A DNA stretch of 64,000 nucleotides from Rhodohalobacter sp. SW132 (GTDB lineage: Bacteria > Bacteroidota > Rhodothermia > Balneolales > Balneolaceae): NCBI RefSeq assembly GCF_003390325.1, contig NZ_QUOK01000005.1, positions 310,001-374,000 of the forward strand, in the 5' to 3' direction. The position numbers were made by a program, and so were the translations under genes. Positions 1 to 64,000 of this stretch are shown here, in pieces (position 1 is the stretch's first letter; the number at the start of each line of letters is the position of its first letter). The notes beneath the pieces were generated by a model. That model did no database searches. It was not told the DNA's origin and was given only the letters and a program-made list of their open reading frames with translations.

Positions 1-78
1 AAGCAGCTTGTGCAATGCGAGCGCACTATCTTTTCCTCCGCTCCAGTGAAAGATTGTTTTGGCCGATTGTTTGGTCAT
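1..78 (-). CDS. Dph6-like PP-loop ATPase (ATP-pyrophosphatase), N-terminal fragment cut by window edge
   Basis: Reading the minus strand from the ATG at 76-78 gives 26 residues containing the PP-loop SGGKDSALAL, the AMP-forming ATP-binding signature of the diphthine-ammonia ligase (Dph6 / MJ0570-type) family. Only the N-terminus is inside the window. The start lies about 5 nt beyond the stop of the DUF6580-like gene, so it is probably the third gene of the riboswitch-controlled operon. In Bacteroidota, PP-loop ATPases of this type are often found beside cobalamin-uptake genes; a role in corrinoid salvage or amidation is inference. The family call rests on a short stretch but the motif is strong. 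Confidence 0.7.
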   Translation of the reverse strand, partial: MTKQSAKTIFHWSGGKDSALALHKLL

Positions 79-82
79 CGCA

Positions 83-676
83 TTAGGTTATTTCTGATGA
101 TTTCAGTGAAGGAACTGAGCGCGCTGACCACTCAAACAAGCCAAACATTACCACGCCGTATGCCAGTGTTCCCGCAAGAAGATTCAGCTCAAACGGAATC
201 GCGGCAACCAGGCATAGCCAAAGCCCCTCTAACGTAAGCGGGTACATCGGGCTGGAGAGCCAAACGCCGATATCGGTCACGATCCAGTGAATAAATACAA
301 TTGCAACGGAAGCTCCTACAAACCGTCCGACTCCTTTGTTTGGTTTCATCCAGCGCCCGGCAAATACCATCAGCGCAAAAGCACCGTACACCCAGAGGAA
401 CCCATCATAAAAAAAGACCCACTCTCCAAAATAGAGAAATCGGTTGAGCATGATATCACTCAGCCAGAGTGTAAGCAGCGGGAATATTAACGCTTTGGAG
501 CGACTGAAATAGGCCCCTCCAAATAGTGCCATAGCCCCGATCGGCGAGAAATTCGCCATTGCCATCTCGCCGGCGTGAGAACCCATATAAACGCGCCAGG
601 TTGCCATTGCGGCGATGAAAAGCAGAATTACCGCACCAGCCATCCCAAAAGTAAATGTATCTTTAAGTCTGTTCAT
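83..676 (-). CDS. DUF6580-like integral membrane protein, probable cobalamin-uptake partner
   Basis: A 197-residue protein with about five hydrophobic segments (near residues 8-27, 45-68, 92-107, 118-138, 150-182) and no soluble domain. Composition, the early segment ANFSPIGAMALFGGAYF and its position directly after a BtuB-like receptor match the DUF6580 family of putative inner-membrane transporters (recalled, not searched). It follows the receptor by 18 nt and shares its riboswitch-controlled transcript, so an inner-membrane step in corrinoid uptake is the natural inference. No catalytic motif is visible. Confidence 0.65.
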   Translation of the reverse strand: MNRLKDTFTFGMAGAVILLFIAAMATWRVYMGSHAGEMAMANFSPIGAMALFGGAYFSRSKALIFPLLTLWLSDIMLNRFLYFGEWVFFYDGFLWVYGAFALMVFAGRWMKPNKGVGRFVGASVAIVFIHWIVTDIGVWLSSPMYPLTLEGLWLCLVAAIPFELNLLAGTLAYGVVMFGLFEWSARSVPSLKSSEIT

Positions 677-694
677 AGTTGTTCAGGTGACGAA

Positions 695-2641
695 TCAGAG
701 ATTGAACCGGAGTCCGGCTTTTACGGCTGTTCCCATGGTATTATACCCATACACCTCCGTAAAATCGGAATTGAACAGATTTTTCACATCTCCAAAGATC
801 GTGAATCTGCCATCATACAGTTTATACTCCGCATAGATATTCACGAGCGTATATGCATCAAGAGTCACATCTTCCTGCATAAAATTATCGGGATTGAAGA
901 AAATATCGGTTCGCTCGCCATTGTACTCACCATCCAGCCGAACATAGATCTGATCGGTAACAGATACTCCGGCATTAAAACCAAAACTGTTCGTTGGCCG
1001 GCGAATCAGGTTGCTTTGCGTATCTTCTCCATCTTCTCCGAATGTTGTAATTTCGCCGTCAAGATAATTGTACCACGCGCCGGTTCTGATGCGGTTATTG
1101 ATGATCCAATCAGCAGATAGCTCAATTCCCTGATCGTTCTGACGATCCCGGTTGATGTATCCTGTCGGGCCATAGATGATCAGATCGTCAATCTCCCGGT
1201 TGAAATACTGAGCGCTCAATTTCAGGGATTGGTCCAACAGGTATGATTCTGCCCCGATATTAAAATAGAGACTTGTTTGAGGATCCAAATCCGGATTGGC
1301 GCCAAACTGACCAAATAGCTCATCCAGTGTTGGAGCTTTAAATCCGCTGCTGACCGATGCAAAGAGCTTCACCTGATCCGTAACCTGATACGACGGCGCA
1401 ATACTGAATGTGGAATTGTTGCCGTACTCGCTGTGGTTGTTCAGCCTGTAGCCGATTTCAGTACTCAGTCCATTCCAATCCTTAAGATAGAGTGTGGCGT
1501 ACGGACTAACGACCTGTGCATCTCTCTCTTCAAATACCACCGTTACAGGATTTCCATTATTGTCAAACCCCTCATCTTCGCTTTCGGGAATCGTAAAATC
1601 CTGGAAATTGAATCCCGCCAGAACCTGCAGGTGATTTGTCAGCCTGTAATTTCCAAACAGATCGGCATTGTGCATCTGCCCCTCAAATTCATTAACCCCA
1701 AACTGCGAATCAAACATTCGCTGGGTTCGTGAGTAGTTATATCCTCCATTCAAACGCAGATCACCCCTGCTGAACTGTGCCTGCACTCCGGGATTCAGAA
1801 GCTCAAGAGAATAAAAGTTATCCGCATCCTGGAAAGCGTCTGCGTCGTAATCTCCCTCATTTTTGGAATAGTTCAGAAATGGAGAAATCGTAAGATTTTC
1901 AGTCACTGAAACGTCTGCCTTTCCAAAAAATGAATCCAGTGAATAACCATCGTCACCGAAGGTTCCTGTATCTTCGGGATCACGGGCGGCACTGAATCCG
2001 TCACTCGTCTCCCGGTTGTAATTCAGCGTATAGCGCACTCGCTCGCCGGCACTTCCATTCACGCCCACATTTCCATTAAAGGTGTTATATGAGCCATACG
2101 AAAGGCGTCCGGTTGCGTTCACAAGTTCGTCACCGCCGCTTCGGGTAATCAGGTTTACCACACCTGCGATGGCATCGGTACCGTAAAGAGTGGACTGACT
2201 TCCTTTGATAATTTCAATTTGTTCAATGTTATTTGTGGGCAGCAGCCGCAGGTCAAAAAGTCCGCCAACCCCGGATGGATCACTCACCGGCAGACCATCC
2301 ACAAGAATAAGAGTATTTTGAGCTGCTGCGCCCTGTAAATAGAGAATTCGTCCGTTTGATGGGGCTCCATAGGAATCGTTTACCCGGATTCCACTCTGCT
2401 GATTCAGAATCTGGGAGAGATCCCGGCCGCTATTTCGTTCAATCTCTTCGCGGGTGATCAGGATAACGGGCTTTGTTGTTTCCCGCTGCGTAAGCGGCAG
2501 TTTGGATGCTGTAACCACCACACGATCGAGTTCAAGAGTATCGGTCGCGACATCGGAAGGTTCCGATTCAATAAATGGCTGTGCCTGAATTGCTGAGGCG
2601 CACAGCAGAAATCCCGCTAATAGTAGATAAATTTTGCTCAT
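695..2641 (-). CDS. btuB: BtuB-like TonB-dependent cobalamin receptor
   Basis: A 648-residue outer-membrane receptor. A signal peptide ends at about residue 20 (SAIQAQ), followed by a TonB-box-like stretch LDRVVVTASKL near residues 38-48 and a plug domain at about 50-165 (ILVDGLP, IEIIKGSQSTLYGTDAIAGVVNL). A 22-strand-type barrel fills the rest and ends on the aromatic-rich KAGLRFNL. The size fits E. coli BtuB-type receptors. The cobalamin riboswitch 155 nt upstream identifies the substrate more firmly than the protein alone; cobalamin or another corrinoid is expected. The ATG at 2639-2641 is the only start that gives an intact signal peptide. It heads an operon with the DUF6580-like and PP-loop genes. 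Confidence 0.88.
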   Translation of the reverse strand: MSKIYLLLAGFLLCASAIQAQPFIESEPSDVATDTLELDRVVVTASKLPLTQRETTKPVILITREEIERNSGRDLSQILNQQSGIRVNDSYGAPSNGRILYLQGAAAQNTLILVDGLPVSDPSGVGGLFDLRLLPTNNIEQIEIIKGSQSTLYGTDAIAGVVNLITRSGGDELVNATGRLSYGSYNTFNGNVGVNGSAGERVRYTLNYNRETSDGFSAARDPEDTGTFGDDGYSLDSFFGKADVSVTENLTISPFLNYSKNEGDYDADAFQDADNFYSLELLNPGVQAQFSRGDLRLNGGYNYSRTQRMFDSQFGVNEFEGQMHNADLFGNYRLTNHLQVLAGFNFQDFTIPESEDEGFDNNGNPVTVVFEERDAQVVSPYATLYLKDWNGLSTEIGYRLNNHSEYGNNSTFSIAPSYQVTDQVKLFASVSSGFKAPTLDELFGQFGANPDLDPQTSLYFNIGAESYLLDQSLKLSAQYFNREIDDLIIYGPTGYINRDRQNDQGIELSADWIINNRIRTGAWYNYLDGEITTFGEDGEDTQSNLIRRPTNSFGFNAGVSVTDQIYVRLDGEYNGERTDIFFNPDNFMQEDVTLDAYTLVNIYAEYKLYDGRFTIFGDVKNLFNSDFTEVYGYNTMGTAVKAGLRFNL

Positions 2642-2794
2642 GGTCGAATTGATTTTATTTAGTTTAACCGATGAGCTTTCGAGAAAAAATAGAAAGGTGT
2701 ACTACAATAACATCCGCACAATTTAATAACGCACGGGCAGAGCAGTTCCACATTCCTGGCTTTTCCTCCGAAAGCCTGAATTATTTATGATTTG

Positions 2795-2990
2795 CAACCA
2801 GGCAGGTCTTCTGACTCACTCCCCTTCAGCAGCCTTCCCGTTCCATTTTGGGTGGAACAGTGGCAAAGAGTACTGAAGGTTTCGATAGAGCTTACAGCTA
2901 CGGGGATAGTTTCGGATTTTCACCGGATTCCCTTTTCATCCCGACTGCCCGGAGGCGGACGGGAACCTGTTGCGGCATGAATGGTACCGT
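2795..2990 (-). promoter_or_regulatory. Cobalamin (adenosylcobalamin-class) riboswitch
   Basis: The minus strand shows the conserved blocks in order: GGGAATCCGGTGAAAATCC, then CCCGTAGCTGTAAG, the B12-box region near GCCACTG, then GGGAAGG and GAGTCAGAAGACCTGCC at the 3' side. This spacing is diagnostic of the Rfam cobalamin riboswitch. It lies in the 5' leader of the BtuB-like receptor. Just downstream (2759-2777) is a small hairpin, GGCTTT...AAAGCC, with GGAGG in its strand, which could belong to the expression platform. No clear rho-independent terminator is visible, so translational control is more likely (inference). Confidence 0.95.
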
Positions 2991-3100
2991 GAAATCGGAT
3001 GGATGTCAATACTCAATTAACTCCATTTTCCATGAATTGAATCTCTCTGATTTCTTCTGTTGGATGAGTTAGATTCACTCATAGCTGTCTAAAACGTAAA

Positions 3101-3225
3101 TCCATTTAGAAAATGGATTATTAACGCAGAATCATCCTTATTAATCCGCCGATTTTGAAGATACATTTGACTTATCAGCGTTACTCCGCGAAATTCAGCG
3201 AAATTCAGCGAAAAAAAGCCGGGGT
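3101..3225. repeat. Small hairpin and short tandem repeat between two gene blocks
   Basis: An AATCCATTT / AAATGGATT inverted repeat lies at about 3101-3121. The decamer GCGAAATTCA is repeated in tandem at about 3189-3212, just downstream of the two-TM protein gene. Neither has a T-run good enough to call a terminator. No coding potential was seen from about 2991 to 3225. Confidence 0.4.
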
Positions 3226-3894
3226 TCAATCTGCCGCATCCCAAATCGGTTTTCCCATAAATTTGGAAAGTTTCGCTGCATCCCGGCGGATCTGCCTCTT
3301 TTTCCCGTGGCGCATTACGTTGTACCGCTGAGTATCATTCATCACAACATTCATTTCATAGATGTAAAACGACTTATTATTACCCTTTAAAAATTTTGAG
3401 ACAAGCTGAATGGCGTGCACATCACTGAGTTTCAATTCGTTGTTCATGAGTTCTGTCATATTTTTTTCTTTTCCAGGTTTCTCCACCCAGAACCGGTTTT
3501 TTAGCTTATCAAAAATCATTTTCTCTGATAGTTTCCGAAAGAAAAAGGCACCAACTCCAACAAATATCAGCCCGAACAGAACAGAAGCAAATGACATGTG
3601 GAAAAGATCCTGATTACCTGACAGATAACCGGCTGAAATCAGCACAAGCGGAATGGCAAGGCCCATGATCACAAAAATCATCGGAAAAATTTTACTGATC
3701 AGTGTCGGTTCACTTTCTATGCGAGACGATCCGGCTTCAACCAGTTTGTGGGTTTGAAAGTTACTTCCGCCTGCTTTGATTACGGTCCAATTCACCTGTT
3801 CCGCTATCGGGTCATTAAACCGTGCAGCATCAAAAGTAACACCATTTTTTCGCTGGCTGATCTGATCTGTGATATTTTTCAATTTATCAAGCAT
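3226..3894 (-). CDS. Unknown two-TM membrane protein
   Basis: A 222-residue protein without a signal peptide. An N-terminal soluble region of about 65 residues is followed by two adjacent membrane segments (about 70-90 and 98-118, PMIFVIMGLAIPLVLISAGY and SFASVLFGLIFVGVGAFFF). A basic C-terminal domain of about 100 residues contains MRHGKKRQIRRDAAKLSKFMG. Two close helices with both ends on one side suggest an inner-membrane hairpin. No known domain was recognised. It stands alone, with gaps of 135 nt or more on both sides. The ATG at 3892-3894 is the natural start. Confidence 0.7.
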   Translation of the reverse strand: MLDKLKNITDQISQRKNGVTFDAARFNDPIAEQVNWTVIKAGGSNFQTHKLVEAGSSRIESEPTLISKIFPMIFVIMGLAIPLVLISAGYLSGNQDLFHMSFASVLFGLIFVGVGAFFFRKLSEKMIFDKLKNRFWVEKPGKEKNMTELMNNELKLSDVHAIQLVSKFLKGNNKSFYIYEMNVVMNDTQRYNVMRHGKKRQIRRDAAKLSKFMGKPIWDAAD

Positions 3895-4029
3895 GATTCA
3901 TATAGGTTAAATTCCATGTGCAAGGTTGTGATGTTAACCTGATGTTTTAAGGCAGTTAAAAAAAGAACATCCGTATAATATTCAGCGTAAAAGAACAGAT
4001 AAAAGTGGTGTAAATAAATACTTTACAAT

Positions 4030-6786
4030 CTACTTTACCAATAACATTTTTCTGTTGATTACCGTATTCCCGGTTTTGAGCTGATAGAGATAAACTCCGC
4101 TTGATAAATTTCCGGCATTAAACCGTACGTGATGCGAACCGGCTGTTTGCTGTTCACTCACTAAAACCTGAATCTTTTGCCCCAGTAAATTGAATACATT
4201 CAGTTCAACAAATCCGGCTTCAGAAATAGTATAAGAGATCAAGGTTGACGGGTTGAACGGGTTCGGATAGTTTTGATGCAGCTGGAATTGATCCGGTATT
4301 TTAACAGGTTCTATAGATACACTTTCATTCATCACATTAGGGTAAATAGCTATGTAATCACGTAAATCTGGTTCGTTCTCATTAACTCGCGATCCATCTT
4401 TATTTATAACTGTGATCACAATATCCCGCAATCCATTGTTGTTTAGATCGGCGGCAATCACATTTTTCATCCCGATTACGGAACTATCTATAGTTTTTCT
4501 TTCTGCAAACACACCTTCCCCTACATTTTCATACCAGTGTATATCTCCGTTCAACGCATCCGTCCATGTCCTGTACACATTTGAAATTGAAACTACATCG
4601 TATAATCCATTTTGGTTCAAATCCGCGATATACAGATCCTCGTAGCCCGCTCCGCCTGAAGAACTCAGGTTCGTTTGATGCCACACCGAATCAATGTCCG
4701 TTTGCTCCATAACGATCAGATATTGATTCACCAAATTGTTTGGAGTCCAGGACGTAGTAGCAGCAACAATTTCGGGCCGCCCATTCAGATTTAAATCAGC
4801 GGATTTCATTGTTCGTACGGCATGTGTGCTTCTTAGTTCATCCAATTGAAACTTTACGGGAAGATGCTCTCCATCATCAAATCTGTTTAGCCAGAAATTG
4901 AATACATTATTAAAAACCGGCTCATCTTCATCCCGTTCTCTGCTTATGATGATCAATTCATCGTTTCCATCTCCATTCAGATCCGCCGCAACATTGACAT
5001 TTGCACCGGTAAGTTCAGCACCAACAACCACCGGTTCTGCGAACTGCCCGTCACCCTGATTATCCATTCGAAGCACCATTTCATTACTAAGAATCGTCAC
5101 TGCTACATCAAGATGCCCATTGCCATTAAAATCTCCCATGGAAAAATGATCCCCTTCATATTCCCCGGATGCAATAATGGAAGCATCATCAAAGTCCACG
5201 GAACCCTGAATTTTGTACCAAGCCAAGGTAAACTCCCTTTTTCTTTCTTTCTGAAGAGGATTATCATTTGCACTCTGATACGTATAATACCACCTTGATG
5301 AGAGTACTACCAGATCGTCCTGTCCGCTGCCATCCACGTCATACATTTCAATCTGCAGCACATTCTCCATTGAATCATCAATAATGATTGGAGGCGAAAA
5401 CTGAAAATTCCCAAGGTTTCGATACCATACCAATCCTTTCTCGTGCTGTTCTGAACTTACAATCAGGTCATTCAATCCATCTCCATCTACGTCGAAACTG
5501 ATCAGATCCACTGGAGAACTTACATCCGATGCTTCAATTACGGTGCGGTCCCACATCAAGTCATCAGAATACTCAAACCAGGCCAGTTCGTCGTTTAAAC
5601 TGCTTGATCCGATCAGGTCCAATTGCCCATCCATCGTGATGTCAGCAGCAACCATCACATCATACCAGGTAGTGGATTCTGCCAGCAATTGGGAATCCGA
5701 AAAATTACCTCCCCCCTCATTCTTCATCCACACTATTTTTGATGGCTCAAAGCTATTAGGCCGCGTAACAGCTACAATATCCTTCATCCCGTTTTGGTCG
5801 ACATCAATGAGCTCTACAAATGAAAATCCTTCAAATGTACTCTCTAATACAATCGGTTCACTAAAGTTACCTTCACCAAGATTTTCATGAAAATAAATAT
5901 GTCCTGAATAGCCATGATTGCCATTCATAATATCCGTGTAGATTTCCGTACCTGAAACAATATCCGGTTTTCCATTTGAATTCATATCACCAATAGCAAT
6001 ATCAGTAACTTTTTGGTATCCGTACTGAGCAACTTCTGTAAATTGGTGATTACCATCCGTTTGTTCCAGATAAACACCGATTTGACTGTTATCGATGTAA
6101 TGATTGTCTGCCATAATCAAATCCATTTGCTGATCACCATTCATATCAGCCAACCAAAGCTTACCAGAGGGCTGACCAGAATCGCCAGATAGCAATTCTG
6201 TGTATTGAATATTCAACGATTCTGAATTTGAACGGCTGTCCATCGAAAGAGTCATAGAGCCGACCGTTCCAATTCCGAAATCATCCGAAATAAAGAGTAT
6301 AGGCTGTTCATCTTCCGGCTGTTTAGTAATTTTTATGTCTCGTAACAGCCGACTCTCCTCCGCATATTCAATTTGTCGGATTTCGGAATCACTTAAGTCA
6401 TCAATACCTTGTTGAATAAAGAACCCTCCATTGTATGCATGGAACCACACCAGGTCGATATTTCCATCACCAGTTGCGTCTCCCACATCAAACCCCTTGA
6501 TATTTACGTCTGTTTCAACAAGAAGATTTACCGGGCCAAATTGTCCATTTTTCAGATTTTGGAACCAGCTAATCTGATTTTCGGAAGATATAAGGATATC
6601 CGGGTATCCATCCTGGTCTACATCCACCACTTTTAGTCCGGATATATTTGAAGCAGTCCGATCTCCCAGAATAATTTGATTTCCAAAACCACTGTTTTGC
6701 GCATTTCCATTTTCTGATACAAGCATGAATAGAACGATGATGAAAAGTGTATTCCAGAATCTATGCAACCGTGTAAAGTTTGTCAT
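4030..6786 (-). CDS. Secreted VCBS/FG-GAP repeat protein with T9SS type A sorting domain
   Basis: A 918-residue protein. A signal peptide ends at about residue 29 (SENGNAQ). Many tandem FG-GAP/VCBS repeats follow, each with a calcium-binding DxDxDG-like loop such as DVDQDGYPDIL, DATGDGNIDLV, DMNGDQQMDL, DVDGDGLNDLI and DLNGDGNDELI. The protein ends with a T9SS type A domain (about 845-918): [18 protein letters not shown], then the typical SSGVYLYQLKTGN...KMLLVK tail. It is expected to be exported by T9SS and fixed at or released from the surface. FG-GAP repeats build an integrin-like beta-propeller that binds Ca2+; the ligand is unknown. Transcribed alone, divergent from the acidic protein gene at 6872. 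Confidence 0.9.
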   Translation of the reverse strand: MTNFTRLHRFWNTLFIIVLFMLVSENGNAQNSGFGNQIILGDRTASNISGLKVVDVDQDGYPDILISSENQISWFQNLKNGQFGPVNLLVETDVNIKGFDVGDATGDGNIDLVWFHAYNGGFFIQQGIDDLSDSEIRQIEYAEESRLLRDIKITKQPEDEQPILFISDDFGIGTVGSMTLSMDSRSNSESLNIQYTELLSGDSGQPSGKLWLADMNGDQQMDLIMADNHYIDNSQIGVYLEQTDGNHQFTEVAQYGYQKVTDIAIGDMNSNGKPDIVSGTEIYTDIMNGNHGYSGHIYFHENLGEGNFSEPIVLESTFEGFSFVELIDVDQNGMKDIVAVTRPNSFEPSKIVWMKNEGGGNFSDSQLLAESTTWYDVMVAADITMDGQLDLIGSSSLNDELAWFEYSDDLMWDRTVIEASDVSSPVDLISFDVDGDGLNDLIVSSEQHEKGLVWYRNLGNFQFSPPIIIDDSMENVLQIEMYDVDGSGQDDLVVLSSRWYYTYQSANDNPLQKERKREFTLAWYKIQGSVDFDDASIIASGEYEGDHFSMGDFNGNGHLDVAVTILSNEMVLRMDNQGDGQFAEPVVVGAELTGANVNVAADLNGDGNDELIIISRERDEDEPVFNNVFNFWLNRFDDGEHLPVKFQLDELRSTHAVRTMKSADLNLNGRPEIVAATTSWTPNNLVNQYLIVMEQTDIDSVWHQTNLSSSGGAGYEDLYIADLNQNGLYDVVSISNVYRTWTDALNGDIHWYENVGEGVFAERKTIDSSVIGMKNVIAADLNNNGLRDIVITVINKDGSRVNENEPDLRDYIAIYPNVMNESVSIEPVKIPDQFQLHQNYPNPFNPSTLISYTISEAGFVELNVFNLLGQKIQVLVSEQQTAGSHHVRFNAGNLSSGVYLYQLKTGNTVINRKMLLVK

Positions 6787-6871
6787 TGATGAAAGAGTTT
6801 ATTTAATTCTGATTTTGAGAATGTAAAAAATAAGATTTTCATTTAGAATTAGAATCAAACAGGAGAACATC

Positions 6872-7558
6872 ATGAGTGAAAACAACCAGCCTTTTGGAAA
6901 TGAAGAGGAGAATGAACCGGAAATCTGGGATGAACACCGCTGGGAGGAGTTTTTCAGGGAATCGGACAAACGAACGGAGAAATACACCTACCTTTTTGAA
7001 AAATACATGGATCACCCCGACCGCGACAGGATTATTTTTGAGGAGATGGGCTGGACTCATCTTCTGGAAGATTTCGAGGAGGAACAGAATGAGTGGATGG
7101 ATGATTTTGACATAGATGAATATGAAGAAGGTGAAGAGTGGAAACAGCAGACCGGTTACGATCCTACTGATTTTGAGAGTTTTGAGAATATGCCTCTCTA
7201 CCAAAAAGCGTTTAAATTCACGATGGATGCCATGGATATGGCTGATGAACATCTCATCGATATTGAGGACGAATCAGTAAAAGAATTTGCGCGTTCGCTC
7301 ACAGTTCCTCCGGCCAAAATTGCGGGCGGGTTCGGATTTGGGTTTGAGATGGACAGCCTGGGCGGCAACATTGCCAACTGCAAGCGGGGCCTCAACGCCG
7401 CAAACCGGATGCTGAATGCCCTTTACGAAATCGGCGAAAAGGAGCTGCTGGACAGAGATATTTATCTCGAATTTTACGCACGTGCAAAAGAAGTTCGCGA
7501 TGAACTGGCAATCTATATCGTGGAACTGCGGGAGCGTTTTAGGCGAGGGATATCCTGA
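6872..7558 (+). CDS. Unknown strongly acidic cytoplasmic protein
   Basis: A 228-residue protein preceded by AGGAG at a good distance from the ATG at 6872. The first 100 residues are dominated by Asp, Glu, Trp and Phe (for example DDFDIDEYEEGEEWKQQ). The C-terminal half (about 115-225) looks all-helical and ends in AREVRDELAIYIVELRERF-like helices. It has no signal peptide or membrane segment. No family was recognised; a regulatory or binding role cannot be inferred from sequence. Adjacent genes offer no functional hint. Confidence 0.75.
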   Translation: MSENNQPFGNEEENEPEIWDEHRWEEFFRESDKRTEKYTYLFEKYMDHPDRDRIIFEEMGWTHLLEDFEEEQNEWMDDFDIDEYEEGEEWKQQTGYDPTDFESFENMPLYQKAFKFTMDAMDMADEHLIDIEDESVKEFARSLTVPPAKIAGGFGFGFEMDSLGGNIANCKRGLNAANRMLNALYEIGEKELLDRDIYLEFYARAKEVRDELAIYIVELRERFRRGIS

Positions 7559-7717
7559 ATTTGATGATAATCGCTATTTGAATGAGACCCGTTTTTTGGA
7601 GCGAGGCTTTACAGTGAATTGCCGTTCTATACATGGGATGCACAGATCACAAATATTCCTCATTTCATTCAAAAAAAACTACTTTTTTATTGAAATAGAA
7701 AATAATCAGAACCCACA

Positions 7718-8005
7718 TTATGATTTCATTAGGGTACGCTTTTCTTTTCCGGTTCCTATTGTGGCATTTATAAAACCAATCATAAACCCGACAAAAAGTA
7801 CGATAAAGATATCGATTTCAGTGAGTGGATACTTCGCATAAAAAACACCCACAGCTATTAGAAGCATTACAAGAACATCCACAATAAACTTCCATGAAAG
7901 AAAAAAGCGAGGAGGAATTATATAGTTCCCTTTTATGAACTTCATATATTTGTGCACCGTGTAAATAAACCCTATCGCTAAGAAAATATAAATCACCCAA
8001 TTCAT
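7718..8005 (-). CDS. Small unknown membrane protein with three TM segments
   Basis: 95 residues from the ATG at 8003-8005, preceded by AAAGGG 6-7 nt upstream. A longer reading to 8074 adds 23 hydrophilic residues without a better ribosome site and is not preferred. Three hydrophobic segments are visible, including NWVIYIFLAIGFIY, FIVDVLVMLLIAVGVFY and IFIVLFVGFMIGFINA. No family was recognised. It is flanked by about 160 and 265 nt without genes. Confidence 0.6.
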   Translation of the reverse strand: MNWVIYIFLAIGFIYTVHKYMKFIKGNYIIPPRFFLSWKFIVDVLVMLLIAVGVFYAKYPLTEIDIFIVLFVGFMIGFINATIGTGKEKRTLMKS

Positions 8006-8271
8006 ATGTATCCCTTTTAGCTCTTCATTATACATTGAGAAGTTGTGAGTAACTTTTTCATATATATACCTCACAGATTACGTTCTGCTATGCCATTCCA
8101 TTTCAGGTATGATCTAAAATACGGTACATACTTACAAAAAATCTGAGAAATAAATCAATTTTCTTCTCTAAAATGGCTTACAGTTTATTCAGCTTAGCCT
8201 CTCGCATACAAAAACCAAACCATTTAAAACTGATGGTATCGCAGATATATCCTATTTCACACAAGACGGCC

Positions 8272-8511
8272 TCACTCCCACCGCCTCGCCTGCTGCATCC
8301 GCCTGAGCTCACCGGAATCAATCATCTCCTGCAGACGCTCATTTCGTTCAGGGGATTTACTGGTCAGATGCCACTCTCCGCAAAACTCGCACCGATACAC
8401 GTTTTGCGGGCCCTGATCCGGAGGAAAGTTACGATGGATGTGAATATCAATCAGGGAGGTTTCCGCCAGGAATTTTGTGCTGTATTGATTTTTTCCTTTA
8501 GGACAGTTCAT
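8272..8511 (-). CDS. Small zinc-ribbon-like protein
   Basis: 79 residues beginning MNCPKGKNQY, with a second pair CEFCGEWH around residues 41-48. The pattern C-P-x-G ... Y-R-C-E-F-C-G-x-W-H resembles short conserved zinc-ribbon proteins of Bacteroidota that are annotated only as hypothetical. It has no signal peptide. It lies just beyond the 3' end of the metal-island receptor operon, separated by the hairpin at 8560-8586. A nucleic-acid or metal-binding function is possible but unproven. Confidence 0.6.
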   Translation of the reverse strand: MNCPKGKNQYSTKFLAETSLIDIHIHRNFPPDQGPQNVYRCEFCGEWHLTSKSPERNERLQEMIDSGELRRMQQARRWE

Positions 8512-8559
8512 GTTTTAATATATCAATAGATATAATTTCGTAAAAGGCTTATCAGCAAT

Positions 8560-8586
8560 CCTCCAAGGGTTTAGAACCCTTGGAGG
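8560..8586. repeat. CCTCCAAGGGTT palindromic hairpin (dispersed type)
   Basis: A perfect 12-bp stem, CCTCCAAGGGTT / AACCCTTGGAGG, with a 3-nt loop lies 11 nt past the stop of the TonB receptor at 8598. A near-identical palindrome occurs at 57626-57653. It may act as a transcription end for the receptor operon, but there is no strong T-run, so it is recorded as a repeat. Confidence 0.7.
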
Positions 8587-8597
8587 GTTATACCTAT

Positions 8598-10826
8598 TTA
8601 AAACTCCCACCGCAGCATCGCATTGATATTCCGCGCCGGCATCGGGTTGTTACGGTCTTCCACTCGGCTCAGGTGATCGCGATAGCTTTCGTTGAGCAGA
8701 TTGTCTACCCGAACACTGAACGATACGCCGTGACCAAGCCGATACCCGGCATCCATCCCAACCAGCAGGTATCCGTCAGTTGGATCCTCATTGGGTGCAA
8801 CCCTGTCCTGAGAGTTGGCAATTCTGAGCCTTGGCCCGGCCCACCAGTCACCCGTATCGTACATCATGGAAAGATGCGTTCTGAATGGCGGAATAAAAGG
8901 CAGATCGTTCTGGTCTCCTGTTCGTTCCCGGCCTCTCACGTAATCAAACCCGACTCCTGCACGAAGCTGATCGGTAAATGCAATATCGGTTTGAAACTCA
9001 AAACCGTAGAGCAGGGCATCGGTTGATCCGTATTCAAACACTGGAAGTCCTGATGGCCCGTGAATTTCTCCTGTTGGCGAAAAATTAATAAAGTTATTTA
9101 TGCGATTCACATACAGGGAGAGCTCGCTATAGATACGGTTTGATCTGTATTTCAAAAACAAATCGGTGCCTATGCTGGTTTCATTATCCAGCGTTGGGTC
9201 ACCGATATCAAAAGAGCCTGCAGCCAGGTGTGGTGCATTGGAATAGAGCTCCTCAATACCCGGAGTTCGGAATGCCCTCGCGACCTGGAAACCCGCCTCC
9301 CAGTTCCTGTTTGGGGTATAGTTCAGCCCGATGGCGCCTGCAAAAATCAGGTCGGACCGATCCTCAAATTCACCGGGATCCGTAAAGAGTTCGTTGGTCT
9401 TTACAAATGTCTCCTTGAACTCCAGCCGTGCTCCGGTTTTAACATTGAAGCGTGAATTCAGCCGGATCTCTTCATACAGATAACCGGCAAGAAAATAACT
9501 GTCGGCGTCCGGTGTCAGAGCCTCATCGCCGCCCACGGTAAGCTGAGAATAGTTCATGCTTAAACCCAGGGCACCTTCAAACCTCCCGATAGGCCTGTGG
9601 CGAAGCAGTAATGAACTACTCACGGTCTGTTGATTGAAGGAGATTTCAAGATCTTCGTCCACGGATCCGTCGGGATTTATTTCTGATTCGATCTCATCAT
9701 GAACATAATCGCTGAGCTGAATTCTCAGTTCAGCCAGTTCAAAAAACCGGTCCATCTTTAGTGTCGAAATGCTCTGAAGATTTGTCCGGTTCATCCGGAT
9801 CTCCACATTTTCATTCGGATCATCGATCGCTTCGGGCAGGCCATACGTGTAATCCATGCCTGAGACAGAGAGCCCCGTCTCAAAATTGCCGGACCGATAC
9901 CCCAATCCCGAACCAAAACTGACGTTATTGACTGACGTATCGGGGAGTCGTCCCTCGGGCGTTCGAATGTCTCCTCCATCCCGGTAGATGACCCGTCCCG
10001 TAACGGCAAAGCTGTCCCATCCCTGCTGAAACCGTGCCAGGCCGGCACCCATATCATTCACGGTAGCAGCGTGTGTAGCCAGGCTGCCCGACGGACCTTT
10101 ATCCCAATCGCGGGGCATATCGTTGCTGAACATATTCACAACACCGCCGATTGCACTGGATCCGTAAAGGAGACTGGCCGGCCCTCTGACCACTTCTACC
10201 CGATCCATTGAAAGCGGATCAAGAGATACGGCGTGATCCACGGCGGTACCGGATAAATCCCCCATCCGCTCACCATTCTGAAGAACCAGGACACGGTCGC
10301 CGTCCAGCCCGCGAATGACAGGGCGCGATGGAGCAGAACCGAATGATCGCGTTGAAACTCCCGGACTTCCATCCAGGATCTCACCCAAACTGGGAGCTGC
10401 CTTTTGCTGAAGAGCTTCCCTGTTCAGTGCCTGCGCGGGTTGATATTGAATACTCCGCCCGATCGGAGAGCTTGTTACAATCACATCATCCGCCCTGAAA
10501 ATATCCTGCTGCAGTTTAATCGATAAAAACCCATCTTCGGGATGATCAACCGATAGGCTTATAGCTGTGAATCCTACCGCTCGGATGGAAAGTGTGTAGC
10601 TGCCCTGCGGGAGGCTGTCAAATTGAAAACGGCCATCTGCATCCGCAGCCGTACCGCGTTCTGTTTCCTGTATGATGATTGTTGCGCCGGGAATTGGTTC
10701 TCCGGTAGCAGCCTCCAGTACTTCACCTTTCAGGGTTTCATTTGTGTTGATCGTGCCGGCTTCAAGGCTGCCTGCACCAAGTAACAGCAACACCACTGCC
10801 ATAATTGTTGTATTGAAAATCTTCAT
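8598..10826 (-). CDS. TonB-dependent receptor with carboxypeptidase-regulatory domain, probable metal or metallophore uptake
   Basis: 742 residues from the ATG at 10824-10826 (AAAGGA upstream; an upstream start would add 17 hydrophilic residues before the signal peptide). Signal peptide, then a CarboxypepD_reg-like domain (about 30-110, ATGEPIPGATIIIQ, GRFQFDSLPQGSYTL). The plug (about 115-240) has VIRGLDGDRVLVLQNGERMGD and RVEVVRGPASLLYGSSAIGGVVNM, and the barrel ends in MLRWEF. It resembles ZnuD-like and other metal-related receptors. It follows a His-rich exported protein by 47 nt, and that gene is preceded by DtxR-like boxes, so Mn, Fe or Zn acquisition is the best inference. The substrate cannot be read from sequence. 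Confidence 0.82.
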   Translation of the reverse strand: MKIFNTTIMAVVLLLLGAGSLEAGTINTNETLKGEVLEAATGEPIPGATIIIQETERGTAADADGRFQFDSLPQGSYTLSIRAVGFTAISLSVDHPEDGFLSIKLQQDIFRADDVIVTSSPIGRSIQYQPAQALNREALQQKAAPSLGEILDGSPGVSTRSFGSAPSRPVIRGLDGDRVLVLQNGERMGDLSGTAVDHAVSLDPLSMDRVEVVRGPASLLYGSSAIGGVVNMFSNDMPRDWDKGPSGSLATHAATVNDMGAGLARFQQGWDSFAVTGRVIYRDGGDIRTPEGRLPDTSVNNVSFGSGLGYRSGNFETGLSVSGMDYTYGLPEAIDDPNENVEIRMNRTNLQSISTLKMDRFFELAELRIQLSDYVHDEIESEINPDGSVDEDLEISFNQQTVSSSLLLRHRPIGRFEGALGLSMNYSQLTVGGDEALTPDADSYFLAGYLYEEIRLNSRFNVKTGARLEFKETFVKTNELFTDPGEFEDRSDLIFAGAIGLNYTPNRNWEAGFQVARAFRTPGIEELYSNAPHLAAGSFDIGDPTLDNETSIGTDLFLKYRSNRIYSELSLYVNRINNFINFSPTGEIHGPSGLPVFEYGSTDALLYGFEFQTDIAFTDQLRAGVGFDYVRGRERTGDQNDLPFIPPFRTHLSMMYDTGDWWAGPRLRIANSQDRVAPNEDPTDGYLLVGMDAGYRLGHGVSFSVRVDNLLNESYRDHLSRVEDRNNPMPARNINAMLRWEF

Positions 10827-10873
10827 AATAAATCCTTTTGATCTTAAATAATGGTGACTTTTATAAGCTAAAA

Positions 10874-11218
10874 TCAAAAGTAAACCGGCGGTGCCCGAGT
10901 GGGCTTTCCATCATTCTGAACGTTATCTGTAATCAGATTTCCGTGTACGTTCTCTGTGATCTTACTTTTCTTCGGAACCGAATTCTGGCCTTCAGAAACC
11001 TCCATTGAACCTATTTTTATACAGAACGCACAGAGATCTTCATCCGATTCCGGATCACTTGATGGTTGATCATCGTCATGATGATGATGGTGAATATGAT
11101 GATCAAACAGTCCGGTATGATCCACAATCACATGAACAGGATACACGATCGCCATTCCGGCAGCAATTGCCAGGATGAAGAGGTTTCGAAATTGCATCCT
11201 GATCAGATCATATTTCAT
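10874..11218 (-). CDS. Small His-rich exported protein (DUF2946-like), metal-island
   Basis: 114 residues. An N-terminal hydrophobic segment (about 11-30) is followed by a histidine/aspartate run (HHIHHHHHDDD, about 40-50), a CAFC pair near residue 63, and a C-terminus RAPPVYF. The C-x2-C plus a terminal RAPP motif recalls the DUF2946 group and is shared with the protein at 15815-16141. The His/Asp cluster is a plausible periplasmic divalent-metal ligand. It is the first gene of the receptor operon and sits immediately downstream of two DtxR-like palindromes. Function (metal buffering or delivery to the receptor) is inferred. Confidence 0.65.
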   Translation of the reverse strand: MKYDLIRMQFRNLFILAIAAGMAIVYPVHVIVDHTGLFDHHIHHHHHDDDQPSSDPESDEDLCAFCIKIGSMEVSEGQNSVPKKSKITENVHGNLITDNVQNDGKPTRAPPVYF

Positions 11219-11246
11219 GGGTAGTTTAGGCTCACAGTTTTAGATT

Positions 11247-11288
11247 TTTAGCTTAGACTAAATTAGCCATTATTTAGGTGAGACTAAA
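11247..11288 (-). promoter_or_regulatory. Two DtxR/MntR-like operator boxes
   Basis: On the minus strand TTTAGTCTCACCTAAA (11273-11288) and TTTAGTCTAAGCTAAA (11247-11262) share TTTAGTCT and CTAAA and are 26 bp apart start to start. Each is a TTTAG-N6-CTAAA palindrome, close to the TTAG...CTAA ends of DtxR/IdeR/MntR sites. A third degenerate copy (ending GCCTAAAC) follows toward the gene. They lie 30-70 nt upstream of the His-rich protein start and overlap the stop of the FAD oxidoreductase. Confidence 0.6.
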
Positions 11289-12480
11289 AATTATTTTCAG
11301 TCATATTTAATATCTTTCGAGCTGCCATTCTTGCACCAACGATATTTCGTGAGGCCGGACCCACCTCAAGCTCAGCAAGGCCCCCGCTTACATAGAGATT
11401 TTCATACCATTGAAGTGATGTGTCCGTGATTGGAAAACCGCACTCAGAGCATTTGAGATCGTATTTTGAAATTAAACGATCAATTAATCGTCCCCCCGGT
11501 CGCTCATTCTCATACCCTGTGGCAAGGACAATATGATTAGCGGCAAGAGTCTCTCCGCTTTTCAAATTCAGCAGCAATAGATCATTGGTCAGCACCGAAC
11601 AACTCCTTACAGTATCAATGATAAGACTGCATTCATTCTTGTTTTGGCTCTTTATCAGCTCCCATTTCAAATCGTGCGTAATCGATCCTGAATTTCTTGC
11701 TTCGTTTATTATTCTTCTCCTTTTCCGTAAGCACGAGATTTCTCTGAACCGGTTCAGATATTTAGGTCCCATCCAGCCGGGATCCGAATCGTAGTTATTT
11801 TGCCGCAATGAGTGGGGTGAAAGCAGGGTCACATGGCGATTCTCGTCTGCAATCGAAAGAGCCGTTTGAACAGCCGACATCCCCCCGCCTACAACTACAA
11901 CCTCACCACTTTCCGGAATCTGCTCGCGGCAATAGGCACCTTCCAGAACATGACAAATAGCTGCTCCTTCCAGTGCGGCATCCTTTGCCCATTCCGGCCA
12001 GTTTGCAGATCCCCCCTGGCCTATTGCGAGGATCACTTTTTTTGCCCGTATCACTTCATGATCGGTGGTAATAACGGCATGATCGCAACTCCACTCAATG
12101 TTCAACGCATACCCTTTGCGATAGATCTCGTTCAGGCCACTCGTTTCTATTACTGAATCGGTATGATCATTAAAAAGCTTCAGCGAAGGGCGGTCGTTTG
12201 GCGTGATGTACATCTTATCCTCAAACCGTTCGCACTGTGCATAGTGCTTCAGCGAAAACGGTTCGAGATCAAGATGATGAACTTTGGGTGATCGAAGATA
12301 TTCCATCCCCACGCTTGCGGTTACCTTCTTCCATTGATGGAGAGGTTTCCCGTGGGGATCAATCACCCGAAGATCACTCCGGCCGGCAACCCTCTGCCGG
12401 ATGAGAGTATTGGCAAGGTATGTACCGTGAATACCTCCGCCAATAATGGCCCAGTCGAGTATGGAATCGCGGTTGATCAT
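11284..12480 (-). CDS. FAD/NAD(P)-binding oxidoreductase (flavin monooxygenase / N-hydroxylase-like)
   Basis: 398 residues from the ATG at 12478-12480, which overlaps the SOD stop in an ATGA arrangement (translational coupling). Two dinucleotide-binding motifs are seen: IIGGGIHGTYLA near residues 12-23 (FAD) and VVVGGGMSAVQTALS in the middle (NAD(P)H). An ATGYEN motif follows near residue 320. This layout is that of class B flavoprotein monooxygenases or SidA/IucD-like N-hydroxylases, also called FAD/NAD(P)-binding COG4529-like proteins. The substrate is unknown. Coupling to SOD points to redox or metal-stress handling. No signal peptide. Confidence 0.8.
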   Translation of the reverse strand: MINRDSILDWAIIGGGIHGTYLANTLIRQRVAGRSDLRVIDPHGKPLHQWKKVTASVGMEYLRSPKVHHLDLEPFSLKHYAQCERFEDKMYITPNDRPSLKLFNDHTDSVIETSGLNEIYRKGYALNIEWSCDHAVITTDHEVIRAKKVILAIGQGGSANWPEWAKDAALEGAAICHVLEGAYCREQIPESGEVVVVGGGMSAVQTALSIADENRHVTLLSPHSLRQNNYDSDPGWMGPKYLNRFREISCLRKRRRIINEARNSGSITHDLKWELIKSQNKNECSLIIDTVRSCSVLTNDLLLLNLKSGETLAANHIVLATGYENERPGGRLIDRLISKYDLKCSECGFPITDTSLQWYENLYVSGGLAELEVGPASRNIVGARMAARKILNMTENNF

Positions 12481-13253
12481 CCTGCCAGGTTTTCCTCGTA
12501 GATTTCTGACACCTTCTCCCAGTGAACCAGGTCCAGCCATGCATCCACGTAATCACCCCGAAGATTTTGATAATTGAGGTAGTAGGCGTGCTCCCAGACG
12601 TCTACTCCCGTAAGAGGAGTCAATCCATCAGTTAAAGGATTATCCTGATTGGAAGTTTGAACCACTTTTAAGCGGCCATTTTCCTCGGCTGCTACCCATG
12701 CCCAACCACTGCCAAAAACTCCTGTAGCACGCTTCAATTCTGCTTTCAGATTTTCCAGGCTTCCGAAATCTCGATTGACAGCTTCTGCAAATGAACCGGT
12801 CGCTGAACTTCCGTTCGGACTCATCGTATTCCAGAAAATCACGTGATTCAAATGTCCGCCGCCGTGATTTTGGACAGCTGTTTTCACCTCTTCAGGCAGC
12901 TCATTCAGCCGGGATACCAAATCCGACAGCGTCATCTCCTGGAGATCAGAATGATTCTCCAGTGCATTGTTTAAATTATTGATGTATCCCTGGTGATGCC
13001 GTCCGTGGTGAATCTCCATCGTTTTAGCATCGATCGCAGGTTCGAGGGCGTTGTGTTCATAAGGTAGCGGCTCAAGCGAAAATGGATAAGTGGCATTATA
13101 GATTTGATCATAGCTGAGATAACTGCCTGCTTTTCGCTTGTCTGCAACCTTGGCGGATTGATGAAAGATCCCAGGCATTAGAAAACCAGTTACTGAGCTA
13201 AAGGCCATAAGTTTTACAGCTTTTTTGCGAGAAATAGAAGTTTTTGTATTCAT
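12477..13253 (-). CDS. sodA: Secreted superoxide dismutase, Mn-type signature
   Basis: 258 residues. The first 33 form an export signal with a Tat-like SRKKAVKLM n-region and a hydrophobic core. The mature Fe/Mn SOD domain carries metal ligands in EIHHGRHHQGYINNL, HGGGHLNHVIFW and the signature DVWEHAYYLNY. GGGHLNH and NQDNPL match the Mn-type rather than the Fe-type (AAQ..NH) positions, though cambialistic activity cannot be excluded. Full length for the family. It detoxifies superoxide, here probably in the periplasm. It forms a coupled pair with the FAD oxidoreductase. Confidence 0.93.
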   Translation of the reverse strand: MNTKTSISRKKAVKLMAFSSVTGFLMPGIFHQSAKVADKRKAGSYLSYDQIYNATYPFSLEPLPYEHNALEPAIDAKTMEIHHGRHHQGYINNLNNALENHSDLQEMTLSDLVSRLNELPEEVKTAVQNHGGGHLNHVIFWNTMSPNGSSATGSFAEAVNRDFGSLENLKAELKRATGVFGSGWAWVAAEENGRLKVVQTSNQDNPLTDGLTPLTGVDVWEHAYYLNYQNLRGDYVDAWLDLVHWEKVSEIYEENLAG

Positions 13254-13372
13254 TATCGGTTTGTTGTGTTTTTGGTTGTAATGATGGTTTATTTAGAACC
13301 TTTGATAAAATTATCAAGACAGTGATGCATCCAGCTGTTTAGGAGCACTGGGGATTTATCCCCAATATTATC

Positions 13373-14284
13373 CTATACATCACCAAAGCGCATTGCGAGC
13401 CTGTATCCATCACATCGGAGGGAAATCGTACCGGCCCGGTAATTACAATCTGATGCCTCAGCCAGGCGAAATCTCGCTTCGGTTAGCCTCGATCTATTTT
13501 CCTTGTACAGATCAAAAAGCACCTGCCCAACCTTGTAGCGTGAGCCATCTCTGTTCCCGTCGTACTTCTCCGGCAGGGCCCCAATCTGCTCCAGTTCCAG
13601 GGTGATTCGATCATAATCATCCGTGTTTAATTCCAGGCTCAAACCTGTAATATCCTGCACGTTTTTCTCTCCTTTGCGGGCGAGCTTCAGGTAATTTTCT
13701 CTTGTATACTCCGAATAGGTATCACCGGTAATAGCACTTAAAAATTCAGGATTATAGCGAGAGTACCAGGTATAGATGGTTGTGGTGGTATCCGGGATAT
13801 AAGCGGTATCAAACCAGCTTATTGTTTCACCGTTTATCATATAGCTGTTGTTCCCAAACTCAACACCTGTTTCCTGAAACAGACTGTCGACTTTTTCTTT
13901 CCATTGGGGATCAAGAGGCAATTGGGTGTCTTCGGAAAAACCGATACCCGTTACTCCTTGAGCAACGCCAAACCGGTTCTCTGGGCCCATCAGCTCCATA
14001 TATACAGATTCACCGCGTAGATAGATGATTCCTGTAGAATCGGTAACCGGCTGAAATTCCGGCATTCCACTATCTGCATGAAAATAGTTTGTCAGAATTT
14101 CCGGGTGCTCCCTGAATGCATCAAATGAGGCACTATCCATACTGATATAAAAATGGTTGAGGTCGAAGTAAACCGGATTCTGCCGGGCGGATTCAACTCC
14201 CGTACAGCCAATCTGAAAAAGGGCAATAATCCACACAAGGGAAATCCACCGGATTTGGTTAAATGATTTGCTATGTTTATTCAT
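13373..14284 (-). CDS. DUF5829-like lipoprotein
   Basis: 303 residues. A signal ends in a lipobox (ALFQIGC, cysteine near residue 27). The mature part begins with a stretch like YFDLNHFYISMDSASFDAFREH, reminiscent of the DUF5829 / glyoxalase-like fold, and contains GESVYMELMGPE, consistent with that assignment from memory. No catalytic metal site was identified. It is transcribed with the surrounding minus-strand genes. A hairpin TTGGGGAT / ATCCCCA lies just after its stop (about 13350-13366). Role unknown. Confidence 0.65.
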   Translation of the reverse strand: MNKHSKSFNQIRWISLVWIIALFQIGCTGVESARQNPVYFDLNHFYISMDSASFDAFREHPEILTNYFHADSGMPEFQPVTDSTGIIYLRGESVYMELMGPENRFGVAQGVTGIGFSEDTQLPLDPQWKEKVDSLFQETGVEFGNNSYMINGETISWFDTAYIPDTTTTIYTWYSRYNPEFLSAITGDTYSEYTRENYLKLARKGEKNVQDITGLSLELNTDDYDRITLELEQIGALPEKYDGNRDGSRYKVGQVLFDLYKENRSRLTEARFRLAEASDCNYRAGTISLRCDGYRLAMRFGDV

Positions 14285-14452
14285 GATTTCTTGTTTGAAA
14301 TTTCTTTTTTATATCATTTAGAAAACAAGCTTTCATCGTATCTTTTCGATTTTGAGATGGAGGGTATATCCATGAAGTCCCGGAAAGTTGATTTAAACAA
14401 CCGAAAAAAAGTACACGGAAGGCATCACCCTCCCGCGCACGTTGACTTAGGG

Positions 14453-15514
14453 TTAGATGGATTGCTCAAGTGAAAAGGTGCTGAGTGCTGATTTTAGCAT
14501 CCCGGAAATTTTACTTTTATCCAGGTTCTGCCCGATGAAAACAATTTCACTTCGGACATAAACCGGATCCTGAAATCGGCCAATCTGCTGAAACGTCAGG
14601 TATTTACCGGCCTGGTTCCAAAGCAGGGCCGCATCACTGTTTTCAATCGCAACCAGCCCTTTCGATCGAAATATATTCTCCGGCAAACCGCCCTGAAGCA
14701 CGTTCGACAACCGTCCTTCATCAAACCGCTGATCTGTCGTAAAAACAAAGGTTTCAATACCATACTCCTCCGACTCAGAACCCGGGTCTTTTTCCAGTTC
14801 CGCCACCCAAAGCGAGGATTGTTCGGCAACTTCGATATCAAACAGACCGGTATTCAGAATTTGTCCGGCATCAATTTTGCCATGTTCACATTCATATAAA
14901 ACCGCCCTCGGGTTCATTGTGCTGAAAAGTTCCTTTAACGTCTTCAGCTGATTTTGTGTAGCAAGGTCAGTTTTATTCAGGATCAGGATATCTGCCCCTT
15001 CAATCTGCTATGCCAGAAGCTGGCCGTATCCTCGATTAAAATCATCTCCCTCAATGGTTGAATTTCGTTGATACATATCCATAAACTGGGCGCTGTCAGC
15101 CACCGTGATGATTGAATCTACATACACGCGGTGCTGAATATTCGGGATACCGGGTTCGAGTGCAAGCAGTTCAGGCTGTACATAAAACGCCTGGGCAATG
15201 GGAACCGGCTCACCGATACCGGTTGATTCAATAACGATATGGTCGATGTCGTGATCGCGAATCAGGCCGTGAACCCCTTCAATCAGATCACCCCGCAGCG
15301 TACAGCAGATGCAGCCGTTTGAGAGTTCAATCATCTCTTCCGTTGTATGCTGAACCAGTTTGGCATCTACATTCACCTCACCAAACTCATTCACGATGAC
15401 AGCGATCCGTTTTCCTTTATTAAATTCAAGAATATGGTTTAGGAGTGTAGTCTTTCCCGATCCGAGAAATCCACACAGAATGGTGATCGGTATTTTCTTT
15501 TTCGTTGGTTTCAT
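14453..15514 (-). pseudogene. COG0523 / CobW-family metallochaperone GTPase interrupted by one in-frame amber codon
   Basis: The reading frame from 15514 to 14453 is 354 codons and stays in phase throughout, but codon 169 (15008-15010) is TAG. Before it are the Walker A GFLGSGKT (15-22), the metal-binding CxCC motif CICC (68-71), and [11 protein letters not shown]. After it come QIEGADILILNKTD (the guanine-specificity NKxD) and the CobW C-terminal domain. In intact homologues the stop position is usually an acidic residue or Gln (LLA-x-QIE). The gene is thus a recent nonsense pseudogene, a readthrough gene, or a sequence error. A downstream start at 14917 would lack the whole P-loop. The family delivers Zn or Co to client proteins. 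Confidence 0.88.
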
Positions 15515-15814
15515 AAATTTGGTTTAAAAATGCTTTTTTATTTTTTCGACACGATGATCCCTGTGGAATGTCCGCAGGGTGAAGTGGGATATCACAGTAG
15601 GTTCAGTGAAATCAAGATCCGGATTCAAGGCCAGTCCCTTTGTGATTGGTATACAGCTCACCAAATCACAAGGGTTTTTTGAACGTGAAAAGACTCGCAG
15701 GTCAGCCCATATTGCGGTTTGATATGGATCTCAAATCACAAAAAGATCCAAAAATAACCGCAGCTGGCTATGATTATCCTGCGCAGTTTGATTCATCCTG
15801 AAAATGTATTTTTG
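15515..15814 (-). promoter_or_regulatory. Structured 300-nt leader of the COG0523 gene
   Basis: No ORF here. A long near-perfect hairpin occupies 15635-15674 (about 15 bp, CCCTTTGTGATTGGT / ACCAAATCACAAGGG, with single-base bulges). A nested pair GCGGTT ... AACCGC enclosing GGATCT ... AGATCC lies at 15715-15762, and a CCCTGCGG / CCACAGGG-type stem sits near 15560-15580. The decamer CAAATCACAA occurs twice, 70 nt apart, and once inverted. The arrangement could be a riboswitch-like leader or a repressor site. It does not match the cobalamin riboswitch blocks seen at 2795-2990. Confidence 0.4.
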
Positions 15815-16141
15815 TTAGTAAGACGGGGGTGCTCTCAGCCGGAAGTGCGTGGTGGCTGAATTGTACGCAAATAAAAGATGTGGAAGATATAGATTCTCAG
15901 AAAACAGGTTGTCGAAACTGACCCGCTGTTCACCTGCTGATAATGCGGTAAGGGAGAGTGTACAAGACAGGCATACATCCTCATGCTGTTCAGATGAAGA
16001 TTCTCCGCTGTCAGATTCGGTATGAAGCTGAACGGTTTCAGCGGCGTGAATTGCCTCGTGAAACTGTGCAAACCCGAGCCCTATCACAATCAAAAATGAT
16101 AGCAGCGGAATTTTGGTGATATATTTAGAGATCTTACTCAA
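15815..16141 (-). CDS. Small exported DUF2946-like Cys protein
   Basis: 108 residues. A hydrophobic signal-like segment (about 9-27) is followed by HEAIHAAE, a C-x2-C pair (VCLSC, about 57-61) and the terminal RAPPSY, matching the ending of the His-rich protein at 10874-11218. These features fit the DUF2946-like group found next to metal transporters. It starts 3 nt after the stop of the ribbon-helix-helix regulator and so is the third gene of the MerC operon. A metal-binding periplasmic role is inferred. Confidence 0.6.
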   Translation of the reverse strand: MSKISKYITKIPLLSFLIVIGLGFAQFHEAIHAAETVQLHTESDSGESSSEQHEDVCLSCTLSLTALSAGEQRVSFDNLFSENLYLPHLLFAYNSATTHFRLRAPPSY

Positions 16142-16144
16142 CTA

Positions 16145-16474
16145 TTACTTCGTTTCAAGACAGGAGGGGCATTCCACCCACTCTTCGTTTGGGATGGACT
16201 TGATTGCAGACGGACTGCTTCCCCGCTCAAAAACGGGTTTAAACAAAACATTTCCTTCATTTTGCTCGCTGCCGCAGCTATGACAATTTATATCGTGGTC
16301 GGCTTTGGTTGGGGTATACCCTGTAATCACCCATCCTTCATGCCCCTGGTGAGCGGCAAGGCTTTCAAGTGCAGCCCGAACCGTCTGCGATTTATTTCCT
16401 TTATAATATTTTTTGGCAAGTCGGTCTAACAGCTTCACTGTATCATCATCGAGTGTAAAGTTAAGCCTTTTCAT
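16145..16474 (-). CDS. Ribbon-helix-helix regulator with four-cysteine metal-binding tail
   Basis: 109 residues. The N-terminal 42 (MKRLNFTLDDDTVKLLDRLA...NKSQTVRAALESLA) form a CopG/NikR-type ribbon-helix-helix DNA-binding domain. The C-terminal part has CHSC (64-67) and CPSC (102-105), a likely zinc-binding Cys4 site, preceded by a His-containing linker. It overlaps the end of the MerC gene by 14 nt. A perfect inverted repeat sits in the operon promoter at 16948-16969, and its half-site AGTGTGTA recurs at 16490-16497, 16 nt before this gene. It is probably the operon's own metal-responsive regulator (inference). Confidence 0.72.
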   Translation of the reverse strand: MKRLNFTLDDDTVKLLDRLAKKYYKGNKSQTVRAALESLAAHQGHEGWVITGYTPTKADHDINCHSCGSEQNEGNVLFKPVFERGSSPSAIKSIPNEEWVECPSCLETK

Positions 16475-16916
16475 GTCGCTCCTCTTTTGAGTGTGTATAC
16501 TCTTCTACCGGGTGATGCTGGTGGTTATGATTTGTGCACTTTTGATGATGTCTGTAATTCTTCCAGTGCCCCAGGATCAATAAAATACTGCCTCCCAGTG
16601 TCAAGCCTGTTTCTGACCAGAATCCAAGCCAGTAGTGGCCAATCAACCAGCCTGCTACTATCAGGATAAATCCAGAAACAAGAAGACCGGTGACTTTTCG
16701 GTCGAAATGACTTCTTTTGGATGCAAAATAAACCGTTGGTGCAATTAAGATCACAAAAAGGGGATGCAGCCACTCACTAATTACGCTGCTTACCGTTGCT
16801 ACAGGCATCAGTGCAATAAATACCGGTAAGAGAAGACAATGAATGGCACAAATTCCCGATACACCAATTCCGAAACGATCCCAGAGTACAGATGCTGTGA
16901 TACTTTTGTCAGGCAT
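16461..16916 (-). CDS. MerC-family inner-membrane protein with His-rich tail
   Basis: 151 residues with four hydrophobic helices. Near the start the motif GISGICAIHCLLLP-type (GVSGICAIHCLLLPVF) carries the paired cysteine/histidine characteristic of MerC-domain metal transporters. The C-terminal 25 residues are His-rich (HHQKCTNHNHQHHPVEE). MerC proteins move Hg(II) in mer operons, but stand-alone Bacteroidota members lie in Zn or other metal loci. There are no merA or merR genes here, so mercury resistance is not supported. First gene of a three-gene operon. Confidence 0.8.
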   Translation of the reverse strand: MPDKSITASVLWDRFGIGVSGICAIHCLLLPVFIALMPVATVSSVISEWLHPLFVILIAPTVYFASKRSHFDRKVTGLLVSGFILIVAGWLIGHYWLGFWSETGLTLGGSILLILGHWKNYRHHQKCTNHNHQHHPVEEYTHSKEERHEKA

Positions 16917-16947
16917 GAATTTGAAAGAAATTGATAGTGTAGAATTC

Positions 16948-16969
16948 AGTGTGTATTAATGTACACACT
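16948..16969 (-). promoter_or_regulatory. Perfect inverted-repeat operator upstream of the MerC operon
   Basis: AGTGTGTA-N6-TACACACT, an exact 8-bp dyad centred 42 nt before the MerC start codon. The spacing suits a dimeric or tetrameric ribbon-helix-helix protein, and such a protein is encoded two genes down. One half-site is repeated inside the MerC gene end (16490-16497). Confidence 0.6.
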
Positions 16970-17666
16970 CAAAGTTAGATTTTCAACATCAAAAATTACT
17001 TTGAGAATTATCTTTACTGAAAAAACTGAGTTCGATTTTAAAATTGAGTAAAAAAAGCGGACGATTGGAGAAAATTAATTAAAGAGAGAAGGAAGGAGCC
17101 GATGAAAAATTGAGAGAACCTTGACAAAATTGACAACGTGGTACTTCTTCGAAATAAGTAAGACTTTTCTGGTTTTATAAGAAATCTTCGATTTTTCAAT
17201 ATTCACAATAATTTGCTCATCCCCCGGCTAAACTAAACTTCACTTTTTCCCTAAATGTATTGCCTCTTTAATGCAGACTATAGATGGATAGTGGTTAATG
17301 CCTGCACATGCACAAAACTGAATTGACAGTACTGGAAATGCTTATTAACACCCTATAACCTATTGCACACCATTTACTTATGACAATTAAATTTTTCATT
17401 ATTCCTGTCTCGGGGTAACCAATTTTGTCTTTTCAAATGTTGATAAAATAACTCCCGGTAAATTTTATAATCTCTTCTTCAAAACAGAATTTTCGAACAA
17501 ATTAATAGTTTCACTTGACTCAGATGATTTTTTTGCACAAGTTAAGTTAACGGTTAAGTAACAATCAAGTCGGGTCTGGAAATAGGAGGGAAACCAGATC
17601 AATTTGCAGTATCCATGTAAGAATTTTATTCGCAATCCTAAAACCGCTACATATAGCACAAGGTGT
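16970..17666. other. Gene-free AT-rich intergenic region
   Basis: About 700 nt between the divergent MerC operon and the TonB receptor gene. No credible ORF or RNA gene is visible. It must hold the promoter of the receptor. A strong AGGAGG lies at 17584-17589 but is not suitably spaced for any good start (an ATG followed directly by TAA is at 17614, a TTG in the receptor frame at 17604). Confidence 0.5.
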
Positions 17667-20666
17667 ATGCAGGCTTCAAAAAAAATTATTTTCACTGGTT
17701 TATTCTTTTTTCTTTTCCAGAGTTATCTATTTGCGCAGGGAACTCTCAGGGGAGTCATTACAGATCAAGCGGACGGGCAAACGCTGGTAGGTGCAACAGT
17801 CATCATTATTGGAACTTCTACTGGAACCGCTACCAACCTTGAGGGAAGGTATCAGTTGCGTCGAATTCCGGCCGGGGAGGTACAGTTGAGGTTCTCCTAC
17901 ATTGGCTATGAATCAAAAACTCTTGATGTTACCATTCCTGAAGAAGGTACAGTAACATTAGATGTAGAACTGAGAGCAGCTTCAGTTGAAGGAGAAGAAG
18001 TTACGATTACCTCACAGGCTTTGGGTCAAATAGTCGCTATAAATCAGCAGAGGGCTTCAAATACGATTGTAAATATCGTTTCCGAAGAAAAAATCCGTGA
18101 GTTGCCTGATGCAAATGCAGCCGAATCCATTGGCCGTTTATCAGGAGTCTCACTTGGCAGATCGGGAGGAGAAGCCAATAAGGTAATCCTCAGAGGTTTA
18201 AGTGATAAATATCTAAATGTCACTGTAGATGGCGTAAAACTTCCGGCCACAGATGCACTGGGCCGGGGAGTTGACCTCAGCTCAATTTCACAAAACTCTC
18301 TTGCCGGAATTGAATTACATAAAGCCGTTACCCCCGACAAAGATGCTGATGCCATAGCAGGATCTATCAATTTAGTTACAAGAAAAGCTCCGGAAGAAAG
18401 TGAATTCAGGCTTACCGCTAAAGGCGGCTATAATAATATACTGGAATCTTTCGGGCAGTACGATTTCGATCTAAAATACGGTGGGAGGTTCTTCGATAAC
18501 TTTTTAGGGATTCAGATTAACGGAAACCTTGAAAGTAAAATCAGAAATAATGAGAGAATTAATATCGGATATGACACCTCACTGGATCAGAATAGAGATT
18601 ACCTGATTAACAATCTCCACCTGCAATATGTTGATGAAAACAGATCAAGAAAAGGAGTAGGAGTAATTTTCGACTTTAATTTGCCCGCCGATGGAAATAT
18701 TAAGCTCAGTTCAATGTATAGCACGACAACAAGAGATTTTCTCACGCATTCCCGAAATTATCCGCAAGCTCAGGGAGGTGTTACCTACTCATTCAGGGAC
18801 CGTGAAAATCAGATCGATATTTTTTCGAATTCTATAATGGGTGAAAATACATTTCTCGGGTTAGATGCCAATTGGATTTTATCGTATTCCCGGTCTGAAT
18901 CAAAATTCCCCTATGATTATGAGGCCAATTTTTTTGAACCATCCAGCAGTGGTGTATCCGGCATGAGATCCGGGATGCCTATCATCAAAGAAAATCCAGA
19001 GCAGTTTGCAGATTTTGCATACAACAACTTTGAGAATGCAAGTATTAGTGACGCATTTTATCGAACACAGGATAATTCTGATGCTGAACTTACTGCAAGA
19101 CTTGACCTTGCAAGGGAATACTCTGTTAGTAATGCTTTCTCTGGGGAGATAAAAGTTGGTGGAAAATTTGCCACAAAGGACAGATCAAATGTAAATACAC
19201 GAACATTTGCCCCCTATCGGCTCGGATATTGGAGAGAATTCGAAACCTTGCCTAACGGCTCTGTTGCCCGAAAGGATTTTGACGGGTCACACTTTGAGGA
19301 TTTTTATCAATCATTCTTAAACAACCCGGGCTCCAGGCAGCCTTCATTCAGTGACTTTTTGCATTCTGATCCCAGATCGAGATTTATTTTAGACGATTTC
19401 AACATGAATCCACTGATTGACCGCGACAGAATGCGTCAGTGGTACAGCCTGAACAAGAATGGTATAAACCAGGCAGGCACAAATGTAGAGTATCACCATG
19501 ATCCTTCGGCTGAAGCAAATACGTATGACATTACAGAATCGGTTACAGCCGGTTACTTGATGAACACCTTTAACTTTGGACAAATCGTTACAGCTATTGT
19601 CGGAGCAAGGGTTGAGCACGAAAACCACGATTACAGCAACACCTATTCTCCCCGGCAAATTGGTGGATTTCCTGTACCGGAAGGAAGTACACGCGATACC
19701 AGTTCCACATACTCTGAAACTATAATACTCCCCCACCTGCATTTAAATATTGCCCCTACAAACTTTATGAACATCAGGCTTGCAGCGTTCAGAGCATTGG
19801 CCCGCCCTGATTTTAACATGCGCCTGCTATCCTACTTTGCCTGGCGTGATTCTGAAACCGGGGGCGACCGGATTTTGGTGCTTGGAAATCCAAAACTAAA
19901 AACCGCCAAAGCCTGGAATTATGAAGTCAGCACTTCATTCTATGGCAACAGGCTTGGATTATTTACGGTATCCGCCTTCTACAAAAGTATTGATGACATG
20001 TATCATATGCTGAACGGCATTAATACCTCGGGTGATACACTTATTAATAGCCTGGGCCTGGATTGGAGCTCTCCCCACCGGGCGAATTATAACCTGTTTG
20101 TTCCTTACAACTCTCCTGAAACATCAGAAGTGTATGGTTTGGAATTAGATCACCAGATAAATTTGACATGGCTCCCCGGGTTACTCGGAAATTTTGTTTT
20201 AAGCTATAATGCCTCACTTGTAAAATCGAATACGACTCTGTTTGGAGCAACTACCGACACCGTATATGTTCCGGATCCAATATTAGGAGAGCGTGCTCAA
20301 TACCAGGTCCGGACAATAACTTTTGAACAGGAGATGCAGGACCAGCCTGAGCTCTTCGGGAATGTATCACTTGGATACGATATCGGAGGATTTTCAGGTC
20401 GAATCTCAGCTTTTCATCAGTCAGAATTTTACAGTTCTTTTTCTCCAACCGGCAGAAGTGATCGAATTCAGTCGGCTTATACCCGGTTAGATTTAGCCCT
20501 TAAATACAGGTTCACAGACTTTTTAACTGTAGTAGGGAATGTAAATAACTTAACGAGTATAAGAGAGAGTAATATTCAGCATAACAGGCAGATTGGGTAT
20601 AAGATCCCAAGATCCACCGAATCGTACGGGTTAACATTTGATTTTGGTGTGCAAATAAACTTGTGA
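17667..20666 (+). CDS. TonB-dependent receptor, Xanthomonas/Caulobacter-like type with carboxypeptidase-regulatory domain
   Basis: 999 residues from the ATG at 17667, which gives a clean signal peptide (KKIIFTGLFFFLFQSYLFAQ). An in-frame TTG at 17604 would add 21 residues and is less likely. Domains: CarboxypepD_reg-like (about 22-105, GTSTGTATNLEGRYQLRRIP), plug (about 125-245, IRELPDANAAESIGRLSGV, VILRGLSDKYLNVTVDGVK), then a very long barrel ending FDFGVQINL. The SDKYLNVTVDGVKLP and LAGIELHKAVTPDKDADAIAG segments resemble TIGR01782-type receptors for carbohydrates or other large substrates. There is no SusD partner. It is followed by a T9SS beta-helix gene 66 nt downstream, so the two probably act on the same substrate. 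Confidence 0.85.
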   Translation: MQASKKIIFTGLFFFLFQSYLFAQGTLRGVITDQADGQTLVGATVIIIGTSTGTATNLEGRYQLRRIPAGEVQLRFSYIGYESKTLDVTIPEEGTVTLDVELRAASVEGEEVTITSQALGQIVAINQQRASNTIVNIVSEEKIRELPDANAAESIGRLSGVSLGRSGGEANKVILRGLSDKYLNVTVDGVKLPATDALGRGVDLSSISQNSLAGIELHKAVTPDKDADAIAGSINLVTRKAPEESEFRLTAKGGYNNILESFGQYDFDLKYGGRFFDNFLGIQINGNLESKIRNNERINIGYDTSLDQNRDYLINNLHLQYVDENRSRKGVGVIFDFNLPADGNIKLSSMYSTTTRDFLTHSRNYPQAQGGVTYSFRDRENQIDIFSNSIMGENTFLGLDANWILSYSRSESKFPYDYEANFFEPSSSGVSGMRSGMPIIKENPEQFADFAYNNFENASISDAFYRTQDNSDAELTARLDLAREYSVSNAFSGEIKVGGKFATKDRSNVNTRTFAPYRLGYWREFETLPNGSVARKDFDGSHFEDFYQSFLNNPGSRQPSFSDFLHSDPRSRFILDDFNMNPLIDRDRMRQWYSLNKNGINQAGTNVEYHHDPSAEANTYDITESVTAGYLMNTFNFGQIVTAIVGARVEHENHDYSNTYSPRQIGGFPVPEGSTRDTSSTYSETIILPHLHLNIAPTNFMNIRLAAFRALARPDFNMRLLSYFAWRDSETGGDRILVLGNPKLKTAKAWNYEVSTSFYGNRLGLFTVSAFYKSIDDMYHMLNGINTSGDTLINSLGLDWSSPHRANYNLFVPYNSPETSEVYGLELDHQINLTWLPGLLGNFVLSYNASLVKSNTTLFGATTDTVYVPDPILGERAQYQVRTITFEQEMQDQPELFGNVSLGYDIGGFSGRISAFHQSEFYSSFSPTGRSDRIQSAYTRLDLALKYRFTDFLTVVGNVNNLTSIRESNIQHNRQIGYKIPRSTESYGLTFDFGVQINL

Positions 20667-20732
20667 TGCAAAATTGTTTAGAGTAAAAAATACTCTGAAA
20701 TCTAACCATAACCACTAATAGGAGGTATCATT

Positions 20733-22442
20733 ATGATATCAAAAAGTTACTTTAGTATTAGTACAGTTATTGTACTAATGGCAATGTTAACAAGTGTATC
20801 ATTTGCACAGGATGTAGTTACACTTGAGCCTTATAACGTAAATCAACAGTTCCTTGTTGATCAGATTGCAGCAGACACTGCCGCAAATGATGGAGTCATA
20901 CCGGAAGGCAGAATCTATGAATTAATCGGAGGTGAGGTATATTTAAATACCTCTATTCTATTCATAGAAGATTATGAAACGCTTCATGTACGGTCTTCAA
21001 ATGACGAAAAAGCGATTATATATCAATATCCCACAGGATCGGGCGACAACCCTAACAATCCTCCCGGCAACTTGTTCATTTCAAGAGGCGGAGATATCAT
21101 TCTTGATGGCCTTGCTGTAACCGGCTATTATGAACCGGGTGACGATCTTTCAGAAGAGGAGTTTGATGAGTTATATACGGTTCAGGGTGGTCTGCTACGA
21201 ACAAATCAGGAAGGTGCTTCAATCATAGTAACGAACAGTATATTTTCAAATGTTGCAGGACAAATTTTAAGAACGGAAGGTTCTACAGTGAAAATTCATT
21301 TTGAAGATGTAGTTTTTGCAAATCTGGGAGCTCTTTCGACCTCAAATTTTGGTGCCGGTAAAGGTATTGATCTTAGGGAGGCTTCGGTTGATTCCTTAAT
21401 AATGATAAATAATACATTTGTTAATTATCAGGATCGACCCATAAGACACTACAATTTCGGAAATCCTGAGGCCGGTACAGGTGCAATCGGTTATGGGTTA
21501 TTTGATCATAACACATTTGTAAATGGAATGGGATTCCACGGAGTTTTATCACTGGGAACAGTTGGGGATAAAATTGAGATCACAAACAATCTTTTTGTGG
21601 ACGCCTTTGCTTCCGGTGAAGATCCCACAGACGATACCCGAACTGCAGAATGGGCCAACACTGGCGAGCAGTATGATAATGGTAACAACCGGATGGCGTG
21701 GATCTTTGCCAATCCAAATGAAACCACTGAGTGGGTAATAGAAAACAACTATTTCGCTGTAACAGCTGAAGGTCAGAATTTCCTTGATAGTTATGAAGAA
21801 CTCTCGGTCGGTGAACCATTGTCGATACATATCAGGGAAAGGTTAGGAGATTCTGCAGATGATGCATTTACTCAGATTGACGATCCCGGTTTAACAAATG
21901 TACCGGATTTGATGATTGGCCTGATGACGTACTATATTGAAGTAGCCGAAAAAACAAAGGATACTCCAAATGATTACTGGAATCCGGCTACTGAAGATAT
22001 GGACCGGCGTCCCATCACCTATTATGTGAATGATTTTGATGCTTCTTATTCTACCTCATCAGCAGCTTATACCGGAGCAACTGATGGTTTCCCTGTTGGT
22101 GACCTAAACTGGTTTCCCGCTATAAAAGAAGACTGGGTATCTACATCTTCTGAAATTATTGCCGGAGATATTCCAACAACAATCTCCTTAAAGCAAAATT
22201 ATCCCAACCCGTTTAACCCTGCTACTACTATCCAATACGATCTTGCAACAGCCTCTAATGTGCAAATTGATGTTTTTGATATGCTGGGACGAAAAGTGGC
22301 AACACTGGTAAATAATGATTTCCAACAGGCTGGAACTTATCGTGTAAATTTTGATGCCAGCAACCTGAGCAGCGGTATCTACATCTATATGCTAAAAGCC
22401 GGAGATATTTCTCAAACCAAAAGGATGACTCTGATAAAGTAA
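20733..22442 (+). CDS. T9SS-exported right-handed beta-helix protein
   Basis: 569 residues with an excellent AGGAGG 7 nt before the ATG. Signal peptide to about residue 25. The central region (about 60-400) has short repeated strand-turn units such as IIVTNSIFSNVAGQ, LIMINNTFVNYQ and IEITNNLFVDAF, typical of a parallel beta-helix (pectate-lyase or chondroitinase-B fold). A T9SS type A domain (about 490-569) has [18 protein letters not shown] and the SSGIYIYMLKAGD ending. No catalytic residues could be assigned; it may be a lyase or a binding protein. It lies 66 nt after the TonB receptor and ends before a strong terminator. Confidence 0.85.
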   Translation: MISKSYFSISTVIVLMAMLTSVSFAQDVVTLEPYNVNQQFLVDQIAADTAANDGVIPEGRIYELIGGEVYLNTSILFIEDYETLHVRSSNDEKAIIYQYPTGSGDNPNNPPGNLFISRGGDIILDGLAVTGYYEPGDDLSEEEFDELYTVQGGLLRTNQEGASIIVTNSIFSNVAGQILRTEGSTVKIHFEDVVFANLGALSTSNFGAGKGIDLREASVDSLIMINNTFVNYQDRPIRHYNFGNPEAGTGAIGYGLFDHNTFVNGMGFHGVLSLGTVGDKIEITNNLFVDAFASGEDPTDDTRTAEWANTGEQYDNGNNRMAWIFANPNETTEWVIENNYFAVTAEGQNFLDSYEELSVGEPLSIHIRERLGDSADDAFTQIDDPGLTNVPDLMIGLMTYYIEVAEKTKDTPNDYWNPATEDMDRRPITYYVNDFDASYSTSSAAYTGATDGFPVGDLNWFPAIKEDWVSTSSEIIAGDIPTTISLKQNYPNPFNPATTIQYDLATASNVQIDVFDMLGRKVATLVNNDFQQAGTYRVNFDASNLSSGIYIYMLKAGDISQTKRMTLIK

Positions 22443-22483
22443 TTCAGAACTGCAGATTCATTCTTAAACTGAACACTACAATT

Positions 22484-22516
22484 AAAAGCTCTGGCACACA
22501 ACCAGGGCTTTTTTTT
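22484..22516 (+). terminator. Rho-independent terminator
   Basis: AAAGCTCTGG / CCAGGGCTTT stem with a 7-nt loop followed by a long T-run, 40 nt past the beta-helix gene stop. It closes the receptor/beta-helix operon. Confidence 0.9.
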
Positions 22517-22643
22517 ATCCTGATGTGTTGAAAGACGAATAAATTGTTTTATATCACAGGATTGTTCTTACTTCCTGAATCAGGCAATGAACTCCTTCAA
22601 TCAGCTCTCCCCCATTTAGGTCCACTATTATTTGATTTCTCCT

Positions 22644-23435
22644 TTACTCCTCTCTATCCGGATCATTTTCATCATCATTACTTGTATCTTCAGCTCCTGA
22701 ATTATTTTTATTACCTGACCCGTTGACTGAACTGGTATTCTGCTTTTCATCATCCGGCTCTTTTTTCTCTCTCTTCTCAGAATACTCATCAAACATCTGG
22801 CGCGCTTCTTCATCTTCAAGTTCCATCTGCCGCTCCATGAGCAGGCGCCGGTGATCGGCCATGTCATCATCTTTCAGAATCTCATCAATTTCACGGGGTT
22901 TTGGCAGTTCGTCTACCGAATTAATTCCAAAGTGCTTCAAAAAGTGTTTCGTAGTTTTGTAAAGCAGCGGTTTACCGGGAGAATCGGCCCTGCCGGAAAC
23001 CCTCACCAGCATCTTTTCCAGTAACTGGCGCAGAATATACCCGGAATCCACCCCGCGTATATCATCCACTTCCGGTTTTGTGATCGGCTGCCGGTACGCC
23101 ACGATGGCGAGTGTTTCTGTAGCTGACTGCGACAGTTTCCGGTACGCATTTTCGTGCTGAAAAATGCTCAGCCAGGGATGATATCTTGGCTGGGTGACAA
23201 ATGTGTAACCGCCGCCGGTCTCCTCAATGCGAAATGCAAGATCGTTCTCTTCGTACCGCTCGTTCAGACGGTTTATAATTCGCTTTATAATCTCCTCATT
23301 TAACTGAAGATCTTCCTCACTTTCAGTCACAATTTCAGACAATTTTTCCCATCCAATCGGCTGCGGACTTGAAAAAATAAGGGCTTCGATCACAGCGGTT
23401 AACCGTGTACCATCAACAAAACGGTAATCAAGCAT
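22644..23435 (-). CDS. scpB: Segregation and condensation protein B
   Basis: 263 residues. Two winged-helix domains typical of ScpB: IEALIFSSPQPIGWEKLSEIV and EETGGGYTFVTQPRYHPWL in the first, LSQSATETLAIVAYRQPITKPEVDDIRGVDSGYILRQLLEK-type in the second. The C-terminal 75 residues are a charged low-complexity tail (EDEEARQMFDEYSEKREKK, then Asn/Asp-rich), longer than in most homologues. ScpB binds the ScpA kleisin of the SMC complex. No scpA is adjacent. It starts 79 nt after the AstE-like gene. Confidence 0.95.
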   Translation of the reverse strand: MLDYRFVDGTRLTAVIEALIFSSPQPIGWEKLSEIVTESEEDLQLNEEIIKRIINRLNERYEENDLAFRIEETGGGYTFVTQPRYHPWLSIFQHENAYRKLSQSATETLAIVAYRQPITKPEVDDIRGVDSGYILRQLLEKMLVRVSGRADSPGKPLLYKTTKHFLKHFGINSVDELPKPREIDEILKDDDMADHRRLLMERQMELEDEEARQMFDEYSEKREKKEPDDEKQNTSSVNGSGNKNNSGAEDTSNDDENDPDREE

Positions 23436-23514
23436 GATTTGTGAACTATGAGATGTGTGATTTTAGATCAGAGAATTCTTCACAGAAGATAGCGGGGTTT
23501 CATCAAAAGTAAAA

Positions 23515-24678
23515 TTACCGCCTGAAGCAGATATAGGTGAATTCGTTTTTTTCGAGTACCCGGTATCCAAGCAGGTGAAAAATCTCTTTAACCAGGAATT
23601 TCGCAATCCTGCGATCTACTTCATAGACCTGGCGGCTGACTTTTGTGACCCCCGGCAGATATTGCAATATAGCGTGTGCCGAGCTGTTCCTGAACCATGA
23701 TGAGAGAGTAAGCCAGAATGGTGACACCTCGTCCAGAATCAAAAAACCATCGTTTCCGCGTTTTTGATAGAGCGGCATAAAAATCCTTCCGGAAACGGGA
23801 GCCTTTATTAATTCACCATTTTCATAAGCCAGCGGAGTCTCTTTTTCCACGCGATCAAAATTATGAAATCCCGGAAACATGTCGAACGTTTCCGGATCCT
23901 CCACGTAATGATGATAACGAATTTCGTAATAGGTATCGGGAACAGTGGCATCTGCCTGTATCTCCTGTTCTGCTGCTTTCAGCGATTCTTCATCCAGATT
24001 CTGCAGCCCTGTATAGTGTAACAACAGGTGAATAAATGCCTCGCTTTTGCTAACCGATGCACTTGCGGTATGTGCCCCGGCTTCGAACCCAACAGCCCTG
24101 TACCCCAAATTGTTAATATAGCTCAATAGCGTACCGTGAATATTTTCTTCAATTCCGAGAACCTGCGGCACGGGAAATTTCCGTGCAATTTCCCGGTTTT
24201 TCAGAGTATCGTTCAATAAAATAAATGCACAGCTTTCAGATGAGGTGGTATGCAGGTCTGCAAAGATAATATCCTGGTCATTAGGACTGTGTTTTTCCAG
24301 GATATCCTCAATGGTAGATTTTATTTTCAGGCTTTCATAGTATTCTGAAGGTTCCTGACCAGAACTATTGATTGTTTCAGAGTAATCCCGGTCTGTCCCA
24401 AAAACTTCCCACAGCCTGTTCAGGTCTGTATCAATGTAGCGCACACCGCGATTCAGAGCTTCAATATTTCCTTTTATCGCATAAAGAGTGCCATTCAGAC
24501 TATTTTTCTTTTTTGAGTATTGTTTCAGAACATTTACCACTGCAGAAACACCCGCAGTTTCGTTACCGTGAATACCCACAAACAGAACCACAACAGGGCC
24601 GCCTTTTTTACCGGACCTGACCAGTTGAATGCGGTTGTATTGTCCTTCTTTTTCTTGTACTTCAGTTTCTTGAATCAT
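23515..24678 (-). CDS. Succinylglutamate desuccinylase / aspartoacylase (AstE-ASPA) family zinc amidohydrolase
   Basis: 387 residues from the ATG at 24676-24678. A longer reading adds 20 residues that lie over the preceding gene and is not preferred. Zinc ligands are visible in GIHGNETAG (His and Glu) and DLHTTSSESC (His), plus FEAGAHTA with a likely catalytic glutamate. The C-terminal domain (about 260-387, LIKAPVSGRIFMPLYQKRGNDGFLI) is the beta-rich domain of the family. It hydrolyses an N-acyl amino acid or similar amide. The start overlaps the end of the second GCS2-CBS gene by 17 nt, so the two are translationally coupled and probably share a metabolite. Confidence 0.85.
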   Translation of the reverse strand: MIQETEVQEKEGQYNRIQLVRSGKKGGPVVVLFVGIHGNETAGVSAVVNVLKQYSKKKNSLNGTLYAIKGNIEALNRGVRYIDTDLNRLWEVFGTDRDYSETINSSGQEPSEYYESLKIKSTIEDILEKHSPNDQDIIFADLHTTSSESCAFILLNDTLKNREIARKFPVPQVLGIEENIHGTLLSYINNLGYRAVGFEAGAHTASASVSKSEAFIHLLLHYTGLQNLDEESLKAAEQEIQADATVPDTYYEIRYHHYVEDPETFDMFPGFHNFDRVEKETPLAYENGELIKAPVSGRIFMPLYQKRGNDGFLILDEVSPFWLTLSSWFRNSSAHAILQYLPGVTKVSRQVYEVDRRIAKFLVKEIFHLLGYRVLEKNEFTYICFRR

Positions 24679-26563
24679 CAGACTTTTTAATTTTTTCCCA
24701 AATCTCGTGAGTATCCTTATCTGTGAGAATACCCACAAGCCGACCCTTTTCTACGACGGGAAGACAGCTTATTTTATGATCCAGCATAAGCAACATGGCA
24801 TACTTTAAATCTTCATTGGGGCCGATTGTAATGGGGTTATCGTCCATTACGTCCGATGCTATAGAGAACGGATCATTTTTATGATCCTCAAGATAACGAA
24901 TCAATCGTTTCTTTGTAATAATTCCCTTGAGTTCTCCATTCAGGTCCTCAACAGGCAGGTGCCGGATCTGTCGCCAATCCATTATTTTGAGTACAAGTTC
25001 GGCAAGATCATTTTCTGTTACCGTTACCAGGTCTGTGCTCATCACACTGCTGACCACATCATAGCGAAATTTCACATCTTTCAGATCTTCCGGACGCACC
25101 ACTTCCCAGTCATGCAGCTGCTTTCCGGATGCCCGCTTTTGATGCATCATCGCTGTAATAGCAACTGCAGCTTCTTCTTTACTGTATGATCTGCGAAGAG
25201 ACCTGAAACTATTTACAATCCATCTCGCCCCAGTTGAATGTTTGGCTGCTCGCTTTTCAATAATCGACAGGTAGTGATTTATTTCGTCGCTATCGATCTT
25301 CAGTTTCTCCAGCCCGCCTTTTGCCATGGGAAGTAAAATTTCGAGTATCAGTCTGCGGGCTGACATTAAGTTATCCTCCCAAACCATTCCGCTCTGTATG
25401 CCCCACATCGCTGCTTTATAAAAATTTTCTTTCGCGTCTTCGAATGACTGTTCCTGCCAGTTACTTTCAAACTGTTCCGGCATATTGCTCATCAACCCGG
25501 TCCAAAAAGCCAGGTTGGCTATCTCATCCTTTTCTGTTGGCCCGGATGGAAGATAACGGTTTTCAATTCTCAGGTGCGGAACACCATCCGTAACGCCGTA
25601 ACAAGGACGATTCCATTTATAAACAGTTCCGTTATGAAGCTGTAAGGCATCCAGTTTTGGAATTACTCCCTCGTCCAGCAGTTCCAGTGAATCTTTTTCC
25701 AGATCTGTAGAAAAAAGAAGCGTGTGTCTTGCAATATCATTTTTAAAAACATCTCCGAGGTCCCGGATCCACCGGTTGCCAAATGTAACCCGTTGTTCCC
25801 GTTCCCTGAAATTGAACCCCTTACCGCGGGTATCAATACTCTGCTGAAAAAGAGCAATTCTGGTTTCTGACCACAGCTGTTTTCCAAGCAGCAGCGGTGA
25901 GTTTGCAGCCACAGACAGTACAGGTCCGGAAATCATCTGTGCCCAGTTGTACAGGTCCGTAAACCGGTTCGGTTCAATCTGCAAATGGCACTGAAAGCTG
26001 GTATTGCACGCTTCAAATAAGATATTACTATGGCGAAGAATCAGTTCATCCACCCCGATAATATTTAACTCAAAATCTTCTCCCCTGAGTTCGTACAAAA
26101 TATCGGTTAGCGCCTTGTATCTCTTTTTCGGAGTCAGATATTCTATTTGTACTGCTCTGAAATCGATAGAAGGTAAAATTCCCGTAAGTATCACTTTTTC
26201 ATCCATCGAGCCGGCAGCATCTTCAGCTTTGCTCAATAAATCCGTTAGCTGATTCTCCATTTCTGAGAAACAGCGCGGCCCGATTGGGAGCGGATCAAGA
26301 TTAATCTCCAGGTTATATTTGGCAAGTTCGGAAGTGAAATGGTCATCATCCACCATCTGAAGAATAACGGATGCGTTTTTGGATGGTTTGAAATGGCTGT
26401 CTACCAGGCAAAATTCCTGTTCAGCTCCAATCCTCACCACACCGGACTCAAATATATTCTCTTTCAGAATTCGTTCGATTGCTTCTACATCACGCAGCAA
26501 ATGCCTGAGAAAATATTTTCTGGCTTCGGGATCTTTAGCCAGTGAAATTTTTTGTTCTCCCAT
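24662..26563 (-). CDS. GCS2-type carboxylate-amine ligase fused to CBS pair (copy B)
   Basis: 633 residues. About 1-440 is a GCS2 (YbdK / glutamate-cysteine ligase type 2-like) domain with RIGAEQEFCLVD, ACNTSFQCHLQIEPN and HLRIENRYLPSGPT motifs, the latter near the ATP/Mg site. About 500-630 is a tandem CBS pair (MSTDLVTVTENDLAELVLKIM, MLLMLDHKISCLPVVEKGRLVGIL), which usually binds adenosine nucleotides. It likely joins an amino group to a glutamate-like carboxylate using ATP, controlled by energy charge through CBS. It lies 18 nt after its paralogue and overlaps the AstE-like gene. Substrate unknown. Confidence 0.85.
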   Translation of the reverse strand: MGEQKISLAKDPEARKYFLRHLLRDVEAIERILKENIFESGVVRIGAEQEFCLVDSHFKPSKNASVILQMVDDDHFTSELAKYNLEINLDPLPIGPRCFSEMENQLTDLLSKAEDAAGSMDEKVILTGILPSIDFRAVQIEYLTPKKRYKALTDILYELRGEDFELNIIGVDELILRHSNILFEACNTSFQCHLQIEPNRFTDLYNWAQMISGPVLSVAANSPLLLGKQLWSETRIALFQQSIDTRGKGFNFREREQRVTFGNRWIRDLGDVFKNDIARHTLLFSTDLEKDSLELLDEGVIPKLDALQLHNGTVYKWNRPCYGVTDGVPHLRIENRYLPSGPTEKDEIANLAFWTGLMSNMPEQFESNWQEQSFEDAKENFYKAAMWGIQSGMVWEDNLMSARRLILEILLPMAKGGLEKLKIDSDEINHYLSIIEKRAAKHSTGARWIVNSFRSLRRSYSKEEAAVAITAMMHQKRASGKQLHDWEVVRPEDLKDVKFRYDVVSSVMSTDLVTVTENDLAELVLKIMDWRQIRHLPVEDLNGELKGIITKKRLIRYLEDHKNDPFSIASDVMDDNPITIGPNEDLKYAMLLMLDHKISCLPVVEKGRLVGILTDKDTHEIWEKIKKSDDSRN

Positions 26564-26581
26564 ATCCTCTCCTACATAAAT

Positions 26582-28510
26582 CTAATCTTCCGGCAACCGT
26601 TTTTTATCAAGTAATTTCAGAAGGCGCTTTGTAATCGTCATATAATTCTGTTCCGTAATAATCCCCACCAATCGATTGTTTTTCACAACAGGCAGGCAGC
26701 CGATTTTCTGACTGTCCATAATATCCACCGCTTCCAGGATCGATGCCTCCGGATGGATCGTTATTGGATTTTTGATCATTACATCACCCACCGAACTGCT
26801 TGCCTCCCCTTTTTCATGGATAACATTGTTGAACTCCCTGAATACCATCCGCATACTTACCAGGCCAACGAGATGTTTGCTGTCATCCTCAACGGGAATG
26901 TACCGTATCCGCCGCCAGTCGATCAGGTTGGCCACAAGTTCGATGATATCATCTTTCTGCACGGTAAACAGGTCGGTAGTCATAAACTCTTCCACCAGCA
27001 GTGATGAAGGCTGCCACATCTCCATATCATCCAGCTTAGCCAGACCCCACTTGTGCGCCGGCTCCCCTTTTTTCTGATTTTTAATCATGGCGTTGGTTAC
27101 CGCCGTGAGAGCCTGTTCGCGCGTTACGTCTTTTGTGAGTGCGTTGTAGGACTGAATCATCCAGTAGCTCCCGGTCTGACCAGCATCGGTCCGCTCTTCT
27201 ATGATATCGAGGTAGCTGTCGACATCTCCTTTATCCACACCAACGCTGAGCAGCCCTTCCCGTGCCAGCGGCAGAAGTTCGTTGCAGATTAAGTCAACAG
27301 CTGCGTACCGTTTATCATTGGTCCAGCTAAATTTTGTATCGAGACCCAGTTTTGAAGCCGCAAAGAAATTCATTTTGGCGTCATCAAAATCCATTTGCTT
27401 GCTGATGTCGGGATATTCCTGATCCATTCCGTTCAGCAAACCAAGCCAGAAAGCGGCGTTGGCGATTTCGTCGGTCACGGTTGGGCCTGACGGAAATACG
27501 CGGTTTTCGATTCTAAGATGAGGTTTTCCATCACTGATTCCATAACAAGGCCGGTTCCAGCGGTATACGGTGCCGTTATGAATCTGAAGTGCCCTCAGTT
27601 CCGGAACTTTTCCTTCATCCATCAATTTATCAACATCTTCATCCACTTCTGAGCTCAAAATCACCCGGTAACGCGCAATATCTTCCTGGTAAATTTCCAG
27701 GATACTCTCTTTCAGCCACTGGTTTCCAAATGTAACCCTCGGGCTCGATTCCCGGAGATGATCCCCCACTTTCCGGGTATCCACTGACTGATGAAAAAGC
27801 GCAATCCGCGTCTCTTTCCAGAGCCGTTTCCCGAAAAGTAGCGGCGAGTTAACAGCACTTGCCAGAACCGGTCCGGTAATCGCCTGGGCGAGATTGTATT
27901 TCTGCACAAAATCGTCGGGATTTACCTGCAGATGAACCTGGAAACCGGTATTGCACGCCTCAAGCAGCGGGGTATCGAATTTCATCAGCAGTTCATCCGT
28001 TCCCTGGATACGCAATTCGTACTCTTCACCACGAAGTTTGTTGATCGCGTCGCAAATTGCGCGATAGCGCGGCAGCGGTGTGAGATTACTGATATCAAGG
28101 TCCGATTTTCGTATGGTAGGAAGAACCCCTGCAAGAACAATATCGCCTTCGAAAATTTTGACCTTCTCCCGTGCGTAATCGAGCTTTTTCTGGATATTGA
28201 CCTCCATCTGTGTGAGACAACGATCTTTAAAAAGAAGCGGCTCCAGGTTGGTCTCCAGGTTAAATTTGGCCAGTTCAGTCGTGAAGCTTTTATCATTGAG
28301 CTCTTCCAGAAGCTCCATTGCGATTGGCGCCGGTTTGGCATTCCGGTCAATCAGACAGATCTCCTGCTCCGCACCAATACGGATGTTATCTATCTCAAAC
28401 CATCCCTCCTCGAGCATTTTGCCCATCGCGCGAACATCACGCAGCAGATATTTAAGAAATTTCTGAGACTGCTCTTTCGATTCAGGTACCTTAACGCGCT
28501 CTTCGCCCAT
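26582..28510 (-). CDS. GCS2-type carboxylate-amine ligase fused to CBS pair (copy A)
   Basis: 642 residues, paralogous to copy B over its whole length. GCS2 motifs: RIGAEQEICLID (about 45-56), ACNTGFQVHLQVNPD and HLRIENRVFPSGPTVTDEIA. CBS pair at about 510-635 (FMTTDLFTVQKDD, VMIKNPITIHPEASILEAVDIM, KIGCLPVVKNNRLVGII). First gene of the operon copy A - copy B - AstE-like. The two copies have diverged in many positions but keep active-site motifs, so both look functional. They may make different products or form a heteromer (inference). A 7-bp inverted repeat lies upstream at 28568-28587. Confidence 0.85.
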   Translation of the reverse strand: MGEERVKVPESKEQSQKFLKYLLRDVRAMGKMLEEGWFEIDNIRIGAEQEICLIDRNAKPAPIAMELLEELNDKSFTTELAKFNLETNLEPLLFKDRCLTQMEVNIQKKLDYAREKVKIFEGDIVLAGVLPTIRKSDLDISNLTPLPRYRAICDAINKLRGEEYELRIQGTDELLMKFDTPLLEACNTGFQVHLQVNPDDFVQKYNLAQAITGPVLASAVNSPLLFGKRLWKETRIALFHQSVDTRKVGDHLRESSPRVTFGNQWLKESILEIYQEDIARYRVILSSEVDEDVDKLMDEGKVPELRALQIHNGTVYRWNRPCYGISDGKPHLRIENRVFPSGPTVTDEIANAAFWLGLLNGMDQEYPDISKQMDFDDAKMNFFAASKLGLDTKFSWTNDKRYAAVDLICNELLPLAREGLLSVGVDKGDVDSYLDIIEERTDAGQTGSYWMIQSYNALTKDVTREQALTAVTNAMIKNQKKGEPAHKWGLAKLDDMEMWQPSSLLVEEFMTTDLFTVQKDDIIELVANLIDWRRIRYIPVEDDSKHLVGLVSMRMVFREFNNVIHEKGEASSSVGDVMIKNPITIHPEASILEAVDIMDSQKIGCLPVVKNNRLVGIITEQNYMTITKRLLKLLDKKRLPED

Positions 28511-28567
28511 ACGCTGCAGATTTGAATGTGGAAGTTTGAGTTAATAATCGAAAATTATTGGCCTAAA

Positions 28568-28587
28568 GCAAATCATATTAGATTTGC
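28568..28587 (-). promoter_or_regulatory. Inverted repeat upstream of the GCS2-CBS operon
   Basis: GCAAATC-ATATTA-GATTTGC, a perfect 7-bp dyad with a 6-nt spacer, 58 nt before the first GCS2-CBS start codon. The form fits a dimeric regulator site; no regulator is identified. Confidence 0.4.
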
Positions 28588-28630
28588 AGTACGGATATTC
28601 AATAATTTACTCCAAATTCTTATATCAGTT

Positions 28631-28668
28631 AAAAAAAATCCCGGAACTTTAAGCCAAAGCCCGGGATT
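28631..28668 (-). terminator. Rho-independent terminator of the beta-helix lipoprotein gene
   Basis: On the minus strand AATCCCGG ... CCGGGATT pairs around a 20-nt loop and is followed by eight T. It starts 28 nt after the stop codon of the gene at 28697. Confidence 0.9.
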
Positions 28669-28696
28669 AAATTATTTCTGATTACAAATTGCGCTT

Positions 28697-30814
28697 CTAT
28701 TCGTTGATCAGACAGTCATCTTGTGAATTATTTTCAAAGGTGTTTACATCACACGCATCATCATTTACGGTGCCATCACTTTCCACCCAGAGTCCGTAGG
28801 TTGCGCTGTTTTGCAAAACACTGTTTGTGATATCGATGGAGGAGTCGTTATTACTTCGACCAACGACAACATTTCCGGATCCGCTACGTAAGAAATCGTC
28901 ACCTCCGCCATACTCGACAGTTACCCAATCGAGCAGATTCTGCGGATTCGTAGATTCTCTTACGTAGATACCATCCCACCAGCCAGCCTGCTCCGTAGTA
29001 CCGGTAAAGAGTATAGGCTCAGCCTCAGTTCCGTCGGCCATCAAACCGCCCTGCTCGTCCAGATCAATGTAGCCGCTGTTTTCAAATTCGAGCGTGGCTC
29101 CAGGCTCGATAGTCAGCGTTACGCCGTCGGTGATCTCGACGCTATCGCCGCCGCCAATTCGATAATTGACATCAAGATTCTCCCACGTAACGTCTTCATT
29201 GTTGATTTCATGGCCGCTACGGACGAAAATAAAATCATCGGCATTACCCGTGAAACCCGACGTGGCGTCAAGCTGGTGGATACTGCTGGCGGGCATATTA
29301 ACCGGTGCGCTCTCATTTTCAGTGATGGTATTCCCTTCGAATACCGTAAGATCACTTTCCGAATTTACCCAGATTCCATCGCTCGCACTGTGTCGAATTG
29401 TGCTGTTTGTGATCTCTATGGAGGAAAATTCATCACTCCTGCCAACAATCACATTTCCGGATCCGCTTCGGAAAAACTCTTCACCACCACCATATTCAAC
29501 AGTCACCCAGTCAAGTACATTCTGCGTATTATTTGACTCTCTCACATAGATACCGTCCCACCAGCCGGCCTGCTCGGTTGTTCCGGTAAAGAGAATAGGT
29601 TCAGCCTCGGTTCCATCGGCCATCAAACCACCCTGCTCGTCCAGATCAATGTAGCCTGCTGATTCAAATTTAAGTGTGGCGCCGGGCTCGATGGTCAGAG
29701 TAACTCCGTTGGTAATCTCAATGCTGTCGTCACCACGAATACGATAGTCGGCATCAAGGTTCTCCCATGTGACGTCGTCTGAATCAAGATCGTTACCGCT
29801 CCTGACAAAAACATAGTCATCGTTATTACCCGCGAAAGTCGAGGCAGCGTCGAGCTGGTGGATACTGCTTGCGGGCAAACTTACAGGTGCGCCTTCATTT
29901 TCAGTAATCGTATTTCCTTCAAATTCCGGCAGGTCACTGTCTGAATTTACCCAGATTCCATAGCTCTCACTGTGACGAATCGTACTGTTGGTAATCTCAA
30001 TCGAAGAAGAGTCATCGCTTCGGCCAACAATTACATTCCCGGATCCGCTTCGGAAGAACTCTTCACCACCTCCATATTCGATGGTCACCCAGTTGAGTTG
30101 ATTCAGTGCATTGCTTGATTCTCTGACATAAATCCCGTTCCACCATCCCGGCTGTTCACTTGTTCCGCTGAATAGAATTGGTTCTTCTTCTGTTCCATTT
30201 GCAATTATTGCACCATTCATTTCTGGAAGTTCGAAACCGGTTCCCGATTCAAAATAGATTTCTGTTCCCGGTTCAATAGTAAGTTCCGCCGTAATATCAA
30301 TTTCATCGGTTACAAAATAAGTCACCTCGGAATGGAGAGTTCGATCATCAGTAATATTTGATGAAATTTCCTCTTCGGCAGTTACCTCAATAACTTCTGC
30401 AGCGCCATCGCTCACGCCATTCGCAGTTACCACGAGATCAACATTGTAGTCTCCTGCCGCATCTGCAGTAAAACCTGTAACTTCTCCCGATTCAGAATCA
30501 AGTTCGGCTTCACTGCCCGCTGGGGTATTAAGTGTCCATGAAAATTCCGCTTCCCCATCGGTAATCTCACTTTCCCCGGCATCAAGTGTCACTTCATCAC
30601 CCATAACAGGGCTTTCAGGTGTGATAGTGAAACTGGCTTCCACCTCCGGGTCGGGGTCCGGATCCAGGTCAGGGCCAGTCGGGTCATCATCGTCACAGGA
30701 TACAAGTAACAGCCCGAATGCGATAATAAATATTGTGAATAGTCCTGAATTACTTAGCCATAATCGACTGTTGTCGATCTTTTTTGCGCCTATAAAATCT
30801 GATTGATATGACAT
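28697..30814 (-). CDS. Surface lipoprotein: PKD-like domain plus three tandem beta-helix repeats
   Basis: 705 residues. Lipobox LLLVSC with cysteine at 40, followed by an Asp/Pro linker (DDDDPTGPDLDPDPDPE) that may act as a surface-export signal. A PKD/Ig-like domain (about 58-145) is next, then three repeats of about 195 residues, each with LTIEPGTEIYFESG-type, GWWDGIYVRES, NWVTIEYGGGEEFFRSGSGNV and NSTIRHSESYGIWVNS segments. The DNA repeat period is about 585 nt. The repeats resemble right-handed parallel beta-helix domains. It probably binds or modifies a surface polymer; no catalytic site was recognised. Single gene with its own terminator. Confidence 0.85.
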   Translation of the reverse strand: MSYQSDFIGAKKIDNSRLWLSNSGLFTIFIIAFGLLLVSCDDDDPTGPDLDPDPDPEVEASFTITPESPVMGDEVTLDAGESEITDGEAEFSWTLNTPAGSEAELDSESGEVTGFTADAAGDYNVDLVVTANGVSDGAAEVIEVTAEEEISSNITDDRTLHSEVTYFVTDEIDITAELTIEPGTEIYFESGTGFELPEMNGAIIANGTEEEPILFSGTSEQPGWWNGIYVRESSNALNQLNWVTIEYGGGEEFFRSGSGNVIVGRSDDSSSIEITNSTIRHSESYGIWVNSDSDLPEFEGNTITENEGAPVSLPASSIHQLDAASTFAGNNDDYVFVRSGNDLDSDDVTWENLDADYRIRGDDSIEITNGVTLTIEPGATLKFESAGYIDLDEQGGLMADGTEAEPILFTGTTEQAGWWDGIYVRESNNTQNVLDWVTVEYGGGEEFFRSGSGNVIVGRSDEFSSIEITNSTIRHSASDGIWVNSESDLTVFEGNTITENESAPVNMPASSIHQLDATSGFTGNADDFIFVRSGHEINNEDVTWENLDVNYRIGGGDSVEITDGVTLTIEPGATLEFENSGYIDLDEQGGLMADGTEAEPILFTGTTEQAGWWDGIYVRESTNPQNLLDWVTVEYGGGDDFLRSGSGNVVVGRSNNDSSIDITNSVLQNSATYGLWVESDGTVNDDACDVNTFENNSQDDCLINE

Positions 30815-31193
30815 GATATATAGTTTTCTTTAATTTTCTTTTTAATTAACTATTTCCCTGAAAGGCGGTGCGGATCCCCCGCAGATGCATCATCAATATC
30901 TTCCCCCGAAATATTGATGTATGATCACTTAGTGTAGATCTGTTTGCTTTAGTTGTGAATCGAAAAGGTTTAGATCTATCCGGCATAGCGGATTTGAATG
31001 GCGGCAGATTCGATGAGATATATTCCGGGTACAGATTTGATTGGAATAACCACTCCTTGTGTCGTACCCCATTCATTGTGTTATAATCTGAGTTCCTAAA
31101 GCGTATCTTAAAAAAGAAACTATTGTAACCGATTTCAAACAGCTGTTCTCGATTTCAGGTTATGATTTTATAATACAATACGCCCCATCTGCT
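30815..31193. other. Intergenic region, no gene seen
   Basis: About 380 nt between two minus-strand genes. A 9-bp inverted repeat CATCAATAT / ATATTGATG lies at 30891-30919 around a C-rich loop, without a T-run. It must contain the promoter of the beta-helix lipoprotein. Open frames here are short and have no ribosome site or recognisable composition. Confidence 0.45.
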
Positions 31194-32099
31194 CTACAGA
31201 CTCACACTTCCGATAGTCATGATTCGCACCCCAAAACCTGCAAGTGTCACGCTTTTAGGCTGAACGGGAATTCCGCTGTCAGCCAGGTGTTCAATATGAA
31301 TTCCAAATCGGATATCTCCCGCCTGCTGCGATCTCCCCAGTTCAACTCTGAACTTCCCCAAGTAGTAGATATCTTCCTCGAAAATCGTGGCCATACTATA
31401 TCCATCCAGGTAAAGATTAGCCGTGCGGCCCACCTGAATTTTCCACGCGGAGTTGAGTTTAATTGAAGATTGAAGCTGATCCCACCTGGGTTTTAACTGC
31501 TCAAACGCTTCGGGGACGCGATCTTCCCAAGCGATCGTATAGTGATCATACTGAACGGAAAACCGGGCATCGTTTTTTTTGTACAAGGTAAATGGAAATA
31601 TCACCCTGGCCAGTGCGCTTCCAAAAACCTGTGTTCTCTCCTGACCGGTATCCAGGTTATCGATGTCGTGTTTGCAGCGGTGATAGTATCCGGCCTGCAG
31701 CGTAAAAGAATCGAATGATCTTGTAAGAAGGAGTCCTTCTTCCCAGAAAATAGCTCGCGGACTAAAATTGATATCATTAGAATCATCCGCAATAAATTCA
31801 ATTTGAGAAGTTATTGCCAGGCTTGTTCGGTTTCCCCTGCGATAAATCTCTGCATAGGCGCCCAGCTCCTGGTACCACAGATGATCCGAATCACGTGATA
31901 AAACCTGGCTTCCAAATGCTCCCCATCCTCCAAATTGTGTCAGCCAGCTGGTTTGATCGGCTTCCAGTTCAACAGCAGGATTTTCCAGCGGATTCAGCAT
32001 CTTATCCCGCTCAATCAGCCGCTGTGCATCCGCTTGTGAAACCGGCACAGAGATGAGTAGTATCAGACTAAGTGTCCATCCTGAAAACGGCTTTTTCAC
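31194..32099 (-). CDS. Unknown exported protein, probable outer-membrane beta-barrel
   Basis: 301 residues with a signal peptide ending near residue 26 (SQADAQ). The mature part alternates hydrophobic and polar residues in about 10-12 strand-like segments rich in Tyr, Phe and Arg (SLAITSQIEFIAD, SFTLQAGYYHRCKHD, RFSVQYDHYTIAWED), typical of small outer-membrane barrels. The C-terminus VRIMTIGSVSL ends in a hydrophobic residue. No family was recognised. Located 176 nt downstream of the propeller lipoprotein gene on the same strand; co-transcription is uncertain. Confidence 0.65.
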   Translation of the reverse strand: MKKPFSGWTLSLILLISVPVSQADAQRLIERDKMLNPLENPAVELEADQTSWLTQFGGWGAFGSQVLSRDSDHLWYQELGAYAEIYRRGNRTSLAITSQIEFIADDSNDINFSPRAIFWEEGLLLTRSFDSFTLQAGYYHRCKHDIDNLDTGQERTQVFGSALARVIFPFTLYKKNDARFSVQYDHYTIAWEDRVPEAFEQLKPRWDQLQSSIKLNSAWKIQVGRTANLYLDGYSMATIFEEDIYYLGKFRVELGRSQQAGDIRFGIHIEHLADSGIPVQPKSVTLAGFGVRIMTIGSVSL

Positions 32100-32275
32100 A
32101 ACAATACCTGTCTCTTTTTGGATGTTTTTTTAGGGCCACTTCCATTTTACTGCGGTACAAACAATGGAATATCAAATATGAATTTCCAATCGCTGAATGT
32201 CAAACTGTTCCGGAATTAGCCGATTTTTGATGTTGATGCAACGTTGATGTTGATACGCTAATCGAGTGTCTGTCA

Positions 32276-33502
32276 TCATAACCCGATCCAGTACGCTTTC
32301 TCCTCCCCCGCCTCAAGAAGTCCGTGACCGGCCACATAAAAAAGGCGTGGAGCGCCATCCCTATAGTGATCTTCACCAAGTTTATAGAGCTGATCGGCTG
32401 ACATATCAAACGCATAGTAAGTTACGTGCTGATCGTACTCTTCGGCACTGGGAGGCCTTGACGTTCTGTCGACACCGCGAAGATTTGTCCTGTTTGTGAT
32501 TTGTATTACCAGAAATTGATCATCAACAGAAGTAACCGACTGGATGATACTTCTGGGCATATCATTTCTGAAATAGCTGATCTGATCGTCAACGATTAAA
32601 TTATAATATCCCTGAATGAAGTCCGGAATGCGGTATTTTTCTTCCAGTTCTGCATCAGAATTGTAGATGTAGAGGTAGGGAAGCCATTGGGAAATCAAAA
32701 TAGTACGTCCCGATTCGGGATGATATCTCACAAAACCTTCTGCACTCATCCGCTCCGGAATCATGGGATTTTGGTGACTGTACACCGGGCTGAACATCCC
32801 CGTTTTTTCACCTTCTTCCGTAAATTGATGGAGTGTAAACTGCCGTATCTCCTCATCCATACCCGGTGAATCATCAAAACCGAAAGGGGGCAGCCCCAGA
32901 ACCGTAAATCCGCTGTTGGTCCGGGTGATGGAATAGTTATTCACACCAGTATCAATTGTATTTTCAAATTCACAGAGTCCTGTGGTGCAATCGAACAATG
33001 AAACACGGAATCCCTGCATGGCAATGTACATTTTTTGATCGAATAGCTGCATCTCTCGTGTAAACAAGATATCGCCCGGCCCTCTGCCCTCTTCAGCCAG
33101 CTCCGTTATCTGGCCATCCGGCAGATCATACTGAACCAGCCGGTTATTCAACTTCTCCATAATAATAAGTGTTTCCCTGTCCAGCGATTCAACATTCAGC
33201 CAGCCCATGCTGTTGTATAAAAGCGAGAGTTCATTTCTCTCCGGGTTTTGATCCCCGTTCAGAATATCATGAAGCAGTTCGATCTGTTTGGGCAGATTCA
33301 TAACAGAGGTGATCGTTTCATTGATATCCAGCTTTTCCGACCGAACATCTGCATGCGGAACACGATTCGATTGCGGATGGGCTTCATGTCCCTCATCCAC
33401 CTCAATGGCTTCCCCCATGGATCGCGGCTCATTTGGATCAGGCTGAGACGTACATGATATCAGCAGTATTATAAATGGAATAAAAAAAGCTGCTCTTTTC
33501 AT
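32276..33502 (-). CDS. 6-bladed beta-propeller lipoprotein
   Basis: 408 residues. Signal with lipobox LLISC (cysteine near 17). The mature domain has the family landmark EEGRGPGDILF near residue 135, a diverged form of the G-x-GPGEF motif of the Bacteroidota 6-bladed propeller group (DUF4221/DUF4934-like). Repeated blade strands follow (LFDQKMYIAMQGFRVSLFD, TLHQFTEEGEKTGMF, LPYLYIYNSDAELEEKY). An unusual His-containing segment, VDEGHEAHPQSNRVPHADV, precedes the propeller. Anchored in the outer or inner membrane; ligand unknown. One of at least seven members in the window. Confidence 0.75.
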   Translation of the reverse strand: MKRAAFFIPFIILLISCTSQPDPNEPRSMGEAIEVDEGHEAHPQSNRVPHADVRSEKLDINETITSVMNLPKQIELLHDILNGDQNPERNELSLLYNSMGWLNVESLDRETLIIMEKLNNRLVQYDLPDGQITELAEEGRGPGDILFTREMQLFDQKMYIAMQGFRVSLFDCTTGLCEFENTIDTGVNNYSITRTNSGFTVLGLPPFGFDDSPGMDEEIRQFTLHQFTEEGEKTGMFSPVYSHQNPMIPERMSAEGFVRYHPESGRTILISQWLPYLYIYNSDAELEEKYRIPDFIQGYYNLIVDDQISYFRNDMPRSIIQSVTSVDDQFLVIQITNRTNLRGVDRTSRPPSAEEYDQHVTYYAFDMSADQLYKLGEDHYRDGAPRLFYVAGHGLLEAGEEKAYWIGL

Positions 33503-33579
33503 GGCAGTGAAGATTTGATTAAAATCTACTACCTAAATAACATTTATAATTCTGACTTTCAACTCAAATAATATCGCCA

Positions 33580-36003
33580 TCACTCCACCGCGTCGACATC
33601 CACATTGATCCGCACCGTGCTCGCTCCTTTCGGCTTCATTTTATCATACCGATTGAATATTCCATTCAGGATGTGCTCAATCTGTTTCGCGTTGAAGTTG
33701 CGGCTCATTTTTATATTGGCTTCCCAGCGGTACAGACCGTTCATCCATTCAATCACCGAGGGCGATGGCCCCGAAACCGGTTCATCACCAATAACCATCC
33801 GGATCGCATCGCAAAACTTCTCGGCAATCAGCTGTACTCTGCTCCATGATGAACTTTTAAACTGGAAAACCACCATTCGTGAAAATGGCGGGAACATCAG
33901 CATTTCCCGGCTGGCAAGTTCCTGGCGCGAAAACGCTTTAAAATCATGGGTTTTGGCACACTTAATGGCTGGATGTTCCGGCTTCCAGGTCTGCACGTAC
34001 ACCACGCCCGGTTTTTCTGCCCGACCGGCACGGCCGGCAACCTGACTCAGAAGCTGATACATCCGCTCCCCCGACCGAAATGAAGGAAAAGCGAGCTCCG
34101 TATCAGCATTTATTACCCCCACGATAGTCACGTTGGGGAAATCGAGGCCTTTGGCTACAATTTGAGTCCCAATCAGGATATCCGCTTCACCATTCAAAAA
34201 AGTCTGATAAATTTTTTGATGCCCGTGTTTCCCTGAAGTCGTATCGCGATCCATCCTGAGCAGCCTGGCATCAGGAAACAGTTCAGCAATCTCCTCCTCC
34301 ACCTGTTGTGTGCCGCTTCCTTTGGTTTTCAGGTTATCCGATCCGCACAGTTCGCACTGCGTATCCGCCCGCCGGGAATAGCCGCTGTAGTGGCACAGAA
34401 GGATATTCTTTTTTTTGTGATAGGTGAGGCTTGTGGAGCTTTCCGGGCTTTGCGGGATATGTCCGCAATCTTCGCACTGCATGTACGAGGCGTACCCGCG
34501 CCGGTTAAACAGTAAAATCGCCTGTTCTTTACGATCCAGACTTTTTTCAATCTCCTGGTGAAGCTCCACAGTAAGCGGCCCGCGCATCGCTGATTTGTAC
34601 TCGATCATGTTCAAAATCCGCACTTCCGGCATCGTACCGGTTGGACGCAGCGGCAGATGGAGAAGTTCGTGTTTCTCCTCTTTCACAGCTTTTACCGACA
34701 CCATTCCCGGTGTGGCCGATCCCAGAACAACTGCTGCATTTTCCATGTGAGCACGCATCACCGCCACGTCCCGCGCATTGTATCGCGGAGCCGGATCGTA
34801 CTGCTTGTAGGATGTATCGTGCTCCTCATCCACCACAATCAACCCTACATTTTGCACCGGGGCAAACACTGCCGATCGCGGACCGATTGCAATTCGTTTT
34901 TCACCCGATTTCAGGCTTTTCCACGCTTCGAACCGTTCGCGCTCACTCATGCGGCTGTGCAGCACGGCAATCTGGTCGCCAAAAATCTGGAAAAATCGTT
35001 GGACGGTCTGCGGAGTAAGCGCAATTTCCGGCACCAGTACCAGTCCGCCGCGCCCTTGCTCCAGAGCATGTTTCAGGGCATGAATATAGACCTCCGTCTT
35101 CCCAGAACCGGTAACCCCAAAGAGCAAAAAACTTTTAAACTCTCTGCTGTCCAGAACATTACGAATCTGCTCGTACGCATTCTGCTGTTGATCCGACAGC
35201 GTTTTTATCAATTCGGGTTGATGAACGCCTTTCTCCACCTCGTCCCCTTTTACCGGAAGATCCACCGATTCGATCCATCCCTCCTTTTCGATTCGTTTCA
35301 AAGTGTAGGCCGTAAACAGGTTGTGATCGAGCAGTTCCCGGTGCGGCAGCGGCAGATCCATCTCAAGCAACTCCAGGTACGCCAGCACCCATTTGTTGCC
35401 GCGATCCTCATCCGATAGATTCTCTTTGATCTCTTCGGCATCAAAAGATTCAGAAAGCTGCCAGTGTTTCACTTTTTTATAATCAACCCGCTGCCGCGGC
35501 TCCTCCCAAAGAGTTACCCATCCACGCTTGATCGCCTTTTTGAGACGTTTCTTGTCAGTACCGTCCCGCCATCGTTTTTCCGCTTCATTCAGGGTATAAG
35601 TCTGGTTTTCAAGCTCTTTTAACAGCTCAAGATCGTCTGCATCGGGATCGCTCTTGTAGCCCTTTTTCACCTTCAGCACTTTTTCGCTCGAAAAATTGAG
35701 TCCGACCGGCAGTGCCGCCTGGATCGCTTCTCCCCAGCTGCAGTAATAAAACCGGTGAATCCACTGCGTGAGCTGCAGCATTTTTTTATCCATCACCGGA
35801 TGCTGATCCAGAATCCGCTCTACGGGACGGGTTTTGAAATCAGGACGATTCTCATGCACCTGAACCACCATGCCAATGGCATACTCTTTCCGGAGCGGCA
35901 CCCACACTCGCATTCCGGGACGAATGGCGGGATCGCGGGTTTCGTAGGTGAACAGTTGTCGGGCTGCAGTGGGAAACGCAATATCAGCATATAAAATCGG
36001 CAT
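33580..36003 (-). CDS. priA: Primosomal replication helicase PriA with degenerate inner zinc site
   Basis: 807 residues. N-terminal 3'-end-binding domain (about 1-110), winged helix (about 130-280), DEAD-type helicase core with Walker A GVTGSGKTEVY and VVDEEHDTSYKQ, and C-terminal helicase and C domains. The zinc region keeps the exact PriA spacing at residues 510, 513, 519, 522, 537, 540, 550 and 553. The residues are C, C, S, S, C, S, C, C, so three of the four inner-site ligands are serine (codons AGC). The outer C4 pair (510/513 with 550/553) is intact. PriA restarts stalled forks. The rest of the protein looks intact, so it is probably functional. Confidence 0.95.
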   Translation of the reverse strand: MPILYADIAFPTAARQLFTYETRDPAIRPGMRVWVPLRKEYAIGMVVQVHENRPDFKTRPVERILDQHPVMDKKMLQLTQWIHRFYYCSWGEAIQAALPVGLNFSSEKVLKVKKGYKSDPDADDLELLKELENQTYTLNEAEKRWRDGTDKKRLKKAIKRGWVTLWEEPRQRVDYKKVKHWQLSESFDAEEIKENLSDEDRGNKWVLAYLELLEMDLPLPHRELLDHNLFTAYTLKRIEKEGWIESVDLPVKGDEVEKGVHQPELIKTLSDQQQNAYEQIRNVLDSREFKSFLLFGVTGSGKTEVYIHALKHALEQGRGGLVLVPEIALTPQTVQRFFQIFGDQIAVLHSRMSERERFEAWKSLKSGEKRIAIGPRSAVFAPVQNVGLIVVDEEHDTSYKQYDPAPRYNARDVAVMRAHMENAAVVLGSATPGMVSVKAVKEEKHELLHLPLRPTGTMPEVRILNMIEYKSAMRGPLTVELHQEIEKSLDRKEQAILLFNRRGYASYMQCEDCGHIPQSPESSTSLTYHKKKNILLCHYSGYSRRADTQCELCGSDNLKTKGSGTQQVEEEIAELFPDARLLRMDRDTTSGKHGHQKIYQTFLNGEADILIGTQIVAKGLDFPNVTIVGVINADTELAFPSFRSGERMYQLLSQVAGRAGRAEKPGVVYVQTWKPEHPAIKCAKTHDFKAFSRQELASREMLMFPPFSRMVVFQFKSSSWSRVQLIAEKFCDAIRMVIGDEPVSGPSPSVIEWMNGLYRWEANIKMSRNFNAKQIEHILNGIFNRYDKMKPKGASTVRINVDVDAVE

Positions 36004-36034
36004 GACCGAAACTATGGAATCTCAAGAGAAAAGT

Positions 36035-36190
36035 CAGAAGTGAAAAGTGAAAAGGTGCAGGGTACAGGGTGCAAGGTTCATGGCGCACGATATTAGGTGC
36101 CTAATTTATGATTTGAGATTTAAGTTTCAGAAAGTTGACAATCGTCAACGTTCTGCACCCTGTACCTTGCGCCCTGAGCCCTGTACCCTG
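36035..36190. repeat. Imperfect inverted repeat of GGGTGCAGGGTAC-type units
   Basis: Between the serpin stop and the priA start. AGGTGCAGGGTACAGGGTGC at about 36053-36072 is mirrored by GCCCTGAGCCCTGTACC-like sequence at about 36150-36190, separated by AT-rich DNA. It is low-complexity, built from repeats of about 7 bp, and can fold into a long imperfect hairpin. No gene seen in it. Confidence 0.6.
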
Positions 36191-36194
36191 AAAA

Positions 36195-37454
36195 TCATTC
36201 CAACCCCGGATTCTTCACCCTGCCCATAAACAGATTCGTTCCGCTTTCTCTTTCATGAATAATGAATACAAAGGGCCGGTTGAAGGTGATCTGTGGAGGC
36301 ATAGAAGTAACACCCACGCCCACACTTGTCACTGCCGCTGCTTCGGTTCCCTCTTCATCAACAGTTATAAACGTTTTGTGTTTCACATTGTCGATATAGA
36401 GATTCTGAGGAGCGGTATCTGCAATACCCTGAAAATTTGCGTTTGATTGGGAAAACGCAATTTCCATTCCCATCGCTTTGAGGATCTCGTTGTATTCTAT
36501 TTCGTATTCCATCTCAAATTTGGGTAATCTCACGGTTGACTCGCGGTTACTGACATGCAGATTCGATCGCCATTCCGCCAGATTATCAGCATTCACCTGT
36601 TCCTGAACAAACTGATCAATGGGCATATCTTCATCAGCCGGCATCATCACGGTCATCGTAAACAGACTGTCCCCGTATGGAAGCTCAACCAACTGTACTT
36701 CTCCGGATTGAAAAATGGCAAACCGTCCTTTTTGACTCATCATATCCACCTCAGTCGTTTCGCCTGATTCGAGGTAAAAATCAGCCGGACGGGTATCCTC
36801 AGCATCAAATTGTTGCAGCCAGTCCCCTTTAAAGTAAAGTGCATTAATCAGATACATAACGACGTGAGACGGAATCTCGTCAATTATTTCCGGGATTAAC
36901 CCTTCGGTGTTTTCATTAACCCAGCTGTTCATTTTTTCAACTGTGGCCGGATCACTGAAATCGAGTCCTTCAATCTGTGCGCCAAAATGGGTTTCCACAC
37001 GATCCCTAAAATCTTCTTTCACCTGCAGGTTTTCACGGTGCCAGACAGAATTTGCAATCTGCAGGGTAACCCTGGGATCCACGGTAACCAGTAATTCGAT
37101 CAGAGAACCGAACGCTTCGTTAATCTCCTCCAGATCCATGTCTGAAAGATGTAGTGTTTCTCTCATAGCGTCATAGGTTTCTCCTTCAGCTCCGTTTAGT
37201 GTCATTGCCAGGGCCATTGAAATACTCAGAGGAGAGATCATGATGTTATCTTCATCATCATAAGCCAGGGTTTCTCTGAAAACCCGGTAGCTGAAGAGGT
37301 TGTCTGCCTGAATAAGTTTCTGTTCTGATTGTGTCAGATCTCTCGGAAGTTCACCATTGATACCCGGACTATCAGGACCTGTAACGTCACTATCGCAGGA
37401 GAGAAAGAATAGCAAACCCGCCAGGGCAATCAGGGAATAAAAAAATCGTAACAT
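36195..37454 (-). CDS. Serpin-family protease inhibitor lipoprotein
   Basis: 419 residues from the ATG at 37452-37454, which places lipobox LLFFLSC correctly (an upstream start would add 17 basic residues). A full serpin fold is present: NIMISPLSISMALAMTLNGAEGETYDAM, ANSVWHRENLQVKEDFRD, LINALYFKGDWLQQFD. The reactive-centre hinge EEGTEAAAVTS is followed by the signature ITFNRPFVFIIHERESGTNLFMGRV. Counting from the hinge Glu as P17 predicts Thr-Ser as P1-P1', so a chymotrypsin- or elastase-like target is possible but unsure. The GTEAAA hinge indicates an inhibitory serpin. It probably protects the cell surface from proteases. Confidence 0.92.
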   Translation of the reverse strand: MLRFFYSLIALAGLLFFLSCDSDVTGPDSPGINGELPRDLTQSEQKLIQADNLFSYRVFRETLAYDDEDNIMISPLSISMALAMTLNGAEGETYDAMRETLHLSDMDLEEINEAFGSLIELLVTVDPRVTLQIANSVWHRENLQVKEDFRDRVETHFGAQIEGLDFSDPATVEKMNSWVNENTEGLIPEIIDEIPSHVVMYLINALYFKGDWLQQFDAEDTRPADFYLESGETTEVDMMSQKGRFAIFQSGEVQLVELPYGDSLFTMTVMMPADEDMPIDQFVQEQVNADNLAEWRSNLHVSNRESTVRLPKFEMEYEIEYNEILKAMGMEIAFSQSNANFQGIADTAPQNLYIDNVKHKTFITVDEEGTEAAAVTSVGVGVTSMPPQITFNRPFVFIIHERESGTNLFMGRVKNPGLE

Positions 37455-37610
37455 AAACTTGAATTTTTTTCTTGGTTTTATCGGTGCAACATTGCAGACG
37501 AACACATCATTTTACTCATCATACACGCGAAATTTTTCTATACCTATTCAATAACGTATGAAAATTCTGATGCTTGTTGAACCAAAAACGATGGCAGCCA
37601 AAAAATCCAT

Positions 37611-37646
37611 AAAAACTAAATGAGCCGCGCTGTATCACGCGGCTCA
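37611..37646 (-). terminator. Rho-independent terminator of the small cysteine ORF
   Basis: On the minus strand TGAGCCGCG / CGCGGCTCA is a perfect 9-bp stem with an 8-nt loop, followed by TTTAGTTTTT. It begins 28 nt after the stop of the 32-aa ORF at 37674-37772, supporting that ORF as a real transcript. Confidence 0.85.
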
Positions 37647-37673
37647 TCAATCGATTGATATATATTTCGAACT

Positions 37674-37772
37674 TTACTCTTCCCGGACGCAATCATCCTT
37701 TTTCTCTGACTCCAACTTACATGGATCAACAGCTGATGCGCCGCGTTCAGGACAGGTTATTTGCTTTTCCAT
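37674..37772 (-). CDS. Small 32-residue cysteine-containing protein
   Basis: ATG at 37770-37772 is preceded by GTGGAGGTACTT, a strong Shine-Dalgarno at ideal spacing, and the stop is followed by a clear terminator. The peptide begins MEKQITCPERGASAVDPCKL and ends in a charged EEK/D-rich tail. It has three cysteines (7, 18, 27) and no signal peptide. No family was recognised. The ribosome site, terminator and isolation between the serpin and hisF genes make it more convincing than a chance ORF. Possible metal-binding or regulatory peptide; function unknown. Confidence 0.6.
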   Translation of the reverse strand: MEKQITCPERGASAVDPCKLESEKKDDCVREE

Positions 37773-37983
37773 AAGTACCTCCACATTTATTCATCATGAG
37801 TAAGTTTGTAAAGCATGATTGTATCCCTTTTGTTTCTGTTTATGTGCGATTTAAAACTGATCTAAATAGGTTCTGGTGATTTCTATATGCCTATATAATA
37901 CGATGCAGTAAAACTATAAGATGTTAAGAGTCCATATTTCACTATTACTATTTACAGGAATTGTTATCTTCACGGTCTTAATT

Positions 37984-38757
37984 ATGCTCACAAAACGAAT
38001 CATACCCTGCCTCGATATTAAGAACGGCCGCACCGTGAAAGGGGTGAACTTTGTCGGCCTGCGGGATGCCGGCGACCCGGTGGAACTCGCACAGCGATAC
38101 ACCACGGAGGGAGCTGATGAACTGGTTTTTCTGGATATTACAGCTACGAAGGAAAAAAGAAAGACATTAGTAGCATTAGTGACCGATATAGCCTATCACA
38201 TCAATATTCCGTTTACAGTCGGCGGCGGCATCAAAACGGTGGAAGAAATTGAAGAAATCTTAAAAGCCGGTGCTGACAAAGTATCGCTCAACAGTGCTAT
38301 TGTCCGCGATCCCGACCTGATCCGTCGCGCTTCCGATGCATTCGGTTCCCAGGCTGTTGTTGCTGCTGTGGATGCTAAACGGGTAAATAACCACTGGGAA
38401 GTTTTTGTGAAAGGCGGCTCTGAAGCGACCGGGCTCGATGCCCTGGAATGGATTCAAAAAACCGAGCAGCTCGGCGCCGGCGAAATATTGCTAACCAGCA
38501 TGGACCGTGACGGAACGAAATCGGGTTTTGACCTTGATCTTCTTAAAGAAGTCAACAGCCGCATCACCATTCCGGTCATTGCCAGCGGAGGAGCGGGCAC
38601 CATACAGCACTGCTGTGACGCCGTTAAAATCGGGAATGCAGATGCAGTACTTGCAGCGAGTATCTTTCATTTTAAAGAAATTGAAATTGCTGACCTTAAA
38701 GCTGCTATGGCTGCGGAAGGCATTGACGTACGAATTTTTAAAGAATTAACGGATTAA
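37984..38757 (+). CDS. hisF: Imidazole glycerol phosphate synthase cyclase subunit
   Basis: 257 residues from the ATG at 37984, giving the canonical start [23 protein letters not shown]; an in-frame ATG at 37921 would add a non-family hydrophobic stretch. TIM barrel with catalytic aspartates in CLDIKNGR (Asp near 11) and [14 protein letters not shown] (near 130), phosphate-binding GGGIK and ASGGAGT loops. It makes IGP and AICAR from PRFAR and HisH-derived ammonia. Followed 7 nt later by hisE, so it is part of a partial histidine operon; hisH and the others are not in the window. Confidence 0.97.
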
Positions 38758-38764
38758 ATCCACA

Positions 38765-39064
38765 ATGGCTACAAAGGAAGAAATTGAGTTTATATACGAT
38801 CTGGAACGACTGCTGATCACCCGAAAGGCAGACAAACCGAAAGGATCCTACTCCAGTAAACTGTTCAAAAAGGGAATTGATAAAATTGCCCAGAAACTGG
38901 GCGAAGAAGCGATTGAAACCATCATCGCATCTAAAAATAAAAAAGACTCAGAGGTCATTAACGAATCGGCCGATTTGATCTATCACCTGCTGGTACTGCT
39001 TGTAGAACGCGATATTCCGCTCGACAGCGTGATCCAGGAAATGATGCTCAGAAGTAAAAAATAA
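38765..39064 (+). CDS. hisE: Phosphoribosyl-ATP pyrophosphohydrolase
   Basis: 99 residues, full length for a stand-alone HisE. Helical MazG-like fold with metal-binding glutamates in KLGEEAIETIIASKNKK and ESADLIYHLLVLL. It hydrolyses PR-ATP to PR-AMP, step two of histidine biosynthesis. It begins 7 nt after the hisF stop, clearly co-transcribed. HisI is not fused, unlike the HisIE proteins of many Bacteroidota. Confidence 0.95.
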   Translation: MATKEEIEFIYDLERLLITRKADKPKGSYSSKLFKKGIDKIAQKLGEEAIETIIASKNKKDSEVINESADLIYHLLVLLVERDIPLDSVIQEMMLRSKK

Positions 39065-39139
39065 GCGGGATATTCCATGTTTCGGATCGGAATAAATTGC
39101 TGGCCGGCATTCAATCAAGTTCATTAACTGAAAATTCAG

Positions 39140-39358
39140 ATGGTTCAAATCCACAATCAGTCATTCACTTTTATTTTTGCTCTGATTGTAATAACCATCC
39201 TGATCACCCGGTTCACAGAACATATAACCGGATTTCCAGCCTCTGTAAGTGAAAACACCTGGATTGTACTCCTGGCAGATTTCAGCTTCTTTTTGCTTAT
39301 CTTTTTGATAACAGCCGTCGCGATGGACCGCCTGAAAATCTTCCAAAAAAGTGAGTGA
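39140..39358 (+). CDS. Small two-TM membrane protein
   Basis: 72 residues with two hydrophobic helices (about 9-25 and 43-62) and a short basic C-terminus. No family was recognised. It follows hisE by 75 nt and is followed by the DUF4112 gene in the same reading frame after one TGA codon and 3 nt, so the two are probably co-translated. Confidence 0.55.
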   Translation: MVQIHNQSFTFIFALIVITILITRFTEHITGFPASVSENTWIVLLADFSFFLLIFLITAVAMDRLKIFQKSE

Positions 39359-39361
39359 CTT

Positions 39362-39820
39362 TTGCCAAACTCTCCTCCTTCCGATTCCGACCACAGGCGC
39401 ACACTTGAGCGGCTTGATCGGTTCAGTTACTGGACCGACAGTAACATCCGTGTTCCGCTAACAAATTTCAGGTTTGGACTAAGCCCGCTGATTGGCCTGA
39501 TACCCGGAATTGGTGATTTTGCAGGACTTCTCCTCTCCCTTTATGTACTCCATGAAGCCCGAAAAATTGGTGCTGACCGAAAAGTTCAGCGTAAGATTAT
39601 CCAAAATATGCTCATCGAATTTTTTGGCGGACTCATCCCGGTTTTGGGTGATGCATTTGATGCGGTATATAAGGCAAATACAAAGAACACGGCACTTCTC
39701 CGAAATTACATCTATAAAGAAATTGGAGAGGAACCACCCTGGAAATTCCCGTGGTTCACGTTTATTTGGGTAAGCCTGTTGATTCTTATACTACTTGCTG
39801 CGATCTATTATTTCATGTAA
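39362..39820 (+). CDS. DUF4112 membrane protein
   Basis: 152 residues from a TTG at 39362; no ATG precedes the conserved core. The DUF4112 landmarks are visible: LDRFSYWTDSNIRVPLTNFRFGLSPLIGLIPGIGDFAGLLLS, then GLIPVLGDAFDAVYKANTKN. A third helix (about 131-151) ends the protein. The family is widespread but uncharacterised. The unusual start and tight spacing behind the 72-residue protein suggest translational coupling. Confidence 0.8.
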   Translation: MPNSPPSDSDHRRTLERLDRFSYWTDSNIRVPLTNFRFGLSPLIGLIPGIGDFAGLLLSLYVLHEARKIGADRKVQRKIIQNMLIEFFGGLIPVLGDAFDAVYKANTKNTALLRNYIYKEIGEEPPWKFPWFTFIWVSLLILILLAAIYYFM

Positions 39821-39839
39821 ATATACTGCTTAAAACTGA

Positions 39840-42800
39840 CTAAACACCGTCCTTTTCAAACCGAATTTCGAACGTTGTACCGTGCTCACCGGAGTCGATG
39901 GTCAGCTCTGCTTTTAGTTGCTTGATCAGCGTGTTCACCAGGATCAGGCCGAGAGAATCACTTTTCCCATTACTGTAGTTTTCCGGCAGCCCTTTTCCGT
40001 TGTCTGATATTTTCAGGATGAGTTCATTATTTTTGCGACATAACCCAACATGGATTTCCCCATTATTTGTTTCGCAAAATGCATGTTTATACGCGTTGCT
40101 CACCAGCTCGTTGATGATCAGTCCGCAAGGAATTCCCTGATCGAGCGAAAGATGCAGATTGTCAACCACATCCACGTTACAATCGATATTCTGATGACGA
40201 ACCTCCATAGACCGTATGATCACATCTACAAGTTCCGGGATATATACACCCGCCTCAATTTTTGACAGGCTTTCGTTCTGATAAAGTTTTTCGTGAATCA
40301 GCGCGATGGATGTTACCCTGAGTTTACTATCCTCAAAAACCGCGAGCGTTTTTTCATCCTCCAGGTAATTCGTTTGCAGGTCGAGCATGCTGTAGATTAC
40401 AGCCAGGTTGTTTTTCACCCTGTGATGCACCTCTTTGATGAGTACCTCCTTTTCCTCGAGCGCCTCCCGAATGGATCGTGTCTGTTCATCCACAAGCCGG
40501 TTTAGTTTATCTCTTTCCAGATAATTAACTCGAATCCTGATAAATCCAGTTATCAAAAGAGCGAAACTGATCAGAATTAAACTCCAGAACCAATAGGAAT
40601 ACCAAAACGGCTTGGCGATCGCAAAATCGAAACTCCGAAAATCATCGCTCCATTCACTTCCTCCGTTTTTTGCCTGTACAATGTATGAGTAATTGCCCGG
40701 CCTTAAATTAGTATAGGTAGAGCTCTGGTTTTGTGTTGTTCGGTTCCAATCATCATCAAACCCTTCCAGCCGATATCTGAACTCAGTCTTTTCCGGGTAG
40801 AGATACTCAAGCGCCGTAAACATAAACCTGAGTGTATTGCTGCCATGCGGAAATACTACGTCGGAGTCTGGGTTTTGCTGAATAGAGCCAGGTTCAAACC
40901 GATATTCATCAGACATTTTAATGCTGTTTCCATTTAGAAGAATATCATCAAACACCACTTTGGGTGGCCCGTTGTCATGAAGTTCGATATCAGGATCTAC
41001 CCTTAAAATACCATTCATCGTCCCAAACCACGCTGTACCTGCAGAGTCGCTCAGTACGGTTTTATGCATGGTTTCAACACCGATCCCGTGTGTTGATAAT
41101 CGGTGATGCTCAATATGCATCTCATCGGTCTGACGGTACCGGGCCACATCAAAATGGTGAATTCCGCCATTTGTTCCCTGCCAGAGGCGATCGTTATTAT
41201 CAAACCAGAGAAAAAGGGTTTCGGGAAGCCTCATTCCATCCGCCTTACCAAAGTTTCGAACAAATGGTTCTGAATCTGCGCCTGCCGGCCTGTAGTGGGT
41301 TACGCCGGCACTTGTCCCAATCCAGAAGTCCCCATAGCTGTCTTGTGTGATGTAATTCACATTATAGTGCCCCAGCCCATCCTCAATACCAACAGATGTG
41401 AACTTCTCCCCATCAAACCAGCCGGCACCGCTGCTTGTGGATACCCAAATATCTCCCTCCCGGCTTTCAAATATGTGATAGATAACAATTCCCGGCAGGC
41501 CATCATCCCTGCCAAAATGCTCTAATTGGCCATCCATCAGCCTGTATAAACCTGCATCTGTTCCGATCCAGAGTATTCCTTCGCTATCCACCTTAAGATC
41601 AAATGCCCAGCCCGAAAGCCCCAAATATTCTGAGTAATTCTCAAAGTTTTGGCCATCATACCGAAAGATTGTACTGTGATCCGTTAAAAAGAGCATCGAG
41701 CCATCCGGCATTTTTACGATGTCCCAGATGTACTGGTCATTTGAGAGTTCTTGCGGAATTGAAAGTGTAGTGAACGTACTACCACTATAGGTCTGAATTC
41801 CTGCAGATGTACCAATCCATGTTAGATTCTCATCACGGTAGAGGCTCAGAATTTCGTTGTTCATCAGGCCATTTGCGGTAGTATAAAACCGAAATTTCTC
41901 TCCCCGGAAGATACTAATACCCCGCTCATCTGTTGCAATCCACACATTGTGTTCAGAGTCTTCATACAGCCGGTAGATATAGTTACTCACCAGGCCCTCG
42001 GCACGCGTAATGTGAGTGAATTCGCCCTCTTCATACCAATAAATACCGCTATTTTCCATCCCAACCCAGACTTTGCCGTCAGAAGCCCGGATCAGATCAT
42101 ATACGTACGCAAGCTCCCTGCCGTTAATCTCTGTGATCGTTCGAATATCCTCTCCATTGAAAATAGTGATGCCGCGATTTGTGGCCATCCACTTCTCCCC
42201 ATCAACATCTGCTATCCGGAAAATCTTCTCTCCGCTGATTCCAGAATCCGCATCATAATTGGTGATGGAACCGTTCTGCAGCAGTGACAATCCATGATGC
42301 GTAGCGATCCAGATGGTGCCATCCTCATCCCAATAAACATCCCATACTGTATTATGGATCAGGCCGTCTTCTTCTGTAATTTGTTCGATGTTCTCCCCGT
42401 CATACAAAAAAATACCATGATCTACCGTTGTGAACCAGAGTGTCCTGTCCGGGGCTTCGAAAATAGAGAGGACATGTACCGAGTCAAGTTCGTGATCCTC
42501 AAACGGGTGAACGAACCGATGACCTTCTAACCTTGATACCCCGCCATCATACGTTGAAACCCACAAATTACCGGACGAATCTTCGAACAGCTTGGAGATC
42601 ATATCATTCTTCAGACCGTCTGATTCGTCAAAGACCGTGTAGTTCTGACCATCGTATTTTGCCACGCCGGATGCAGCTGTCCCGATCCATATATATCCAT
42701 CGGATCGCTGAATGATATCCGATATCTGACCGTGGGGCAAACCCTCACTTACCGTCAGCGACCTGAAATCAAACGCCTGCGCAAACGCATTGCCCGCCAT

Positions 42801-42866
42801 GCTGTTTACTATCACGGCAGCCAAAATTCCGGCAATAATTTTCAGTTTGTTGTGAGGCATGTCCAA
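39840..42866 (-). CDS. Two-component-propeller sensor histidine kinase (HisKA_2 type)
   Basis: 1008 residues. Signal peptide to about 29. About 12-14 Reg_prop repeats (DSSGNLWVSTYDGGVSRLEG, WIGTDAGLYRLMDGQL) form two extracytoplasmic propellers (about 35-640), followed by a Y_Y_Y domain (about 690-755, RLEGFDDDWNRT). A TM helix (about 765-790) and a short coiled coil lead into HisKA_2 with EVHHRVKNNLAVIYSMLDLQ (phosphorylated His) and an HATPase with NELVSNAYKHAF, ISDNGKGLP and LGLILVNTL. Unlike the Bacteroides hybrid systems there is no receiver or AraC domain, so it needs a separate response regulator, not present nearby. Confidence 0.93.
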   Translation of the reverse strand: MDMPHNKLKIIAGILAAVIVNSMAGNAFAQAFDFRSLTVSEGLPHGQISDIIQRSDGYIWIGTAASGVAKYDGQNYTVFDESDGLKNDMISKLFEDSSGNLWVSTYDGGVSRLEGHRFVHPFEDHELDSVHVLSIFEAPDRTLWFTTVDHGIFLYDGENIEQITEEDGLIHNTVWDVYWDEDGTIWIATHHGLSLLQNGSITNYDADSGISGEKIFRIADVDGEKWMATNRGITIFNGEDIRTITEINGRELAYVYDLIRASDGKVWVGMENSGIYWYEEGEFTHITRAEGLVSNYIYRLYEDSEHNVWIATDERGISIFRGEKFRFYTTANGLMNNEILSLYRDENLTWIGTSAGIQTYSGSTFTTLSIPQELSNDQYIWDIVKMPDGSMLFLTDHSTIFRYDGQNFENYSEYLGLSGWAFDLKVDSEGILWIGTDAGLYRLMDGQLEHFGRDDGLPGIVIYHIFESREGDIWVSTSSGAGWFDGEKFTSVGIEDGLGHYNVNYITQDSYGDFWIGTSAGVTHYRPAGADSEPFVRNFGKADGMRLPETLFLWFDNNDRLWQGTNGGIHHFDVARYRQTDEMHIEHHRLSTHGIGVETMHKTVLSDSAGTAWFGTMNGILRVDPDIELHDNGPPKVVFDDILLNGNSIKMSDEYRFEPGSIQQNPDSDVVFPHGSNTLRFMFTALEYLYPEKTEFRYRLEGFDDDWNRTTQNQSSTYTNLRPGNYSYIVQAKNGGSEWSDDFRSFDFAIAKPFWYSYWFWSLILISFALLITGFIRIRVNYLERDKLNRLVDEQTRSIREALEEKEVLIKEVHHRVKNNLAVIYSMLDLQTNYLEDEKTLAVFEDSKLRVTSIALIHEKLYQNESLSKIEAGVYIPELVDVIIRSMEVRHQNIDCNVDVVDNLHLSLDQGIPCGLIINELVSNAYKHAFCETNNGEIHVGLCRKNNELILKISDNGKGLPENYSNGKSDSLGLILVNTLIKQLKAELTIDSGEHGTTFEIRFEKDGV

Positions 42867-43249
42867 CTATCTGTTCATATAACCTATTCTACACATGCAA
42901 AAAGGGTAGCGGGATACTAATATCTCCACAATCTGATACATCCAGCATAAAATAGTCCGTCAACTAAATAATTTTAGTAACGTTTCCACTATACACCGGC
43001 ACTCCAAATCTCCAGATGTATACTTATTTATGATGATCATGCAGTACCTTAACTGCACAATTTTTCCTATGCATTCGGTTTATCTATAGTTATCGGTTTT
43101 CAACCCGGATAGTTAAAGACCTTTTACAAATACTTTGACCACACTGAAATACCGAAAAGATTGCGGCACAGAGAGGTGCAGTATAGCCGGGGGTATAGTT
43201 TAAATGCCTGCAGATCTGAATTATGGATATAATTTATCGAGAAAAGATT
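42867..43249. other. Intergenic region, nothing recognised
   Basis: About 380 nt between the kinase start and the end of the MFS carrier gene. No ORF, repeat or convincing terminator. It must contain the kinase promoter. Confidence 0.45.
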
Positions 43250-44770
43250 TCAATCTTCCCGTTTTTCTTCGATCTCCTGATCCAGCAGAACGGGGTTTTC
43301 TGTCATCTCATCTACTGGTTCTCTCACCAGGAACCAGGCAACAGAGGAGAATGCCACGGTGAGTGAACAAACAACCAGGAGCACATTCTTGTTTTCCACA
43401 ACGCTCACAATATCCCCGATCGCGAAACTGGATACCAGCTGGGGAAGTACCACAGAAAGATTGAAAAGTCCCATATAGAGACCCATCTGGTTTTGAGCGA
43501 TCTTTTGCGACATAATTGCAAACGGCAGACTGATAATCGACGCCCAGCCGATTCCAACGATCATCATGAGGATATAGAGCGTGTAGGGAGAATCGCCCAT
43601 AAAAATGATGGATGCGTAACCGACCGCCATGATTCCGAGTGCCGTGGCGTGTGTTTTCACCCGGCCGAATTTGTTGGCAAGCGGTTCAAGAGCCAGAACG
43701 GGGATGATTGCCGCTATCAGGTTAAGCGAGAAAAAGCTCCAGTTTACGACTGTGCCCACCTCTTCGTTGGAAAGGTCCGGCATCTGGAAATCCACAAATG
43801 CAAAGAAGTAGATAAACATGCTCTGCACTCCTATCCAGCTAAAGGAGTGCGCAGCCAGAACTTTCTGAAATCCGATCTTCCCCGCTTCCTCTTTTGATTT
43901 TCCAGCTTCAGATTTGAGAAGAGCCTCGCCAATCAGGTAGATGGTGACAATCAATGCAAAAATCTCAAAATAGTAATTCGGGACTTCAAACCCGCTCAGA
44001 CGTTTGATAATGGCATAAATTCCATACATCAAAAATCCCCAGAGCGGACGAATCCCTTTCAGAATTTCGGTAAGTGAGGCATCGTTTACGCTGCCGGGAA
44101 TGGCTGAGTCAGCAGCTTCTTTGGCGATCTCTTTTTCATCTTCACCATACCGGCCCAGGTATTTCGGTTCTTTGATGAAAAGAGGCGGAATCACCGAAAA
44201 GAGAAATACCAGAATCACACCAAAATAGATCAGCGGAATGTTGCCGAACACCGCCCCGATGAAGTAGGAAAGCACTCCGAATGTACCGGAGACGGTCTGC
44301 ATCCAGGTATACCCTTTTGTGCGTTCCCGTCCCTCCGGCGTCACATCTGCGACGATAGACCGTGTAGGATTAAAGGATACGTTGATAGAGAGGTCCAGCA
44401 CCATGGAGATCAGAATCGCGATTCCAAGGATCGCTTCCAGACCGAGCGCAGCCTGTATCACCCCGATATTTGGGAGAGCCAGCAGCATGAGTGAAGCGAG
44501 CGTGCCGCCGATCACGATAAAAATCCGGCGGCGGCCGTTCCAGACCCACACGTTGTCGCTGATGATTCCAATAATAACCTGACCAAGAATTCCGGCAATT
44601 GGTCCCGTAGCCCAAACCAGTCCGATATCGGTAATTTCGAGACCGTACTGGTAGGTCAGGAGCCAGCTCAGCGCCGCAATCTGAACTGAAAGGGCAAACC
44701 CCATGGCAGTAGAAGGAAGAGCAAGGAGGGCGTAAAATGAATTGGAAAGACGTTTCTGGATATCAAGCAT
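43250..44770 (-). CDS. MFS transporter, SLC45 (sugar:H+) like
   Basis: 506 residues with 12 predicted helices. The segment DLSINVSFNPTRSIVADVTPEGRERTKGYTWMQ matches the conserved helix 4-5 region of SLC45/GPH-like carriers (D-x2-x-N...R-x-x-x-x-D). A cytoplasmic loop of about 50 charged residues follows helix 6. WNGRRRIFIVIGG is the MFS loop 2-3 motif. SLC45 proteins move sucrose, maltose or related sugars with protons; no glycoside hydrolase lies beside it, so the substrate is unknown. Confidence 0.85.
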   Translation of the reverse strand: MLDIQKRLSNSFYALLALPSTAMGFALSVQIAALSWLLTYQYGLEITDIGLVWATGPIAGILGQVIIGIISDNVWVWNGRRRIFIVIGGTLASLMLLALPNIGVIQAALGLEAILGIAILISMVLDLSINVSFNPTRSIVADVTPEGRERTKGYTWMQTVSGTFGVLSYFIGAVFGNIPLIYFGVILVFLFSVIPPLFIKEPKYLGRYGEDEKEIAKEAADSAIPGSVNDASLTEILKGIRPLWGFLMYGIYAIIKRLSGFEVPNYYFEIFALIVTIYLIGEALLKSEAGKSKEEAGKIGFQKVLAAHSFSWIGVQSMFIYFFAFVDFQMPDLSNEEVGTVVNWSFFSLNLIAAIIPVLALEPLANKFGRVKTHATALGIMAVGYASIIFMGDSPYTLYILMMIVGIGWASIISLPFAIMSQKIAQNQMGLYMGLFNLSVVLPQLVSSFAIGDIVSVVENKNVLLVVCSLTVAFSSVAWFLVREPVDEMTENPVLLDQEIEEKRED

Positions 44771-44832
44771 TCGGGCGGTGCCAACTTATCGTTCGTTTAA
44801 ATATCAGTCAACGATACTAAAAGGAGAGCGAA

Positions 44833-44905
44833 AATGATAGTGAGTTAGTTTTTAGTTTTGAGTGGTTAGTGTTTAATGGTCAGGCAACTAAAAACTAATC
44901 ACTAA
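44833..44905. repeat. Inverted repeat of TTAGTTTTTAGT units
   Basis: GTTAGTTTTTAGTTTTGAGT at 44846 onward is mirrored by ACTAAAAACTAA... at 44886-44911, with an internal duplication. It can form a long AT-rich hairpin between the MFS start and the propeller gene stop. Similar filler motifs appear upstream of the LuxR relic (about 62830-62840). Confidence 0.55.
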
Positions 44906-46116
44906 AAACTAACCCCTGAAATCTCAATCCGGTACTTCACCACTTCATTCAATCCCTCTTCATTTTCTTCCATCGAGTATAGATAACCGTTTTTCACAGT
45001 CTGAAGTAGGTTTCCGCTCTCCCAAGGGTGAATAGCCAAAAGATCCCCGTTTTCGGATAAGATATGATATTCAGGTGCATCCCTATCATCCGTGTTCCGT
45101 AACACCCAGATCCGGCTCTCATCATCCACATGGAAATCTGACCACGAAGGACGTGTCTCCGGCATACGATCGTTGCGCACCATATTTTGCCACTGCACAT
45201 CGTGATTGTCATACAGTGCCAGAACTTCGTTCCTGTCCAAAGCTGGATTTTCGTAATCGTAGTACACAGAACGGATATAATTTCCATCCATATCAAAAAA
45301 CCGGAATAAAAAATGTTCTGCATGCCCGTGTACAAACCCATTATTGCTAAACCTGACAACAGAAGATCGCTTGTAGGGTACACTCATAACCGACATGCTA
45401 CCATCATTACGAAACTCCACCAGCGACTCACCTGCTGGAAAAGAGTAGATCTGTTGCCCATTAAATTTTCCGGTCTCACGATGCATCAGCTCTCCTTCGA
45501 TTCGCCGCTCTGACTGATCGGCATCCCGGCTGGCGGCAGAAAATCCCATTCCAAAATTCATGAGATAGTACTCATCATCAAAAATCTGAGCACTATGGAT
45601 CGACCGGAAGAATTCGCTGTCAAAGTTTGTTTCAAAATCAATTGATACATCACCTGCCACATCAAACGAATCGATATTATATCGCGTGATTCTTGTACTA
45701 TTTCTATCATATAGATGCAGGTAAGCGTCATCGGTTTGAATAGAGGTAATATTCCGATATTCGCCCGGCCCATCCCCTTCGCGACCGATGGATCGATTAT
45801 ATGTTCCGTCAGCATTATAGAGGTGGAGAATCGTTTCGCTATTATCCGCGATATAGACTCTGCCACGGTCGTCTACATGCGTCATCAGCCACCCTCCGAG
45901 AAACACATCATCGGTATCGCCGAATGATGCATCACGAGTCAGGGTGAGCTCACCGGATGGTTCGGTATTTGAATCGAACAGGGATACATTTTCAAGCGAC
46001 ACAATCTCTTCCGGCAACTCAATTTCCGGCGATCCTGAGCATGCAGATACAATAAAACAAAGCAAGATTAATAAAGGAAGTCCCGGAATGTACTCACTTG
46101 TATTTTTCTGATTCAT
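44902..46116 (-). CDS. 6-bladed beta-propeller lipoprotein
   Basis: 404 residues. Lipobox FIVSAC (Cys26). The propeller domain (about 60-395) shows IYIADNSETILHLYNADGTYNRSIG then REGDGPGEYRNI, the family hallmark. Later blades include HGHAEHFLFRFFDMDGNYIRSVYYD and SRIWVLRNTDDRDAPEYHIL. Typical size. Such proteins are abundant in Balneolota and Bacteroidota, but their ligand is unknown. One of three consecutive paralogues (44.9-48.8 kb), suggesting tandem duplication. Confidence 0.85.
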   Translation of the reverse strand: MNQKNTSEYIPGLPLLILLCFIVSACSGSPEIELPEEIVSLENVSLFDSNTEPSGELTLTRDASFGDTDDVFLGGWLMTHVDDRGRVYIADNSETILHLYNADGTYNRSIGREGDGPGEYRNITSIQTDDAYLHLYDRNSTRITRYNIDSFDVAGDVSIDFETNFDSEFFRSIHSAQIFDDEYYLMNFGMGFSAASRDADQSERRIEGELMHRETGKFNGQQIYSFPAGESLVEFRNDGSMSVMSVPYKRSSVVRFSNNGFVHGHAEHFLFRFFDMDGNYIRSVYYDYENPALDRNEVLALYDNHDVQWQNMVRNDRMPETRPSWSDFHVDDESRIWVLRNTDDRDAPEYHILSENGDLLAIHPWESGNLLQTVKNGYLYSMEENEEGLNEVVKYRIEISGVSF

Positions 46117-46422
46117 AGTAGTGGTCTTAAATGAATGGTTTCTACCTGAGTTCTATTCTTGAATTATGGGTTAAAAAAGTCCCCCTTAGAAAAGGGGGAT
46201 CGAGGGGGATGTCCATCGGATCTGTGTAAAAAACGATGAACACCCCTCTAAATTTCACTACGCTATCGCTGCGTGTTCAAAAAATGAGCCCCTTTTTAGG
46301 GGAGACTTGATACTGAATAAATGAAATAGATTATTAATCGAACTCAAGTTTTCAGGAATCTACATGATCACAATCAGCAAAACAAAAATTAAATTACTTT
46401 GTTAGTATATGGCTTTTTTCAG
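46117..46422. repeat. Intergenic dispersed repeat, CCCCCTTAGAAAAGG type (copy A)
   Basis: No gene. The segment from about 46181 begins CCCCCTTAGAAAAGGGGGAT then GAGGGGGATGT, followed by internal dyads and CCCCTTTTTAGGGGAG near 46290. The same opening block recurs at about 57452 (copy B). It looks like a short palindromic dispersed element (REP- or MITE-like) without coding capacity. Confidence 0.6.
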
Positions 46423-47559
46423 CTATTCGATCTCATACCGCTTCACAATTTCGAATCCGTCGCTGTCTGTCTCAACCAGGTATAGGTAATCATCCCAAAC
46501 TTCATGAATGGTGCTCTCTTCCGGCAGGGTAAGCATTCCATCCACTTCTCCGTTTTCTTGAAAAACGAGCCATTCCTTCTCCCCTGCCCCGTCGCCAAAG
46601 AGATTGACCCATACTCTGTTTCGATTATCAACAAGAAATGATCGAACTGTCGGCCAGGCGGATGGAAGCGTCTCTCCGCGAAGTGCGTCCATATAAGCGC
46701 TGCTATACCGGTTTCGAAGCTGGCTCCGCGTAAGCGGTTCTCCCTCCAGGTCTGAATAATATGCCCCGGTATAGGAGCCGTCCGAATCGTACTGCTTAAT
46801 CAAAAAATGCTCCGACCAGTTGGTGTAGACAGAGCCGCTGCCTGAAACAGAAACTCTGCTTCTGCGGCTGTAGGTAGGCACAATGATTCCGATATTGCCT
46901 CCCTCACTGTTGACCATTACACTTTCGCGTGCAGGCAACCTGATCTGATCCGCAGGTTTGTAGTTTCCTGATTTGTCTAATATTCCTGCCGCTTTATAAT
47001 GAATTTCTTCAGAACGCCCAACAGCATACATCTCAAATGTAATCAAAAATGCGTCATCCGGCAGCAAATGGAACGTTTCTGGCAAACTTTGGCCGGTATT
47101 TCCTAAAGTGAGAGTTTCAACAGGGTCGCCGGTTTCAGGGTCAAATGTTGTGATCCGGTTCAGGTTTCGGTCGAGGCCGTAAAGTAAATTGCCATCCGTA
47201 TTGATCTGAACCAGGGAACGAAACTCTCCGGGACCTTCCCCGTCTCGTCCAATTGAGCGGATATAATTTCCACTGCTATCAAACCGGTGAATCGTGGATT
47301 GATCTTCATCGGCAATATAAACTCCGCCATTTCTGTCTGATGTTATCCCCGAAATCCGGCCGATCAGCAAGTCAGCATCCGAAAATGTAACCGGGCTTGA
47401 TATCCGGATTTCAGTAGGCTGATCCTCACTCGGAAACTGAATTTCAGTCAGGTTCGAAAGCGTATCGAGCTCTGAGGCGAGGGACTGGTTCTGAGCCTGA
47501 AGTTCAGGCTGACCAATAGAAAACAAAAGAATGATGATAAAAAGCACTGATTTACTCAT
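46423..47559 (-). CDS. 6-bladed beta-propeller exported protein
   Basis: 378 residues with a type I signal peptide (LLFSIGQPELQAQ) and no lipobox cysteine. Propeller hallmark SIGRDGEGPGEFRSL near residue 97. Blades include GGVYIADEDQSTIHRFDSSG and VSGSGSVYTNWSEHFLIKQYDSDGSY. Paralogous to the neighbours at 44902 and 47587 (which are lipoproteins), so this one is probably soluble in the periplasm or secreted. It lies 27 nt after the stop of the 47587 gene, likely one transcript. Confidence 0.83.
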   Translation of the reverse strand: MSKSVLFIIILLFSIGQPELQAQNQSLASELDTLSNLTEIQFPSEDQPTEIRISSPVTFSDADLLIGRISGITSDRNGGVYIADEDQSTIHRFDSSGNYIRSIGRDGEGPGEFRSLVQINTDGNLLYGLDRNLNRITTFDPETGDPVETLTLGNTGQSLPETFHLLPDDAFLITFEMYAVGRSEEIHYKAAGILDKSGNYKPADQIRLPARESVMVNSEGGNIGIIVPTYSRRSRVSVSGSGSVYTNWSEHFLIKQYDSDGSYTGAYYSDLEGEPLTRSQLRNRYSSAYMDALRGETLPSAWPTVRSFLVDNRNRVWVNLFGDGAGEKEWLVFQENGEVDGMLTLPEESTIHEVWDDYLYLVETDSDGFEIVKRYEIE

Positions 47560-47586
47560 GATGATACCATTTTGGATTGATTCCGG

Positions 47587-48774
47587 TTATTCCATCCGCA
47601 AGCGATAGCGTTTAAGCTCATAAATTCCCTCTTCATAGTAGTTAAAATACAGATCATCTTTCCCTACAAGCCACAAGGTTCCCTTGTCGCTGAATTGCGT
47701 TTTGGCAAGAAGATCACCATCCTGAGAGACCACCCACCACTCCCGTTCATCCGGCGGATTGATATTTATTTCGATCCATAAATGTCCGTTGTCATCCGTT
47801 AGAAAATCGTTCCAAAACGGCCAGAAATCGGGTACACTGTCTGCATCCCTAACTGCAGAAGCAAGGTCGATCATGGGGTGAGATTTTTCTATTAACCTGT
47901 CGATGTGTTCCCCGGTAAGTTTTACAGGCTCAGTTTCAAGGTAGATGGATTGCCTCAGGTCTCCGTTCATATCGTAGATATAAAAAATGGGCTCGGCAGC
48001 GTAGGAGTGTACAAAACCTCCGCCCGGGAGCAGCGCAATTTCTGATTTTGCAGTGAAGGAGGTGGGAGACCTGCGCGAAACACCACCCGAACTACTCTCA
48101 AGAGCATCCCCGGCTGGATACCGGATCAGGCGATCGTCCATCCACCTGCCGGATATTGTGTATCGATGCAGTGAGATACTGTCCTGTTCAATGCGCGTGC
48201 TATATTGAGGAATGCCGATAAATGTGGTGTCTGTTTCTGCCAGTACCTGATGAATTGGAGCAAACACTGCCATCTCATTTTCTCTTTCGAGAGTACCGGA
48301 CTGCATCAGATCACCGGTATGCCTGTTGAAGACGTGAACCAGCTGTGAAAATAGGTCCAGCATAATTACCGCATCTCCTGAAATTGAGCTGCTTTCAAGA
48401 TATTCAAACTCACCCGGTCCGCGACCCTCTCCCCCAAAAGAGCGAATGTGCTCACCTTCGGGCGAATATTGATGGAGTTTTGTAACCTGGTTATCCTGCC
48501 AGTAGATGTTGCCATCATCATCCGTCATAATAGCATACAATAGCTGGATATATGGTTCGTCAAGCTGATTTATCGAGAGATTCTGTTCCAGCTTTAGGTG
48601 GTATAACGGCTCCGTATCAGTTTCTACGATAGCCAGATTTGTCAATTCAGAGATACCGGGTGGCAACAGGTCTTCAGATTGGTTGCCGCACCCCAAAAAT
48701 GGGACAGCCAGAATAACCAAACTTAAAACTGACTTCCATATACCCGTCCTGTCTACCCTCCTGCCATTTGCCAT
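47587..48774 (-). CDS. 6-bladed beta-propeller lipoprotein
   Basis: 395 residues. Lipobox VPFLGC (Cys29). Hallmark SFGGEGRGPGEFEYL near residue 115. Blades include IYWQDNQVTKLHQYSPEGEHI and VHSYAAEPIFYIYDMNGDLRQSI. It is the upstream member of the pair with the 46423 gene. The start ATG at 48772-48774 gives the only complete signal. Ligand unknown. Confidence 0.83.
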   Translation of the reverse strand: MANGRRVDRTGIWKSVLSLVILAVPFLGCGNQSEDLLPPGISELTNLAIVETDTEPLYHLKLEQNLSINQLDEPYIQLLYAIMTDDDGNIYWQDNQVTKLHQYSPEGEHIRSFGGEGRGPGEFEYLESSSISGDAVIMLDLFSQLVHVFNRHTGDLMQSGTLERENEMAVFAPIHQVLAETDTTFIGIPQYSTRIEQDSISLHRYTISGRWMDDRLIRYPAGDALESSSGGVSRRSPTSFTAKSEIALLPGGGFVHSYAAEPIFYIYDMNGDLRQSIYLETEPVKLTGEHIDRLIEKSHPMIDLASAVRDADSVPDFWPFWNDFLTDDNGHLWIEININPPDEREWWVVSQDGDLLAKTQFSDKGTLWLVGKDDLYFNYYEEGIYELKRYRLRME

Positions 48775-48977
48775 TATTTGATGAAGTAATATTTATTTGA
48801 TTTCCCGGAATCTATTATATGAGGTTAATGAATGCAACCGGGAATATCTTCAAACTATAAAAACACCGCTCAAACGACACACTTACCGTTCTAATGAACG
48901 GCTTAAACACCTTCGTACCTCTCCCAACACAATACCAACGAGAAATTTAACCTTACTTTTACGTCTGGATGCAAAAC

Positions 48978-49015
48978 AAAAAACCCGCACTCTTTAAAAG
49001 ATCTGCGGGTTTTTT
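48978..49015 (-). terminator. Bidirectional rho-independent terminator
   Basis: AAAACCCGCA / TGCGGGTTTT stem with T-runs on both sides, 29 nt after the stop of the T9SS protein gene at 49044. It ends that minus-strand gene. Confidence 0.9.
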
Positions 49016-49043
49016 ATGCTTAGATTTTTCGCTATCTGACAGT

Positions 49044-51020
49044 TTATTTTACCAGCATCAGCTTTCTGGTTTGAGTAATCTGACCAGCTGTGAGGCGATA
49101 GAGGTACATACCGCTGGCGAGATTACTGCCGTCAAAGTTCACCTGGTACGATCCGGGCGCCTGCTGACTGTTGACCAGCGTTGCTACTTTCCGGCCGGTC
49201 ATGTCATACACATCAATCGAAACGGTTGCCCGTTCTGCAACATCATACCCGATAACCGTCGTTGGATTGAATGGGTTTGGATAATTCTGTTGCAGTTGTG
49301 TAGCCATTGGACGTTCAGTACCGTCCTCTATTCTGTCTACCGAGGTATCAACGTTGTCATCCTCTCCGAGTATTGCAGCGAATGCAGTGATTGATTTAGC
49401 TGTGAACAGAATTTCATAGGTATCATCTTCCGGATCTACAGACATGTATCGCAGGGCATCATCTCCCGCGGCATTGCGATCTATAAAGAAGATTTGCTGT
49501 CTCACAGCGTTGTATTCAATATCGGTGACCACACCGGTAAAAAATTCCTGGATGGTTTCCCTGTCGGATCCATCGCTGTTCACCGCCCATATCCGGGTGG
49601 AGTTACTGTAGTATACTTCATCGCGGTCGGGATTATAGGCGATGCCGCTATCGGTATAAAACCCTTCGGTAGTAACCGCCTCAAGGTTCGCTCCATCCAG
49701 GTCTGTTTTGTAGATTCCATCACCTTCCATATAGAGAAAGATTCGTTCGCCCTCTATGTCCAGCTCAAGTCCGCGGATGGAATTTCCAGCATCTAAGGAA
49801 ATCAAGGTTTCCTCTGCCTCTTCATCATTCAGGTTCGTTCTGTAAAGACGGCGTGAATCGATCATGTAGAGATCATTTGTGACCGGGTCGAGCTCAATCC
49901 GCCTGAACAAGGTGCCGAATACACTGAGATCCTTGACTACTGAAATATCAGACCCTGTAAAATTGGAGCGCATAACCTGGTGTGATGAAGCCTCTGTAAT
50001 AAAATAGATCCATCCTGCATCTGCATCCACAGCAAATACACCTCCAAAAAATGATGGGACGGTTAAAAATACAGTATTCGCATCTCCAATCGTCCATTCA
50101 TTAACGGTAAAATTGTAGCGAAGAATCAGTGAATTTTGTTGATCATCGAAGATCATGTTTGATATGCGATCCGAGCCGCTGTAAACCGCTTCTGGTGTGC
50201 CGGATTCTGCAGCCAAATCCAGTTCGTAAATAGAAGAGCGGTCTTCACTGGTCAGCATTAACAGACGATTGTTATCTTCATCCAGGATAATTTGATAGAT
50301 CGTCTGCGAACTTGAAAAGAGTTCCGTTAACGTAGCGGTTTCCGTATCAATATGGTATAATTTTTGGGAAAACGATTCATCTACAACAAAGTAGAGATTT
50401 TCCCCGGCTGCATCTGAAATCAGGTGTTCAAATGTTCCGAATCCTGTACTGGAGTAAACATAAAGCGTGTCGGAATCTTCACTTTCAGCCGGCCTGGACA
50501 TCAGTTCGGTTTCTCCAAGACCATCTGATTCAGCCCAGAACATGGTACCCGCGGCATCCATGGCAAGACCAAACACATTATTATTTGCCATGATTTCGGT
50601 AGAAATAGTTTCTGTTTCCAAATCCATCGCCTGAACCTGGGCGTTCGAAGTGAAGTAGAGCACCCCATTTTCGGAATCAAATTCTGTTTTGATGGTCAGA
50701 AATGAATTTGAAAGGGAGTTTAGTTCTTCAAACGAGGAAAAATCCCGGCTCGCTTTAAAAACCCTGCGATTTTCGATTAATACCAGGCTGTCATTTAGTG
50801 CGTTGTAATGCCCATGTCTATAACTGACGCTATTATTTATGATGGTAGTTGTAGAGTCAAGATCAGGGTGGTACGATCGAATGGACTTCACCGCGCCATC
50901 ACCACTGTCATCGATGTAGAAGATAACGTTTTCCGCATCTTGTGCGACGGTTGACGAGGCGAAAGCCACCGAAAGTATAAGTATGAAAAATGTTGATAAT
51001 AGTTGTAGTGATATTTTCAT
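49044..51020 (-). CDS. T9SS-exported propeller protein
   Basis: 658 residues. Signal peptide to about 26 (SSTVAQ). The central about 30-560 residues are repeating strands of the NHL/LDL-receptor-YWTD-like type ([54 protein letters not shown]), consistent with one or two beta-propellers. A T9SS type A domain (about 583-658) has [18 protein letters not shown] and [13 protein letters not shown]...KLMLVK. Exported through T9SS; partner unknown. Monocistronic with a strong terminator. Confidence 0.87.
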
Positions 51021-51276
51021 TATAAATGATAGTTGGTTTATTGAGGTAATAACTGACCTAAATAGCGTGGAAACAAAAAGATGTGTGTCAAAAAAATTGA
51101 GAAAAGAATTAAAAAATCTTGCCTGAATAAGAATTATTCAGATAAGTAATTAGTACACAATCAGTTGAAGAGATATAGCATCAACAACTCATTCATTTTA
51201 CTATAGTCCGCAATAGCGACGGACAGAATGCGGATTTTATCTCTCCGCGGCAGATTAGTATTTATCGAACTGCTGG

Positions 51277-51554
51277 ATGAAACCGTATCTTAGGTGGCAA
51301 AAAGGCTATACGTTCATAGATGTTGCGGGGCTGGTAACAAGCATAGCTGTTTGTTTTATCATCGTTATTTCGGGGATCAAAATGCGCTCGGACAAACTCC
51401 TGAATGGAACAATGGAAATGTGCTTATCGTTACAGCTGTTGTTGAGCAATGGTCTGATCAATCACGTATTAAATTTAGCATGATTGAACTTCCATCGATT
51501 CACCATGGAGGGGGACTCTCTTCAATTCCCAAACAAGATGGCCGGAGAGTTTAA
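51277..51554 (+). pseudogene. Collapsed remnant of an FtsX/MacB-family ABC permease
   Basis: Frame one from 51277 gives KPYLRWQKGYTFIDVAGLVT then a TM stretch, like the N-terminus of MacB_PCD/FtsX permeases (RNxxRxKGYTFIN-x-GL). In the +1 frame from about 51345, RYFGDQNALGQTPEWNNGN and VTAVVEQWSDQSRIKFSM match a later part of the same periplasmic domain (YFGDENPIGKT ... VTGVxEDxPxNS). A deletion of about 130 codons plus a frameshift therefore joins two parts of one gene. It ends before an intact hairpin terminator. Not functional. Confidence 0.72.
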
Positions 51555-51583
51555 CCACTATGGATCAAATCATAGTGGTTTTT
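51553..51583 (+). terminator. Terminator left behind the permease remnant
   Basis: AACCACTATG / CATAGTGGTT perfect 10-bp stem, 8-nt loop, then TTT. It overlaps the remnant's stop and would have ended the original plus-strand gene. Confidence 0.7.
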
Positions 51584-51608
51584 AGAAATTTTACAGGGTT
51601 GAGTGTAC

Positions 51609-52931
51609 TTACCGCACCGTTGTTGTTTCATTCACCCAGGCGTAGCAGGCACTCAGGTCACCGTTGATTTGAAATGGCTGACCATCTTCCCAGTCGCTGA
51701 AAAACTTATCTTCGGAGCTTGGCATTGCACCTTCATAGGATTCAGCACGGTTATCAGCGGTTGATGCGAGTGACGGGTCAGCCGCTTTGGCTTTGTCGAG
51801 ATAGTCAAGTACCAGCCAGTAAACGGCACGATCTTCTCTGTCAAGCGTGCCCCCACCGGTGCAGTCGGATATCGTATTGGCATAAATAGATGACATCCTC
51901 ATATACGCCTCACCGTAACTCTCGTCTATATCTATTGCTTGATTCGCGTAGTCCCGGGCCTGTTCAAAATTATCCAGCTGCTGGTGGGCTTCAGCAATTT
52001 CGAGGGCGATCACCTTTTGTTCTTCTGCATCTTCAGTAAGGTCCATCGCTTCTTCGAGGTAGGTCACCGCCTCACTATAATTACCTTCTGACAGATAGAT
52101 ATCCGCAAGCGCCCGGGTATTTTCCAGGTTTGGATTGAGCTCATAGAGTTCATTTGCAGTTTCAGTTGCCTTATCGCCCTGTCCTGTTTCTCCATAAAGA
52201 TCTACCAGGTTCAGCAACATTTCTTCTCTTTCGTCTCCTTCTGCATCCGCTAACCTGGATTCGATAAATTCAATTCTCTCTTCCGGATTCTCAAACAACC
52301 CATCTCTTACTTCAGCAATTGCGTCTTGCAGTTCCGGACCGGCATACGGTTCAACTTGTTCAATCATCTCAAAGGCCTCATCCCGCTGACCATTGTTTGC
52401 CAGTTCCGTTAAAACAACACGTGCAAAAAATCCATCCCCCTCTTCGGCAAAACGTTGACTGTCTATTTCATAAAGCTTTTGATACGCTTCTATTGCATCA
52501 TCCATTGTGGCGTCGAGATGCTCACGATTTTCGTGATAAAACCGCCCTTGCCTCAGGTACCAGTCGTAGTAATCCACTTCATCTTCCGAAAATGTTTCAA
52601 ACGCTTTTTTAATTGTCATTTCAGCATTTTCGAAATACTCTTCTTTCACGCTGGGATCACTTTCTTCTTCCGCGATGGCAACATAGATCGAGACCATTCT
52701 TTGAAAATGTCGCTCCAGGGAAAATCCTGAGTGCCCCTCCAGTTCCCGGGGTGTGGCTTGCAGCATCCATTCTCCATATTGAATTGCAAGTTCATAATCG
52801 TCACTTCTATAGGCATCAACAAAAACAGAATATGCCTGCAGCTCATTCATACCGTGCGGAGGTTCGTCCTGCGCTTCCGAAGTTAACGGAAAGATGAGAA
52901 GTGCCGCGAGAGTAAGGAATAAAAATTTCAT
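51609..52931 (-). CDS. Exported tetratricopeptide-repeat protein
   Basis: 440 residues. Signal peptide to about 20 (LTSEAQ). TPR-type helix pairs fill about 25-360 (LELAIQYGEWMLQATP-like, NYSEAVTYLEEAMDL, NFEQARDYANQAIDIDESYGEAYMRMSSIY). The C-terminal about 75 residues hold a conserved DCTGGGTLDREDRAVYWLVLDY segment found in other Bacteroidota TPR proteins, with a second cysteine near the end (SACYAW). Probably a periplasmic scaffold; partner unknown. Confidence 0.87.
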   Translation of the reverse strand: MKFLFLTLAALLIFPLTSEAQDEPPHGMNELQAYSVFVDAYRSDDYELAIQYGEWMLQATPRELEGHSGFSLERHFQRMVSIYVAIAEEESDPSVKEEYFENAEMTIKKAFETFSEDEVDYYDWYLRQGRFYHENREHLDATMDDAIEAYQKLYEIDSQRFAEEGDGFFARVVLTELANNGQRDEAFEMIEQVEPYAGPELQDAIAEVRDGLFENPEERIEFIESRLADAEGDEREEMLLNLVDLYGETGQGDKATETANELYELNPNLENTRALADIYLSEGNYSEAVTYLEEAMDLTEDAEEQKVIALEIAEAHQQLDNFEQARDYANQAIDIDESYGEAYMRMSSIYANTISDCTGGGTLDREDRAVYWLVLDYLDKAKAADPSLASTADNRAESYEGAMPSSEDKFFSDWEDGQPFQINGDLSACYAWVNETTTVR

Positions 52932-53272
52932 AGCATTCTTATATTTGGTTCCGGGTTGTGATTGCTATACTAAGGTTAGATATCATCCATACAGAATAAA
53001 AAACCAATAAAGCAGATAAATCATTCATAAACATAACGTTATGAACGCAATTATTCCAAAACATAGTGTGTATAAATGAAATAATCATCAACTATATAAA
53101 GTGAAATACCGCCCGAATGTTCCATATGGGGATTCTACAGGTATTCTGTTCACTATTATAATTCAACCGGGTGAGCCACTCCGGGTTAAAAACTTCTTAC
53201 AATTTGTCCTGACGATTCTCTCCAACTTTTAGTAACATCAACCAGACTTTTCTTAAACCTAAGTTGATAAGT
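52932..53272. other. Divergent promoter region
   Basis: About 340 nt between the divergent TPR and amidohydrolase genes. It contains the palindrome CATAACGTTATG at about 53033-53044, a possible regulator site, and otherwise nothing recognised. Confidence 0.45.
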
Positions 53273-56200
53273 ATGAAACGTTTTTTACTTCTTTTTCTCT
53301 CTTCTTTCTTGACCCTGGCGGCATTTGCCCAGGATAACGGCAACGATGAGTGGGATGTAACCCAGCATCGCGCCAATTACACCGACATCAGTTTCGAAAC
53401 TTCCGAAGGCACCTGGATGAACCTGGATGTGAGTCCGGACGGATCCGAGATCATCTTCGACCTGCTCGGAAATATCTACACCATGCCGATCGACGGCGGC
53501 GAAGCGACTGTTCTCCGCGAAAGTCTCGCGTATGAAATTCAGCCCCGTTTCAGCCCCGACGGCTCAAAAATCTCTTTTACCAGTGATGCCGGCGGCGGCG
53601 ACAACATCTGGTTAATGAACCGTGACGGCTCCGATGCCCGGCAGATCACCGACGAGAGTTTCCGCCTGCTGAACAACGCATTCTGGTCGCCCGACGGCAA
53701 CTACCTGGTTGCCCGTAAACACTTTACCTCCGCCCGTTCTCTGGGTGCCGGTGAAATCTGGATGTATCACATCACCGGCGGATCGGGCATTCAGCTCACC
53801 GAGCGGCCGAACGATCAGCAGGATAAGGGGCAGCCGTTTGTATCTCCGGATGGGAAATATGTTTACTACAGCCAGGATGTCTATCCCGGCGGATTTTTTC
53901 AGTACAACAAAGACCCCAACAGCCAGATTTACGCCATTAACCGCTACGACCTTGAGGAAGGCTCAGTTGAGCGCGTAACCGGCGGACCGGGCGGCGCGAT
54001 CTCCCCCACCATCTCTCCCGATGGTGAGAAGATGGCTTTTATTAAGCGTGTTCGAACCAAATCGGTTCTTTACATCCGCGATCTGGAGACCGGCATTGAA
54101 CGTCCTGTTTTCGACAACATGAGCAAAGATCAGCAGCAGGCGTGGGCGATTTTTGGCCCCTACACCAACTTTAACTGGACGCCCGACGGACAGCATCTGA
54201 TCTTCTGGGCGCAGGGCGGCATCCACAAACTGAATGTGGAGAACTACGAAGTGGAAGAGATTCCGTTTACGGCCGAGGTCAATCACCAGATTGCCGATGT
54301 GGTCCATTTTGAGTTTGATCCCGCACCCGACACGTTTACCGCTAAAGCGATCCGCCACGCGGTAACCTCACCCGATGGAGACCTGCTCGTATTCAACGCG
54401 GCCGGATTTCTATGGAAAAAGGAACTGCCAAACGGAACACCCGAGCGGCTAACGAATGAAGAAAACCTCGAGTTTGAACCGGCTTTTTCACCCGACGGCA
54501 ATACCCTTGCCTGGGTTACGTGGACCGATGAAGATCTCGGCGCCATCAAAACACTGAGGCTCGACCGGCGGCGTGCCAACCCGGAAACAATCACAACCGA
54601 AAAAGGAATTTACAGAACACCTTCATTCTCCCCGGACGGAGAGACGCTGGTGTTTCGACGTGATGGCGGCAACAACCACCAGGGGCATGCCTACACTCAG
54701 AACAGCGGAATCTTCACGATGCCGGTTTCGGGCGGAGAAAAGACCCGTCTGCGCGGTGGCGGCAGCAGCCCAATCTTTAATGCATCCGGCGACCGTATTT
54801 TCTACCTGCAGGGCACCAACTTCCGCAGTGTGGATCTGAACGGACAGGATGAAAAGCACCACTTCAGCTCACAATACGCACTAGAGTTCACACCGAGCCC
54901 CGACAACAAGTGGGTGGCGTTTCATGAACTCTATAAAGTTTACGTTGCCCCGATGCCTCAAACCGGGTCGGAACTGACGCTGAGTGCAAATACCCGAGCC
55001 ATTCCGGTAACGCATGTAGCTCAGGATGCAGGTTACAACCTGCACTGGTCAGCCGACGGCGAAAAACTGCACTGGACTCTGGGTGAGAAGTATTTCAGCG
55101 TGGAACTCGAAGAAGCGTTCGACTTCCTCAACGGTGATACCAGCGAAGAACTTCCGCTCGGCGACAGTGACGGCATCCGCATCGGCCTGGAGCTCGATAC
55201 CGACAAACCCTCCGGCGAAGTGGCGTTCACCAATGCGCATATCATCACCATGAACGGCGACGAGGTGATTGAGAACGGAACCATCGTGGTTCGTGACAAC
55301 CGGATTGAAGCTGTTGGTACTGATGTGAACATCCCGGACGGTGCCTATGTGATGGATGTGGAGGGCAAAACCATTATGCCCGGCATGGTGGATGCTCACG
55401 CCCATATCGGCAACTTCCGCAGCGGACTGAGTCCGAACCAGCAGTGGGAATATTTTGCCAACCTGGGGTACGGCGTAACCACGGTATTTGACCCCTCTTC
55501 CAATACCGAGATGATCTTTTCACAGGCAGAGATGATTCGATCCGGGAATATGACCGGCCCTCGCATTTTCTCAACCGGACGCATTCTCTACGGAGCTGAA
55601 AATGTGCAGAAAACCGTGATCAACAGCCTGGAAGACGCACGATCTGCCATTCGCAGAACACAGGCATTCGGAGCCACGGCTGTAAAAAGCTACAACCAGC
55701 CAAGACGCGATCAGCGTCAGCAGGTGCTTGAAGCCGCCCGTGAACTGGGCGTGAATGTAGTTCCCGAGGGCGGATCAACGTTCACCCACAACATGAGTAT
55801 GATTCTGGACGGACACACCGGCATCGAGCACAATGTGCCGATCTACCCGCTCTACAATGACGTGCTTACAGTGTGGGGAGCCTCTGATGTCGGCTACACG
55901 CCCACTCTTTCCGTTAATTACGGAAGTATGAGCGGCGAATACTACTGGTACCAGCACACCAACGTATGGGAGAAAGAGCGGCTGCTCACGTTCACACCAC
56001 GCGGAGTTGTGGACTCACGATCGCGCCACAGAACCATGGTTCCGTACGAGGAGTATGAAATCGGCCACTTCCAGAGTGCTGCCGCAGCCAAAGATCTGCA
56101 CGATCTGGGTGTAACGGTAAACATTGGCGGGCACGGACAGCTTCAGGGTCTTGCCGCGCACTGGGAGGTCTGGATGTTCACCCAGGGCGGGATGAGTAAC

Positions 56201-56512
56201 CACGATGCTCTCCGCACGGCCACCATCAATCCGGCCAACTATATTGGAATGGGCGAGCATATCGGCTCACTCGAGCCGGGCAAACTGGCCGACCTGATCG
56301 TGATTGACGGCAATCCGCTGGAGGATATTTTCGACACTGAGTTTGTGGAGTACACCATGATCAACGGACGTCTCTATGATGCCTCAACCATGAACGAAAT
56401 CGGTAATTACGACCGCGAGCGCCTGCCCTTTTGGTGGGAGCGCGAAGGGTACAGCGAGCAGTTCGACTGGCACACGATTATGGAAGCTGACGGGCACGGA
56501 CACGGACATTAA
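53273..56512 (+). CDS. Exported PD40 (TolB-like) propeller fused to metal-dependent amidohydrolase
   Basis: 1079 residues from the ATG at 53273 (an in-frame TTG 9 nt earlier adds three residues). Signal peptide to about 19. PD40/WD40-like blades (about 45-620) with repeated F-SPDG motifs (PRFSPDGSKISFTSDAGG, PSFSPDGETLVFRRDG). Amidohydrolase domain (about 650-1040) with metal motif DAHAHIG, IEHN, GGHGQLQGLAAHWE and the family ending IGSLEPGKLADLIVIDGNP. HGHGH at the C-terminus. It resembles imidazolonepropionase-like or prolidase-like peptidases fused to propellers; substrate probably a peptide. Codon use is GC-rich compared with the genes that follow. Confidence 0.9.
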   Translation: MKRFLLLFLSSFLTLAAFAQDNGNDEWDVTQHRANYTDISFETSEGTWMNLDVSPDGSEIIFDLLGNIYTMPIDGGEATVLRESLAYEIQPRFSPDGSKISFTSDAGGGDNIWLMNRDGSDARQITDESFRLLNNAFWSPDGNYLVARKHFTSARSLGAGEIWMYHITGGSGIQLTERPNDQQDKGQPFVSPDGKYVYYSQDVYPGGFFQYNKDPNSQIYAINRYDLEEGSVERVTGGPGGAISPTISPDGEKMAFIKRVRTKSVLYIRDLETGIERPVFDNMSKDQQQAWAIFGPYTNFNWTPDGQHLIFWAQGGIHKLNVENYEVEEIPFTAEVNHQIADVVHFEFDPAPDTFTAKAIRHAVTSPDGDLLVFNAAGFLWKKELPNGTPERLTNEENLEFEPAFSPDGNTLAWVTWTDEDLGAIKTLRLDRRRANPETITTEKGIYRTPSFSPDGETLVFRRDGGNNHQGHAYTQNSGIFTMPVSGGEKTRLRGGGSSPIFNASGDRIFYLQGTNFRSVDLNGQDEKHHFSSQYALEFTPSPDNKWVAFHELYKVYVAPMPQTGSELTLSANTRAIPVTHVAQDAGYNLHWSADGEKLHWTLGEKYFSVELEEAFDFLNGDTSEELPLGDSDGIRIGLELDTDKPSGEVAFTNAHIITMNGDEVIENGTIVVRDNRIEAVGTDVNIPDGAYVMDVEGKTIMPGMVDAHAHIGNFRSGLSPNQQWEYFANLGYGVTTVFDPSSNTEMIFSQAEMIRSGNMTGPRIFSTGRILYGAENVQKTVINSLEDARSAIRRTQAFGATAVKSYNQPRRDQRQQVLEAARELGVNVVPEGGSTFTHNMSMILDGHTGIEHNVPIYPLYNDVLTVWGASDVGYTPTLSVNYGSMSGEYYWYQHTNVWEKERLLTFTPRGVVDSRSRHRTMVPYEEYEIGHFQSAAAAKDLHDLGVTVNIGGHGQLQGLAAHWEVWMFTQGGMSNHDALRTATINPANYIGMGEHIGSLEPGKLADLIVIDGNPLEDIFDTEFVEYTMINGRLYDASTMNEIGNYDRERLPFWWEREGYSEQFDWHTIMEADGHGHGH

Positions 56513-56554
56513 AAAAAGGGGTGTTCTTTAGTGTAATTTTAATATCTAAATCAG

Positions 56555-56587
56555 CCGGGCGATTTCAATCGTCCGGTTTTTTTATTT
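56555..56587 (+). terminator. Terminator after the amidohydrolase
   Basis: CCGGGCGATT / AATCGTCCGG stem followed by TTTTTTT, 43 nt beyond the stop. Confidence 0.85.
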
Positions 56588-56659
56588 TACGCTTCTCACA
56601 GTAATTGTTTTCGAGTTAGATTCTAACTAAATTAATTGAGCCTATAAGGCACACAGAAT

Positions 56660-56941
56660 ATGAGATATTTTAACTGGAATGAGGAGAAAAACCGCTTGCT
56701 CAAAAAGAGCCGAAATATCTCATTTGAAGAGATCGTTTTATCAATTGACAGTGGTGGATTGCTCGATATTGTGGAACATCATGATCAAAGCAAATATCCG
56801 AATCAAAAACTATTGATCGTTGAGGTAGAAAACTATGCGTATGTTGTGCCATTTTTACTATCTGACGAGACATACTTTCTGAAAACCATATATCCCAGCC
56901 GAAAGGCAACTCAAACATATATCAACAAGGAGGAATCATAA
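56660..56941 (+). CDS. Type II toxin, BrnT-like
   Basis: 93 residues. FNWNEEKNRLLKKSRNISFEEIV near the start, KYPNQKLLIVEVENYAYVVPF in the middle and IYPSRKAT near the end match the BrnT-like toxin group often annotated only as toxin. The stop overlaps the antitoxin start by one base (TAATG), the classical TA arrangement, here with toxin first. BrnT toxins are RNases; the same activity is inferred. The region is AT-rich compared with the preceding gene, suggesting transfer. Confidence 0.8.
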   Translation: MRYFNWNEEKNRLLKKSRNISFEEIVLSIDSGGLLDIVEHHDQSKYPNQKLLIVEVENYAYVVPFLLSDETYFLKTIYPSRKATQTYINKEES

Positions 56942-57198
56942 TGGATTACCTGGATAAAGATGAAAAAGAGATCATGGAATCCTATGAAAATGGAGAGTGG
57001 GTTTCTTCCGGCGATGAGTTAAAAGAGGAAATCAGGCAGGCCGCCAAAAACAGTATCTTGAAAAATAAACGAATCAACATTCGGCTCACCGAAAAAGATT
57101 ACCACGATATTCAGGTGAAAGCGATGGAGGAAGGCGTCCCCTACCAAACGCTGATTTCCAGCCTTATTCACAAGTTTAATAAAGGGGAATTGAAGTGA
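56941..57198 (+). CDS. CopG/BrnA-like antitoxin
   Basis: 85 residues. Acidic N-terminal half (DEKEIMESYENGEWVSSGDE) binding the toxin, then INIRLTEKDYHDIQVKAMEEGVPYQTLISSLIHKF, the ribbon-helix-helix-like DNA-binding motif of this antitoxin group. Coupled by TAATG overlap to the toxin. It ends 24 nt before the duplicated amidohydrolase tail. Confidence 0.8.
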   Translation: MDYLDKDEKEIMESYENGEWVSSGDELKEEIRQAAKNSILKNKRINIRLTEKDYHDIQVKAMEEGVPYQTLISSLIHKFNKGELK

Positions 57199-57221
57199 TG
57201 AGACTTCGGACCTTTTAACCA

Positions 57222-57446
57222 GCCGACCTGACCGTGATTGACGGCAATCCGCTCGAGGATATCTTCGATACCGAGTTTGTGGAGCACACCATGATCAACG
57301 GACGGCTATATGATGCCTCAACCATGAACGAAATCGGAAATTACGACCGCGAGCGCCTGCCGTTCTGGTGGGAGCGCGAAGGCTACAGCGAGCAGTTCGA
57401 CTGGCATACGATTATGGAAGGTGATTCGAATGGGCACGGACATTGA
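57222..57446 (+). pseudogene. Second copy of the amidohydrolase 3' end
   Basis: The 225 bp closely repeat 56288-56512 (the last 74 codons of the amidohydrolase, from ADLIVIDGNP to the HGH ending). By eye identity is about 90 percent, with most differences at third codon positions. The 5' part of this second gene is absent, replaced by the toxin-antitoxin pair. The frame is open but has no upstream signal or domain. It is a relic of a tandem paralogue, not a functional gene. Confidence 0.85.
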
Positions 57447-57449
57447 TAT

Positions 57450-57580
57450 TTCCCCCTTAGAAAAGGCGGATACAGGGGGATGTTTAATCTCCCCTGCCAG
57501 TGCTTTTCTGGCCCCGAGTGCATTTCTCGGGGAGGGGAGATGGTTTTCATCAGTGTTCTGATGAAAACCTGAGGGGTGTA
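57450..57580. repeat. Dispersed repeat, CCCCCTTAGAAAAGG type (copy B)
   Basis: Opens with CCCCCTTAGAAAAGGCGGAT and AGGGGGATGT as copy A at about 46181 does, then contains two dyads (CTCCCC ... GGGGAG and TTTTCATCA ... TGATGAAAA) and ends with CTGAGGGGTGT. No ORF. Its position right after the amidohydrolase relic suggests that it marks a rearrangement junction. Confidence 0.55.
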
Positions 57581-57625
57581 CCTGAATCAAGATTCAATAT
57601 CATATTTGACAGTTCGATACCAAAC

Positions 57626-57658
57626 CTCCAAGGTTTTAGAAACCTTGGAGGTTTTTTT
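57626..57658. terminator. AACCTCCAAGGTTT hairpin with T-run
   Basis: AACCTCCAAGGTTT / AAACCTTGGAGGTT stem followed by TTTTTTT on the plus strand. It overlaps the stop of the propeller remnant on the minus strand and is nearly the same palindrome as 8560-8586. Confidence 0.75.
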
Positions 57659-57997
57659 ATTCTGCTCCGAAAATTTCGATAAAAGAATCCCTGAAACTGT
57701 ATGCATAAATAACCGGCGAATCATACACCTCATCCGTTCTCTTCATGGTGTAGATCATTCCATCGCCTGCCGCAACAACCCATTAAACAGCAACACTTTG
57801 CCGCGGCGGCCGGTTACCAAAAGCTCTCCCCTCTTATTCACCTCCACGAACCGAACCGACAAATACTCCTCCGGTTCAAGACCTATCTCCATCTCTTTGG
57901 TAAATTTATCCTCTAAGTCGCTGATCACACGACTCTGTTCTTTTGCACAGGATACAGAAAGAAAGAAACTCACAATAACAATGATTCGCTTTATCAC
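57657..57997 (-). pseudogene. Internally deleted 6-bladed propeller lipoprotein
   Basis: The N-terminal part from 57997 has a lipobox SVSC (Cys17) and a propeller-like start (LEPEEYLSVRFVEVNKRGELLV) but stops at 57755. In another frame, from about 57774 to the TAA at 57657-57659, the DNA reads VVAAGDGMIYTMKRTDEVYD then SPVIYAYSFRDSFIEIFGAE, the typical last blade of these lipoproteins. About 250 central codons are missing and the frames do not match, so this is a deletion remnant of one gene. Confidence 0.8.
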
Positions 57998-58096
57998 AAC
58001 TTTGCTAAATCCTGTTTCGAAATATTATTATTCTTTCGTGTACCATGGAAATTATAAATGAAATATGCCAAGCCGCTAACAAACAGTTACCTGACC

Positions 58097-58291
58097 TTAT
58101 TCCGATTTAACAATTCGAATAACTTTCTGCATGGGTTGATCAGGGTCTAACCCCTTCATTTTCATATACTCTCTTCGCAAAGCTTCAAGTGCCATAAGTC
58201 TCTCCTCCGGTGTTTTGTTGCGCCAGTACTCCCGCTCATCTTTGTACTGCTGAGGGTCTTTCAGGTGATATTTCTTTACTATTTTTTCCAT
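58097..58291 (-). CDS. Small TA-associated-type protein, orphan
   Basis: 64 residues. The EREYWRNKTPEERLMALEALRREYMK segment matches a group of small proteins usually encoded next to nucleotidyltransferase-like (DUF6036/AbiEii type) partners. No such partner is adjacent, so it is either a lone regulator or what remains of a TA pair. No signal peptide. Start ATG at 58289-58291. Confidence 0.65.
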   Translation of the reverse strand: MEKIVKKYHLKDPQQYKDEREYWRNKTPEERLMALEALRREYMKMKGLDPDQPMQKVIRIVKSE

Positions 58292-58667
58292 GGCATTATA
58301 AACTAAAGATACGAAATTTGATCATCACACCCGATTTTGAAATCTAAATGAGTATTGCAGTATATTAAATCATATCCGGATCTATATGTACAACATATTT
58401 CCTGAACCGATTTGAGAGATATATCCCGCTATCTATCCGTGCCATATACATTGGATAGAATGGTTCTCCATTTTAATCAACTATCCGAATTGTGATTTTA
58501 CTTCATAGTTTGGAAAAAAAGTAAGCTTGTTATTTTTCAAAGAGTCCTCATTCATTGTTTCTCAAATGAGTTATAAACTCACTCATCTATTCGCAACCTT
58601 TTTTGTTATTTTAAACTGCAGTTTACGTTCAGATACACAGATGAGCTGCAAAAATCAATTGAGTACC
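58292..58667. other. Intergenic region, nothing recognised
   Basis: About 375 nt between divergent genes, AT-rich. In-frame upstream starts for the M23 peptidase exist here but would push its signal peptide inward. It must hold the promoters of both flanking genes. Confidence 0.45.
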
Positions 58668-59564
58668 ATGAAATTACTGTCGATATTCGCTCTATCCACA
58701 TCACTGCTCTTCTTATTCGGTTGTGATGATTCCAGCCCGCCAACATCAGATCAGGGTCAGGAAGAAGAGACCGAACAGGTTCGCGAAACTGTGGACGTAA
58801 ACAATGCTCAATGGCCCATCAGCCGGGACCGGATGGAAAACAGTGATCTTTCCTACGCCCAGTATGGCCCCCGAAGTCTTCCCAGCGGATACGATTTTCA
58901 CGCCGGGATCGATCTTCCGGCATCCACAGGAACCAATGTCTATCCCGTACTTCCCGGCGAGGTGGTGGAAACCGATCACTGGGGCGGGTCAGGCAGCGGA
59001 GCCGGAAATGCAGTTACCGTCAGACACTCCGACTCTCTCGCCACCAGCTATCTCCACGTGGATCGAATCTCCGTTCAGATGGGAGACTGGGTTAACAGCG
59101 ATGATGTGGTGGGCACGGTTGGACGAACCGGTGCAAGCTACCCGCATCTTCACCTCGGTTTCTTTGTGGATTTGCCAAATCCCAACCGCCGTGATGAGCG
59201 CTACAGCAAAAATCCGCTGGAAATCCTTCCGTACCGGGAATCCATTGATATTTCGGCCACATTCGGTGAGAGCGTTATGATTACACTTGATATGCCGCTT
59301 CAAAATATGACGGCCAATTCCATTGAACTGTCCGGAGAAGGGGAAACAAGAAAAGCAGACTATTATGAAATTGTTGCCCGCGGATGGACCGATCGCAAAG
59401 AACAGGTTCAGGATGGCATTCATTTCAGTGCGGACAGAAGAACTGAAGATCATCAGCGATTCAACCTTCATGTGATTCCTGCAGGGAACGACTTCAAGCC
59501 GGACGCAATTACTATTCGTGATTATAACGGAGTGATTTTGTTTGAAGCCAGTGCCGAGGATTAG
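58668..59564 (+). CDS. M23-family peptidase lipoprotein
   Basis: 298 residues from the ATG at 58668, which sets the lipobox LFLFGC directly. The M23 (lysostaphin/LytM-like) domain at about 65-195 shows the zinc ligands in FHAGIDLPA (H-x3-D) and YPHLHLG (H-x-H), with TSYLHVDRISVQMGDWV between. A C-terminal beta-rich region of about 100 residues follows. M23 enzymes cut peptidoglycan cross-bridges; as a lipoprotein it probably works on the cell wall from the outer membrane. The ligand set is complete, so an active enzyme is likely. Confidence 0.9.
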   Translation: MKLLSIFALSTSLLFLFGCDDSSPPTSDQGQEEETEQVRETVDVNNAQWPISRDRMENSDLSYAQYGPRSLPSGYDFHAGIDLPASTGTNVYPVLPGEVVETDHWGGSGSGAGNAVTVRHSDSLATSYLHVDRISVQMGDWVNSDDVVGTVGRTGASYPHLHLGFFVDLPNPNRRDERYSKNPLEILPYRESIDISATFGESVMITLDMPLQNMTANSIELSGEGETRKADYYEIVARGWTDRKEQVQDGIHFSADRRTEDHQRFNLHVIPAGNDFKPDAITIRDYNGVILFEASAED

Positions 59565-59631
59565 CAGTATTGCCCCGAAAAAGACCGTTTTACGAAAAGC
59601 ATTGGAGGTTTATCCAACCGATGTAGACATT

Positions 59632-60663
59632 TCACTCCTCAATTATTTTCATCCTGTATTCATCAAATCCATAATTTGAACCTTCCTGTACAATCACTTG
59701 GTAAGTTTGCACACCTAAAGCTTTCAAATCCCGAATTTGACCCAGAAAAGGTAGTTTTTTTCGGGTAATTAAGCTCCCATCATTTAAATCCCTTAAATCT
59801 GCATAATAACTCCACTGGGTCCTGTCTTCTAACGGAATCGGTTCATACCAGTGTACAAAAAAGTAATTTTCGTTTAGTTCCCGGAGGTCTACCAGGCTGG
59901 GATAAAATTTCACTTCATATGAGTTTGGAGTCACTTCAATATGTTCCACCCAGGGTTCAGGAATCACATCATCTGTGGACTCCCAAAGCAATGTATGTTC
60001 ATCTGAATAATGTCTTATTTCGTACGGTGCATTTAAGAGTAGCAAGTATCCCTGATCCGTTTTTGCGAATTTCCCGGAATTAAGCTGATTTTGTATTGAC
60101 CGGCTTACAAACTGAATACCTGTAATATCCCAATCAATAAACTCACCAACAGAAAATTCATACTCTTTGGAGCTCTTGTCATGAAAGTGCAATAAAGCGT
60201 TATTATCCTGGTGATTGCCTGTAATCGTTACGTAATCATGCCAAAAATATAACCCGTGTAAAGCATTAACGGTATAGTCAATTGGATAGGTCTCAACAAA
60301 TGATCCCTCTTTCGGGTTAAATGTTGAGATTCTGCGATTTTGATGATCCAGCACCATAAGCAGGTTTTCATTTTCTGACATGCTATAGGACATTGCCCGA
60401 CCAATATCGCCGGGACCTCTTCCCTGGGTACCAAAACTGTTTATTAAATCTCCAGAATTATTATAAACCGAAAAATGATCCCGGTTCAAAACAATAACTT
60501 TATCAGTATCAAAATATTGAGCAGATGCCCCGGGAGCAAAAGCGTGCTCATACCCTGACAAAAAAGAGCCCAGCTTTTCAAAAATAATAGACTGTGATAA
60601 GATTGTACCTGGAAAAATAGAACTAATGGAGAATATCATAGCGGCAAATTTTATTCTCTTCAT
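59632..60663 (-). CDS. 6-bladed beta-propeller exported protein
   Basis: 343 residues from the ATG at 60661-60663, giving a type I signal (FSISSIFPGTILSQS). Hallmark SFGTQGRGPGDIGRAM near residue 75, a GPGD variant. Blades include MVLDHQNRRISTFNPKEGSF and YLLLLNAPYEIRHYSDEHTL. The 5' region contains leader repeat R1 (60698-60768), which recurs before the LuxR relic. It belongs to the cluster with the 60921 and 63138 genes. Confidence 0.8.
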   Translation of the reverse strand: MKRIKFAAMIFSISSIFPGTILSQSIIFEKLGSFLSGYEHAFAPGASAQYFDTDKVIVLNRDHFSVYNNSGDLINSFGTQGRGPGDIGRAMSYSMSENENLLMVLDHQNRRISTFNPKEGSFVETYPIDYTVNALHGLYFWHDYVTITGNHQDNNALLHFHDKSSKEYEFSVGEFIDWDITGIQFVSRSIQNQLNSGKFAKTDQGYLLLLNAPYEIRHYSDEHTLLWESTDDVIPEPWVEHIEVTPNSYEVKFYPSLVDLRELNENYFFVHWYEPIPLEDRTQWSYYADLRDLNDGSLITRKKLPFLGQIRDLKALGVQTYQVIVQEGSNYGFDEYRMKIIEE

Positions 60664-60697
60664 GATGATGGCAGGTGTAAGTTTGGAGTAACGATAT

Positions 60698-60768
60698 ACA
60701 ATTTTCTCACTTCGAATCGACATCTTGATGTTTTCCTAAATAGTAAAAAAGTTTAAAAAGGGGCAGTG
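60698..60768 (-). promoter_or_regulatory. Leader repeat R1
   Basis: A segment of about 70 bp with core CTTCGAATC.ACATCTTGATG followed by TTTTCCTAAATAGTAAA on the plus strand. It matches R2 (62846-62918) with few differences. The core begins 47 nt before the start of the propeller gene at 60663, compared with 46 nt for R2 and the LuxR start, so it is probably a shared promoter or leader element. Confidence 0.7.
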
Positions 60769-60920
60769 AGCTTTCATTCAGCAGTAACTATAGTACAAAA
60801 ATCGTATATGCAAATTGACTCTCTAAATGAAATGCATAAACTGTACTGGACTATAGAAAAAGCTGAAAGCGGGAATGTGAAAAAAATATGATCTTTATTT
60901 CAAATCTTTTTTAAAGCGGA

Positions 60921-62060
60921 TTACCTATGAACTAAATCGCTCAGATTTACACGAATGATATCCTCTTCAAACATTCCTGCTAAATATAGCCAGGGTTCAT
61001 CATACGCCATAGAAAATATTGTAAATAAGGTATTATCATCTTTATAGAATCGATAACTCCCTTCATGAGCCCAATTATTCTTCTCTTTTTTTAGCAACGT
61101 TAAAAATCTCAATTCTGCATGCCTGTTCGCATAGTAGACGGCTATCCTGTTATTTAGATATAGTATATCTATAATAAAATAATTCATGCTGATCCGTTTA
61201 TCCGTTTCAACTGCTATTGGTGGCGGATTTAAAAGAACCGATTCATTGTTTTCAATTCCTGTGCTTTGCAAATTTGAACGTTCAACATTGGATTCTATTA
61301 AATCCAAACCTGGAAATTTAATCTGAAGAATTCGATCAATTTGATACTCTCGATCATATATAAAAATAAATGGCAAGGCTGGATTGATGACGGCCAATTC
61401 CTCACCATTACTATCCATATATACTTCATTATACTGAACTGGTTGCTGCCCAATGGGGATAATTCGTCGATGAAAAGCCTGGACAAAATCTGGTTGATCT
61501 GTAAGATTCAGCTTATTCACTACAAACTGTTCATTCGTTGCAGACATGTAGTAAAAATTGTTTGATGAAAAAGCAAAATCATTAAATGGATGTGAATAGA
61601 GATCCTCAAGAATTACATCTTTTATATGATTCCAACCTAAATCATACTGAATAATTTTATATAAGCTGGTATCTACTATAAAATGAGACTGTCCATCCGA
61701 ATAATAGTAACTGATTCTCCGATACTCACCCGGCCCTTCGCCCTCGAATTGATATTTTGCCAGATGTTTACCCGATCGGAGATCGATCTTTTTTATGCCT
61801 TTCTTATCATAATTGACAATGAAAAGTGATTCTCCATGAACTGAAAACCAATGCCCCAACCCAACATCAAATGGTGCATCTAGCGGTGAACGAATGGTTT
61901 GATAATTCTGATTCCCTACATCAATAATTTCCGCTTCATCTATAGAAATCGTTTCTATTAGTTCATCTCCATACAATTCGTAAATTGAACTGTATCTATC
62001 GAAAGAACGATCATTTGAACAACCAACGAATATTATGAAACAGATAACAATAGATCTCAT
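60921..62060 (-). CDS. 6-bladed beta-propeller lipoprotein
   Basis: 379 residues. Lipobox FIIFVGC (Cys14). Hallmark EGEGPGEYRRISYYY near residue 108. Blades include LFIVNYDKKGIKKIDLRSGK and PFIFIYDREYQIDRILQIKF. AT-rich compared with the paralogues at 44.9-48.8 kb, suggesting a separate origin. It lies 54 nt downstream of the cysteine-rich peptide gene on the same strand, so the two probably share a transcript. Confidence 0.82.
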   Translation of the reverse strand: MRSIVICFIIFVGCSNDRSFDRYSSIYELYGDELIETISIDEAEIIDVGNQNYQTIRSPLDAPFDVGLGHWFSVHGESLFIVNYDKKGIKKIDLRSGKHLAKYQFEGEGPGEYRRISYYYSDGQSHFIVDTSLYKIIQYDLGWNHIKDVILEDLYSHPFNDFAFSSNNFYYMSATNEQFVVNKLNLTDQPDFVQAFHRRIIPIGQQPVQYNEVYMDSNGEELAVINPALPFIFIYDREYQIDRILQIKFPGLDLIESNVERSNLQSTGIENNESVLLNPPPIAVETDKRISMNYFIIDILYLNNRIAVYYANRHAELRFLTLLKKEKNNWAHEGSYRFYKDDNTLFTIFSMAYDEPWLYLAGMFEEDIIRVNLSDLVHR

Positions 62061-62114
62061 TCGTGCCTATTAATTGTTGACGGAGCAAGTTTTCAATTTT
62101 AAAACTTATGCAAT

Positions 62115-62393
62115 TTATACTTCACACATAACAGGATCCAAACCTCCACAAATCGTACCTGTATATATTCCAGATCCACCATCTCTACCCGTATATCCGT
62201 CAGTACATGCTATTCCAAAAGCCCAAATACCACTACCACCAAAATGTTGTACAAATGAAACCGCACATAGTGCTCCAGTTTCACTATCTATGTAAGTACA
62301 TTCTGTTTCACAATTAGCATTTACATCTGTGAACGATAGCATTAGGAAGGAAAATAAAAGAAAAAGTATTGAGAAGATTTTTGATTTTTTCAT
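62115..62393 (-). CDS. Cysteine-rich exported small protein (NVEALA-like context)
   Basis: 92 residues. Signal peptide IFSILFLLFSFLMLSFTDVNA, then CETECTYIDSETGALCAV with further cysteines at about 62, 82 and 90 (TICGG, PVMCEV) and a Gly-rich middle. Short exported Cys-containing peptides are known to be encoded beside 6-bladed propeller proteins in Bacteroidota (NVEALA family); the setting here is the same although the sequence is not a clear NVEALA member. The six cysteines could form disulphides. It is probably the partner or cargo of the propeller protein downstream. Confidence 0.7.
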   Translation of the reverse strand: MKKSKIFSILFLLFSFLMLSFTDVNANCETECTYIDSETGALCAVSFVQHFGGSGIWAFGIACTDGYTGRDGGSGIYTGTICGGLDPVMCEV

Positions 62394-62527
62394 TTTTTCA
62401 TTTTTTTAAATTAGATAATCAAATTCCCTAATAATTTAATTTCAAAATATTATACTCGAAATAAGCACATCTACGTATTATACTAAGCACATGTGCGTAC
62501 TTTCTATAACGTCTATTCATCAGTAAT

Positions 62528-62815
62528 TCATTTAAAATCACCATTTCTAACCTTCCAAAGCCATTTTATTAACCCATGGCGACCTCGGATGTCTAATTTG
62601 TTACAAATATTGTTCCTGTGCTTCTGAATGGTTCGTGCCGATAAATGCATCTCCTCTGCAATCTCCTTATTTGAATTTCCTCTCTCTACCATTTTCAAAA
62701 CTTTAATCTCCCTCGGGGTTAATATCTCAACGGCTTCCAGGTAAGTTTTCCTGTTAGTTAGTTAGTTAGTTAGTTAGTTGGTTGGTTGGTTGGTTGGTTG
62801 GTTAGAATCTGACAT
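62528..62815 (-). pseudogene. Solo LuxR-type HTH gene interrupted by a (CAAC)6(TAAC)6 microsatellite
   Basis: From the ATG at 62813-62815, MSDSN is followed by 48 bp of tetranucleotide repeat, then in the same phase RKTYLEAVEILTPREIKVLK and a full GerE/LuxR HTH (GNSNKEIAEEMHLSARTIQKH, then a basic C-terminus) ending at 62528. The CAAC units read QPTN and are open, but the six TAAC units introduce TAA codons in every frame, two of them in the HTH frame. Without the C-to-T changes it would be a 95-residue HTH-only regulator. Leader repeat R2 lies 46 nt upstream. Probably off, or reliant on internal initiation. Confidence 0.78.
62753..62800. repeat. Tetranucleotide microsatellite (CAAC)6(TAAC)6 on the minus strand
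   Basis: 48 bp of uninterrupted 4-bp units: GTTA six times then GTTG six times on the plus strand. It lies in the N-terminal coding part of the LuxR relic. Tracts of this length and unit size are typical of slippage-prone contingency loci. Confidence 0.95.
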
Positions 62816-63137
62816 GATGATAGTTACTGGTTTTTAGTTTTGATGAACAATTTGTACACACTTCGAATCAACATCTTGATGTTTTCCTAAATAGTAAATT
62901 CGTTTAAAAAGGGCAAGAGTAGTGACACCCTCCATCAATCAGTGCTAAAATTAATCACGATATCCTTGTAAGAACAATCGAGAAAGACAACTACGTATCA
63001 ACACTAATATAAGATTAAGAGCGATTGCTGCTGCAAACAGTTCGGCTGAACTACATTTACGCAAGAGATTGACCTTGGCAATAAGTTTACGGGAAAACTT
63101 ATCGGTTTCAGGCATGCTCTCTGTTTGACATTTTATT
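62816..63137. other. Leader and intergenic region containing leader repeat R2
   Basis: The leader of the LuxR relic. R2 lies at about 62846-62918 and matches R1. The remainder (62919-63137) has no ORF or hairpin worth calling. Confidence 0.5.
62846..62918 (-). promoter_or_regulatory. Leader repeat R2
   Basis: About 70 bp matching R1. The core of 38 bp differs at only one position and lies 46 nt before the LuxR start codon. Beyond the core (towards the start) AAATTGT-type sequence is also partly conserved. Confidence 0.7.
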
Positions 63138-64000
63138 CTACCAATCGATTTCGATTAACATAATTTTCACCTGTTCCTCCGATGGCCTGGATATGCCAAA
63201 CAGTTCGTTTCCATTAAAAGAAAACGGGGTAAAGTGAGACGGCACTTTGGTGTAATGCGTATGATCCGACTCAGTGTTGTGAATGATTACAACACCATCA
63301 GTACTTCCTGCGTAAAACGTGGTTATTACGGCCCATTCAGCTTCTACAAGAAATGAGTGATGTAATGGTAACTGTTCGGCATCTCGAATGGCATCACTTA
63401 CAGCCGGAATGGCATTGATCACCGGCTCCAATCTTTGTTCGAGATAGGATGCTGAACGTTCACTTATCGCCCGGTCGTTTTCATTTAAAAAGGTGTAAGA
63501 AACGGATTCATTGCCTTGAAGATCTATTCTCTCCCAGGATGTATCATGAGAATGCAACGTGAAAAAATTGTTTGCACTTTGAGCCCAAAGTGATCGGCCG
63601 GCAAGCGGATGGTCAATGTGTGCTCCTTGTCTGAATGGCATTTTTTCTATCCCCTCAAATTCAAAAAGAAATTCAACCGGATCAAATTGTCTGTCGGCGC
63701 TGTATAAATGATAGCTATTCTCTCCTGAAGAGTAATCATCTGTATGGTTATAGAGTACATAGGGCCCGGTATCTGTCACAAATATTTCCTCAATCATATT
63801 CTGATCCGGCACTTCCGGAGAGAATGAACGAACATAAATCAGCTCACCATCTTCAACCCGGAATTTAGATATTCTGCTCTGCATCCTGTCAAGCACATAT
63901 AAATAACCACCTGAGCCTTTATGCAACTGATTGATGACTTCAAACTCTCCCGGTCCATTTCCCTGCCTGCCTGTTCGGGATAGTAAGGTGCCATCAACAT
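63138..64000 (-). CDS. 6-bladed beta-propeller protein, 5' end outside window
   Basis: At least 286 residues; the frame stays open to the window edge and upstream of residue HKGSGGYLYVLDRMQSRIS it reads TGRQGNGPGEFEVINQ, the family hallmark, so the N-terminus and signal lie beyond 64000. Blades include GPYVLYNHTDDYSSGENSYHLY and VVIIHNTESDHTHYTKVPS. It is the last member of the 59.6-64 kb propeller cluster, just upstream of the LuxR relic. Confidence 0.82.
   Translation of the reverse strand, partial: VDGTLLSRTGRQGNGPGEFEVINQLHKGSGGYLYVLDRMQSRISKFRVEDGELIYVRSFSPEVPDQNMIEEIFVTDTGPYVLYNHTDDYSSGENSYHLYSADRQFDPVEFLFEFEGIEKMPFRQGAHIDHPLAGRSLWAQSANNFFTLHSHDTSWERIDLQGNESVSYTFLNENDRAISERSASYLEQRLEPVINAIPAVSDAIRDAEQLPLHHSFLVEAEWAVITTFYAGSTDGVVIIHNTESDHTHYTKVPSHFTPFSFNGNELFGISRPSEEQVKIMLIEIDW

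Follow-up and report, generated by a model that had tools for sequence, protein, structure and literature searches.

The closest described counterpart of the tract analysed here is found in Haemophilus influenzae, in which the hgp genes undergo phase variation through 5'-proximal CCAA repeats; in hgpB, loss of a unit shifts the frame, and a change of GCCAACCAA to G truncates the protein (PMC6646836). Regulatory genes can also be switched by mutable elements. A C6/C7 tract in bvgS of Bordetella pertussis switches the targets of this regulatory gene (PMC1891110), Campylobacter flgR/flgS carry mutable poly A/T tracts (PMC8355987), and the Clostridioides difficile regulator CmrRST is switched by an invertible element (PMC11868660). 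These systems resemble the family described below in that a regulatory gene contains, or is preceded by, a mutable tract or an invertible element, but they are two-component or global regulators with many targets, whereas the present regulator would serve one operon; they also rely on homopolymers or inversion instead of tetranucleotides, and do not form a paralogue family with private sites. As a stand-alone LuxR-type DNA-binding domain of 74 residues, GerE of Bacillus subtilis resembles the protein encoded here; unlike the window gene, GerE lacks a repeat tract, and its targets are many spore-coat genes. Finally, operons of Bacteroidota place 6-bladed propellers of the DUF5128/DUF4221/DUF4934 families beside small secreted peptides, and NVEALA-type peptides are associated with such operons. 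We found no description in the literature searched of a repeat-gated regulator of a propeller-plus-peptide cassette, nor of a family of small regulators each with a mutable repeat, a private site and a peptide-propeller operon, and no paper on phase variation in Balneolaceae, the cases found being otherwise general or from pathogens.

We analysed a window of 64,000 nucleotides from Rhodohalobacter sp. SW132, which carries on its minus strand a regulator gene consisting of an ATG, a repeat tract and a GerE-type helix-turn-helix (HTH) (62528..62815), with the open reading frame broken by TAA codons within the tract. The gene starts at 62815 and reads ATG TCA GAT TCT AAC CAA CCA ...; the ATG is followed by TCAGATTC, one TAAC unit, six CAAC units, six TAAC units and then 74 codons with the GerE/LuxR-type HTH. 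Minus-strand reading bore out the 48-bp (CAAC)6(TAAC)6 tract reported in the preliminary description (CAAC at 62800..62777, TAAC at 62776..62753), with the HTH in the frame of the ATG and TAA in all three frames of the TAAC block. The predicted product ends after 13 residues, and would, as also claimed there, comprise 95 residues were the TAAC-block stops absent. Because the further TAAC unit lies immediately 5' of the CAAC block (62804..62801), Tandem Repeats Finder counts 13.2 units at the tract as a whole (TAAC1-CAAC6-TAAC6, 62753..62804). The tract resembles that of the hgp genes, CCAA being CAAC in another register and occupying a similar 5' position, whereas the hgp repeat gates a surface receptor directly and the window tract, in an unrelated organism, would gate a regulator with one neighbouring operon. 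Since this is the only array of at least four CAAC units in the 5.08-Mb source genome, and since the same gene position recurs in relatives, we ruled out a chance origin of the tract, the arrays being confined to the 5' ends of genes in Balneolaceae. A blastn search of a plasmid collection gave no match.

The HTH part of the gene (62531..62752, minus strand) is intact, with no stop or frameshift across its 74 codons. It matched Pfam GerE (PF00196) with an E value of 4e-19 (68.3 bits, cut-off 23.5), and the best match among plain GerE-type solved structures was GerE itself (1fse, E 1e-17). Against relatives, its dN was about 0.36 and its dS above 2. A sequence check of the interval between tract and HTH detected no ATG, GTG or TTG. 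Only about 20 tract codons precede the HTH, and no autoinducer-binding N-terminal domain is present; nor does the 95-aa frame, in which the HTH was the sole match, contain the receiver domain of a two-component response regulator. Of the earlier designation as a LuxR-type solo, the LuxR/GerE HTH thus stands but the autoinducer domain is absent, and the gene would therefore be better named a GerE-like stand-alone DNA-binding domain.

At other loci, TAAC was seen only as the first unit. The C-to-T change across the units proposed previously is unlikely as a set of separate events; a single C-to-T change, after which slippage multiplied the variant unit, would be the simplest origin of (TAAC)6, and the block of six identical variant units would itself be a sign that the window tract slipped. 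As judged from the sequence, the window allele is OFF more deeply than by frame alone, since the TAAC block stops all three frames, and a single-unit change cannot reopen it. Loss of at least four TAAC units might do so, and the term "locked off" plausibly fits the present allele.

We then compared the locus with 92 Balneolaceae genomes, 36 other genomes of the order and a 198-genome sample of the phylum, with one genome per species, so that comparisons bearing on slippage are between species. Arrays of at least four CAAC units were present in 11 of the 92 Balneolaceae genomes and, contig-end cases apart, all lay shortly 3' of an ATG; one array (L102) is cut by the contig end. Eleven arrays, counting those of the window and L107 (10 besides the window), precede a short LuxR HTH, and two, at L105 and the first array of L108, precede an AraC-type HTH (HTH_18). 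Outside the family, (CAAC)5 was absent from the 36 other genomes of the order and present in only one genome of the phylum sample. A profile search for short LuxR proteins, after which each locus was read, revealed further repeat types at the same position: (AAAC)8 in L172, (AAAC)5 in L179, 8-bp CAACCAGG units in L173 and A10 in L177. Arrays of at least five AAAC units also precede AraC-like ORFs in three genomes, with HTH_18 below the cut-off there. When the window protein was the sole query, its two nearest relatives were retrieved, with poly-G leaders and no CAAC; runs of 6 to 9 G occur in the leaders of five close relatives (L167, L168 twice, L169 and L171), the number of G differing among the aligned leaders. 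These runs lie about 70 bp before the HTH, possibly in the promoter spacer.

The repeat number and the resulting phase also varied among relatives. The orthologues L173 and L175 are about 95% identical from leader through HTH and differ in the tract by exactly 24 bp, that is, three 8-bp units, which keeps the frame. In pure-CAAC relatives, a single-unit change could switch the gene, and both phases occur within one clade: L108b and L110 can be read from an upstream ATG, but L100, L099 and L109, which are related to them, cannot. The 5' end could be read at 21 tract loci, which were scored as ON when the coding part is in frame with an upstream ATG; four were ON (L108b, L110, L179 and L173) and 17, including the window, were OFF. 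These ON states are too few for chance (P 1.5e-4 with any ATG, 0.002 with the first ATG), and ON cells may be rare or costly. At 16 of the 21 loci, two upstream ATGs occupy two frames and leave one OFF frame, in which most of them sit. The HTHs remain open, and wherever dS could be estimated dN was well below it; they are therefore used at least sometimes.

The neighbours on the same strand are those named in the preliminary description. A 92-aa Cys-containing peptide with a hydrophobic N-terminus, which matches no named family (62115..62393), is followed by a 379-aa propeller-type lipoprotein as the second cassette gene (60921..62060), which passes DUF4221 and falls just below the gathering score for DUF5128 (PF17170; 22.7 against 22.9 bits). 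Two window neighbours exceed that score (28.4 and 33.8 bits), and one DUF5128 propeller, of 363 aa (59632..60723), has a leader resembling that of the regulator. The shared leader, too, was confirmed: the regulator leader (62847..62913), with the palindrome AACATCTTGATGTT at 62870-62883, and the copy at the 363-aa propeller gene (60698..60762), with the palindrome at 60719-60732 and one mismatch, are 88% identical on the same strand, with no third copy in the genome. Within the window, the palindrome occurs at these two leaders only, which may serve a second, upstream regulator.

The earlier idea that the regulator controls its neighbours was retained, the clue lying in a site 3' of the gene more than in the shared leader. 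Between the regulator stop and the peptide start lies a paired operator-like site (62462..62499, minus strand) composed of TACGCACATGTGCTTA (62484-62499) and TACGTAGATGTGCTTA (62462-62477), 22 bp apart, which is kept downstream of the regulators of relatives. The window 16-mer, with at most one mismatch, has two matches in the 5.08-Mb genome, both at this paired site. An inverted repeat lies just 3' of the stop codon of the regulators, scoring 7.51 on average compared with 5.03 +/- 0.18 for shuffled sequences, and its sequence depends on the clade: the window clade has a paired TACGYACATGTRCTTA, the CYLT clade TACCCACTTNGTGGGTA, and other clades CCCCTAAAATAATAGGGG and CTACTCAAAATATTGAGTA. Across the 92 genomes, the site core has seven occurrences, all immediately downstream of window-clade regulators. 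The simplest reading would be one regulator, one candidate site and one operon.

Taken at the level of the family, the comparative evidence supports the earlier suggestion of a contingency locus that controls its neighbours, because repeats recur at the same position in relatives, the repeat number differs between near-identical orthologues, both phases are found in one clade, and a conserved cassette accompanies a private operator-like site. We consider it probable that slippage in the repeat gates a local regulator dedicated to a single peptide-propeller operon, and that the window gene would belong to a phase-variable family of stand-alone GerE-type regulators in Balneolaceae. Replication slippage between the start codon and the HTH would add or remove 4-bp units and so bring the HTH into or out of frame. 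In the ON state, the gene would yield a small protein that binds the paired site immediately 3' of it and switches one adjacent operon, encoding a Cys-rich exported peptide and a propeller protein. Binding, slippage in the source strain, activation rather than repression, and the export and role of the peptide are the parts that we infer. The copy in the source genome would have been turned OFF by the C-to-T change and the expansion to (TAAC)6; since this block stops all three frames, restoration would require the block to shrink to no more than two TAAC units in the right phase, or to be lost.

Some observations speak against this reading. A plain random switch does not predict the excess of OFF states at the 21 loci, and the only near-identical orthologue pair differs by a length that preserves the frame. 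The window copy might instead be a dead pseudogene, in which a switchable ancestor was permanently lost through the stop-bearing expansion, leaving the operon silent or otherwise controlled. We regard this as somewhat doubtful but well worth entertaining: the stops in every frame, the lack of a usable start between tract and HTH, and one half of the paired site that differs from the sequence of relatives all suit a dead gene, whereas the uninterrupted 74 codons, the low dN relative to dS and the persistence of the paired site argue for a maintained one, although each of these could predate a recent loss. An error of assembly or sequencing in the repeat is very improbable. Repeats are error-prone and the contigs of L102 and L107 end at such tracts, but an ordinary short read is longer than the 52-bp tract, the source genome holds no second such array, and errors do not usually take the form of six identical T-for-C units.

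It is also quite improbable that the tract is no switch and that the HTH is made at most loci by programmed frameshifting or re-initiation. At 14 of the 21 loci, the HTH is in frame -1 relative to the first ATG (P 0.002), which either process would explain, but offsets 0 and +1 occur as well, the poly-G relatives have no such tract, and to our knowledge the CAAC repeats hold no classical slippery heptamer. For re-initiation, L112 and L109 have an ATG 3' of the tract, from which a shortened protein could start whatever the frame; the window gene, with stops in all frames, has no such internal start. The palindromes downstream of the regulators could, furthermore, be hairpins rather than operators, that is, transcription terminators or RNA hairpins, with the regulator acting elsewhere. 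Their position just 3' of the stop codon and the T run after the hairpin of the CYLT clade are consistent with this, yet we hold it unlikely, since the window-clade sites keep their exact sequence despite saturated synonymous sites, lack a T run, and occur solely next to regulators of their own clade. The TACCCAC...GTGGGTA form of the site, which we take to resemble NarL-type sites, likewise speaks against hairpins.

If slippage does gate dedicated regulators, Balneolaceae might hold a repertoire of independent mutation-gated switches, each composed of a mini-regulator with its private operator and a single peptide-propeller operon. Most of the switches would be kept OFF, and now one, now another secreted peptide would be expressed in rare cells. 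We put this forward tentatively, with a little less than even confidence; it would amount to combinatorial bet-hedging through dedicated regulators and not through the effector genes themselves. The kind of mechanism, simple-sequence-repeat phase variation, is known, and its coupling to dedicated one-operon regulators would be a new variant. The most familiar examples of such variation are surface genes of small-genome pathogens; here it would operate in environmental Balneolaceae. The several repeat types arising in one gene family offer a natural series on how switches arise and die, and the regulators provide a handle on the function of the widespread propeller-plus-small-peptide operons.

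The cassette itself is conserved 3' of the regulators on the same strand, as a Cys-rich peptide of 64-134 aa followed by a propeller of about 350-430 aa. DUF5128 was matched in 35 of 43 large ORFs downstream of regulators, and a propeller lay within 1.5 kb of 30 of 41 short-LuxR loci against 0 of 36 other LuxR loci, the former figure being flattered because the test loci themselves supplied the propeller profile. The peptides have a Sec-like N-terminus or an LSRSEMKxIMAG-like leader and matched no named family in a profile search, which distinguishes these cassettes from the Bacteroidota operons that have the same propeller families beside small peptides. In some clusters, a VKOR-plus-thioredoxin protein and a peptidase-C39 ABC transporter are encoded as well, suggesting that disulfide-bonded peptides are exported. 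The clusters of L107, L099, L109 and L110, with VKOR and thioredoxin, the peptidase-C39 ABC transporter in L109, and LSRSEMKxIMAG-like peptides, look like peptide-export (bacteriocin-like) systems.

Two CAAC arrays precede non-regulator genes and are out of the ATG frame: that of L106 (5022-5037) lies before a thioredoxin/VKOR-like tail, as read by eye, and that of L111 (1201-1232) before a lipoprotein-like ORF. In G101 and G105, near-identical leaders ending in ATGAAGAATGGAGATAAGCAA (L174, L175 and L173) are joined to quite different HTHs, two of them of LuxR type and differing from each other, the third in an AraC-like ORF that lies further down L175. The pattern looks as though a promoter-plus-start module had been swapped with its breakpoint at the tract. 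Similarly, L191 (at the end of G101:C3) and L204 (at the start of G101:C157) share a common leader with (AAAC)n and then diverge, the assembly breaking or branching at the tract.
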